Positions 1 to 42,746 of a stretch of DNA of 42,746 nucleotides are shown here, piece by piece. The DNA is from an uncultured bacterium (GTDB lineage Bacteria > Verrucomicrobiota > Kiritimatiellia > CAIKKV01 > CAITUY01). The notes beneath the pieces were generated by a model, which saw only the letters and a program-made list of their open reading frames with translations, was not told the DNA's origin and did not search any database. Within the stretch, counting starts at the first letter, position 1; the number at the start of each line of letters is the position of its first letter. Location of the stretch: positions 1 through 42,746 of the forward strand of contig CAJBSZ010000152.1 in the NCBI GenBank assembly GCA_903958395.1, given 5' to 3'. Made by a program: the position numbers and the translations under genes.

Positions 1-958
1 CGGCGCCCTTCCAGATATTGTCGCCCGCGCACCAGAGAACCAGTCCATTTTCCACGCTTGAATCCTTGCGGATGCGTCCCACGAGGACATCGTACTGGCC
101 GGTCGCCTGGAGCGGCATCGGGTAGACTGCATTTTTCGGGTCATCTTCCAGTCGCACGCCCGGTGTTTTGGCCAGAAGCGCCCTGGCTTGATCCGGGGAG
201 AGCGGTTTTTCAAGTTCCACATGGATGGCGATGCTGTGGCTGTTAAAGACCGGCACGCGAACACAGGTGGTGGCCACCCGGATGGAGGCGTCGAGGATCT
301 TGTGGGTTTCCTTGCGCATCTTGATTTCCTCGGTGGTTTCGCCCGAGTCGTCCTTGAATGACCCGACGCAGGGGATCAGGTTGAAGGCGATCTGATGCGG
401 ATACACTTCGCGCAGCAGGGGCTGTCCGGCGGCCCACGCCCTGGCCTGGGCTTCCAATTCCCGGACGGCTGAGCTTCCCGTGCCTGAGACGGCCTGGTAG
501 GTGGTGGCGATCAGGCGTTTGATTTTGGCAGCCTTGTGGATAGCCACCAGCGGCATCAGGGCGATGATGGTGCTGCAATTCGGATTGGCGATGAACCCCT
601 GGTGGTCTTTCAGCGCTTCCGGATTGATTTCAGGGATCACCAGGGGAACCCGGGGATCCATGCGGAAATCATCGCCGTTATCCACCACGATGCACCCGCG
701 TTTCACAGCCTCCCAGCCGAGTGTCTGGGACGCGCCCTTGGCGCCCTCGGTTCCCGCGAAAAAGGCGAAGTCCATTCCTTCGAACGCCTCGGGAGCGGCG
801 ACCTTGACGGGATAGCTTTCCCCGTCAACCAGTTCGGTTCGCTCGCTCCGGGCCAGAATGGTGAGCGACTGGACGGGAAAATTCCTTTTCTTGAGCAGGC
901 GGATCATTTCTGTTCCGACCGCACCGATTCCGACTACGCAAACATTGTATTTTTTCAT
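1..958 (-). CDS. asd: Aspartate-semialdehyde dehydrogenase (3' end runs off the window start)
   Basis: Reverse-strand translation from ATG at 958: MKKYNVCVVGIGAVGTEMIRLLKKRNFPVQSLTILARSERTELVDG...FFAGTEGAKGASQ...IVVDNGDDFRMDPRVPLVIPEINPEAL...GFIANPNCSTIIALMPL; the NPNCST active-site motif is present. Confidence 0.93.
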   Translation of the reverse strand, partial: MKKYNVCVVGIGAVGTEMIRLLKKRNFPVQSLTILARSERTELVDGESYPVKVAAPEAFEGMDFAFFAGTEGAKGASQTLGWEAVKRGCIVVDNGDDFRMDPRVPLVIPEINPEALKDHQGFIANPNCSTIIALMPLVAIHKAAKIKRLIATTYQAVSGTGSSAVRELEAQARAWAAGQPLLREVYPHQIAFNLIPCVGSFKDDSGETTEEIKMRKETHKILDASIRVATTCVRVPVFNSHSIAIHVELEKPLSPDQARALLAKTPGVRLEDDPKNAVYPMPLQATGQYDVLVGRIRKDSSVENGLVLWCAGDNIWKGA

Positions 959-968
959 GATTATTTCC

Positions 969-2051
969 TTACACACGTTCTGCAACCAGATCCCCGACCT
1001 GGGTGGTTGAATATCCCATTTTCCCGGCCGCCATGCTTTTCAGCTTGGTGCCGGTGACCGCCATGACCGCCTTTTCGATATCCCGGGCCGCCTCAACCTC
1101 GCCGAGGTGCTCGAGCATCATCATCCCGGCGCAGATGGCTGCCATCGGGTTGATCACGTTCTTGCCCCGGTACTTCGGCGCGGAGCCGCCCATCGGCTCG
1201 AACATGCTGACGCCCTCGGGATTGATATTACCGCCGGCGGCGATGCCCAGTCCGCCCTGTGTGATGGCGGCCAGGTCGGTGATGATATCGCCGAACATAT
1301 TGGCGGTGACCAGGATGTCGAACCATTCCGGACTTTTCACCATCCACATGCAGGTGGCATCCACATGATAATATTCACGCTTGATGTCCGGGAATTCCGC
1401 CTCGCCCATTTCGTTGAAGGCGCGATCCCAGAGGTCGAACACATAGGTCAGGACATTGGTTTTGCCGACCAGCGCCAGGGTGTTGTGGTCGCCCACGCCA
1501 CGGGCTTTCTTGCCGTATTTCCGGGCGTACTGGAAAGCCCAGCGAAGACAGCGATCCACCTGGGCCCGACTATAGAGCATGTTCTGAACGGCGACCTCGT
1601 GCGGGGTGCCCTTCATCATGAATCCACCGGCTCCGGTGTAGACATCGCCGGAGTTTTCCCGGATCACGACATAATCAATATCCTTGGGCCCCTTGTCCTT
1701 GATGGGGGTTTCGACTCCGGGATACAGGCGGACGGGCCGCAGGTTGATATACTGATCCAGCTCGAAGCGGAGGCGCAGCAGGATCCCTTTTTCGAGGATC
1801 CCCGGCTTGACGTCAGGATGGCCGATGGCGCCGAGATAGATGGAGTGGAACTGCTTCAATTCCGGTACGGCGGAGTCGGGGAGCACCTCCCCGGTACGCA
1901 GGTAACGATCCCCGCCGAAATCAAACTCCACAAGATCCAGCTTGAAGTTGTGTTTGGCGGCGGCGACGGTGAGGACCTTGAGTCCTTCGTTCACCACTTC
2001 GGGGCCGGTTCCGTCCCCGGGCAGAACTGCGATTTTATAAGTTTTGCTCAT
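969..2051 (-). CDS. leuB: 3-isopropylmalate dehydrogenase (isocitrate/isopropylmalate dehydrogenase family)
   Basis: MSKTYKIAVLPGDGTGPEVV...RENSGDVYTG...TANMFGDIITDLAA...GGSAPKYRGKNVINPMA; adjacent to asd. Start chosen at 2051 rather than the longer ORF start. Confidence 0.9.
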   Translation of the reverse strand: MSKTYKIAVLPGDGTGPEVVNEGLKVLTVAAAKHNFKLDLVEFDFGGDRYLRTGEVLPDSAVPELKQFHSIYLGAIGHPDVKPGILEKGILLRLRFELDQYINLRPVRLYPGVETPIKDKGPKDIDYVVIRENSGDVYTGAGGFMMKGTPHEVAVQNMLYSRAQVDRCLRWAFQYARKYGKKARGVGDHNTLALVGKTNVLTYVFDLWDRAFNEMGEAEFPDIKREYYHVDATCMWMVKSPEWFDILVTANMFGDIITDLAAITQGGLGIAAGGNINPEGVSMFEPMGGSAPKYRGKNVINPMAAICAGMMMLEHLGEVEAARDIEKAVMAVTGTKLKSMAAGKMGYSTTQVGDLVAERV

Positions 2052-2155
2052 GAGATATTCCTTTTTCAAACTTTCCATCCTGCATCAGATGGCGTGGCAT
2101 GCTACCTGCCCCCGAAGAGGGAGTCCAGTCAAACTTGCTGCGTCTGCCCCAAGCA

Positions 2156-2184
2156 TTGACAGGACGGGGCGGCGCCGATACGAT
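2156..2184 (+). promoter_or_regulatory. Candidate sigma70-type promoter: TTGACA - 17 nt - TACGAT
   Basis: Exact TTGACA at 2156-2161, 17-nt spacer, TACGAT at 2179-2184 (4/6 match to TATAAT), 28 nt upstream of the fmdB-like ATG at 2213. Confidence 0.5.
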
Positions 2185-2212
2185 TTGAGTCTTATTTGGA
2201 ATTGGAGTTACC

Positions 2213-2458
2213 ATGCCGACCTATGATTATGAATGTAAGCAATGCGGCCATTTTGAGGTGTTTCAGAACATCAAGGATGCGAAGCTGAAACGATGTCCCA
2301 CCTGCAAGAAGGCCGTGAAGCGACTGATGGGGGCCGGGGCTGGAATCATTTTTAAAGGCTCAGGGTTTTATCAGACCGATTACCGGAGTTCCAGTTACAA
2401 GAGCGGCGCCAGCGCTGAAACCGGATCGGCCGAGAGCAAGAAAAAATCCGAAGCCTGA
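2213..2458 (+). CDS. FmdB-family zinc ribbon protein
   Basis: MPTYDYECKQCGHFEVFQ...KRCPTCKKAVKRLMGAGAGIIFKGSGFYQTDYR; two CxxC pairs and the 'FKGSGFY.TDY' tail typical of the family. Confidence 0.88.
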   Translation: MPTYDYECKQCGHFEVFQNIKDAKLKRCPTCKKAVKRLMGAGAGIIFKGSGFYQTDYRSSSYKSGASAETGSAESKKKSEA

Positions 2459-2468
2459 AAGGATCGCA

Positions 2469-3170
2469 ATGGCAATTCATATTCAATGTTCAAATTGCGG
2501 CAATCAAAATGACCTGGGCCGTGTGTTTTGCACGTCGTGCGGCCAGAAGCTTAACCTGCAGGACACCTCCATGGCGGATCTGGATGATCGGCGCGAAGTG
2601 GATTACGGAAAGTGGATCCGCGGTTTTCTGGCAGGGGTGGTGATCCTGGGAGTGGGCGGTTTGGCGGGGACAATCTTCTGGCCGGTGAAGACGCCTCCTG
2701 TATTTTTCGAGGCGACTGGTGCGGTGCAGATCCCTATCAAGGCAAAAGCGGCCCGGACCGCGTTGTCCTACAATCGCGAAATCAAGATTGACCTGACGGA
2801 AGGGGAGTTGAATGGATTCCTGGCGGAACGGGCCAAGTCCCGGAAGGTCGGAAAACTGGTGATCGACCTCAAGACAGGCATGTTTGACCTTTATGCCGGA
2901 TTCGACTGGTCGCCGCCCACGAACCTGACCTGGCTGGCCAAGGTGAAAATTCCTGTTTCCATTGACATGCGGGGCGGATTCCAGGCCGGCGTCCTGATGA
3001 TAGAGCGGGGCCGAATCGGGCATCTCCCTCTGCCCGGCTCGTCGAAAAATGTGGTGATTGATTATTTTGCGACTCTATTTCCCGACATTACGGGAGAAAA
3101 GCGGATGGTTTCGTTCCTGAAGAGCGTGGCCATCGAGGACACCAAGGTCACCCTGGTGTTGGCCCCGTGA
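2469..3170 (+). CDS. Zinc-ribbon membrane protein of unknown function
   Basis: N-terminal CSNCGNQND...FCTSCGQKL zinc ribbon, then one TM segment (FLAGVVILGVGGLAGTIFW). Confidence 0.75.
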   Translation: MAIHIQCSNCGNQNDLGRVFCTSCGQKLNLQDTSMADLDDRREVDYGKWIRGFLAGVVILGVGGLAGTIFWPVKTPPVFFEATGAVQIPIKAKAARTALSYNREIKIDLTEGELNGFLAERAKSRKVGKLVIDLKTGMFDLYAGFDWSPPTNLTWLAKVKIPVSIDMRGGFQAGVLMIERGRIGHLPLPGSSKNVVIDYFATLFPDITGEKRMVSFLKSVAIEDTKVTLVLAP

Positions 3171-4438
3171 GGCTTCGAGTGGCGAGGGTGAAGGGTGACG
3201 GCCTGGCCGTTTTCCTTTTGTTGCTATGTCTTTCCCCTGTGCTCGCCGGGTCGGTTATCACCACCAGTGCTTCGGGCCGCTATCGGGTGGTGGGTCCGGA
3301 CACTCTGGAAAACACCGATTATACCCGCTGGGCTGAAGACATGACCCTTCAGGTTGAGCGGTTCCTGGGAATGCCGATTCCCCTGATGCGCGGGAGTGTC
3401 GTGGAGATGGCTCTGGAAAATTCCGGACCGGTATCCGTTTCCTGTTCCCGCAGCGAGGGAAAGCTCCAGCGTGTTCTGGCCCTGTCCCGGACGGGACAGG
3501 TGGAGTACGATTTGATTCAGGAAGGGTTGATCCGGCTGGTGCTGGCCGGGATTGTGGAGCGTCGCCGCCAGGAGGAGGGACTGCCGGATGTGATTCCGGC
3601 GATTCCCCGCTGGTTGAGCGTGGGACTGGCCCTGAATCTTGACAAAGAGCAAGTGGCTCGAAACCGGAAAATCGTGGTGGCCGCTGCGATGGAGCCGGGG
3701 TTGATCCGGGCTTCCACGGTGATGGGGTGGGAGCAACTTCCCGAAGGCTGGCACGGGCGCCAGGCGTTGTGTGGGATTCTGGTGGCGTGGATCAATTCGG
3801 TTCCCGAAGCCCTTGACCGGGTGCTTGAGCGCGTGGTGCGGCAGGAGCCGGTAACGCCCCTGTGGCTTGCCGTGGCGGGAATCCGGACGGATTCTGTGGA
3901 AGGAATGGAAGCCCTTTGGAAGGAGTTCCGGCAGTTGCAGGGTTGCGCCATTCAGGAATTCGGGGGGTTGTCGATGGCTCTGATTGATCAGGTGAAAGCG
4001 GAATTACCCCTTGAATTCAAGTCTCCTGAACCGGTCTGCCTTCACCCCCGCGAGGTCATTGCGGCGCGCAAGAAATGGCCGGGGGCTGTCGCGAATGCGG
4101 CGATGGTCAAAATGGAACGACTTCAAGTGATCACGATAGGGAAGGCTCCGGAACTGGGGGCGTTGACCGATCTGTATGGTCGTTTTTACGAGGGGGTGGC
4201 CTCGGGAGCCTGGGCGCCAATCCTGACCTGGCGCCTGAGTCGCGCCGAAGCCGCCCTGAAGCGGCTGGAAAGCCTGACCCGCGCCCGCGAAGCCTATCTG
4301 GACGAAATGGAGCAGGGAGCGACGGGGAAACGGGAAGGCCCGGCGGCGTTGTCGGGGGTGGGGTTGGTTCCCGAACTTGAAAAAAGCAGGATAGAGTCTT
4401 ATATTGACGGGGCCGAAAAAAGATACCATAAGCCCTGA
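3167..4438 (+). CDS. Hypothetical secreted protein
   Basis: 423 aa with N-terminal hydrophobic signal; overlaps the previous ORF by 4 nt (ATGA) and argH by 1 nt. Confidence 0.7.
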   Translation: MRLRVARVKGDGLAVFLLLLCLSPVLAGSVITTSASGRYRVVGPDTLENTDYTRWAEDMTLQVERFLGMPIPLMRGSVVEMALENSGPVSVSCSRSEGKLQRVLALSRTGQVEYDLIQEGLIRLVLAGIVERRRQEEGLPDVIPAIPRWLSVGLALNLDKEQVARNRKIVVAAAMEPGLIRASTVMGWEQLPEGWHGRQALCGILVAWINSVPEALDRVLERVVRQEPVTPLWLAVAGIRTDSVEGMEALWKEFRQLQGCAIQEFGGLSMALIDQVKAELPLEFKSPEPVCLHPREVIAARKKWPGAVANAAMVKMERLQVITIGKAPELGALTDLYGRFYEGVASGAWAPILTWRLSRAEAALKRLESLTRAREAYLDEMEQGATGKREGPAALSGVGLVPELEKSRIESYIDGAEKRYHKP

Positions 4439-5856
4439 TGGAAAAGGGTAGCAGAGGGAAAGGTTCCATGACATCTCGCAAGATGACACGCAAGACCACG
4501 GTGGGCTCCATTGATCCCGCCGTTCTGGATTTTACCGCCGGAAGCGATCTTCAACTCGATTTAGCGCTGGTTCAAGCCGACTGTATTGGTTCCGCCGCCC
4601 ATGTCATCATGCTGTCCCGCATGCCGGTCCGGCCGAAGGTGATCACGGGAGCCGAGTGCAAGGCGGTGATCCGGGAATTGGGATCGATTATGCAGCGCGC
4701 GGCGACGGGGCAGTTTTCGATATCCCTGGACGATCAGGATGTACACCTGGCGGTGGAGCGGATTCTCACCGCGAAACTCGGCGATCTGGGAAAGAAGATT
4801 CACACCGGCCGAAGCCGGAACGATCAGGTGGCGGTGGATCTTCGTTTGTTCGCGCGGGAAGAACTGATCGGAACGGTCTCCGAGGCTCTGTCTCTGGCAG
4901 GGGTGTTGGTGGGGTTTGCCCAGCGGCATGAAGCGGTTCCCATGGTGGGGCGAACCCATATGCAGCCGGCCATGCCCAGCTCGGTGGGATTATGGGCGTC
5001 GGCGCATGCAGAGAGCCTGCTTGATGATGTCGCCCTGCTCATGGCGGTTTATGATTTGAACGACCAGTGCCCGCTGGGTTCGGCGGCCAGCTATGGCGTC
5101 CCGCTCCCGATTGACCGCGCGCTCACCGCGCGCCTGCTTGGATTCAGCCGGCCGGTTCACAATGTTCTGTATGCCAATAACGCCCGCGGCAAGATCGAGG
5201 CACTGATTCTTCAGGCCATGACGCAGGTGATGCTTTCGCTGTCCCGCCTGGCTCAGGATCTGATGCTGTTCACCCTGCCTGAGTTTGGCTATTTCACCCT
5301 GCCTGCCGAGTACGGGACGGGAAGCAGTATCATGCCGCAGAAGAATAATCCCGATGTGGTCGAACTGGTCCGGGCCCGGGTGGCCCGCGTGATGGCCTGC
5401 GAGCTGGCGGTGATGGACATTGCCCGCAGCCTGCCCAGCGGTTACAATCGTGACCTGCAGGAAACCAAGGGGCCCTTCATGGAGGGAGTGGCCATAACCC
5501 GCTCCTGTCTGCGGAGCATGGCGCAGATGACGGAGCGGATGGAAGTCAATGCCGGGGCGTTGCTGAAGGGGTTTTCGCCCGGGGTTTTCGCCACCGATCG
5601 CGCGCTGGAACTGGTGGGGCGCGGCATGCCGTTCCGGGATGCTTACAATTACATCAAGGCCAACCTGGACGAGCTTGAGACGATGGATGCGGCAAACTCG
5701 GTGTTGAAGAAAACGCATTGGGGTGCACCCGGCGGGCTGGATTTCGGTTGGTACGGGGAACGGATCAAGGCGGGGCGGGAATGGCAGGACGGGGAGTGGA
5801 CCGCCCATTGCAAGGCGGTGTCGAAGTTGATGGGGATCAAATATCCTGTGGCGTGA
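4438..5856 (+). CDS. argH: Argininosuccinate lyase
   Basis: HTGRSRNDQVAVDLRLF, MVGRTHMQPAMPSS, GTGSSIMPQKNNPDVVELVRAR signature motifs of the fumarase/ASL superfamily. Confidence 0.9.
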   Translation: MEKGSRGKGSMTSRKMTRKTTVGSIDPAVLDFTAGSDLQLDLALVQADCIGSAAHVIMLSRMPVRPKVITGAECKAVIRELGSIMQRAATGQFSISLDDQDVHLAVERILTAKLGDLGKKIHTGRSRNDQVAVDLRLFAREELIGTVSEALSLAGVLVGFAQRHEAVPMVGRTHMQPAMPSSVGLWASAHAESLLDDVALLMAVYDLNDQCPLGSAASYGVPLPIDRALTARLLGFSRPVHNVLYANNARGKIEALILQAMTQVMLSLSRLAQDLMLFTLPEFGYFTLPAEYGTGSSIMPQKNNPDVVELVRARVARVMACELAVMDIARSLPSGYNRDLQETKGPFMEGVAITRSCLRSMAQMTERMEVNAGALLKGFSPGVFATDRALELVGRGMPFRDAYNYIKANLDELETMDAANSVLKKTHWGAPGGLDFGWYGERIKAGREWQDGEWTAHCKAVSKLMGIKYPVA

Positions 5857-5909
5857 GTGAGTCCGGAAGGGCAAGACGTGTCGAGTCAGTGAAAGAGAGA
5901 GGGAAATAC

Positions 5910-6653
5910 ATGAACAAAGTCCGAAACTATTTTAGTCTGAGTGTCATGACTGTATTTGCATCATCCGCCGCTGTTTTTGCACAGGCGGCCGGCAAGGATG
6001 ATCTCCTGGCCACGCAACAGGTGCCGTTGTGGGACATGGTGAGCCGGGGTGGCGCGGTGATGGTGGTGCTCGGGCTGATGTCGGTCGTCGGTCTGGCGCT
6101 CGTGATCTACTTTTTTGTTATTTTGCGCCGCAGTCAGGTGGTTCCGCCAGCGCTCCGGGATGATGTTCTCGACAAACTGGAGACGGGCGAATGGGTCGAT
6201 GCCCGATCCGCCTGCGGCTACAAACCCTGCGCCTTTTCGGAGGTTGCCGTTTCAGCGATTGATTATGCCCGGTCCGGTGAGAAGCCGGATCCCGCATTAT
6301 TGAAGGATGTGATTGAAGGAGAGGGCGGGCGGCAGGCGTTGATCATCCAGGGGCAGACCCAGTACCTTTTCGATCTTGCGGTGCTGTCTCCGATGGTGGG
6401 CCTTCTGGGAACGGTGTTTGGAATGATTCACGCCTTTAACGCGGTGGCCCTGGATTTGACCAAGGCCAAACCCATGCTTCTGGCGGCGGGAGTGGGCGAG
6501 GCGCTGGTGGCCACGGCCGCCGGGTTGATTGTCGGCATCCCGACGATGGCATTCTATGCCTTTTTCAGGAACCGGGCGGCCCGGTTGATTGCCGAGCTTG
6601 AGGTGGCGTCCGGCCAGGTTATGAATGTCCTGCTGAGCAAGAGGAGCAAATGA
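5910..6653 (+). CDS. exbB: MotA/TolQ/ExbB-family proton channel protein with N-terminal signal
   Basis: LLGTVFGMIHAFNAVA...GVGEALVATAAGLIVGIPTMAFYAFFRNR is the conserved TolQ/ExbB region; start at ATG 5910. Confidence 0.9.
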   Translation: MNKVRNYFSLSVMTVFASSAAVFAQAAGKDDLLATQQVPLWDMVSRGGAVMVVLGLMSVVGLALVIYFFVILRRSQVVPPALRDDVLDKLETGEWVDARSACGYKPCAFSEVAVSAIDYARSGEKPDPALLKDVIEGEGGRQALIIQGQTQYLFDLAVLSPMVGLLGTVFGMIHAFNAVALDLTKAKPMLLAAGVGEALVATAAGLIVGIPTMAFYAFFRNRAARLIAELEVASGQVMNVLLSKRSK

Positions 6654-7078
6654 ACTTTCGCGGAAGGCACCAGCCCAATCCCATCGCGTTCCAGATTGCG
6701 CCGATGGTGGATTTTTTGCTCGTGTTGCTCTGCTACTCGATCATGAGCCAGATTTTCACGCAATGGGAGGCCGAGTTGGATGTCAAGCTGCCCACGGCAT
6801 CGTCAGCCCAGATCGAGCAGCGGCTTCCGGGCGAAATCATCCTGAACATCATGAAAAACGGGGCGACGGTTGTGAATGGCCGTACCCTGAGCGATTCTGA
6901 ACTGGCCTCGCTGCTCAAGCGCCTGGTGGAGCTGTTTCCGGGTCAGCCGGTCCTGCTTCGGGCTGATAAGCAGACTGACTACGAGCATGTGATCAAGGTT
7001 CTTGATTATTGCAGGCAGGCCGATATCTGGAATGTATCCTTCGCCACGGGGTTGGTGGAGAAGAAAGCCGGGTCGTGA
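6650..7078 (+). CDS. exbD: ExbD/TolR-family biopolymer transport protein
   Basis: NPIAFQIAPMVDFLLVLLCYSIM TM helix with the conserved Asp; ATGA overlap with exbB. Confidence 0.88.
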   Translation: MNFRGRHQPNPIAFQIAPMVDFLLVLLCYSIMSQIFTQWEAELDVKLPTASSAQIEQRLPGEIILNIMKNGATVVNGRTLSDSELASLLKRLVELFPGQPVLLRADKQTDYEHVIKVLDYCRQADIWNVSFATGLVEKKAGS

Positions 7079-9387
7079 AGTCCGTTTGTTCCAGCATTCG
7101 ATTCGTCCTGTATGCCGGCTGCGTCGGGGGAAGCCTTTTTTTTGCGCGACCGTGTTGCGCCCTTGATGCCGCCGAACAGCTCCAATTCGCCGATGGTCTT
7201 TATGCGCGCGGGATGTGGGATACGGCGCTGAAGGAATACCAGGCCTTCCTGGTTCAGAATCCCGATAAAAAAACGGGGAGTGAGGCGGTTTATTACCGCA
7301 TGGGCGAGAGTTTCAGGGCGCTGGGGCGGATCCCGGAGGCCGACGCGGCCTATCAGCGGGCCTATGACGATTATCCCAATGGCGAATTCCATTACCGGGC
7401 CGGCCTGCGCCGTGCGGAATTCCTGGAGCAGGCGGGACAAGGGACGGAGCAGGTTCAGCTTCTCGTGGCCATGCTGGCCTCCACCCCGCCGCCGGATCTC
7501 GGCTCCGCCTGCCGCTACTCGCTGGGCGCCGCGCTTGAGAAGCAGGGAAAGATCACCGAGGCGGTCGAAGCCTATGAGGCGGTGGTGAAGAAATATCCGG
7601 GCACTCCCTTTGTGTCGTATGCCGCCCTTGCCCTGGCCGGCTTGGATCGCAAGGCAGGAGGCGGCCGCAGCGCCGAACTCTACCGGTTGGCGGCCACGAA
7701 TGCGGCCACCCCGCAGGTCGGGGCCGAAGCCTTGTTTCAATTGGGTGATTTTTATTTCGGGCGCAAGGAGTATGAGCAGAGCGCCCGCGCGTATGAACAG
7801 TTGGCGGCGCAGTATCCGGCCGATGGCCGGGTTGCCGAGGCCCGGCTCCAGCAGGCTTGGGCCCTGTATCATGCCCGGCGGTTTTCGGAGGCCCTTCAGC
7901 TTTGCGTCGCGGGGAGGACCGAGGCGTGGTTGTATCTCAAGGGGAATTGCGAACGGCAGCTTTTGAAAAACGACGAAGCAGCGGCCACCTATGCCGAGCT
8001 TTTGAAGGCGTACCCGCAGGGTGCCATGGCCGGTAGCGCCGCGTATGAGCGGGCCCTGGCGTTTTTTAAGCTGGGCCGGTTCCAGGAGGCGATTGATCAG
8101 GCCAGGGGCCTGACGGCTAACGAGAAGATCCGGCGGGATGTGTACTGGCTTCTGGCGGAATCCTGTGCTTCCGTGAAGGATGAGGATGGAGCGGTTCAGA
8201 ATTACCGGCTTCTGGTGGAGCAGTATCCGGGGTCGCCGCTGGCGGGTGACGCCCTGTACAGGCTGGCCCATGGGTTGCAGAAGAAGGGCGATTTCCTGCA
8301 GGCCTCGGAACTGTTCGGGCGGCTGGCTTCCGAATTTCCAACGCATGACCTGGCGGCGCAGGCGGTTTTTGCCCAGGCCTCATGTTTGGGCAAGGCGCAG
8401 AAGCACGAACAGGCTGTGGCCGCTTATGCCCGGCTGGTGGAGAAATTTCCGAAGTGTCCCTTTGTCGAGGATTCGCTTTATCAGAAGGCCACCGTGGAGA
8501 CCTTCCTTCGCCGTGACGCCCGGGCGCTGGAAACCTGGCACGATCTGCTGAGCCGCTTTCCGGCAACCAAATACGGGGCCGATGCCCGGTTCTGGAACGG
8601 AGTGCTCCTGGAAGAAAACGGAAAGTATGAGGACGCTGAGGCGGCGTTCCGGGCCGCGCTGAATGCGGTCCCTCCGCCTTCGGAAGAACTGGTTCAGCGG
8701 GCCCGGTTTCGACTGGCGCTGGTATTGCAGCGGCGTGGAGGGAAGTCTGGTGAGGCGGCGAATTTGTTGCAGGGACTGATGGCGACGCCGATGCGTGATA
8801 AATTCCAGCCCGAATTGGCGGAGTGGCTTGCGGATTACCAGATTGGCCAGCGTGACTATGGCGCGGCGGCGGTGGATGCCGACTGGCTGGCGACCCGGGC
8901 GACATCCGATAACTGGCGCCAGATTGCCTGGTGTCTCAAGGGTAAGGCGCTACTGGGGCAGGGGAAGAACGAGGAAGCCCGGCAGGCGTTCGAGCGGGTT
9001 GTGGGAATCGATTTCAAGAGCCAGGCCCTGGCGGAGGCCTGGTTGAAGCTGGGCGGCTTAACCCTGGCGGCGGGGGATGCGGCGAAGGCGAAGCGTGCGT
9101 TCGAGGAAGCGGCCACGCTGGCAGCCTCCGATACGCTGCTGCCGATCCGGGTTCAGGCGTATGCCGGGATCGGGCGGGCACTGAAGGCCCAGGGTGATTC
9201 TGCCGGGGCCTCGCGTCATTTCCTGAGCGTGGCCGTGCTGTTCGACGACCCGACGCTGGTGCCCGAATGCCTGTATGAGGCCGCGCAGTCGTTTGCCGCC
9301 ATGGGGCGCAAGGACGATGCCGAAAAAGCAAAGAAGGAATTGCTGGATCGCTACCCGGAAAGCGAATGGGCCCGGAAAGTGAAATGA
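7075..9387 (+). CDS. Secreted tetratricopeptide-repeat protein (tol-pal system / YbgF-CpoB-like position)
   Basis: Many TPR-like units (e.g. AVYYRMGESFRALGRIPEADAAYQRAYDDYPNG; ALYRLAHGLQKKGDFLQASELFGRLASEFP). GTG start at 7075 overlaps the exbD stop (GTGA); signal peptide follows. Confidence 0.85.
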   Translation: MKSVCSSIRFVLYAGCVGGSLFFARPCCALDAAEQLQFADGLYARGMWDTALKEYQAFLVQNPDKKTGSEAVYYRMGESFRALGRIPEADAAYQRAYDDYPNGEFHYRAGLRRAEFLEQAGQGTEQVQLLVAMLASTPPPDLGSACRYSLGAALEKQGKITEAVEAYEAVVKKYPGTPFVSYAALALAGLDRKAGGGRSAELYRLAATNAATPQVGAEALFQLGDFYFGRKEYEQSARAYEQLAAQYPADGRVAEARLQQAWALYHARRFSEALQLCVAGRTEAWLYLKGNCERQLLKNDEAAATYAELLKAYPQGAMAGSAAYERALAFFKLGRFQEAIDQARGLTANEKIRRDVYWLLAESCASVKDEDGAVQNYRLLVEQYPGSPLAGDALYRLAHGLQKKGDFLQASELFGRLASEFPTHDLAAQAVFAQASCLGKAQKHEQAVAAYARLVEKFPKCPFVEDSLYQKATVETFLRRDARALETWHDLLSRFPATKYGADARFWNGVLLEENGKYEDAEAAFRAALNAVPPPSEELVQRARFRLALVLQRRGGKSGEAANLLQGLMATPMRDKFQPELAEWLADYQIGQRDYGAAAVDADWLATRATSDNWRQIAWCLKGKALLGQGKNEEARQAFERVVGIDFKSQALAEAWLKLGGLTLAAGDAAKAKRAFEEAATLAASDTLLPIRVQAYAGIGRALKAQGDSAGASRHFLSVAVLFDDPTLVPECLYEAAQSFAAMGRKDDAEKAKKELLDRYPESEWARKVK

Positions 9388-9409
9388 AATCAAACCGATC
9401 TGACAGATT

Positions 9410-11230
9410 ATGACCACTCCATCACGAAACCTGAGCTTCCGTCGCAAGAACCAGCCCTTGGGGGCGATGGAGATCGTGCGGCAATTGCACCGGCGGCACA
9501 TGGTTTGGTATGGCATTGCCATATTGGTCTCGGTGTTGTTGCATCTGTTGCTGATCTTGTTTATGCCCGGAATCAGCGCGTACAAGATTGCGCCGGGTCG
9601 GTCGGGTGAGCGGCCGATTTCACTCCGGCTCGAGAACGTCAAGGCGGTTTCGGAAGCTCCCGAGTCGGATCGGCGCCCGCCGAAGTTCAAGCCTGAGACC
9701 GCAAAGGGCGCGACGGTTGCCGGCGAGATTGACGCGGAGATGACGACCATTCGACGGTCCCTGGACGAATCCTCGGTGGAGCCGAGGCAGGTGGGGGCGG
9801 GGCTCCTGATCGGGGAGCAGCACACGCTGACTGAGCCCGCTCAGGTGGATCGTCCGGTGTGGGAGCCGCGACAGGAAATCCTGAGCATCAACCAGAAAAT
9901 CGTGAAGGAGGATGCCACTATCAATCGGCCTAGACGGACTGTTCAGAGTGTGCCGCGCGAACAGAACGGAGTCGATATCGCAGCCCCTGCGAGCCGGGAC
10001 GCCTTGGAGCGGGGGATATCATCAACCGGCGTCTATTACCTGGTGGAGGACCCGTCCCAATTCACCTGGGGACGGAGCATACCGGCCGGAGCGGGGTTGA
10101 GCGGGGTGGCGAGGGATGTCCAACCCCCGAAAACAATGCTTCAGGAGGAGCCTCGGAAACTGGCGGACGAGGATCGCAACCGCATCACCATTCTCAAGGC
10201 CCTGGAGAAATACCTCAAGGCGGATGTGTATCTCTACCGGTCGCCGACGGATCCTCTTTATGATTACTGCCGGATTGAGATCACGCGGCGGAAAGCGGAT
10301 CTGTTGCCGGTTCTGGCAAAGGATCTGTTGCTGGTTCAGGACGGCTCTGCCAGCATCACCGAACAGAAACTCCGTTTCTGCCGGGAGGGGATGCTCAAGG
10401 CGCTTGACCTGCTGGCGCCGGGCGACCGGTTCAATGTCGTCGAATTCCGGGACTCGGTCTCGCGATGCTTCGAAACCTGGGCAGCGGTGAACCCGGATAC
10501 CCTGCAACAAGCGCGCGAATTTATCGGGCGTATGGAGTCGGTGGGGAACACGGATATCTTTGATTCCCTGAAGGAGCTTCTGGCGACGTCGCGTCAGTCG
10601 GGTCGGCCGGTGATCTTAATGGTGGTGAGCGATGGGGTGGCCACGGCGGGGTTGACCGATCACTCGTTGATCATTGAGGCGTTCAGTCAGGCGAACCGCG
10701 GGGCGGTCTCGGTCTTTACGGTGGGAACCTATCCCGGGGTTAATGCCTATCTTCTCGATCTTTTGAGTTTTCGTAACCGGGGCGACACGTTTGTAGTGAA
10801 GACAGGGCGGTGGGATATTCCCGCTGTGATTGAGGCGCGGGTTCGTGAGGTGAGTCGTCCGGTCTTGTCGGATGTGCGCTTCCGGTTCTCGGGGCAGACC
10901 TATTGCGAGGCGTATCCGGTGTTGACGGCGAACCTCTACATGGACCGTCCGCTGGTGCTGTTCGGACGGGTTCCGCGGAACACGCGGAAACTGGTTTTCC
11001 AGGCGACCGGTCAGGCGGCGGATATCCAGTGCGATATGGTGTTTGACCTGGATCTGGCGAAGGCGCTGGGCGGTGAGGCGGATATCCGGACGCAATGGGC
11101 CTGGCAGCGGGCGTATTTCCTGATTGGCGAACACAACCGCATGAAACAGCCCGGCGTCCTTACCGAGTTGAAAACCCTGGGCAAGACCTACGGCATCAAG
11201 GTTCCCTACCGGAACGAGTGGGGACAATAA
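9410..11230 (+). CDS. Membrane-anchored von Willebrand factor A domain protein with TonB/TolA-like N-terminal TM helix
   Basis: TM helix MVWYGIAILVSVLLHLLLILFM; VWA MIDAS elements DGSAS (10340-10354), NTDIFDSL, VVSDGVAT; fourth gene after exbB/exbD/TPR. Confidence 0.85.
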   Translation: MTTPSRNLSFRRKNQPLGAMEIVRQLHRRHMVWYGIAILVSVLLHLLLILFMPGISAYKIAPGRSGERPISLRLENVKAVSEAPESDRRPPKFKPETAKGATVAGEIDAEMTTIRRSLDESSVEPRQVGAGLLIGEQHTLTEPAQVDRPVWEPRQEILSINQKIVKEDATINRPRRTVQSVPREQNGVDIAAPASRDALERGISSTGVYYLVEDPSQFTWGRSIPAGAGLSGVARDVQPPKTMLQEEPRKLADEDRNRITILKALEKYLKADVYLYRSPTDPLYDYCRIEITRRKADLLPVLAKDLLLVQDGSASITEQKLRFCREGMLKALDLLAPGDRFNVVEFRDSVSRCFETWAAVNPDTLQQAREFIGRMESVGNTDIFDSLKELLATSRQSGRPVILMVVSDGVATAGLTDHSLIIEAFSQANRGAVSVFTVGTYPGVNAYLLDLLSFRNRGDTFVVKTGRWDIPAVIEARVREVSRPVLSDVRFRFSGQTYCEAYPVLTANLYMDRPLVLFGRVPRNTRKLVFQATGQAADIQCDMVFDLDLAKALGGEADIRTQWAWQRAYFLIGEHNRMKQPGVLTELKTLGKTYGIKVPYRNEWGQ

Positions 11231-11245
11231 AGCCGAAGCCGGTGT

Positions 11246-12976
11246 TCAGGGTTTTCCTGCGGGAAATTCAGAGACTTCGGCGATGACGAGGCAGACATCG
11301 TCATCAAACCCCGAGGTGGTGGCAAAGGATTCGGCATCGGTCACCATGGCGGGTAGCAGGAGTCCGGGCGGCGAGTCAAGATGGCGCCGGGCGCTTTCAT
11401 AGAGCCGTTCCGTTCCGTATTCCTCCCGATTCGCCCCCTCGACTTCCGTGATACCATCGGTGTAGATAAGAACCCCGTCGCCGGATTCCAGTGGAAGTTC
11501 GGATGTTCGATAAACATGTTTGTCAAGAATCCCGAGGGCGGGTCCGAGTGGTTCCGGATTCGTGCGCAAGGGCGCGACAGACCGGCGGATGGGGTTGATC
11601 AGAAGGGGGGTTGGATGGCCGGCATCGCTGAACGTCAGTCGTCTGGCGTGAAGGTCGAAAAGGACGTAGGACGCCGAGACGAACATGAATTCCTGGGCAT
11701 CACGAAGGATGGTCATGAATTCCCGGTTCATGCGGGACAGGAACAGGCCCGGATTGGTTGCGATGGGTTTGAACTCCTCCATCATGCTCCGGATAATGGC
11801 GGTGATCAGGGCGGCCCGCATTCCGTGTCCCATCACGTCGCACACGAAAAGCCCGGCTTGGTGATCGGAAATGGGAAGGATGTGGAAGAAGTCACCCCCC
11901 AGCGCGGCGCTGGGCCGGTAGAAATGGTTGAATTTCAACAAGCTTTCCTCCGGGGATGTTTCCGCGGGAAAGGTTGGAAAGGTTTTTGGAAGAAGGGCGA
12001 GCTGGACTTCCCTCGCCATGTCGAGGTCGGCTTCCATTTCGCTGTTCCGGATGCGGAGCTGTTCGGCATACTGCTCACGCTGGGCTTCCGCCCGCTTGCG
12101 TTCGGTGACATCATTGAGCGAGAGGACAATGCCGATCAATTCGTCGTCGGTATTGAAGTTTGCAGTGGCGGCGGCCTGGACATAGAAGGTGGAGCCGTCG
12201 GTCCGGCGCGCCTCGACTTCCTGGCACCAGGCCTCCCCGGTTGCCGCCCGGTCTGTGATAGCGGAGCCGAGGTCAGGATTACTGAACAAATCAGAGAGGG
12301 ACAGTTTTTGCGCAGCGTCCTGGTTTTCGATACCCCACATACGCAGGGCCATCGGGTTCCCGTATATCAGGCGTGATTGAAGATCGGCGATGGCGATGCC
12401 GCTTCCAGCCAACTGGATGGCGGTGTGCTCGGTGCGCAACTGTTCTTCCGCCTGCCGGCGCAGCGTGATGTCCCGGACGAAGAAGCACAGGTAGTCCTGG
12501 CCGGAAAGAAAAAGGCGATTGATCGCGGTTTCGGCGGGGAACACCGATCCGTCCTTGCGGACAAAAAATGACTGGAGCAGCACGAAGCGGGTATTGGCCA
12601 GATTTTCCCGGATCATGGGCAGAAGGGTTTCGTCCGCGCCGTAAAGCAGATCGAAAACTTCCATGCGGCAGAGGTCGTCGTGTTCGTGGCCGAGAAACTG
12701 GCTGAGGCGGACATTGACATCCACGATCCGGCCGGAATAATCCGTGATGACGGCGCCATCGTAGACATTCTGAAGGAGTTGCTGGAAATCCGAGTCGCCG
12801 ACCATGCTGCTGCTGGCTTTGGCCTTTGTGATCCGGATGATCGGGCGGCGGGGGACCGCGGCCGCCCGGCCCAGTTTCTTGTCCTCAAGAAGGTCGGGCG
12901 TCAGGTCGATGCGCATGGTGCGCGAACTCTCCCGGGCAACCGAAGACGACGGGTTGTTCGATTCTGTTTTTTCCAT
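11246..12976 (-). CDS. PAS-domain-containing PP2C/SpoIIE-type serine phosphatase (RsbU-like)
   Basis: PAS repeats (LQNVYDGAVITDYSGRIVDVN; AIQLAGSGIAIADLQSRLIYGNPMAL), then SpoIIE motifs ALGGDFFHILPI, CDVMGHGMRAALITA, FSDAGHPTPLL, LIYTDGITEV. Start at 12976 preferred over 13060. Confidence 0.9.
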   Translation of the reverse strand: MEKTESNNPSSSVARESSRTMRIDLTPDLLEDKKLGRAAAVPRRPIIRITKAKASSSMVGDSDFQQLLQNVYDGAVITDYSGRIVDVNVRLSQFLGHEHDDLCRMEVFDLLYGADETLLPMIRENLANTRFVLLQSFFVRKDGSVFPAETAINRLFLSGQDYLCFFVRDITLRRQAEEQLRTEHTAIQLAGSGIAIADLQSRLIYGNPMALRMWGIENQDAAQKLSLSDLFSNPDLGSAITDRAATGEAWCQEVEARRTDGSTFYVQAAATANFNTDDELIGIVLSLNDVTERKRAEAQREQYAEQLRIRNSEMEADLDMAREVQLALLPKTFPTFPAETSPEESLLKFNHFYRPSAALGGDFFHILPISDHQAGLFVCDVMGHGMRAALITAIIRSMMEEFKPIATNPGLFLSRMNREFMTILRDAQEFMFVSASYVLFDLHARRLTFSDAGHPTPLLINPIRRSVAPLRTNPEPLGPALGILDKHVYRTSELPLESGDGVLIYTDGITEVEGANREEYGTERLYESARRHLDSPPGLLLPAMVTDAESFATTSGFDDDVCLVIAEVSEFPAGKP

Positions 12977-13129
12977 AATGTCCGCGCTCCTACGACATTT
13001 CAGACTTACACTATCACGGGACGGCGGTGGAAACAAGAGTGGCCATGACTGACCCTTCACATCTATTTTCTGGCTTCAGGCGGCGAAATTCAATAGTCTT
13101 CGACCGCGTTTTTAGGAGGCAACCAAAAG

Positions 13130-14422
13130 ATGATTCTACGTTATACCCGCCCGGAAATGGGCACGATCTGGTCGGATGAAAATAGATTTTCCGTGTGGCT
13201 CAAAATTGAGATTCTAGCCTGCGAGGCCATGAATAAACTGGGGGTCGTTCCGGCCGCAGACCTGAAGCGGATCAAGGATCGCGCCGCCTTCAGCGTCAAG
13301 CGCATCAATAAAATCGAGGCGAAGGTCAATCATGATGTCATCGCGTTCCTGACCAATGTTGCGGAACATGTCGGCCCCTCTTCCCGGTTTATCCACCGGG
13401 GCCTGACCAGTTCTGATGTGCTCGACACCGCTCTGGCGGTTCAGATGCTTCAGGCGGTGGACATCCTGATTGCCGATGTGAAGGCGGTCCGCAAGGCAGC
13501 GGCCGCGAAAGCCCGGAAATTCAAGTATACGCCCATGATCGGCCGCAGCCACGGCGTTCATGCCGAGCCGATCACCTTTGGATTGAAAATGGCGCTCATG
13601 TATGACGAATTCGGGCGGGCCCTGACACGCCTTGAGGCGGCACGCGCTATCATCCGGGTTGGCCAGCTTTCGGGCGCGGTCGGAACCCACGCCCACATTG
13701 ATCCTTTTGTTGAAAAGTATGTCTGCGGCAAGCTTGGCCTCAAGCCTGCGGCGATTTCAACCCAGGTTCTTCAGCGCGACCGCCATGCCGAATACATGTC
13801 GGCCCTGGCCCTGGTGGGTGCCTCGGTGGATCGGTGGGCCACGGAATTCCGGCATCTGCAACGAACCGAGGTGCTGGAGGTTGAGGAATATTTCGGCAAG
13901 GATCAGAAGGGTTCCTCGGCGATGCCCCACAAGAAAAACCCTATCACGGGAGAGAAGCTGTGCGGATTGGCCCGGCTGCTTCGCGGAAACCTCGTCGCTG
14001 CCCTTGAAAATGTGGCCCTGTGGCATGAGCGGGATATCTCCCACTCTTCCGTGGAGCGGGTGATTCTGCCTGATAGTACCATTGCCTTGGATCATATGCT
14101 GGTGAATCTGGAGAAGTTGGTCCGGAACCTGGTGGTATCGCCCGTGCGGATGAAGGAAAATCTGGATATGACTCACGGGTTGATCCATTCGCAGCAGGTG
14201 TTGTTGATGCTGACCCAGGTGGGCTTTACCCGGGAACAGGCTTATCGCATGGTTCAGCGTCATGCTATGGCCGCCTGGGAGACGCGACAGAGCCTGCGCG
14301 GACTGATTGAGACCGATTCCGAGATCATGGAAAAGGTGACCGCCTCCGACCTCGATAAGGTTTTCGACCTGGGTGTTCATTTTCGGGATGTGGCAAGGAC
14401 GTTTAAGGCCGTGGGGCTGTGA
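13130..14422 (+). CDS. purB: Adenylosuccinate lyase
   Basis: MILRYTRPEMGTIWSDENRF...HRGLTSSDVLDTALA...GSSAMPHKKNPITGEKLCGLARLLR; AGGAGG RBS just upstream. Confidence 0.95.
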   Translation: MILRYTRPEMGTIWSDENRFSVWLKIEILACEAMNKLGVVPAADLKRIKDRAAFSVKRINKIEAKVNHDVIAFLTNVAEHVGPSSRFIHRGLTSSDVLDTALAVQMLQAVDILIADVKAVRKAAAAKARKFKYTPMIGRSHGVHAEPITFGLKMALMYDEFGRALTRLEAARAIIRVGQLSGAVGTHAHIDPFVEKYVCGKLGLKPAAISTQVLQRDRHAEYMSALALVGASVDRWATEFRHLQRTEVLEVEEYFGKDQKGSSAMPHKKNPITGEKLCGLARLLRGNLVAALENVALWHERDISHSSVERVILPDSTIALDHMLVNLEKLVRNLVVSPVRMKENLDMTHGLIHSQQVLLMLTQVGFTREQAYRMVQRHAMAAWETRQSLRGLIETDSEIMEKVTASDLDKVFDLGVHFRDVARTFKAVGL

Positions 14423-14462
14423 GCCATTGAAGAATGTGATTTCAAGAGAGGACGCGACGTTT

Positions 14463-15509
14463 ATGAGTAAGAAAGTTGTGAAGCGGGCGAAATCGGCGTA
14501 TGCGGCGGCTGGAGTCGACATTGATTCAAAAATGAACGGGATTGCTTCCATCAAGAAAATGGTGAAGGCCACGCGAACCGCCGGGGTGCTTAACGAAATC
14601 GGATCCTTCGGTGGTTTTTTCGCCTCGCCTGGGAAGGATAAGATCCTGGTGGCCAGCACGGATGGCGTCGGCACCAAGCTTAAGATCGCCGCCATGGCGC
14701 GACGGCATGACACGGTCGGGCAGGATATCGTCAATCATTGCGTGAATGACATCCTTGTCCAGGGTGCCACGCCCCTGTTCTTCATGGACTATGTTGGTAT
14801 TTCCAAGTTCGAAGGCTGGATCTTTGAGCAGGTTGTCAGCGGGCTCTGCAAAGCCTGCCGCGAAAATGGCTGTGCCCTGCTTGGCGGGGAGACGGCGGAA
14901 ATGCCCGGGCTCTATCCTCCCAGCGAGTATGACTTAGTTGGAACCATTGTCGGCGTGGTCGGCCGTCGCGAGGTGATCACGGGGAAAACCATCCGGCCCG
15001 ACGATGTCATGATCGGACTTCCCTCCTCCGGGCTCCATACCAATGGGTATTCCCTGGCGCGTAAGGTGGTTTTTGAAACCGGCAAGCTAAAGCTCTCTGA
15101 TGTCTTGCCCGGCACCCGCAAAACGGTGTCCGAAATTCTTCTGGCGGTTCACAAGAGCTATCTCAAGCCGGTCACCACCCTGATGAAGTCTGTGAAAATC
15201 CGGGGCATGGCTCACATCACCGGCGGGGGATTCCCGGACAACGTGCCACGGGTATTGCCCGCGACGGTGAATGCTGTTTTTGACCGGAGTTCATGGGCGA
15301 TCCCTGAGATTTACCAGTTCATCCAGAAGGTGGGCAAGGTTGACCGGGAGGAAATGTACCGGGTGTTTAACATGGGTATCGGCATGGTGGTAGTGGTACG
15401 CAAGCAGGATGTCGAGAAGTCCCTCGCGGTGCTGAAAAAAGCAGGCGAGAAACCCGTGCTGATTGGCTGGATTGAAAAAGGCAACCGGAAGGTGCGGCTG
15501 ATCAACTGA
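14463..15509 (+). CDS. purM: Phosphoribosylformylglycinamidine cyclo-ligase
   Basis: AYAAAGVDIDSK...STDGVGTKLKIA...HCVNDILVQGATPLFFMDYVG...LLGGETAEMPG...GLPSSGLHTNGYSLARKV...HITGGGFPDNVPRVLP. Confidence 0.95.
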   Translation: MSKKVVKRAKSAYAAAGVDIDSKMNGIASIKKMVKATRTAGVLNEIGSFGGFFASPGKDKILVASTDGVGTKLKIAAMARRHDTVGQDIVNHCVNDILVQGATPLFFMDYVGISKFEGWIFEQVVSGLCKACRENGCALLGGETAEMPGLYPPSEYDLVGTIVGVVGRREVITGKTIRPDDVMIGLPSSGLHTNGYSLARKVVFETGKLKLSDVLPGTRKTVSEILLAVHKSYLKPVTTLMKSVKIRGMAHITGGGFPDNVPRVLPATVNAVFDRSSWAIPEIYQFIQKVGKVDREEMYRVFNMGIGMVVVVRKQDVEKSLAVLKKAGEKPVLIGWIEKGNRKVRLIN

Positions 15510-15510
15510 T

Positions 15511-18486
15511 GTGACCGGGAGGCGGATGCGACTCACTCTTCTCATTCTGGCGGGCTGGATCCTGATGCTCCCGCCGGAAGGGAGGGCGGGGACGATCCAG
15601 CTTCAGCCCGAGGTTCGGGTCGAGGTCACCAACGGCCTTCCCGTTGCGTCGATCGAGATCTTCAACGGCGGGAATGAACCGGCGCGGATGACGCGCCTGG
15701 AGGTCGGCCTGCCGCCCGGCGGGGAGAACGGGACTATCGCCGCCCCCTTTACCAGGACCCTGTCACGCACGGTGGCGCCCGGCGACTGTATTCGGGAACA
15801 GGTGTCCATTTCCCCGCCACCCGCCAGCCCCGGGGTTTACCAGATGGTGACCCGTATCCGGTATTCCGATTTTACAGGAGGAGAATTTTCATCCGTTTCG
15901 GTTTCGGATTTTTTCTGGGGTGGGGAAAGTCAGGCGGATCAATCCAATTGGGTTGTGCCTTCTGTCGCTCAGGCGTCGCTGGGACGGACAGGAACGCTCC
16001 GCGTGTCGTTATTGTTGATTCAGGATGAGCCCGTTTCGGTCACGGTGCGGCTGGTCTTGCCGGATGAATTGGGCTGTCCGACCCCTGTGCAACGGGTGGT
16101 GCTGGAGCCTGATAGCACGAGGGATGTGACCTTTGAGATTGCTAATAAGCGGGCGCGTCCCGGGGGAGTTTATCCGGTTTTTGCGATTGTGGAACAGGAG
16201 GCACCGGGTTTTCACCGCAGCGCCTCAGCGGCCGGGGCCGTAACGGTAACCGACATCAAGTGGGTGGGGCAGTCGGGCTGGGTTTGGCTGGCCGGATCGT
16301 TCGGTCTGGTTGCCCTTTTAGGACTGGGGAGGCGTGGTCGTCGTGTAAGTCGTCAGTCGGCCTGGCTTGACGCCGTCCTGCTCACCCTGCTCAGTGGTTT
16401 TATCATCTGGCAGGTTTCGCCGGGCGATCTGATTCGTAATACCACGGCTGTGGGGGGGGATACGCCAGCCCATCTGTATCTGGTCAGTCATCTCAAGGAA
16501 CAGCTTTTTCATCATGGCCGGATTATTTCCTGGGCAGACGGCTGGTGGGGTGGGTTCCCGATGTTTCAGTATTATTTTGTGCTTCCCTATCTGGTGGCGG
16601 CGCTGTTGAGCGTGCTGATCCCCTTGTCGGTTGCGTTTAAGTTGGTCAGTGTGGCCGGGCTGGTGATGACGCCGCTGTGCGCTTACTGGGCTGGCACTCT
16701 GTGGCGGCTGCCGCGACCAGTGCCACTGGTGTTAGGGATTGCCATGTTGCCTTTTCTGTTTGTTCAGTCCCACACCATGTGGGGCGTGAATACCGCGAGT
16801 ACGCTTGCGGGGATGATTGCCAACAGTTGGAGTTTTGCGTTGATGTTACCCGCCCTGGCCTCAGCTAGCCGGGATATGGAAGAGGGCCGGTTCAGGTTGG
16901 GTACGGTTATTCTGATGGTCCTGGTGCTCTCGTCTCACTTTTTCACCTCGGTCATGATGTTTCTCGCCCTGTCAATTGTGCCGGTGTTGTGTCGGGGAAA
17001 AGGACGCGTCCCCGCAGTGAAGGTTTTGGTTCAGGAAGGGCTTTTAGCTGTTCTGATAATGGCCTGGTGGCTTGTTCCGCTGGTGGCCAAATCAGAATTC
17101 AGCATGGACTTTGGAACGAACTGGGATGTGACGCTCTGGAAATCCCTGCCGGTGTATGCGTCGGGACTGATTGTTTTGGCGATTTTGGGAGTAATTTCCT
17201 TTCCTGAACCCCGAACCCTGACCCCCGTCCCCTCACGGATCCTGCTTTGGATGCTGGCCTGCAGTGTGATTCTTTTTAAGTTTGGTTTCTGCCTGTCCCC
17301 GGTATTTGTGAATGTCCGCCTTTGGCCCTTTATTTTCTTTGCGCTGATCGCGCTGGCGGCACTGGGGCTTGGGCGGCTGTTTCAGTCAGTCCGGGGGGTG
17401 TCGATATGGCTGGTGGGGCTGACGGGCGGGGTTCTTCTGGGCGTGATGGCCGGGGACTCCATGACAGGCAGCCCAATGGATTCCGGCATTACGCGGATTT
17501 GGGCGAAATGGAATTATTCAGGGCTTGAAGACAAGCCGGCGGCTTCGGTATTTCAAAAATTAGTGTTGCCTCTAAAAGGGACGCCGGGCCGGCTTGCCAA
17601 TGATTTGTGCGAGGAGAATAATCAGCTCGGCTCAAGCCGGATTTTTGAATTGGCTCCGGTTCTTGCCGGGAAACCAGTGTTGGAGGGAGGGCTCGTCAAT
17701 TCCGCCCTGGGCTCGATGTACGCCTATACCATCCAGGGCGAGTCCTCCGTTTCCTGCGCCGGGTTTCCTGTGATTGTAACCCCGCAACCGTTCAATTTCA
17801 CAAATGCAACACGTCATCTGGAATTATTTAATGTGAAGCATTTCATTGCCCGGAGTGAACAAACCAAGCAGGCGCTTCGTCAGCAGCCCGGCTGGCGGCT
17901 GCTGGGGCGTGAGCAAGAGTGGGAACTGTATGAGTTGATGACCCATGAGGGGCGTTTTGTATTTGTTCCGCCCCGCATGCCGCTGACCGTTATGACATCC
18001 AGGTGGATGCAGAACTCCCTGGAATGGCTTACGACGATGCCGGCCCTCGAGCAGTTTGTGATCTGGCGGGAGGAGGGGGCGCATGCAAAGGATGGCGAAG
18101 AGGGCCCCCTTACGGAAAAACAATTTCAGGAATGCCTGTCAGGATGGCGGCAAGGATCGACGAATGGATTCGGTGTGCCGCTTTCCGCATCAGGGACAGG
18201 GTGTATCCGTTCCGAGGAAGTCTCTGATGAAGGCATCCGTTTCAAAACCACGGCAATCGGAACTCCGCATATTGTGAAGATGTCGTGGTTCCCGAACTGG
18301 AAGGTGCGCGGGGCGCGTGGCGTTTACCGGGTGTCGCCGGGGTTCATGCTGGTGTATCCTGAGCAGGAGACTGTTGAACTCTATTATGGAACGACCGGGA
18401 GTGACAGGGTAGGCTATGGGCTGACCGTATTGGGTTTGCTGGGTGTGGTGTTGGCGGTGATTAAAAAAGGACGAGTCGGAACATGA
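15511..18486 (+). CDS. Large polytopic membrane protein, 6-pyruvoyl-tetrahydropterin-synthase-related membrane family / GT-C-like, with N-terminal beta-rich domain
   Basis: GGDTPAHLYLVSHLKEQLFHHGRIISWADGWWGGFPMFQYYFVLPYLVAALL, multiple TM helices; signal peptide at N-terminus; GTG start (ATG alternative at 15526). Confidence 0.65.
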   Translation: MTGRRMRLTLLILAGWILMLPPEGRAGTIQLQPEVRVEVTNGLPVASIEIFNGGNEPARMTRLEVGLPPGGENGTIAAPFTRTLSRTVAPGDCIREQVSISPPPASPGVYQMVTRIRYSDFTGGEFSSVSVSDFFWGGESQADQSNWVVPSVAQASLGRTGTLRVSLLLIQDEPVSVTVRLVLPDELGCPTPVQRVVLEPDSTRDVTFEIANKRARPGGVYPVFAIVEQEAPGFHRSASAAGAVTVTDIKWVGQSGWVWLAGSFGLVALLGLGRRGRRVSRQSAWLDAVLLTLLSGFIIWQVSPGDLIRNTTAVGGDTPAHLYLVSHLKEQLFHHGRIISWADGWWGGFPMFQYYFVLPYLVAALLSVLIPLSVAFKLVSVAGLVMTPLCAYWAGTLWRLPRPVPLVLGIAMLPFLFVQSHTMWGVNTASTLAGMIANSWSFALMLPALASASRDMEEGRFRLGTVILMVLVLSSHFFTSVMMFLALSIVPVLCRGKGRVPAVKVLVQEGLLAVLIMAWWLVPLVAKSEFSMDFGTNWDVTLWKSLPVYASGLIVLAILGVISFPEPRTLTPVPSRILLWMLACSVILFKFGFCLSPVFVNVRLWPFIFFALIALAALGLGRLFQSVRGVSIWLVGLTGGVLLGVMAGDSMTGSPMDSGITRIWAKWNYSGLEDKPAASVFQKLVLPLKGTPGRLANDLCEENNQLGSSRIFELAPVLAGKPVLEGGLVNSALGSMYAYTIQGESSVSCAGFPVIVTPQPFNFTNATRHLELFNVKHFIARSEQTKQALRQQPGWRLLGREQEWELYELMTHEGRFVFVPPRMPLTVMTSRWMQNSLEWLTTMPALEQFVIWREEGAHAKDGEEGPLTEKQFQECLSGWRQGSTNGFGVPLSASGTGCIRSEEVSDEGIRFKTTAIGTPHIVKMSWFPNWKVRGARGVYRVSPGFMLVYPEQETVELYYGTTGSDRVGYGLTVLGLLGVVLAVIKKGRVGT

Positions 18487-19682
18487 GAGTGCGACTGCTC
18501 AAAATTCTGGATGCAACAGCGGGGTTTTTCCTGTGCTGGGCAACCGGCTATTGTCTCCACCTGTTCAAAAACGGCTCGGCAGGGACGCCTCGCCCTACCG
18601 GAATACGGGAGCTTTCTCAAGGTAGGGCGAAGCCTCCGGCTGAGCCGGGATTTTTTCGACAGGCTGCTGGAGAAGTCCGGCGGATTCTAGTGATCCGGCC
18701 CGGGGGGATGGGCGATATGATTTTGCTGCAACCCATGCTGAAAAGCCTGAGGCAGCATTACCCGGCGGCAAAGATTGACCTGGTTTGCGAAAAACGCAAC
18801 CGTGAGATCCCGACCCTGGCGGGGGCCTCTGTGAGGGTGCTGCTCTATGACGCCTTTCCTTTCCGTCTCCTCTTCCAGCTCTGGCGTGGTCGCTATGATA
18901 TCGCGATTGATGCTGAACAGTTTCACTATTTCTCAGCCGTCATGGCCATGCTGAGCCGTGCGCCGGTGCGGGTTGGGTTCAAAATCAATCCCGGCCGGAA
19001 CACCCTCTATACCCACCTGGTAAATTATAATCTGGAGGGGTACGAGGCCGCAGAATTCATGCGATTGCTGGTGCCCCTCGGGATTCAGGACGAGGCGGTG
19101 GTTCAGGGATGTCTGACCATTCCCGGAAGCGGGCAGGCTCAATCCCGGTCGCTCGTGATCCATGTCGGGGCTTCCACCCGGTACAAACATTGGGAAAACG
19201 GAAACACCGTGGAACTGGTAAAGCGATTATCGTCCCTTGCAACAACGGGTGATGTTATTCTGGTTGGCGGGAGGTCTGAGGCCCTGGTGGCGGAGCGGAT
19301 TGCCCAGGAAGCCGCAGTGGGCGATCGCGTGAAGAGCCTGGCGGGCAGGTTGACGCTTCAGCAGACCGCAGAGGTGATCGGGCATGCGGCTCTTTTCATC
19401 GGGGGTGACTCAGGATTGGCGCATCTGGCCGTGGCGCTGGGGACTCCGACAGTGGTGATGTTCGGCCCGAGTGACCACAAGAAGTGGGGTGTGGAAAGTT
19501 CGCGGAATGTCGTGGTTCGAAAAGCCCTCGCTTGTGCCCCCTGTTTTATTTTCGGGTACCACAAGTTTTGTCATTCCATCGCCTGCATGTCCGGGATTAC
19601 GGTGGACGATGTGATGGCCGGGGTCAGTAGTGTGTCATTCGATCGCATATCCTCCTCAAGGAGTGATTCCAGTTCGCGATAG
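18483..19682 (+). CDS. Glycosyltransferase family 9 (heptosyltransferase-like)
   Basis: ILVIRPGGMGDMILLQPMLKSLRQHYPAAKIDLVCE...IGGDSGLAHLAVALGTPTVVMFGPSD; ATGA overlap with upstream gene. Confidence 0.88.
   Translation: MRVRLLKILDATAGFFLCWATGYCLHLFKNGSAGTPRPTGIRELSQGRAKPPAEPGFFRQAAGEVRRILVIRPGGMGDMILLQPMLKSLRQHYPAAKIDLVCEKRNREIPTLAGASVRVLLYDAFPFRLLFQLWRGRYDIAIDAEQFHYFSAVMAMLSRAPVRVGFKINPGRNTLYTHLVNYNLEGYEAAEFMRLLVPLGIQDEAVVQGCLTIPGSGQAQSRSLVIHVGASTRYKHWENGNTVELVKRLSSLATTGDVILVGGRSEALVAERIAQEAAVGDRVKSLAGRLTLQQTAEVIGHAALFIGGDSGLAHLAVALGTPTVVMFGPSDHKKWGVESSRNVVVRKALACAPCFIFGYHKFCHSIACMSGITVDDVMAGVSSVSFDRISSSRSDSSSR
18572..18647. repeat. Imperfect inverted-repeat element inside the GT9 reading frame
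   Basis: Arm 1 CGGCTCGGCAGGGACGCCTCGCCCTACC (18572-18599); arm 2 GGTAGGGCGAAGCCTCCGGCTGAGCCG (18621-18647), whose reverse complement is CGGCTCAGCCGGAGGCTTCGCCCTACC; 21-nt loop. Confidence 0.85.
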
Positions 19683-20578
19683 ATGGGGCCAGGTTTTCCT
19701 GTCCCGATGGGAAGGCTGTCAAATTCAACGCCTGCGGCGACATTAAGGGTAGTTCCCGTCAGGAGGAACTCGCTTGCGGCCAGGATGTCCTTCCGGGAGA
19801 TGTCCGCAAAGGCGACTGCCTTGAGGATTCCGGAACGGGTCAGTGTTCCAGCCAGTTCCATGACGCGTAGCATGGTGGTTCCCGCCAGGATTCGATCCAA
19901 CTTGGGGAACAGGAGGCGCTTATCGGCGGTCACGATGCCCATGTTTTCGATGGCGCCTTCCGTCAGGAATCCCTGCTCGTCAAACCCTGCCGAGAAATTG
20001 ACACCGGCATCCACGGCTTCCTTTTTCATCAGGACATTGGGCGCATAGTTGCAGTTTTTTATATGGCTCATACCGGCCGACTTTGCGGCGATCCGGCTGG
20101 TGCAGATGCGTCCGCCTTCGGGGTGGAGCTTCATGAACGGAGTGCCGAGCGATGTGACCACAACATACAGCTGAGGGGCCGGACAGTCGTAGGGGTTGAC
20201 GGCAAAGCTACCGGGTCCGCGTGATACATAAACACGAATCATGCAGTCCGGCTTTCCGGCTGCCCGAACGGTTTCTCCGATGATGGTCATGAGTTCAGGG
20301 TGGGCGACAGGAAGGGTGAGGAAGAGAGCCCGGGCTGATTGATCAAGCCGATTCAGATGTCCCTGCAGGTTGTAGATGCGGCCGTTGACGGTTTTAATGG
20401 CTTCAAAAATACCATCGCCCCGATGCACCATATGGTCATCTATAGGGAGGAGCATCAGGGCCGGATCGGTGACAATTCCGCCAAAAAGGCTCGAGTACAT
20501 GGCGAAATAGCCGTCCTGATAAGAATGGCGTAAGGCAGCGGCGAGTGCCGGCCAGTCGGATAAAGTGAACTGTTTCAT
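19571..20578 (-). CDS. Class IV aminotransferase (branched-chain aminotransferase / D-amino acid aminotransferase / ADC lyase family)
   Basis: MVHRGDGIFEAIKTVNGRIYNLQGHLNRLDQSARAL...MSHIKNCNYAPNVLMKKEAVDAG...FLTEGAIENMGIV; start at 20578. Confidence 0.88.
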   Translation of the reverse strand: MKQFTLSDWPALAAALRHSYQDGYFAMYSSLFGGIVTDPALMLLPIDDHMVHRGDGIFEAIKTVNGRIYNLQGHLNRLDQSARALFLTLPVAHPELMTIIGETVRAAGKPDCMIRVYVSRGPGSFAVNPYDCPAPQLYVVVTSLGTPFMKLHPEGGRICTSRIAAKSAGMSHIKNCNYAPNVLMKKEAVDAGVNFSAGFDEQGFLTEGAIENMGIVTADKRLLFPKLDRILAGTTMLRVMELAGTLTRSGILKAVAFADISRKDILAASEFLLTGTTLNVAAGVEFDSLPIGTGKPGPIYRELESLLEEDMRSNDTLLTPAITSSTVIPDMQAME

Positions 20579-20644
20579 GGGGGTAAAATAGCAGAAAAGC
20601 ATTTCAGCACAACTCCCCGCTTGCCCGTGACTGTTTAATGATTC

Positions 20645-21361
20645 ATGATCGCCGATATGGAGTTGTTTGCGGAGCTGAAAAAAGAGGAGCAGGATGCGTT
20701 GTGGCGCCATGCCGCCCCGTTTCTGGTCTGGGTACTGGTGATGTGTCTGCCGATGCAGAATCTGGCTTTACGATATGCCCTTCAGGTGCTGGCTGGAGTG
20801 GCGGCCCTTCTTGTTGCCAGACCCTGGCGGTACTATTCCGGTCTGTCTGTCCGCTGGCTTCCGGTGTCGGTTCTGGTGGGTGCGGGGGTGTTTGCGTTTT
20901 GGGTGATTCCGGAGTCTGCCCTGATGAAGCGTGTCCCCTGGCTTTACGATTTGTACATGAGCGTTGCGGTACGGGGTGCTGCAGTATCTGTTGCCGGGGG
21001 AAGTCCGTATGCGCCGGAACAGTGCGGCTGGGTTCTTTCCGGGGTGCGGTTGGCGGGTTCCGCTTTCGTGATTGCCGTCATTGAAGAGTTTTTCTGGCGA
21101 GGGTTTCTCATGCGCTGGTTGCGGGGGCATTCATTTCTGGGCGTTATTCCCCGGGGGATGGGCTGGGGGATTTTGCTGACCAGTTCTGTCTTGTTCGGCT
21201 TGGAGCACAGTCGCTGGCTGATGGGGGTTTTGGCGGGCCTGGCCTATGGGCTACTCTATATCCGGACGGGCGACCTTTGGGCGGCTGTGACGGCCCATAT
21301 CACAACCAATTATCTGCTGGGACTCTATGTCCTCGCCACCGGCGCCTATATATTCTGGTGA
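20645..21361 (+). CDS. CPBP-family intramembrane metalloprotease (CAAX protease-related; possibly the exosortase-associated subfamily)
   Basis: EEFFWRGFLMRWL, FGLEHSRWLMG and AHITTNYLLG motifs plus multiple TM helices. Confidence 0.82.
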   Translation: MIADMELFAELKKEEQDALWRHAAPFLVWVLVMCLPMQNLALRYALQVLAGVAALLVARPWRYYSGLSVRWLPVSVLVGAGVFAFWVIPESALMKRVPWLYDLYMSVAVRGAAVSVAGGSPYAPEQCGWVLSGVRLAGSAFVIAVIEEFFWRGFLMRWLRGHSFLGVIPRGMGWGILLTSSVLFGLEHSRWLMGVLAGLAYGLLYIRTGDLWAAVTAHITTNYLLGLYVLATGAYIFW

Positions 21362-22806
21362 GCGCTAAGCGTTTCGGGGAGCCTGCAGTCCCGGCAGCCA
21401 TTCCGGCTGTTCAGGCAGAAATCGTTGAAGATCTGGAGCAATCCCTGCTGTCGCAATCCTGAGCGGTAAAGGGAGGGATTGTGATCGTGTCCGAACAGGG
21501 CGTGTGCGGTGTGGCGTCCAAACCGGTTGTCATCCTCATGCGGGAGCGACTTGAGCCAGTTCGATTCGGGCTTCGAGGAGGTAGTGGCGGCCATCCAGGG
21601 GACAATGACATTGGTGAGGAGGCTGGCGGCCCGGCCGGGGCCGATGAGGGCTGCGGGCGATGCACCGCGCGGACTCGAGAATCCGCTTCGCCATGCCCAA
21701 TAACTTTCTCCACCCACAGTTTGCAAGGCCTCCAGAACTGTTTTAAACGAGGAGGTACTCAGGGAAGATGTCATGATCTGCTGAAGAGGGGAGTCGGCAT
21801 TCATAAACAGACCGGCGGCAGCCATGAGTCGCCGGAGCGGGTGATTGACGGGGCGGACATGGGAGAGGACCCAGTCACTTCTGGTCAGTGTTTTCCCCTG
21901 CCAGGCAGCTTGATGCCGCCACCAGATATCCCAGAGGGATCGGACAAATCCCTTTGTTTCCTCGTCCCATAACGGATTTGTTTTGGGCGGAAGAAGTCCG
22001 GAAACCCCTGCCAGAAGGGCGTAAGCCGTCGTCAGGGTGTTTTTCGACTCCTGGTGCAGAAGGTCGAGCGGGAGGCATTGGGCCAGTTTATGAAAGGGGT
22101 TCCGGTTATGTTTATAGCCCAGCGCTCCCATGATTTCTTCATAGAGCGTTTGAGCCCGGTTGTCTCCTGACATGGCCTGCACAAGGCGTTCGGTTTTGAG
22201 CCGAAGTCGTTCTTCGCCGGCTGAGTCCAGAAAACTACCCTGCTGATCGGGTGACCAGGTTTTTAAGAGGTGTGCGCAGGGTGGACTCGGAGCGAGGTTT
22301 GCAAAGGGATAGGCGGGTAAGTCCAGACTGTCGAACGAGAACGACGGGATTTTTTTCAGCGCCTGTCTCAGGGCGATCTGAAGCACTGGGGCGGGGAGAT
22401 CGGGCTCCTGAAGGATGCCGTCAAAATAAGTGACGTGGGCGATCACGCCCCGATACCGGCGGTCCGAAGCATGGCCGTGATGCCGCCAGTCAGCGGGACG
22501 TATGTGTAGTTCAATGTCACCGCGCACTGTGCATTCGTCAGGTCCGATCCGAAGGATGGCATCCAGGAAGTCCGGTCCTGCTTCCAGATTCCAGCGTCCT
22601 GGATTTTCAACCTGGACCAGGCGCCCGTCTGCCGTGAGGAGAGGGGTGGGGCGGTAGGCGGGATCCATCCAGACACATCGCAGGTGCCGCTCAGACCACG
22701 GAAAGTCCGAGTTGCCGACGGTTTCCCTCACGGCGGTTGAGAGAGACAGTCGAAGGGCGCGGTACCGGCATGCCTCCGGAAAAAGCTCATTGAAGGAAAT
22801 GGACAT
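21346..22806 (-). CDS. DUF2851-family protein
   Basis: VENPGRWNLEAGPDFLDAILRIGPDECTVRGDIELHIRPADWRHHGHASDRRYRGVIAHVTYFDG; C-terminal FNDFCLNSRNGCRDC. Confidence 0.8.
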   Translation of the reverse strand: MSISFNELFPEACRYRALRLSLSTAVRETVGNSDFPWSERHLRCVWMDPAYRPTPLLTADGRLVQVENPGRWNLEAGPDFLDAILRIGPDECTVRGDIELHIRPADWRHHGHASDRRYRGVIAHVTYFDGILQEPDLPAPVLQIALRQALKKIPSFSFDSLDLPAYPFANLAPSPPCAHLLKTWSPDQQGSFLDSAGEERLRLKTERLVQAMSGDNRAQTLYEEIMGALGYKHNRNPFHKLAQCLPLDLLHQESKNTLTTAYALLAGVSGLLPPKTNPLWDEETKGFVRSLWDIWWRHQAAWQGKTLTRSDWVLSHVRPVNHPLRRLMAAAGLFMNADSPLQQIMTSSLSTSSFKTVLEALQTVGGESYWAWRSGFSSPRGASPAALIGPGRAASLLTNVIVPWMAATTSSKPESNWLKSLPHEDDNRFGRHTAHALFGHDHNPSLYRSGLRQQGLLQIFNDFCLNSRNGCRDCRLPETLSAHQNI

Positions 22807-22843
22807 GCCCTTGTATTTAGCTAAACTAATTAACTAGTACAAG

Positions 22844-22876
22844 TAAATACTGAAGACCTTCAGTCTTCAGTATTTA
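22844..22876. repeat. Perfect 14-bp inverted repeat with 5-nt loop at the 3' end of the kinase gene (possible hairpin/terminator-like)
   Basis: TAAATACTGAAGAC - CTTCA - GTCTTCAGTATTTA; the kinase stop codon (22867-22869) lies inside one arm. Confidence 0.7.
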
Positions 22877-24543
22877 AAGCTGCTGCGGCCGATGTATTCG
22901 CGGAGCATGGAGGTGTTGGGGACTTCCCGGTCTGAAATGCCGACAAAATTGAGCAGGAACGCGGTGAGCCGGCGTGCCTCGGCGTATTCACGGTCAAAGG
23001 GTTTGACCTCCATCAGGAGGGGTTCTGCAATGGGTTTAAGCACGGCGAGTTCGTAATCCAGGGCGGAGTTGAAGGTGGCGTCGGCCTCGGATTGGAAGGG
23101 GAATATCCAGCGTTCTTCGCCTCGTCGTACGGAGGACCACATGCGCAGGGTTTTGAGTGCCGAGTGGCCCCGGTATTTGTGATCCCGCACCATCCGGCGG
23201 ATCAGACGGTTATCCGTGGTGGCAATCCGGTTATTGGCATCCAGACTGAGCTGGGTGAGGGCGCTGACGTAGACGCGGAATTTGGAAGCGTCGGGAATCA
23301 TGCGGGTCAAGTCCGGGTTCAATCCGTGGATGCCCTCGATGATGAGAATGCCTTCCGGGCCGAGTTTCATTTTGTTTCCCCGGTAAACGCGGGTTTTGGA
23401 TTCGAAGTCAAATACCGGCGGCTCAATCTCGCCGCCTTTGACAAGTTGCTCCATGTGTTGATTGAACAGGGCCAGATCCAGTGAGTTGATGTGTTCGAAG
23501 TCCGGGCTTCCGTTTTCATCCCGGGGTGTTTTTGCCAGTTCAAAAAAGTAATTATCGAGGGACAGGGTGGAGACATGGAATCCGTTTACCCGGAGCTGGA
23601 TGGCCAGCCGTTTGGCGAAGGTTGTCTTTCCGGATGAGGAGGGGCCCGCTACGAGGACAATGCGTGTGGTACTGCGCCGGCGCTGGATCTCGTCGGCAAT
23701 CCGGGCGACATTTTTTTCGTGCAGGGCTTCCGCGACCTTGATGAAATCGCTGATATCGCCGTTCATGATGATTTCATTCAGCCGCCCGACAGTGTTGACG
23801 CCCATGGCCCGGCCCCAGTCCTTGTGTTCCCGGAATATTTTGAAGAGCAGGGGGAGGTTCCGGAAGGGGGCGATAGGGGTTCCCTTCGTGGGATCGGGGA
23901 GTTGCAGCACAAAGCCCGGCGGATAGGGGATCAGTTCGAACAAGTCGATTGCCCCCGTGGATGGGGCGATCGGCCCCAGGGCGATGTCATAAAACCCTTC
24001 GCAGACATGAATGACGATCCGGGGCGGATTGCGGAACCTGAGCAGATTCAGTTTGTCAGTTTGTCCGGCTTCCGTCAGTCGTCGTGAGGCTTCCGCAAAG
24101 GAAATCTTTTTTCGCTCAATGGGGATATCCCGGGCGATCAGGGCTTTCATATGGTCCCCGATGGCCTGAACCTGTTCCGGGGTAATGCCCCCATTACGCT
24201 CCCCTGATTTTCTTTCAAAACTGCAGTAGAGGCCGTTTCCCACGGCATAATCAACCGAGAACCCCGAGTCTGGAAACAGTTCCCTGACGGTCTTTGCCAG
24301 AATGAAGGCAAGGGATCGCTGAAAAACCGGCCATCCCTCGGGCGAGGCCATGGTGAGGAGTTTGATCTCGCACTCCATTTCAAGGGGGTAGTTGAGAGAG
24401 CAGATATCATTGTTAATGAGCGCGGCAATATACGGCAGGCCCGAGGGATCTGTCCGGGAAGGCAAGACGTCGTTTAGGGAAGTGCGAAAAGGATGTTCCG
24501 CGATGCGCCCGTCCTCAAAGGTCAGTTTGATTTTGTCAGTCAT
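22867..24543 (-). CDS. Nucleoside (uridine) kinase with N-terminal TGS/ThrRS-like region
   Basis: N-terminus resembles the TGS/SAD region of threonyl-tRNA synthetase; C-terminal kinase with VLVAGPSSSGKTTFAKRLAIQL, LSLDNYFFE, LIIEGIHGLNP. Confidence 0.85.
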   Translation of the reverse strand: MTDKIKLTFEDGRIAEHPFRTSLNDVLPSRTDPSGLPYIAALINNDICSLNYPLEMECEIKLLTMASPEGWPVFQRSLAFILAKTVRELFPDSGFSVDYAVGNGLYCSFERKSGERNGGITPEQVQAIGDHMKALIARDIPIERKKISFAEASRRLTEAGQTDKLNLLRFRNPPRIVIHVCEGFYDIALGPIAPSTGAIDLFELIPYPPGFVLQLPDPTKGTPIAPFRNLPLLFKIFREHKDWGRAMGVNTVGRLNEIIMNGDISDFIKVAEALHEKNVARIADEIQRRRSTTRIVLVAGPSSSGKTTFAKRLAIQLRVNGFHVSTLSLDNYFFELAKTPRDENGSPDFEHINSLDLALFNQHMEQLVKGGEIEPPVFDFESKTRVYRGNKMKLGPEGILIIEGIHGLNPDLTRMIPDASKFRVYVSALTQLSLDANNRIATTDNRLIRRMVRDHKYRGHSALKTLRMWSSVRRGEERWIFPFQSEADATFNSALDYELAVLKPIAEPLLMEVKPFDREYAEARRLTAFLLNFVGISDREVPNTSMLREYIGRSSFKY

Positions 24544-24580
24544 CGTTCCTCCTTGTTTCCGGCGGTAGTCTTGCACCCTT

Positions 24581-25483
24581 TCACGGAGTGACCCAGGGCG
24601 GCCTTTCCGGGAGAAGTGCTGTAAATTCCTCTACCAGGGTGGCCTCGTAGCGCGGGTCATATCGGCCCTCAAGGAAGCGGCTGTATGATTCGCGACAGAA
24701 GCGTTCCCAGGAGGACTCCTCATGTCCGGGATTGATAGGGAAGAAATGGGCGCCCACGGTGCGAGCGGCCTTCAGATCGCCCGGGGCATCCCCGATCATC
24801 AGAACGCGATCCGGTGCGTAACGTCCCGAGGTTGCCAGTGTGAGGTGTTCCGCCTTGGTCCCGAGTTCCTGGCCGGCGATGACTTCGACATACCGCAAAA
24901 GATCATGCTCCTCCCATTCCCTGACGAGGGCTTCAGTGGGAGTCTGGGAGACGCAGATGACGTCCGAGTGAGCCTGGACATTTTTCAGGGCATCGAGAAC
25001 CCACCGGAACGGTTTTATAGCTTTCACGGTGCGGGCCACGGCCTCGTTGACCGCAAGGCTCCACTGGAGGAGTCGCTGCAAGTCCGGATCCCCGGTTTCC
25101 TGCACGCGTTTTTCAAGGGCTGGATTTCCAAGCGGAAGGCCCGATTCGCAGAATTCCCGGAGCGCCCGGGTGGAGGGGAGTTGAAAGCCTGTCCGGCAGA
25201 CTTCGGGGTGATTGCGAAGAAGCTCAAATGTGGTTAACAGGCAGGGGAACCGGTTCTGGCCGCGGTGGATGGAATGCAGATTCACGAATTCCGCGGTCTG
25301 CCGGAGGGCATTTTCAATGGGCTCCAGTTTCCAGAAGGAGATAATGAGGGAATGAAAGCACTGCTTCTGCTTGATTTCCATGGTGGGGAAAATACAGCCG
25401 TCGGAATCAATGCCGACAAACGTGGGGAACCGGGGTTTAAGATTCAGAAGATGATCCCGGGTATAGTGAGGGGCTGTGCTCAT
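24581..25483 (-). CDS. HAD-family hydrolase
   Basis: FVGIDSDGCIFPTM (DxD-type motif I), CVSQTPTEAL, VLMIGDAPGDLKAARTVGAHFFPINPG. Confidence 0.8.
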   Translation of the reverse strand: MSTAPHYTRDHLLNLKPRFPTFVGIDSDGCIFPTMEIKQKQCFHSLIISFWKLEPIENALRQTAEFVNLHSIHRGQNRFPCLLTTFELLRNHPEVCRTGFQLPSTRALREFCESGLPLGNPALEKRVQETGDPDLQRLLQWSLAVNEAVARTVKAIKPFRWVLDALKNVQAHSDVICVSQTPTEALVREWEEHDLLRYVEVIAGQELGTKAEHLTLATSGRYAPDRVLMIGDAPGDLKAARTVGAHFFPINPGHEESSWERFCRESYSRFLEGRYDPRYEATLVEEFTALLPERPPWVTP

Positions 25484-25591
25484 GGGGACTTTCTACCGAA
25501 GCGGTGTCGCCGGATCAAGATCAAAGGGTGGCGAGTATTGAGTGTTGTTCAGTCAGAAATGATTTGATCTACTATCACTCTCAGAACAGTT

Positions 25592-26602
25592 ATGAACGAA
25601 CAAACCATACAACTTGGACATGGCGGCGGCGGGGTTCTCTCCCGGGATCTTATCCAGCGGGAGATCGTGTCCCGATTCGGTGGCGGAGCGCTCAAGGGGC
25701 TTCCGGATGGAGCCACCCTGCCGGTTCCCGAAGGTCGTTTCATGGTGTTCACCACCGACAGTTTTGTTGTGCAGCCGCTGGAATTTCCGGGAGGCAACAT
25801 CGGCGATCTTGCGGTTCACGGGACGGTCAACGACCTGGCCGTGTGCGGGGCCATTCCGCGCTGGTTGTCGCTGGCTTTGATTCTGGAGGAGGGGCTTCCC
25901 CTGGCCACGCTGCGCCGTATTCTGGATTCGGTGAAGCAGCAGGCCGATGAGTGCGGGGTCGTGGTGGTTACCGGTGACACCAAGGTTGTGGAACGCGGCC
26001 AGTGTGACGGGATGTATGTGAATACAGCAGGAATCGGCGAGCGCATGGACGGTTTTGAGCTCGGCGCGAATCGCGTGGTTCCCGGGGATCACATTCTCGT
26101 AAGTGGACCGGTGGGGGATCATGGCATGGCGGTTCTGGCGGCGCGGGAGGGAATCCGGATCACCCATGGGGTCAAAAGCGATACGGGGCCGGTTCACCGG
26201 TTGGTTCAGGCGGTTCGTGAGTATGCCCCGATGATCAAGTTCATGCGGGATCCGACACGCGGGGGTCTGGCTGCGGTGCTGAATGAAGTTGTTGAAGACC
26301 GGGCCATGGGAATCCTCCTGAACGAGTCCGATTTGCCGTTTTCCACGGGGGCAAAGGCGGCCGCGGAGTTGTTGGGGGTGGATCTGTTGCAGGTGGCATC
26401 AGAGGGACGGATAATCCTGATTGCGGATGCCACGATTTCGGAGCCGGTGTTGAAGATCTGGAAAAGCCTCCCGGAAGGACGTGGCGCGACGCGGATCGGG
26501 GTCGTGACGGACGCGAAGGGGCGGGTGGTTCTGGAGACGGTCACGGGTGGGCGGCGTCTGGTGGATGTGCCGCGCGGGGAATTGCTGCCGAGGATTTGCT
26601 GA
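25592..26602 (+). CDS. hypE: Hydrogenase expression/formation protein HypE (carbamoyl dehydratase)
   Basis: QLGHGGGGVLSRDLI...FTTDSFVVQPLEFPGGNIGDLAVHGTVNDLAVCGA...DPTRGGLAAVLNEV and the diagnostic C-terminal PRIC. Confidence 0.95.
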   Translation: MNEQTIQLGHGGGGVLSRDLIQREIVSRFGGGALKGLPDGATLPVPEGRFMVFTTDSFVVQPLEFPGGNIGDLAVHGTVNDLAVCGAIPRWLSLALILEEGLPLATLRRILDSVKQQADECGVVVVTGDTKVVERGQCDGMYVNTAGIGERMDGFELGANRVVPGDHILVSGPVGDHGMAVLAAREGIRITHGVKSDTGPVHRLVQAVREYAPMIKFMRDPTRGGLAAVLNEVVEDRAMGILLNESDLPFSTGAKAAAELLGVDLLQVASEGRIILIADATISEPVLKIWKSLPEGRGATRIGVVTDAKGRVVLETVTGGRRLVDVPRGELLPRIC

Positions 26603-26886
26603 TGCATGAGATGGCGATAGCACTGGCCTTGATCGAACAGGCGGAGAAGGTGGCGCGCGAGCAGAATGCCCGGGCGATTCCCGGCATCACGGTAGTCGTC
26701 GGCCGGTTGTCAGGTACGGATCCAGACGCCTTGCGCGCGGTGTTCGAATTGGCGGCGGAGGAGACGCTGGCGAAGGGCGCAACGCTGACAGTCGACATGG
26801 CGGCCGGCCGGGAGTTGTACATCAAGTCGATGGAGGTGGACGTTGAAGCGGGTGAGGATGTGAGAGGTGAGGCGTTAAATGTGTAA
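26602..26886 (+). CDS. hypA: HypA-like nickel metallochaperone lacking the zinc domain (94 aa, no Cys)
   Basis: MHEMAIALALIEQAEKVAREQNARAIPGITVVVGRLSGTDPDALRAVFELAAEETLAKGATLTVDMAAGRELYIKSMEVDVE; start overlaps hypE stop (TGATG); next gene is hypB. Confidence 0.85.
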   Translation: MHEMAIALALIEQAEKVAREQNARAIPGITVVVGRLSGTDPDALRAVFELAAEETLAKGATLTVDMAAGRELYIKSMEVDVEAGEDVRGEALNV

Positions 26887-27631
26887 AGATTGCGGTTGTA
26901 ACGTAAAGGGACATTCACACGACCATGCCCATGATCATGGTCATCATCATGAGCACGACCATGAGCACCCGCATGTCGAGCGGAAGACGATCGAGTTGGA
27001 GGTGAAGGTGCTGGCGGAGAATGACGCCCATGCCGAGGCCAACCGGTCCTGGTTGTCGCAACACGGGGTGATGGCGATCAACCTGATTTCCTCGCCGGGG
27101 ACAGGCAAGACCTATTTATTGGAGCGAACCCTGGAGCGTTTGCGTGGTCGGGTGCAATGTGCCGTGATTACGGGTGACCAGTGCACCGACAACGATGCGA
27201 GGCGATTGATGGGGAAGGGTGCGATGGTAAAACAGATTGAGACCATCAACTCCTGTCATCTGGATGCCGCGCGGGTGGGCGCATTGTTGCCCGAGGTGGC
27301 GGGGAATGGCGTTAAACTGCTCTTTATTGAAAACATCGGGAATCTGGTGTGTCCGGCGGCCTTTGATCTGGGCGAACATTTCAAGGTGGCGCTGTTGTCT
27401 ACGACAGAAGGGGAGGATAAACCCGTGAAATATCCCACCCTGTTCAGCATGGCGCCCGTAGTGGTTTTGACGAAGATGGATTTGGTGCCGTATCTGGATT
27501 GGAGCCTTCCGAAATGCCGTCAATACTTGAACACGATCCGCCCCGGCGTCTTTGTTTTTGAGCTGAGCGCCAAAACCGGAGCGGGCCTGGATGCCTGGAT
27601 CGAGTATCTTGAAAAGCTGATCAAGCCTTGA
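26879..27631 (+). CDS. hypB: Hydrogenase nickel incorporation protein HypB (GTPase) with N-terminal CxxCGC and His-rich segment
   Basis: MCKDCGCNVKGHSHDHAHDHGHHHEHDHEHPH...NLISSPGTGKTYLLE...ITGDQCTDNDARRL...NSCHLDA...FIENIGNLVCPA...VVVLTKMDLVPY. Confidence 0.95.
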   Translation: MCKDCGCNVKGHSHDHAHDHGHHHEHDHEHPHVERKTIELEVKVLAENDAHAEANRSWLSQHGVMAINLISSPGTGKTYLLERTLERLRGRVQCAVITGDQCTDNDARRLMGKGAMVKQIETINSCHLDAARVGALLPEVAGNGVKLLFIENIGNLVCPAAFDLGEHFKVALLSTTEGEDKPVKYPTLFSMAPVVVLTKMDLVPYLDWSLPKCRQYLNTIRPGVFVFELSAKTGAGLDAWIEYLEKLIKP

Positions 27632-28187
27632 AGGCTGACTCAAGCTTGTTCAGCAGGATTTGCTCGGCGCTGGAAACGGCGGAGGTTAAGCCCAGGAAAC
27701 TCCCGGTGCATTCCGCGACCTTTCGGGCACGGGACAGGAAGGTATTTTTGATTTCCCCGATTTCCTCCGGTGGCAGAACTTCGCATAATCCCCGGATATA
27801 GACGATCCAGGCGTTGAGCATTTTTTCCGGGGGCGGGCGGGTGAGCCACTTTTCGAGGAGGACATAATCGACCGATCCCGCTTTCATGCCCAGGCGGGTT
27901 GATTCGGCCAGGATAATCAGGCGCTCCTGCTCCTGGACTTCCCCGTCGGCCCAGGCCACTTCCACCAGGGGAACCAGAGTGAGTGTGGCCAGGAGGTCGG
28001 CATGCACATCCAGTTCGACCAGATGCTTGAGAATTTTTTCGTTTGTGATTCCGGATACCGAGGACAGGGCCTCCTGGGTTTTTTCCATACGTTCCAGCTC
28101 CCTGAGCTTTTCGATTAAAACGGCGTCCTGTTTGGCGAAAAATTCGTCTTCGAGAAGACGTCCTTGTTGTTTGAGGATCTCGTCCAT
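27621..28187 (-). CDS. TerB-like / tellurite-resistance-domain-like hypothetical protein
   Basis: All-helical protein with LVPLVEVAWADGEVQEQERLIILAESTRLGM, reminiscent of TerB acidic metal-binding motifs. Confidence 0.55.
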   Translation of the reverse strand: MDEILKQQGRLLEDEFFAKQDAVLIEKLRELERMEKTQEALSSVSGITNEKILKHLVELDVHADLLATLTLVPLVEVAWADGEVQEQERLIILAESTRLGMKAGSVDYVLLEKWLTRPPPEKMLNAWIVYIRGLCEVLPPEEIGEIKNTFLSRARKVAECTGSFLGLTSAVSSAEQILLNKLESAFKA

Positions 28188-28207
28188 GAAGTGCTCCTGT
28201 TTTCTTG

Positions 28208-30484
28208 TTAACCTGAATGCGCCTTGAGGCGTTCCTCAACGGCCTTGAGACTACCCATGCGCAACATGTCATGGGCCAGTTTACGGGTGTCATCGTATCG
28301 TAGAGAGGTGATGAACTCCTGAATTTTAGGAATGCGACGGGAGTCCATGCTGAAGGCTCGGATGCCCAGGCCGATCAGGAGGGGAAGCACCCGTTCGTCG
28401 GTGGCCATGTCGCCACACAGGGAGACCGGCTTGCCGTGGATCAGGGCTCCGTTGACGACGCGATTGATGGCTCGCAGCACGGCGGGATGGTAGGGGATAT
28501 AAAGATCCGCAATGCGCTCATTGGTCCGGTCCACGGCGAGGATGTACTGGACAAGGTCATTGCTGCCGATGCACAGGAAGTCGGCCTCCTGGGCGAGATC
28601 TTCGGCGAGTTCCACGGCTGAGGGTACTTCGATCATGGCTCCGAGCCGGGGATGTTCGTTACAGGGCGCGTTCTCTTCCTTGAGCGATTGGATGCTTTCC
28701 TCGATAATTTTCCGCGCATCCAGAAAATCATCCACCGAGGAGATCAGGGGGAACATCACGCTCAGGGGGCGCCCGGCACCGGCACGAAGCATGGCCCGCA
28801 GTTGTTGCATGAACATTTCCTTGTTCCGCAGGGAGAATCGGATGGCGCGCAAACCCAGGGAGGGATTGTTTTCGGCGTTGTCCGGGAAATAGGACAGGAT
28901 TTTGTCGCCCCCGACATCCAGGGTGCGCAGCACGACCTCCTGTTCGGGCATGGCTTCAAGAACTTTTTGATAGATGCGGAACTGCTCTTCCTCGGTGGGG
29001 ACATCATTCCGGACAATGAAGGGAAATTCGCTCCGGTAGAGTCCAATTCCCTCGGCCTTCAGGCGCTGGGCGGTGGGGAGCTCGCTGAGCAGATTGATAT
29101 TGGCCATGAGGCGGATCCGCCGCCCGTCCAGGGTCGAGGTGGTGGGCTGCACAACGGCGTCAATGACGGTGTCCTTGCGGGATTCCAGAATCGTCCGGTA
29201 ATGGGCGAGGACATCTTCAGCCGGATTGATGATGATGTTGCCCTGATCCGCGTCCAGAATGATGTTGGTTTCAGGGCCCTTCTCGGAATCAAGGAGCGGA
29301 GGATCCTTGACGATCACCATGGGAATTCGCAAGGTTCTGGCCAGGACGGAAACATGGGCGGTGACGCCGCCGCCGATCAGGATGACGCCTTCAGCCCGTT
29401 GGGCGGAAAGTTTCAGCAGATCCGATGGCAACAGGTCGCCGGCCACCACAATTTGTCCGGAATAATCCACGGGAGAGGAGGTGCGCCGACGGAGATTGGA
29501 CACGAGGCGCATGCTCAAGTCCCGGACATCATGTACCTTTTCCCTGAGCATGATGCTGCTGCTTTTCGAAAACAAGGCTACATAACTGTCGACCACTTCC
29601 CGGATGGCCAGTTCGGGGGGGGTTCCCTGGCGGATAAGCCGGAGCATGACGCCGGAAAACTCGTCATCCTTGAGGATCAGCACATGGGCGTCAAAGATCA
29701 GGGAGGCCACATCCGCCATCCGCTCGCCAAGCTGTCGCTGGAGATCCGTCAACTGCTCCTCGGTTTGGCGCAGGGCGCGCAGGAAATCATCCTCGGTCAG
29801 GGTGTCGGGGGATTCGGTTGGGTCAGGATCCCACTCATGGTCTATTCCCGTCAGTTTAAGCGCCCGCCCGATGGAGACCCCTTCGCAGGCGGAGACGCCC
29901 CGGATAAAACGGCTTCCGCCGGGAGTACTAACGACTTCCTCCGGGCGCGGACGGGGCGGCTTTTTCTCCTCGTGAAGGCTCAGGAGAAGCTTGGCGTTCT
30001 CGATGGTGCTGGCCAGCTGGGCGGCAATGGCCCGGAATGCGCGGACATCGTTGTCGCTGAAATAATAAGGTTGGGGGTCCTGAACCACCAGGACGCCGAT
30101 TTTTCGATTACCATGAAGGATGGGAACTGCCAGGAAGGCCTGGTACTGATCTTCGTGCAGGTCGGCAAGATATTTAAAATTCGGATTTTGCCAGACCCGG
30201 CCCTCCCGGATAGGGCGAAGTTCCTTTAAAGCCTGGCCCGTGATGCCCTCGCCCAGTTTAATGCGGAGATTTCCGATGTATTTCTGGTTCAGGCCCTGAT
30301 TGGCGGTGAGGACCAGTTCCTCTGAGTCTTCGTCGTAAAGATAAACCGAGCAGACGGCCGCCTTCATGTGGAAGGCCACAAGGCTTACCACTTTCTGTAA
30401 AAAGCCGGCCAAGCCAGCCTGGCTTTCAAACAGGCTGGTCAGTTCGCTTACACTGCAAATCAGTTCGACGGTATCTTTTTTCAT
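28208..30484 (-). CDS. ptsP: GAF-domain-containing phosphoenolpyruvate-protein phosphotransferase (EI-Ntr-like)
   Basis: N-terminal GAF-like region; GGGVTAHVSVLARTLRIPMVIV phospho-His site; RLMANINLLSELPTAQRLKAEGIGLYRSEFPFI; FLCIGSNDLVQYILAVDRTNERIADLYIPYHPAVLRAI; SLCGDMATDE. Confidence 0.93.
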   Translation of the reverse strand: MKKDTVELICSVSELTSLFESQAGLAGFLQKVVSLVAFHMKAAVCSVYLYDEDSEELVLTANQGLNQKYIGNLRIKLGEGITGQALKELRPIREGRVWQNPNFKYLADLHEDQYQAFLAVPILHGNRKIGVLVVQDPQPYYFSDNDVRAFRAIAAQLASTIENAKLLLSLHEEKKPPRPRPEEVVSTPGGSRFIRGVSACEGVSIGRALKLTGIDHEWDPDPTESPDTLTEDDFLRALRQTEEQLTDLQRQLGERMADVASLIFDAHVLILKDDEFSGVMLRLIRQGTPPELAIREVVDSYVALFSKSSSIMLREKVHDVRDLSMRLVSNLRRRTSSPVDYSGQIVVAGDLLPSDLLKLSAQRAEGVILIGGGVTAHVSVLARTLRIPMVIVKDPPLLDSEKGPETNIILDADQGNIIINPAEDVLAHYRTILESRKDTVIDAVVQPTTSTLDGRRIRLMANINLLSELPTAQRLKAEGIGLYRSEFPFIVRNDVPTEEEQFRIYQKVLEAMPEQEVVLRTLDVGGDKILSYFPDNAENNPSLGLRAIRFSLRNKEMFMQQLRAMLRAGAGRPLSVMFPLISSVDDFLDARKIIEESIQSLKEENAPCNEHPRLGAMIEVPSAVELAEDLAQEADFLCIGSNDLVQYILAVDRTNERIADLYIPYHPAVLRAINRVVNGALIHGKPVSLCGDMATDERVLPLLIGLGIRAFSMDSRRIPKIQEFITSLRYDDTRKLAHDMLRMGSLKAVEERLKAHSG

Positions 30485-30573
30485 GGCCGGAATGCGCAAG
30501 TGCGCCCGCGATTTGTTTAAAACTTTAGGCCGTGTTTCCGTCCCTGTCAAGACAAGGGATCAAAAACAAGGGG

Positions 30574-31983
30574 TTATCCCTTCGTGTAGGCGTTCTGGAG
30601 GATGGCCTGATCCGGATTGAGTGTCGTGGGAGTTCCGGCAATGCGCATGAGGGAATCGACGAGCTGGGCCATCCGGTCACCGCTTTCCGCGACCATGCCC
30701 AGCAATTCCAGTTGAGAATCGTTCAGCGGTCCGACCCGGAGGCTCTTGATGAGCTCGACGGTGCCATTTACGATGGTGAGGGGCTGGCTGATTTCCTGGG
30801 TAAGTTCCGCCAGGATCTCCAGCACTTCGCGGCGGGAGAGCTGGCGCGGGGTGTCCTCGGTGCCGAGTTTATCCTTGAGCTGGCTGATGCGTGCCCCGGT
30901 GAGGCGGGTTAGCAGGGAAAGTTGTTTTGCTGTTTCGGCGATCAGATCCTGGATTTCCGGAGACGCTGGTACACCCCTGGTGGCCGGGCGGCCTATCAAC
31001 TCCTGCCAGCCTTCCGATGTCAGTCCGTCGCGGGTCAGGTGCTCCTGTAATTCTGCAAGCTGCTCCGGATCAGCATGGATCCGGTCAATCAGGCGGCCCA
31101 GTTTTTCGCCCGCTTTCCCGGATGCCCGGCGTCCCTTCATATACTGGCTTGCGAGGGCGTCCAAATCCAGCTCTTCGGCAAGCTCGGTGAGCCGGGCCGT
31201 CAGTGCCCTGGCGGAGGATTCGCCGGCGAGGGCCTCAAGACGTCCGGTCAGTGCTTTTTCGAGGAGGAGCAGGGATCGCTTGGTTTGTTTACGGCCTTTT
31301 TGCGTTTTAAGCACCGGATCGGCAAGAAGTTGATCCGCGACCTTCTGGATGCAATCGGCGATAAGACGGACAAGGGTTTCTTCATTCTGGGGAAATGTGG
31401 AGCCCTGGCCGGTCTCGACGTTTTTCAGGATGAGATCCGCCAGTTTCTCGGGGTCGCTTGTGAGTTGGCGGATATCGCCTGTGGCGGGGGGGGCGGCCGG
31501 TTCATCCCCGGCACCCTCCCCGGCGACGCGTTGGTAGGAAAAGGCCTTCGCCTGGACATGCGTGAAGCCGAGTGATTGAACCAGGTCGGCCCCGCTTTGA
31601 TCACCCAGCTTGGAGGGCGGGGTGACCAGGACGGAGAAAAACTTTTGATACTCAGCCGCAGGAAACCCGGGTTGTAAGGAGAAATTAAGAAGTTGAAGGC
31701 CTGTCAGGCGGGTGATGAAGTTTCCTGCCGCGGGAGATCCCTCTGTTGACACTCCATTGATCAGGAGGGTACGGTTCTCAATGCTGAAGTCGATGGGGCC
31801 ATGGTACTCCATGAATTTTGTTGCGACAAGGAAGCTGACATCCAGCGAGGCGGCGGCCACTTTGTGATTCAGGCCATAAAGCAGGGCCGCATTCAGGGAT
31901 TGCCCCATCACCTGAAGAAGGTCCATGACATTTTGATGAAGGGTTTGATCCGGAGTGCTTAATTCGGGCTTTGGCGTGTCCAT
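30574..31983 (-). CDS. Hypothetical protein with degenerate HisKA-like C-terminus
   Basis: C-terminus LEILAELTQEISQPLTIVNGTVELIKSL...LGMVAESGDRMAQLVDSLMRIAG resembles a histidine kinase dimerisation domain without the His; no HATPase_c domain follows. Start at 31983. Confidence 0.65.
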   Translation of the reverse strand: MDTPKPELSTPDQTLHQNVMDLLQVMGQSLNAALLYGLNHKVAAASLDVSFLVATKFMEYHGPIDFSIENRTLLINGVSTEGSPAAGNFITRLTGLQLLNFSLQPGFPAAEYQKFFSVLVTPPSKLGDQSGADLVQSLGFTHVQAKAFSYQRVAGEGAGDEPAAPPATGDIRQLTSDPEKLADLILKNVETGQGSTFPQNEETLVRLIADCIQKVADQLLADPVLKTQKGRKQTKRSLLLLEKALTGRLEALAGESSARALTARLTELAEELDLDALASQYMKGRRASGKAGEKLGRLIDRIHADPEQLAELQEHLTRDGLTSEGWQELIGRPATRGVPASPEIQDLIAETAKQLSLLTRLTGARISQLKDKLGTEDTPRQLSRREVLEILAELTQEISQPLTIVNGTVELIKSLRVGPLNDSQLELLGMVAESGDRMAQLVDSLMRIAGTPTTLNPDQAILQNAYTKG

Positions 31984-32011
31984 GATCAGGGTGTGTCGTG
32001 TCAGCAGGTTT

Positions 32012-32242
32012 TCAGTCCGGCAGAACCGACGGCATCGGGCCCGCCTCTTCGTTGGCCGCAATAGCCTCGTCCAGAACGGCCCGGATAGCATTCAGGCCCG
32101 GGGAGGGGATGATAACGGTGTCGCGGCGCCCCCCCACTTCCTCGGTGATCCTCAGAAAACGGCCCCTGAGGTTTTGTTTCAGGGTGAATGAGAACAATTT
32201 TCGCTCTACCTGAACCTGCTTATCAAATAATTCCTCATCCAT
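32012..32242 (-). CDS. Small PUR-alpha-like (PUR-family) nucleic-acid-binding protein
   Basis: VERKLFSFTLKQNLRGRFLRITEEVGGRRDTVIIPSPGLNAIRAVLDEAI resembles the bacterial PUR repeat (F.F.L..N.RG.FLRI.E...R..IIIP..G). Start at 32242. Confidence 0.65.
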   Translation of the reverse strand: MDEELFDKQVQVERKLFSFTLKQNLRGRFLRITEEVGGRRDTVIIPSPGLNAIRAVLDEAIAANEEAGPMPSVLPD

Positions 32243-32388
32243 ATCCCTTATCTCCCCCTGTTGGTTCAATTCGCGACAGGAATGTTAGCGCATGCTCGGG
32301 TAATGTCAATAGTCGGAAAGAATATGGACAGGCGATTGCCGGATTCGCTAAAGTGCAGCCCTATTTTCAAAAAAGGCGGATTGAGGCG

Positions 32389-33483
32389 ATGACGACAAAC
32401 AAGACAATCGGGTTGATGAGCGTGGTGTGTGCGGTGGTGGTGGTCTGGGCGGGTGTTGCTGGAGCTGAAAACAAGACGGCCAGGAAGACTGTTCCCAAAA
32501 AGACCACTTCCGGACGTGCTTCCATCCCCCTGCGTTCGGCAGATCCTTATCTCGGCGCGATTGTGGTGGATGCGGATACCGGGAAGGTCTTGTTTGAAAA
32601 TAATGCGGACAGTGCCGGGTTTCCCGCAAGCGTCATCAAGCTCATGGACATGATGGTGATCATGGATCGGATTGCCGCCGGACAGCTCTCCCTGAGTAAT
32701 TCAGTGACCGCAACGGCCGAAGCCACGCGTGTCGGAGGCTCCCAGGTCTATCTGGCCGAGCATGAGGTTTTCAGTCTTGAGGACATGTTATATGCGCTGA
32801 TGGTCAAGTCGGCCAATGATGTAGCCATGGCGCTGGCCATTCAAATTGGCGGATCCGCAGCAGGCTTTGTTGAGATGATGAACCGGAAGGCGGTTGAACT
32901 GGGGATGACTAGCACGACGTTCTACTCTCCTCACGGGCTCCCGCCGAACGCAGGACAGAAGGGTGACACCTCAACCGCCCGCGATCTGGCCCTGTTGGCC
33001 CGGGCCTTGATTACGCAACATCCGGAAATCTTCACTTATACCTCTGTTCAGATGAGGCCCTTCCGGAACGGGAAGTTCATCATGCAAAGCCACAATCACC
33101 TGCTTCATGACGTCGCCGGATGCGATGGGTTGAAAACGGGGTTCATCTCGGCGGGCGGATTCTCGATTGTGGCCACCGCGAAGCGCGGCGGCCGCCGCGT
33201 CATTGCCGTTGTTCTGGGCAGCAAGGATCGCCTTGTTCGTGATGCGCGGGCCGCTGAATTGCTTGCCAAGGGCTTTGCCGCCCTGCCTCCGCTTCCTCCG
33301 CCAGTGGGGGTCACAGCGGCGGTTACAAATCTGCCCCCTGCGCCAATGATGACAGAAGAATCGCCGTCCGCCGAGCCCCATGCCGGCTGGCTGAAGGCGG
33401 CCGGCATCGGGTTGCTGGCCGGTCTGGCGGTGCTTGGAATCGCCGCACTGGTCGTGAAAAGCAGGCGGCCTCACGATTTTTAA
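32389..33483 (+). CDS. D-alanyl-D-alanine carboxypeptidase (PBP5/DacA-like, class S11) with C-terminal TM helix
   Basis: SxxK in FPASVIKLMDMM, SxN in MVKSANDVA, KTG in GCDGLKTGFI; signal peptide; C-terminal TM (IGLLAGLAVLGIAALVV). Confidence 0.92.
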   Translation: MTTNKTIGLMSVVCAVVVVWAGVAGAENKTARKTVPKKTTSGRASIPLRSADPYLGAIVVDADTGKVLFENNADSAGFPASVIKLMDMMVIMDRIAAGQLSLSNSVTATAEATRVGGSQVYLAEHEVFSLEDMLYALMVKSANDVAMALAIQIGGSAAGFVEMMNRKAVELGMTSTTFYSPHGLPPNAGQKGDTSTARDLALLARALITQHPEIFTYTSVQMRPFRNGKFIMQSHNHLLHDVAGCDGLKTGFISAGGFSIVATAKRGGRRVIAVVLGSKDRLVRDARAAELLAKGFAALPPLPPPVGVTAAVTNLPPAPMMTEESPSAEPHAGWLKAAGIGLLAGLAVLGIAALVVKSRRPHDF

Positions 33484-33484
33484 C

Positions 33485-34300
33485 ATGTACCGTGCCTTCT
33501 ATAAACTCCGTGAAAATCCGTTCAATGTGACGAGCGATCCGGGTTTTCTTTTCCTGAGCCCCACCCATAGCGAAGCGCTGGATCATCTTCGTTACGGGAT
33601 CGAGCAGAGAAAGGGTTTTTTGACCATCACCGGAGAGATCGGTTCCGGAAAAACAACGTTGTGCCGGGCGTTGATCAACCGGCTCGATGCGACCACCAAG
33701 GTGGCGTTCATCCTTAATGCCGTCCTGCCTGAACTTCAGCTTCTGGAGGCCATTGCCGAGGATTTCGGAATTGTCGTGACCCGGCGCACCAAGGGCGCCT
33801 TCATCCGGATGATCAACAAGTTTCTTCTGGAGCAGTTGTCGCTGGGAAACAACGCCGTCCTGATCATTGATGAGGCTCAAAATATGCGGCCTGCCGTTCT
33901 GGAAACGGTGCGGATGCTCTCTAATCTGGAGACGGAGAAGGAAAAGCTTCTTCAGATTGTTCTCGTGGGGCAGCCTCAGCTCAGGGAGAAATTGGATCTT
34001 CCCGAGCTGGTTCAGCTCAAGCAGCGTATTGCCGTCCGGTTTCATATCCGGGCGTTGACAGAGCCGGAAGTCGCCCAGTATATCCAGCACCGGCTTGCCG
34101 TGGCGGGATCGAATGGAAATATTATTTTTTCAGAAGGTGCCATCCAGTCCGTTTTCCGCTACACCGGCGGGATTCCCCGGTTGATTAATATCCTGGTCGA
34201 CAAGGCGCTGCTTCGCGGCTTTGTGAAGGAAATCGTGATCATGGATGGAGACCATATCAAAACCTGCATCCAGGAGCTTGAGGGAGAATGTCTTGTTTGA
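33485..34300 (+). CDS. ExeA/GspA-type AAA ATPase
   Basis: MYRAFYKLRENPFNVTSDPGFLFLSPTHSEALDHLRYGIEQRKGFLTITGEIGSGKTTLCRALI...VLIIDEAQNM...RFHIRALTEPEVAQYIQHRL...GGIPRLINILVDKAL. Confidence 0.92.
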   Translation: MYRAFYKLRENPFNVTSDPGFLFLSPTHSEALDHLRYGIEQRKGFLTITGEIGSGKTTLCRALINRLDATTKVAFILNAVLPELQLLEAIAEDFGIVVTRRTKGAFIRMINKFLLEQLSLGNNAVLIIDEAQNMRPAVLETVRMLSNLETEKEKLLQIVLVGQPQLREKLDLPELVQLKQRIAVRFHIRALTEPEVAQYIQHRLAVAGSNGNIIFSEGAIQSVFRYTGGIPRLINILVDKALLRGFVKEIVIMDGDHIKTCIQELEGECLV

Positions 34301-34315
34301 GGAGGATGAACACGC

Positions 34316-34915
34316 ATGAGCACCATCAGCGATGCCTTGAAGAAAGTTCAAACAAACCGGCCAGATGATACTCGCGGAATCGTGCCTCCCGCATCAGGTC
34401 CTTCGCACCCTGCCGCCGCGTCATCGGGTTCGCGCCTGACGGCCGTCGTTGTGGCGGTGCTTGTGTTGTGCCTGGTGATGTTCCTGTTCATCACTCGGGC
34501 GAAGAACCCCTCACCCCCGCCCTCTCCCGCAAGGGGAGAGGGAGTCGCGCCAGTTCCCCTCTCACCCCCGCCCTCTCCCACAAGGGGAGAGGGAGTCGCT
34601 GCCGCTCCAGAATCTTCTCCCTCTCCCCCCGTGGGCGAGGGCCTGCCCGCAATGCCACGCATAGCGTTGCAGGCGGGTGGGGGTGAGGGGAGAGTTGCTG
34701 TGGAGCCTGTGGCGGAGAAGGCTCCTCTTCCTCCGCCGGGTCCCCTTCCCATCCTCAGTGGCACATTCTATTCCACTCAGAATCCCGTGGCGATTATCAA
34801 TGGGGCTTCCCTGAAGGAAGGGGAGACTGTGGGGGCCTACCAGGTGATCAAGATCCTGCCCCGCAGTGTGACCCTGAAGTCCAGCGGCGGCGAAATTGAG
34901 CTCAGGCTGCAATAG
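34316..34915 (+). CDS. GspB-like general secretion pathway protein with repeat-derived proline-rich linker
   Basis: MSTISDALKKVQ N-terminus, one TM helix, C-terminal LSGTFYSTQNPVAIINGASLKEGETVGAYQVIKILPRSVTLKSSGGEIELRLQ; adjacent to the exeA-like gene. Confidence 0.82.
   Translation: MSTISDALKKVQTNRPDDTRGIVPPASGPSHPAAASSGSRLTAVVVAVLVLCLVMFLFITRAKNPSPPPSPARGEGVAPVPLSPPPSPTRGEGVAAAPESSPSPPVGEGLPAMPRIALQAGGGEGRVAVEPVAEKAPLPPPGPLPILSGTFYSTQNPVAIINGASLKEGETVGAYQVIKILPRSVTLKSSGGEIELRLQ
34510..34548. repeat. Palindromic 39-nt repeat, copy 1 (in frame within the GspB-like CDS)
   Basis: CTCACCCCCGCCCTCTCCCGCAAGGGGAGAGGGAGTCGC; inverted arms CCCTCTCCC / GGGAGAGGG. Confidence 0.9.
34561..34599. repeat. 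Palindromic 39-nt repeat, copy 2 (38/39 identical to copy 1, 51-bp period)
   Basis: CTCACCCCCGCCCTCTCCCACAAGGGGAGAGGGAGTCGC. Confidence 0.9.
34618..34693. repeat. Third, longer degenerate REP-like element in the same linker
   Basis: TCCCTCTCCCCCCGTGGGCGAGGGCCTGCCCGCAATGCCACGCATAGCGTTGCAGGCGGGTGGGGGTGAGGGG: outer CCCTCTCCCC/GGGGTGAGGGG and inner CCCGCAATGC/GCGTTGCAGG imperfect arms. Confidence 0.65.
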
Positions 34916-34957
34916 CCTGATTTGTAATGGATGGCGTCTCTTGAGTAATACGGAAGA

Positions 34958-34975
34958 GAGGCGTATAAACGCCTC
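34958..34975 (+). promoter_or_regulatory. Perfect short hairpin in the leader of the alpha-2-macroglobulin gene
   Basis: GAGGCGT-ATAA-ACGCCTC (7-bp stem, 4-nt loop), 20 nt before the ATG at 34995, followed by AAGGAGG. Confidence 0.45.
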
Positions 34976-34994
34976 ATTCCAATAAGGAGGCGAT

Positions 34995-37900
34995 ATGAAG
35001 ACCCTGGGTATTGTGGCGTTCCTTTCGATTCTCTCCCTGGCTCCAACCCTGCAGGCGCAATCCGGTCAGTCCGTTGCAGACCGCGAAATCCTCCGGAAAC
35101 AGGCTCAGAAGCATCAGCAGCAGGGAAACTACAAGGAGGCTCTGGAGGCCTACTCGACCCTCGCGACCGATCCGCAGGAGAATCCCGGGCAGATTGGCAA
35201 TGACCTGCAGGGTGCCGTGGCCTGCATGCAGTCACTCAACCGGATCGGTGAGGCGGATGCCTTTCGCGAGAAGGTGGTGGGGCTTCATGCGGAAAACTGG
35301 CGGGCCCTGGCGGCGGCGGCGAACAGTCTGTTCCAGGGCGATCACAGCGGAACCCTTGTGGCAGGTGTTTTTGAACGGGGGCCACATCGCGGGCAGGGCC
35401 GGTTTGTAAATGCCGAGGAGCGCGACCGGATCCGGGCCCTGCAGTGGATGGTTAAAGCCATGACCCTGCTGGAGGCGCTTCCCGTTTCTCCCGGCTGGGA
35501 GGCGGGCTCCTTTTACGAGGAATTCGCCCGCATGCTGATGGGCTTCCGAGCCTATCAGGACGCATGGCGCTTGCAGGTCTTGAGCGACTTGGCGGTTCTT
35601 CCCGATTATGAGGATGGAAATGTTTACTGGCAAAGCCGTGGCCAAACCCGGGGAGCCCCGGTGGATGAAAAGGGGAGTCCGATTCTCTACAGTGTGCCGG
35701 CGCGTTATGAGGCGGCTGCGAACGATGGCGAGCGCTGGCGCTGGATGTTGAAGCGGGCGGTGGACCATGACCGATCCCGGGCGCAATCCATTCAACATAC
35801 CTTTGCCGGGTTCCTATGTCAGCAGTTCGGGGTGGAAACCCTCGCGTGGGGCGGATGGCAGGCTCCCCGAATGGATGAGGATGACCCCAAGGCCGCTACA
35901 GCCACCCTGGCGCTCCACACACTTGGCGATAACGAGACGGTCGCCCGGCTCGCCACGGGAATCAAGCGGTTCGCTCTGCCTGATGAGTTTGATTTCATCC
36001 GGCTCTACAGGGACTTGGCTTCCGACGCGAAATCCGGTTATGCGGAATCGGCCCTGAACTCGCTCGCCGGAATCTTTACGAACCGTCGCCAATATCCGCA
36101 GGCTGCCGAGTATTGGCGTGAAAGTATCAAGGCTCATGGGCCGGGATCGGATAACTGGAAACAAAAGAAGCTCGATCAGATTCTTGGGAATTGGGGGCGG
36201 TTCGAGCCGTCCATGACCCATCCGGCCGGGCCGGGAGCCTCTCTGGAATACCGGTTCCGAAACGGAGCGAAAGTGGTCTTCGATGCCCGCGAAATCAAGG
36301 TTCCTGAATTGCTGGCCGATCTTAAGGATTACCTCAAGTCCAATCCCCGCGAACTGGATTGGAACCGGATGTCTCTGGACAACATCGGGATGATGCTGGT
36401 CGAGAAGAACCAGGCGAAATATCTCGGACGGGAAGCCGCCCGATGGGAATTGCCGCTCACTCCGAAGGCGCATCATTTCGACAAGGTCGTGACCGTGAAG
36501 ACCGGGCTTAAGACGGCGGGCGCCTATTTGCTGACCGCCACCATGGCCAACGGCAATGTGAGCAAGATCGTGGTTTGGGTGAACGATACGGTGATCGCCC
36601 GCAAACAAACCGTCAAAGCCTCGCTGTATTATGTGGCCGATGCGGTTACCGGAAAGCCGCTCGGGGGTGTGAATGTCGAGTGCTTCGGCTACCGGCAGGA
36701 GTACATCCAGGGCTGGAAGTCGATGGGTCGACAATTCAACGTTCTCACCACCGCATTTGCCGAAACCACCGATCCGGACGGCCAGGTGAGCCCAGCCAAA
36801 AAGGATCTGGATCCGCAGTACCAGTGGTTGGTTACCGCAACAACGGCCGACGGGCGACTCGCCGTCCTCGGGTTTTCATCGGTCTGGTACGGCCAGTACT
36901 ATGATCACGACTATAACGAACGGAAAATTTTCGGAATCACCGACCGCCCGGTTTACCGGCCGGACCAGAAGGTGAATTTCAAATTTTGGATCCGTCATGC
37001 CCGTTACGATGAGGACAATACTTCGGATTACGCCGACAAGGAATTCACCGTGGTCATCACGAATCCCAAGGGCGACAAGGTGTTTGAGAAAGCCTTCAAG
37101 ACCGATGCCGTGGCCGGGCTTCAGGGGGAGATGGCGCTCCCGAAGGATGCAGCGCTGGGGCAGTATTATGCCTCGATCAAAGGATGCGGTTGGGGTGGAG
37201 TGAATTTCCGGGTTGAAGAATACAAGAAGCCCGAGTTCGAGGTGAGCGTTGACGCGCCGAAAGAGCCGGTGATGCTGGGCGAGTCGATTACGGCGACGAT
37301 CAAGGCGAAGTATTACTTCGGCACCGCCGTCACGAAGGCCAAGGTCAAAGTCAAGGTCACCCGTTTCAGTTATAGCGCCACCTGGTATCCGCCGATGCCG
37401 TGGGACTGGTTCTACGGGCCCGGCTACTGGTGGTTCGCGTCCGACTCTGCCTGGTTTCCGGGCTGGAAGGACTGGGGTTGTTTCTGTCCGCGAGGCTGGT
37501 GGTGGCCTGCTCCGTACAATCCGCCCGAGTTGGTGGCCGAGGCAGAGGTTCCCATCGGGGCGGACGGCGTCGTGAAACTGCCGATCGATACCGCGTTGGC
37601 AAAGGAATTGCACGGCGATACGGATCACAAGTATGAGATCACGGCTGAAGTGACGGATGAGTCCCGCCGCACGATTGTCGGGCAGGGAACGGTGCTGGTC
37701 GCGCGCAAGCCCTTCAAGGTCACCGCCTGGGTTGACCGCGGTCACTACCGGCCGGGCGACGTGATCAGGGCCGATTTTGCGGCCAGGACGCTCGATGGCA
37801 AGCCGGTCAAGGGACGCGGCCAACTGGTGCTGTACCGGATTAAATACAAGGACGGTGCCCCGGCCGAAAAAGTGGTTCGGAAGTGGGATCTCGATACAAA

Positions 37901-40900
37901 TGAGGAGGGTCTTGCCACTCAACAGATCCAGGCCTCGGCGGCAGGCCAGTACCGCCTGTCCTATACCGTGAAGGACGAAAAGCGCCATTCAATCGAGGGA
38001 GGCTATGTGTTTGTGGTGCGGGGTGAGGGATTTGACGGACGCGACTTTAAATTCAGTGAGATTGAGTTGATCCCCGAAAACCGGGAATACCGGCCTGGCG
38101 AAAAAGTTAGCCTGATGATCAATACCGATCACCCCGGTGCCACGATCCTGCTTTTTGTCCGCCCGGCTAACGGAGTTTACCTGAGGCCAAAACTATTGCG
38201 ACTGGTCGGTAAGAGCACGGTGGAGGAAATCGAAGTCATGAAAAAGGACATGCCGAGCTTCTTCGTCGAGGCGATGACCGTGTTTGACGGCAGGGTATAC
38301 AGTCAGACCCGTGAAATCATCGTGCCGCCTGAAAAGCGGGTTCTGAATGTCGAGGTGCTGCCTTCCGTGGAAAAATACAAACCGGGCGAGACGGCCAAGA
38401 TCAAGGTCCGGGTGACCGACTTTTTTGGAAAACCCTTGGCCGGTTCCACGGTGATGAGCGTGTATGACAAGTCGGTGGAGTATATTTCCGGTGGTTCGAA
38501 TGTGGCCGGGATTCGTGACTTCTTCTGGAAATGGCGCCGACAGCACACTCCCCGCACGGAGAGCAATACAGACCGCTGGTTTCCTAACCTGACACCCAAC
38601 CGGATGCTGGCCATGGATAATCTGGGGTTGTTCGGGGAGACTGTTGTGGATGAGGTGGGGGATGACGTAGATAGTTTACAGTCGGGCTTTAAGAGTAAAA
38701 AGGATTCAGGTGGCCTGAGGAGAGGGAGATTTGAGAAGTCCTTTGGAGGGCAAGCGGCGGGAATGGCGATGTCGTTCGTCGCAATGGATGCCCCCGCCGC
38801 ATCCGGGGTGGTAAATTTATGCATGGAGGCCAGTACGAAAGAAGAGAGTTCGTCCGGGGGCGAATCCGGTGCGGTTGCCGAGCCGACGGTGCGTTCTGAA
38901 TTCGCGGATACGGCTTACTGGAATCCTTCGCTGGCAACCGACTCCAATGGCATGGCCGAGGTCAGTTTCAAGATGCCGGAGAACCTGACCGGGTGGAAGA
39001 TTAAAACCTGGGCAATGGGGCAGGGTACGATGGTGGGCGAGGGCGTTGCCGAGGTGGTGACGGCGAAAAATGTGATGCTCCGGTTGCAGGCGCCCCGGTT
39101 TTTTGTGGAGAAGGATGAAGTGGTGTTGTCGGCCAATATTCATAACGCCCTGAAATCGGACAAATCGGTTCAGGCAGTGTTGGAGGTCGAGGGGGGCTGT
39201 CTGGAGATCATGGGTAAGGCCCGGCAGACCCTGAAGATTAAAGCTGGCGATGAACAGCGGGTGGATTGGCGCGTCAAGGTGGTCAAGGAGGGGCGGGTGG
39301 TTGTCCGCATGAAGGCCCTGACGGATGAGGAGTCCGACGCCATGGAGATGAAGTTCCCGGTCTATGTCCACGGGATGCTTAAGACCGAATCCTGGTCCGG
39401 GGTGTTGCGTCCGGATCGCGATCGCCAGGACTTTACGATTACGGTGCCCGCCGAGCGACGGCCGGGGCAATCGCGGCTGGAGATCCGGTATTCGCCGACC
39501 CTGGCCGGCGCCCTGGTGGATGCGCTTCCTTATCTGGTGGATTATCCTTACGGCTGCACCGAGCAGACCCTCAACCGGTTCCTTCCCACGGTGCTGGTTC
39601 AGAAATCGCTCAAGGATATGGGATTGGATCTCAAAACAATCCAGGCGAAACGGACGAATCTGAATGCGCAGGAAATTGGGGACGACCAGGAGCGGGCAGC
39701 CCAGTGGAAGCGGAACAATCCCCCCAATCCGGGCGAGGAGCGTAATCCGGTGTTTGACGAGGCCGTGGTGAACGATATGGTCAAACAGGGGCTCAAGGCG
39801 CTGACCGCCATGCAATGTGACGATGGCGGCTGGGGCTGGTTCTCAGGCTGGGGCGAGCGTTCATGGCCGCACACTACGGCGACGGTTGTCCATGGCCTTC
39901 AGATCGCGAAGCAGAATGGCGTGGCCCTGGTGCCCGGGGTTCTGGAGCGGGGTGTTGACTGGCTTGGGAAATTCCAGGCCGAGGAATTGCGGAAGTTGAG
40001 GAATGCCTCGCTACACCTGACGTTACTGGACTGCAAAGATCATGCCGATGACATGGATGCGTTTGTCTACATGGTACTGGTGGATGCGGGTCGGGACAAT
40101 TCATCCATGCGTGAATACCTGTATAACGGCCGGACCAACTTGTCGGTTTATGCCAAGGCGATGTTCGGGTTGGCGCTGCACACGAGCGGGCAGGTGGAGA
40201 AGCGGGACATGATCCTGCGCAATATCGGGCAGTATGTGGTGCGCGATCCGGAGAACCAGACGGCGTACCTTAATCTTGGCAATTCCGGGTATTGGTGGTG
40301 CTGGTATGGCAGCGAGAACGAGGCTCATGCCTATTACTTGAAATTGCTGGCGGCGACAGCACCCAAGGGCGAGGTGGCCTCGGAACTGGTCAAATACCTG
40401 CTGAACAACCGGAAGCACGCCAGTTATTGGAATTCCACACGCGATACCGCGCTGTGTATTGAGGCGATGGCGGACTATCTCAAGGCGAGCGGGGAGGACA
40501 AGCCGGACATGACGGTTGAGGTTTTTCTGGATGGCACCAAGGTCAAGGAAAGCCGGATCACGGCCGACAATCTGTTTTTGTTTGATAACAAGCTGGTGTT
40601 GGAAGGGGCGGCGGTGACGACCGGCACGCATCAGGTTGAGGTGCGTCGGCGCGGGACTGGCCCGGTGTATTTCAATGCCACCCTGACGAATTTCACCCTG
40701 GAGGATCCGATCAAGCGGGCTGGTTTGGAGATCAAGGTGAATCGGTCTGTTTACAAGCTGATTCCGGCCAATAAGACCATCAAGGCGGCGGGCTCGCGCG
40801 GTCAGGCGCTGGACCAGAAGGTCGAGAAATATGAGCGGAAGCGGCTGACTGATGGCGACACGCTCAAGAGCGGCGACCTGGTTGAGGTGGAGCTCGAGAT

Positions 40901-41198
40901 TGCCAGCAAGAATGACTACGAATATATCATTTTTGAGGACATGAAAGCGGCGGGCTTCGAAGCGGTCGAAGTGCGGAGCGGGTTTAACGGTAATGATCTC
41001 GGCGCGTTTGTGGAGTTCCGCGATGAGCGGGTCTGTTTCTTTGTCCGTCAGTTGGCGCGCGGCCAGAACAGCGTGAGCTACCGGCTACGGGCGGAGATCC
41101 CCGGCATTTTCAGCGCCCTTCCAACAAAAGCCAGCGCCATGTATGCCCCGGAACTCAAGGCGAATTCCGACGAGATCAAGTTGCGGATTGAGGATTGA
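34995..41198 (+). CDS. Bacterial alpha-2-macroglobulin family protein, thioester-containing, with N-terminal TPR-like region
   Basis: 2067 aa; signal peptide MKTLGIVAFLSILSLAPTLQAQ; MG-domain-like segments (FGITDRPVYRPDQKVNFKFWIRHAR; ADTAYWNPSLATDSNGMAEVSFKMPENLTGWKIKTWAM); thioester motif PYGCTEQ (CTEQ at 39555-39566). Confidence 0.95.
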   Translation: MKTLGIVAFLSILSLAPTLQAQSGQSVADREILRKQAQKHQQQGNYKEALEAYSTLATDPQENPGQIGNDLQGAVACMQSLNRIGEADAFREKVVGLHAENWRALAAAANSLFQGDHSGTLVAGVFERGPHRGQGRFVNAEERDRIRALQWMVKAMTLLEALPVSPGWEAGSFYEEFARMLMGFRAYQDAWRLQVLSDLAVLPDYEDGNVYWQSRGQTRGAPVDEKGSPILYSVPARYEAAANDGERWRWMLKRAVDHDRSRAQSIQHTFAGFLCQQFGVETLAWGGWQAPRMDEDDPKAATATLALHTLGDNETVARLATGIKRFALPDEFDFIRLYRDLASDAKSGYAESALNSLAGIFTNRRQYPQAAEYWRESIKAHGPGSDNWKQKKLDQILGNWGRFEPSMTHPAGPGASLEYRFRNGAKVVFDAREIKVPELLADLKDYLKSNPRELDWNRMSLDNIGMMLVEKNQAKYLGREAARWELPLTPKAHHFDKVVTVKTGLKTAGAYLLTATMANGNVSKIVVWVNDTVIARKQTVKASLYYVADAVTGKPLGGVNVECFGYRQEYIQGWKSMGRQFNVLTTAFAETTDPDGQVSPAKKDLDPQYQWLVTATTADGRLAVLGFSSVWYGQYYDHDYNERKIFGITDRPVYRPDQKVNFKFWIRHARYDEDNTSDYADKEFTVVITNPKGDKVFEKAFKTDAVAGLQGEMALPKDAALGQYYASIKGCGWGGVNFRVEEYKKPEFEVSVDAPKEPVMLGESITATIKAKYYFGTAVTKAKVKVKVTRFSYSATWYPPMPWDWFYGPGYWWFASDSAWFPGWKDWGCFCPRGWWWPAPYNPPELVAEAEVPIGADGVVKLPIDTALAKELHGDTDHKYEITAEVTDESRRTIVGQGTVLVARKPFKVTAWVDRGHYRPGDVIRADFAARTLDGKPVKGRGQLVLYRIKYKDGAPAEKVVRKWDLDTNEEGLATQQIQASAAGQYRLSYTVKDEKRHSIEGGYVFVVRGEGFDGRDFKFSEIELIPENREYRPGEKVSLMINTDHPGATILLFVRPANGVYLRPKLLRLVGKSTVEEIEVMKKDMPSFFVEAMTVFDGRVYSQTREIIVPPEKRVLNVEVLPSVEKYKPGETAKIKVRVTDFFGKPLAGSTVMSVYDKSVEYISGGSNVAGIRDFFWKWRRQHTPRTESNTDRWFPNLTPNRMLAMDNLGLFGETVVDEVGDDVDSLQSGFKSKKDSGGLRRGRFEKSFGGQAAGMAMSFVAMDAPAASGVVNLCMEASTKEESSSGGESGAVAEPTVRSEFADTAYWNPSLATDSNGMAEVSFKMPENLTGWKIKTWAMGQGTMVGEGVAEVVTAKNVMLRLQAPRFFVEKDEVVLSANIHNALKSDKSVQAVLEVEGGCLEIMGKARQTLKIKAGDEQRVDWRVKVVKEGRVVVRMKALTDEESDAMEMKFPVYVHGMLKTESWSGVLRPDRDRQDFTITVPAERRPGQSRLEIRYSPTLAGALVDALPYLVDYPYGCTEQTLNRFLPTVLVQKSLKDMGLDLKTIQAKRTNLNAQEIGDDQERAAQWKRNNPPNPGEERNPVFDEAVVNDMVKQGLKALTAMQCDDGGWGWFSGWGERSWPHTTATVVHGLQIAKQNGVALVPGVLERGVDWLGKFQAEELRKLRNASLHLTLLDCKDHADDMDAFVYMVLVDAGRDNSSMREYLYNGRTNLSVYAKAMFGLALHTSGQVEKRDMILRNIGQYVVRDPENQTAYLNLGNSGYWWCWYGSENEAHAYYLKLLAATAPKGEVASELVKYLLNNRKHASYWNSTRDTALCIEAMADYLKASGEDKPDMTVEVFLDGTKVKESRITADNLFLFDNKLVLEGAAVTTGTHQVEVRRRGTGPVYFNATLTNFTLEDPIKRAGLEIKVNRSVYKLIPANKTIKAAGSRGQALDQKVEKYERKRLTDGDTLKSGDLVEVELEIASKNDYEYIIFEDMKAAGFEAVEVRSGFNGNDLGAFVEFRDERVCFFVRQLARGQNSVSYRLRAEIPGIFSALPTKASAMYAPELKANSDEIKLRIED

Positions 41199-41658
41199 TT
41201 GCCTGAAGTTGGCGGAAGGCCTCATACGCGGTAATCGACACGGCGTTGGCGAGATTGATGCTGCGTGCGTGTTCGCCCGGCATCGGAATCTGGAAGAGGC
41301 GGTCGGTGTAGCGGGTATAGAGCTCTTTGGGAAGGCCGCTTCCCTCACTGCCGAAGACCAGCGCATCGTCCGGCTGGAATGTGCAGTTATAAAGAGAGGT
41401 TTCGCCGCGAGTGCTCAGAAAGAAAAGTCGGGGCGGATGCACGGTCTCAAGAAACTGCTCCCACGAGTCATGAACTGTCAGTCGCAGATGCTCCCAGTAA
41501 TCCAGGCCCGAGCGCCGGAGGTGTGATTCCGTGAGGCGGAAGCCGAGGGGTTTGATCAGGTGCAGAGGGCAATCGAGGCCCACGCAAACCCGCCCGATCG
41601 CCCCCGTGTTGTGGGGGATTTCAGGGTGAACGAGGACAATATGAATCGGTGTTGGCAT
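41176..41658 (-). CDS. trmL: tRNA (cytidine(34)-2'-O)-methyltransferase (SpoU family)
   Basis: MPTPIHIVLVHPEIPHNTGAIGRVCVGLDCPLHLIKPLGF...LVFGSEGSGLPKELY...IPMPGEHARSINLANAVSITAYEAFRQL. Confidence 0.93.
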   Translation of the reverse strand: MPTPIHIVLVHPEIPHNTGAIGRVCVGLDCPLHLIKPLGFRLTESHLRRSGLDYWEHLRLTVHDSWEQFLETVHPPRLFFLSTRGETSLYNCTFQPDDALVFGSEGSGLPKELYTRYTDRLFQIPMPGEHARSINLANAVSITAYEAFRQLQAINPQSAT

Positions 41659-41780
41659 GCGGGTATGGCGCTCTCACGGGTGAAAGTGTGCAAAAACGGG
41701 ACTGCGTGGTCAACGACATTTGCTTTAAGGGTTTGCCGGGGAGTGCATTGCCGGGGACGCGACAGAGAGTGAAGTGATGG

Positions 41781-42227
41781 TCAGGAAATAGGGGGCGATA
41801 GCCGGGCGAAGAGCTCGTGAACCTTTTCCTCAATGTCCGCCAAGGCGATGTCTGGTGTTACGGCCCACAGATCAGGAACATTCCAGTACTCAATTCGGTT
41901 CGTCCACTCCGGGTAGCGTTGCCTGAGCATGGGGCGGTGCTCCTGTTCATCAAGCGCAATGATGAGATCGGCGTTTTGAAAGTCCTGTTCCTGGACCTGC
42001 ATGGGAAGCCGGGATGCTGAGTCGGTGTGGATGTTGAGGTGCTTGAGGTGTTGCAGAACATGCGAGGAGAGGGGGCCTACGTTATCAATGCCGAGTTCGG
42101 TCGCGACACCGCGGGAAATGGCGCTAATCGAACGAGAGGTTTGGGCGGCCAGATCGTTGAGCAGTATTTCGGCGAAGCGGCTCCGGTAGTAATTGCCGGT
42201 GCATAGAAATAGAACCTTAGTTGTCAT
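41781..42227 (-). CDS. Low-molecular-weight protein-tyrosine-phosphatase / arsenate reductase-like protein
   Basis: MTTKVLFLCTGNYYRSRFAE (CX5R P-loop at the N-terminus), later VPDLW Asp motif. Confidence 0.85.
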   Translation of the reverse strand: MTTKVLFLCTGNYYRSRFAEILLNDLAAQTSRSISAISRGVATELGIDNVGPLSSHVLQHLKHLNIHTDSASRLPMQVQEQDFQNADLIIALDEQEHRPMLRQRYPEWTNRIEYWNVPDLWAVTPDIALADIEEKVHELFARLSPPIS

Positions 42228-42263
42228 GGGCTCATTAGGCGTTCGATGCAAGAAAAAAGGTTA

Positions 42264-42345
42264 TGGGCGAGGGGGGACTTGAACCCCCAAGCCTTGCGGC
42301 ACAAGATCCTAAGTCTTGCGTGTCTGCCAATTTCACCACTCGCCC
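42264..42345 (-). tRNA. tRNA-Leu (anticodon UAG); CCA not encoded
   Basis: Reverse complement GGGCGAGTGGTGAAATTGGCAGACACGCAAGACTTAGGATCTTGTGCCGCAAGGCTTGGGGGTTCAAGTCCCCCCTCGCCCA: GGGCGAG/CTCGCCC acceptor, CAAGA-CTTAGGA-TCTTG anticodon arm, short variable arm, GGGGGTTCAAGTCCCCC T arm. Confidence 0.95.
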
Positions 42346-42634
42346 AACCTAATTACTATCAAAGGCTTATATCTGAATTCGGATGTTATTGTTTGGTGTG
42401 CTTGCGCCACTATTTCGGCTGAACAAACCTCATGAAATAAATTGCAAACACCGTTATTCCCGTGACATCTGGGGAAAAGATACATGAGTGGAACTACCCG
42501 GTCAAGGATCGCGCATAGTGTTGCGTAAACCGACCCGACGGCTGAACACAAGGCCACTTCAGGCATGAGTATCTCCATTTCAGGAAAGGGCGGGAGGTCC
42601 GGGCGGAGTTCCTGGAATTCCCCATAAATCAAGG

Positions 42635-42746
42635 TCAGGTTACTCCGATAGCTCGATGACGACGGCGATATTCTGAGGGCGTCATGCCGGTGCGCTGGGC
42701 GAAGAATCGCGCCAGATGGTAGGCGGCTTCGTATCCGATGGCGGAG
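42635..42746 (-). CDS. AraC-family transcriptional regulator (C-terminal HTH end only; 5' part beyond window)
   Basis: Reverse-strand translation ...SAIGYEAAYHLARFFAQRTGMTPSEYRRRHRAIGVT*, the second HTH helix signature of AraC/XylS proteins. Confidence 0.88.
   Translation of the reverse strand, partial: SAIGYEAAYHLARFFAQRTGMTPSEYRRRHRAIGVT

Follow-up and report, generated by a model that had tools for sequence, protein, structure and literature searches.

A putative proton-driven motor coupled to a TonB-like transducer with an ITIH-like vWA domain in uncultured Verrucomicrobiota

The window analyzed here, meaning the whole 42,746-nucleotide stretch of contig CAJBSZ010000152.1 from an uncultured member of the Kiritimatiellia, carries a cassette of four genes on the forward strand. 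The first two encode an ExbB/TolQ-like motor subunit of 247 aa (5910-6653; Pfam MotA_ExbB, 86 bits) and an ExbD/TolR-like subunit of 142 aa (6650-7078; Pfam ExbD, 74 bits). They are followed by a gene with a GTG start for a 770-aa TPR protein (7075-9387; several Pfam TPR families, with TPR_6 at 152 bits) and by a gene for a 606-aa VWA protein that we regard as a candidate TonB-like transducer (9410-11230; Pfam VWA_3, 51 bits, with an AF2 model). The Pfam matches of all four products are over the cut-off. The close packing described in the initial annotation was confirmed: exbB and exbD overlap by ATGA at 6650-6653, exbD and the TPR gene overlap by GTGA at 7075-7078, and 22 nt separate the TPR stop codon (9385-9387) from the VWA start codon (ATG at 9410). 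The annotation had also reported no tonB or tolA C-terminal domain, and Pfam TonB_C and TolA are indeed absent from all four products; for the VWA protein, TonB_C (PF03544) gave no match at E ≤ 1.

An argininosuccinate-lyase-like gene (argH, 4438-5856) lies upstream of exbB, and a PAS-SpoIIE phosphatase gene lies downstream of the cassette on the reverse strand. Further upstream, positions 2469-4438 encode a zinc-ribbon membrane protein (233 aa) and a secreted-looking protein of 423 aa without a Pfam match, and many genomes of the window's order retain both genes ahead of argH-exbB. At 34995-41198 the window also encodes a 2067-aa protein that, by reading of its sequence, resembles bacterial alpha-2-macroglobulin and contains a thioester-like GCTEQ motif.

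An S-x3-H motif mediates the docking of TonB on ExbB and of TolA on TolQ. The initial annotation had looked for a helix with this motif only elsewhere in the genome; it is found in the VWA protein itself. The N-terminal helix of this protein (residues 19-51, 9464-9562) includes a membrane segment at approximately residues 33-52, according to the AF2 model and an alignment of 35 sequences whose other members are 25-84% identical to the window protein. The membrane helix reads MVWYGIAILVSVLLHLLLILFMPGIS and contains S41-V-L-L-H45 (9530-9544; VSVLLH, residues 40-45). In E. coli, the corresponding Ser16 and His20 of TonB contact Ser34 and Trp38 of ExbB (PMC12215075). Apart from Met1, S41 and H45 are the sole N-terminal residues invariant in all 35 aligned sequences, and the motif is present in 61 of the 63 family members examined across the class and the phylum. 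One of the two exceptions (L065, 8705-10490, in G027) covers just the C-terminal half, its gene being split over two frames, likely by a frameshift or an assembly error. The other is a family VWA protein whose helix is devoid of S-x3-H (L170, 6694-8415, in G092), though its genome retains exbB-exbD-TPR (L237). As a background, 6 of 281 other ORFs with an N-terminal helix in the fetched loci have the motif in that helix and all six adjoin exbD, so S-x3-H appears to be a specific marker of motor partners in these loci. The longer SHLS motif (S-x3-H-x6-L-x3-S) takes the form S-H-M-S in the window protein, with Met52 at the place of Leu and with Ser56 present.

Twenty-six residues after H45, the conservation pattern suggests a strand resembling the motor box (D-box), at residues 71-78 (S-L-R-L-E-N-V-K, 9620-9643). 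Columns 72, 74, and 77 are hydrophobic in 91, 91, and 97% of homologues, respectively, with polar residues between them. The D-box strand of E. coli TonB (residues 46-49) is found at the same distance after His20; the fit to the published 7-residue pattern is partial, as an extra polar residue precedes the last hydrophobic one (PMC10907165). In the AF2 model (mean pLDDT 73.6) the helix at residues 19-51 is followed by a linker (residues 58-265, 9581-10204) that is mostly disordered, with low pLDDT over most of its length, and then by a confident globular region (residues 266-606, 10205-11227; pLDDT about 92). The best PDB fold match of this region is ITI heavy chain 1 (6fpy, E 4.3e-23), and ITIH1 and ITIH4 were also matched by sequence. 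Its vWA domain and the domains that follow likewise resemble those of TIGR03788 sortase-target proteins (95 bits over residues 301-571), but this score is far under the cut-off of 551.65, the N-terminal half is not shared with ITIH or TIGR03788 proteins, and a TonB-like anchor stands in its place. The complete MIDAS noted in the initial annotation is borne out by the 35-sequence alignment, in which D311-x-S313-x-S315, D382, and D408-G409 are invariant and T381 is conserved in at least 90%; the vWA domain has a complete predicted metal site.

The residues expected of a working motor are retained in the two other subunits. Among 18 cognate ExbB sequences, S58 and T202 are invariant and T168 and P211 are at least 90% conserved; Thr168 and Thr202 are the pore residues. 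Ser58 is read from the sequences as the counterpart of E. coli ExbB Ser34, the TonB contact, and the position of Trp38, which contacts the TonB histidine, is Leu62 in the window protein. The proton-carrying transmembrane residue Asp21 of ExbD is invariant in 53 of 53 cognate sequences. With this Asp and the pore Thr residues intact, the ExbBD motor looks competent. Its best NCBIfam models are TolQ (66 bits, cut-off 221) and TolR (58 bits, cut-off 127.3), both below cut-off, which places it nearer TolQ/TolR than ExbB/ExbD. The TPR protein matches a YbgF/CpoB-like TPR model (202 bits against a cut-off of 90) and bears a Sec-type signal peptide, as do most of its homologues, and a lipobox-like tetrad occurs in just 6 of 48 homologue N-termini; it is presumed to be a soluble periplasmic partner.

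The four-gene order, which the initial annotation proposed to search for in other genomes, recurs in nearly all sampled VWA-holding members of the window's order, and also in several other families of the class (f19, f20 with G030, f25, and f27), showing that the gene order is conserved far beyond chance. In a search with an alignment of 11 sequences, the named relatives of the locus were MAGs labelled Kiritimatiellae, Lentisphaerae, Verrucomicrobia, or PVC group. A VWA homologue of the window family was detected in 41 of 58 related genomes. A forty-second genome (G040), first considered a case of a motor without VWA, was rejected as such when the VWA N-terminus (LSAILH) was found cut at a contig end. 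In roughly half of the genomes of the class, the VWA gene and exbBD are not adjacent. In some 20 of them the VWA gene is located elsewhere and exbB, exbD, and the TPR gene are retained, mostly as one operon. In most other families the VWA gene follows genes for a polA-type exonuclease and a membrane protein, coaE, and rho, and the exbB-exbD-TPR operon often follows ftsK, an HTH gene, and pgsA (neighbours named by reading of their sequences).

Despite this separation, the VWA protein looks to be inherited with its motor. ExbB scores are bimodal, with cognate sequences at E < 1e-45 and paralogues at E > 1e-36, and the cognate sequences form a single clade (support 100/99) in a tree of 42 rows, where an E. 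coli ExbB was used only as the outside row. Cognate ExbB was found in 42 of 42 class genomes with VWA versus 3 of 16 without it (Fisher p 1.8e-10, ignoring shared ancestry), and the TPR homologues largely follow the same presence pattern across the 58 genomes. The three genomes with cognate ExbB and no detectable VWA all belong to family f21 (G031, G044, and G054). Joint absences recur within f5 (G012 versus G016) and f23 (G033 and G045 versus G056, where the genes are unlinked). The possibility, raised in the initial annotation, that VWA homologues routinely occur without exbBD therefore holds for adjacency and fails for gene content; unlinked homologues were rejected as a refutation because every such class genome contains cognate ExbB.

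Beyond the class, 107 of 289 sampled Verrucomicrobiota genomes match the window VWA family at E ≤ 1e-40, a few of these matches being generic vWA proteins, and nearly all fetched VWA members from the phylum have S-x3-H. Genomes with VWA outside the class also score higher for cognate ExbB (AUC 0.98), a comparison confounded by the two sets being different families. Of 12 loci inspected from such genomes, 9 have exbB-exbD-TPR unlinked from VWA, the remaining three being short contigs or loci with no TPR gene. At least three genomes outside the class (G067, G063, and G074) have exbB-exbD-TPR and no detectable family VWA. The dependence runs one way: none of the 42 VWA genomes of the class was found to lack a cognate-like motor, whereas the motor occurs without VWA. 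As G031, G044, G054, G067, G063, and G074 have the motor without VWA, it may serve other arms too. A mucin-uptake lead in Akkermansia-like genomes was dropped, given that G074 is without family VWA and no useful paper was found.

Taken together, these sequence features make it likely that the cassette encodes a proton-driven motor of the TolQR/ExbBD type coupled to a TonB/TolA-like transducer with an ITIH-like vWA output domain. The initial annotation had placed the VWA protein in the TonB/TolA slot, and the S-x3-H anchor, the motor-box-like strand, the disordered linker, the globular C-terminal domain, and the co-inheritance with one ExbB clade all agree with that placement. The likeness to TonB extends to the spacing of the motor-box pattern, the extended linker, and the intact motor Asp and Thr residues; in contrast to TonB, the VWA protein ends in a vWA domain instead of TonB_C and has no known outer-membrane receptor partner. 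ExbB and ExbD would form the usual inner-membrane proton motor, judging from their families. The VWA helix would dock on the outside of ExbB through S41 and H45 together with the conserved ExbB Ser58, and the strand that lies 26 residues beyond H45 may be captured by the periplasmic ExbD dimer. The linker of approximately 200 residues would then reach into the periplasm, where the vWA domain could grip a target by its metal site. Proton flow would pull on or release this target; the periplasmic TPR protein could be either the target itself or an adaptor. Such a partnership is suggested by evidence independent of gene neighbourhood, and it is testable by simple gene removals, since the VWA gene and its motor genes, though frequently apart in the genome, are retained or lost jointly.

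The general concept of a vWA motor arm dates from a 2025 publication that seems to concern a different family: vWA force transducers with an SHLS motif were proposed there, often encoded downstream of a TPR gene, a tolQ-like gene, and a pair of tolR-like genes, and reported in Verrucomicrobia (PMC12204202; Mol Biol Evol 2025, msaf138). The window protein shares with this type the S-x3-H transmembrane helix, a disordered linker with the motor-box pattern, and a C-terminal vWA domain. It differs in its single exbD and in the TPR gene downstream rather than upstream of exbD. Further differences are an ExbB from a separate clade, a vWA region of the ITIH-like kind with the full MIDAS and an additional C-terminal part, and a VWA gene that is often unlinked. 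The window order exbB-exbD-TPR-VWA thus departs from the published one, which is described as frequent and not as strictly defining. Loci recognised by description as the published type occur in G120, G055, G038, and G083 of the same class, e.g. the complete genome G120, where, as in others, TPR-exbB-exbD-exbD is followed by S-x3-H proteins. One of these loci (L220) encodes two tandem vWA-like proteins in which the docking His is residue 35, matching the numbering in the publication.

That the window system belongs to this same family (Tichowtungia type) with a rearranged operon, and is nothing separate, appears unlikely. The architecture and motif are alike, the published family is reported from Verrucomicrobia (PMC12204202), and profiles of the L220 type and the window family share the vWA core and that core only (90% probability over 74 columns). 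Nevertheless, the G120 loci, which fit the published description and whose identity with the Tichowtungia type is inferred from it, have vWA proteins mostly without a complete MIDAS and an ExbB outside the window's clade, and the L220 vWA protein aligns with the window VWA by BLASTP at the anchor only (20 bits, E 0.17). Because of this weak, anchor-only alignment, the mostly degraded MIDAS, and the separate ExbB clade in G120-type loci, the window VWA proteins appear to be a second, separate family of SHLS-vWA transducers, although some members of the window family may be among the published ones.

Another reading, which we judge improbable, is that exbBD powers the ordinary TonB and outer-membrane receptors of the genome, with the VWA protein simply carried along, or docked in a regulatory role without passing on force. 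The genome does encode a TonB_C protein (C411, 81.5 bits), and TonB_C is present in 53 of 58 relatives; however, most genomes that have neither VWA nor the window ExbB clade contain it too. The search for a TonB or TolA elsewhere that might pair with the window exbBD yielded only this one clear TonB_C protein, on another contig; it has 235 aa and a helix with A-x3-H (AVSLHII) rather than S-x3-H, and it is unlinked to any exbBD found. Other exbB/exbD genes exist in the genome (C8 and C384), VWA and not TonB tracks the window exbB, and the docking motif and motor-box pattern are retained in VWA.

A surface adhesin or gliding-type system, with the vWA domain exposed and adhesive, is very improbable. 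MIDAS-bearing vWA domains are often adhesive, and gliding is raised as a possibility in the 2025 paper (PMC12204202), but the window protein has a single N-terminal inner-membrane anchor, a linker of about 200 residues, and no visible export or sortase signal, and the neighbourhoods are of a housekeeping kind with no recognised motility genes adjoining VWA. The adhesive alternative offered in the initial annotation thus finds no support in these features. Least credible is a chance proximity of exbBD to the genes of a Bat/MoxR-like complex of VWA and TPR proteins with a stress or chaperone role. Membrane VWA proteins and TPR proteins are indeed encoded together in Bat (aerotolerance) operons, and the TPR protein has a weak BatC match, but no MoxR ATPase or BatD was found among the scanned neighbours, and Bat systems are not characterised by an ExbBD motor, an S-x3-H anchor, or joint inheritance with one ExbB clade. 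A defence-system reading was rejected, PADLOC giving no match.

For the coupled motor and vWA transducer, the role that we consider most probable is a Tol-like one in maintaining the envelope, ahead of the import of nutrients; this is the weakest step of the proposal. We base it on the wide and mostly vertical conservation of the system, on its housekeeping neighbourhoods (argH; ftsK-HTH-pgsA; coaE-rho), and on its occurrence in genomes of which essentially all are without TolB. TolB_N had no match in the window's own genome and three marginal matches among the 58 relatives, with a positive E. coli control, and sampled members of the phylum mostly appear to be without TolB. Resemblance to Tol-Pal lies in the best scores of the motor against TolQ/TolR models and in the CpoB/YbgF-like TPR neighbour; the differences are that those scores are below the cut-offs and that neither a TolA C-terminal domain nor TolB is present. 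More tentatively, the TonB/TolA anchor may be a general plug, by which one kind of motor accepts several unrelated heads largely tracking ExbB clades, and the window system may be a Verrucomicrobiota-wide replacement for Tol-Pal. The heads seen on such anchors are the ITIH-like vWA, a degenerate vWA, a squalene-cyclase-like toroid, and a PA14-looking head. The broader question of whether ExbBD motors energise many different processes by exchange of their output domains now becomes testable.

The genome of the window also holds a second system of this kind (L079, 429-7442 of G000:C8), TPR-TPR-exbB-exbD-exbD, followed by a gene for an S-x3-H-anchored protein of 503 aa whose head is modelled as a squalene/hopene-cyclase-like alpha-alpha toroid; the main text of the 2025 paper (PMC12204202) has no mention of squalene or toroid. 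In G120, a toroid-type protein encoded after an exbD pair (L221, 5046-6557) has the helix SIAINAL without S-x3-H, possibly a natural loss of the docking His. The same genome encodes, after exbB-exbD-exbD, S-x3-H-anchored proteins (L218, 7697-8845, and L219, 6035-7147) whose head, without a Pfam match, looks like PA14.
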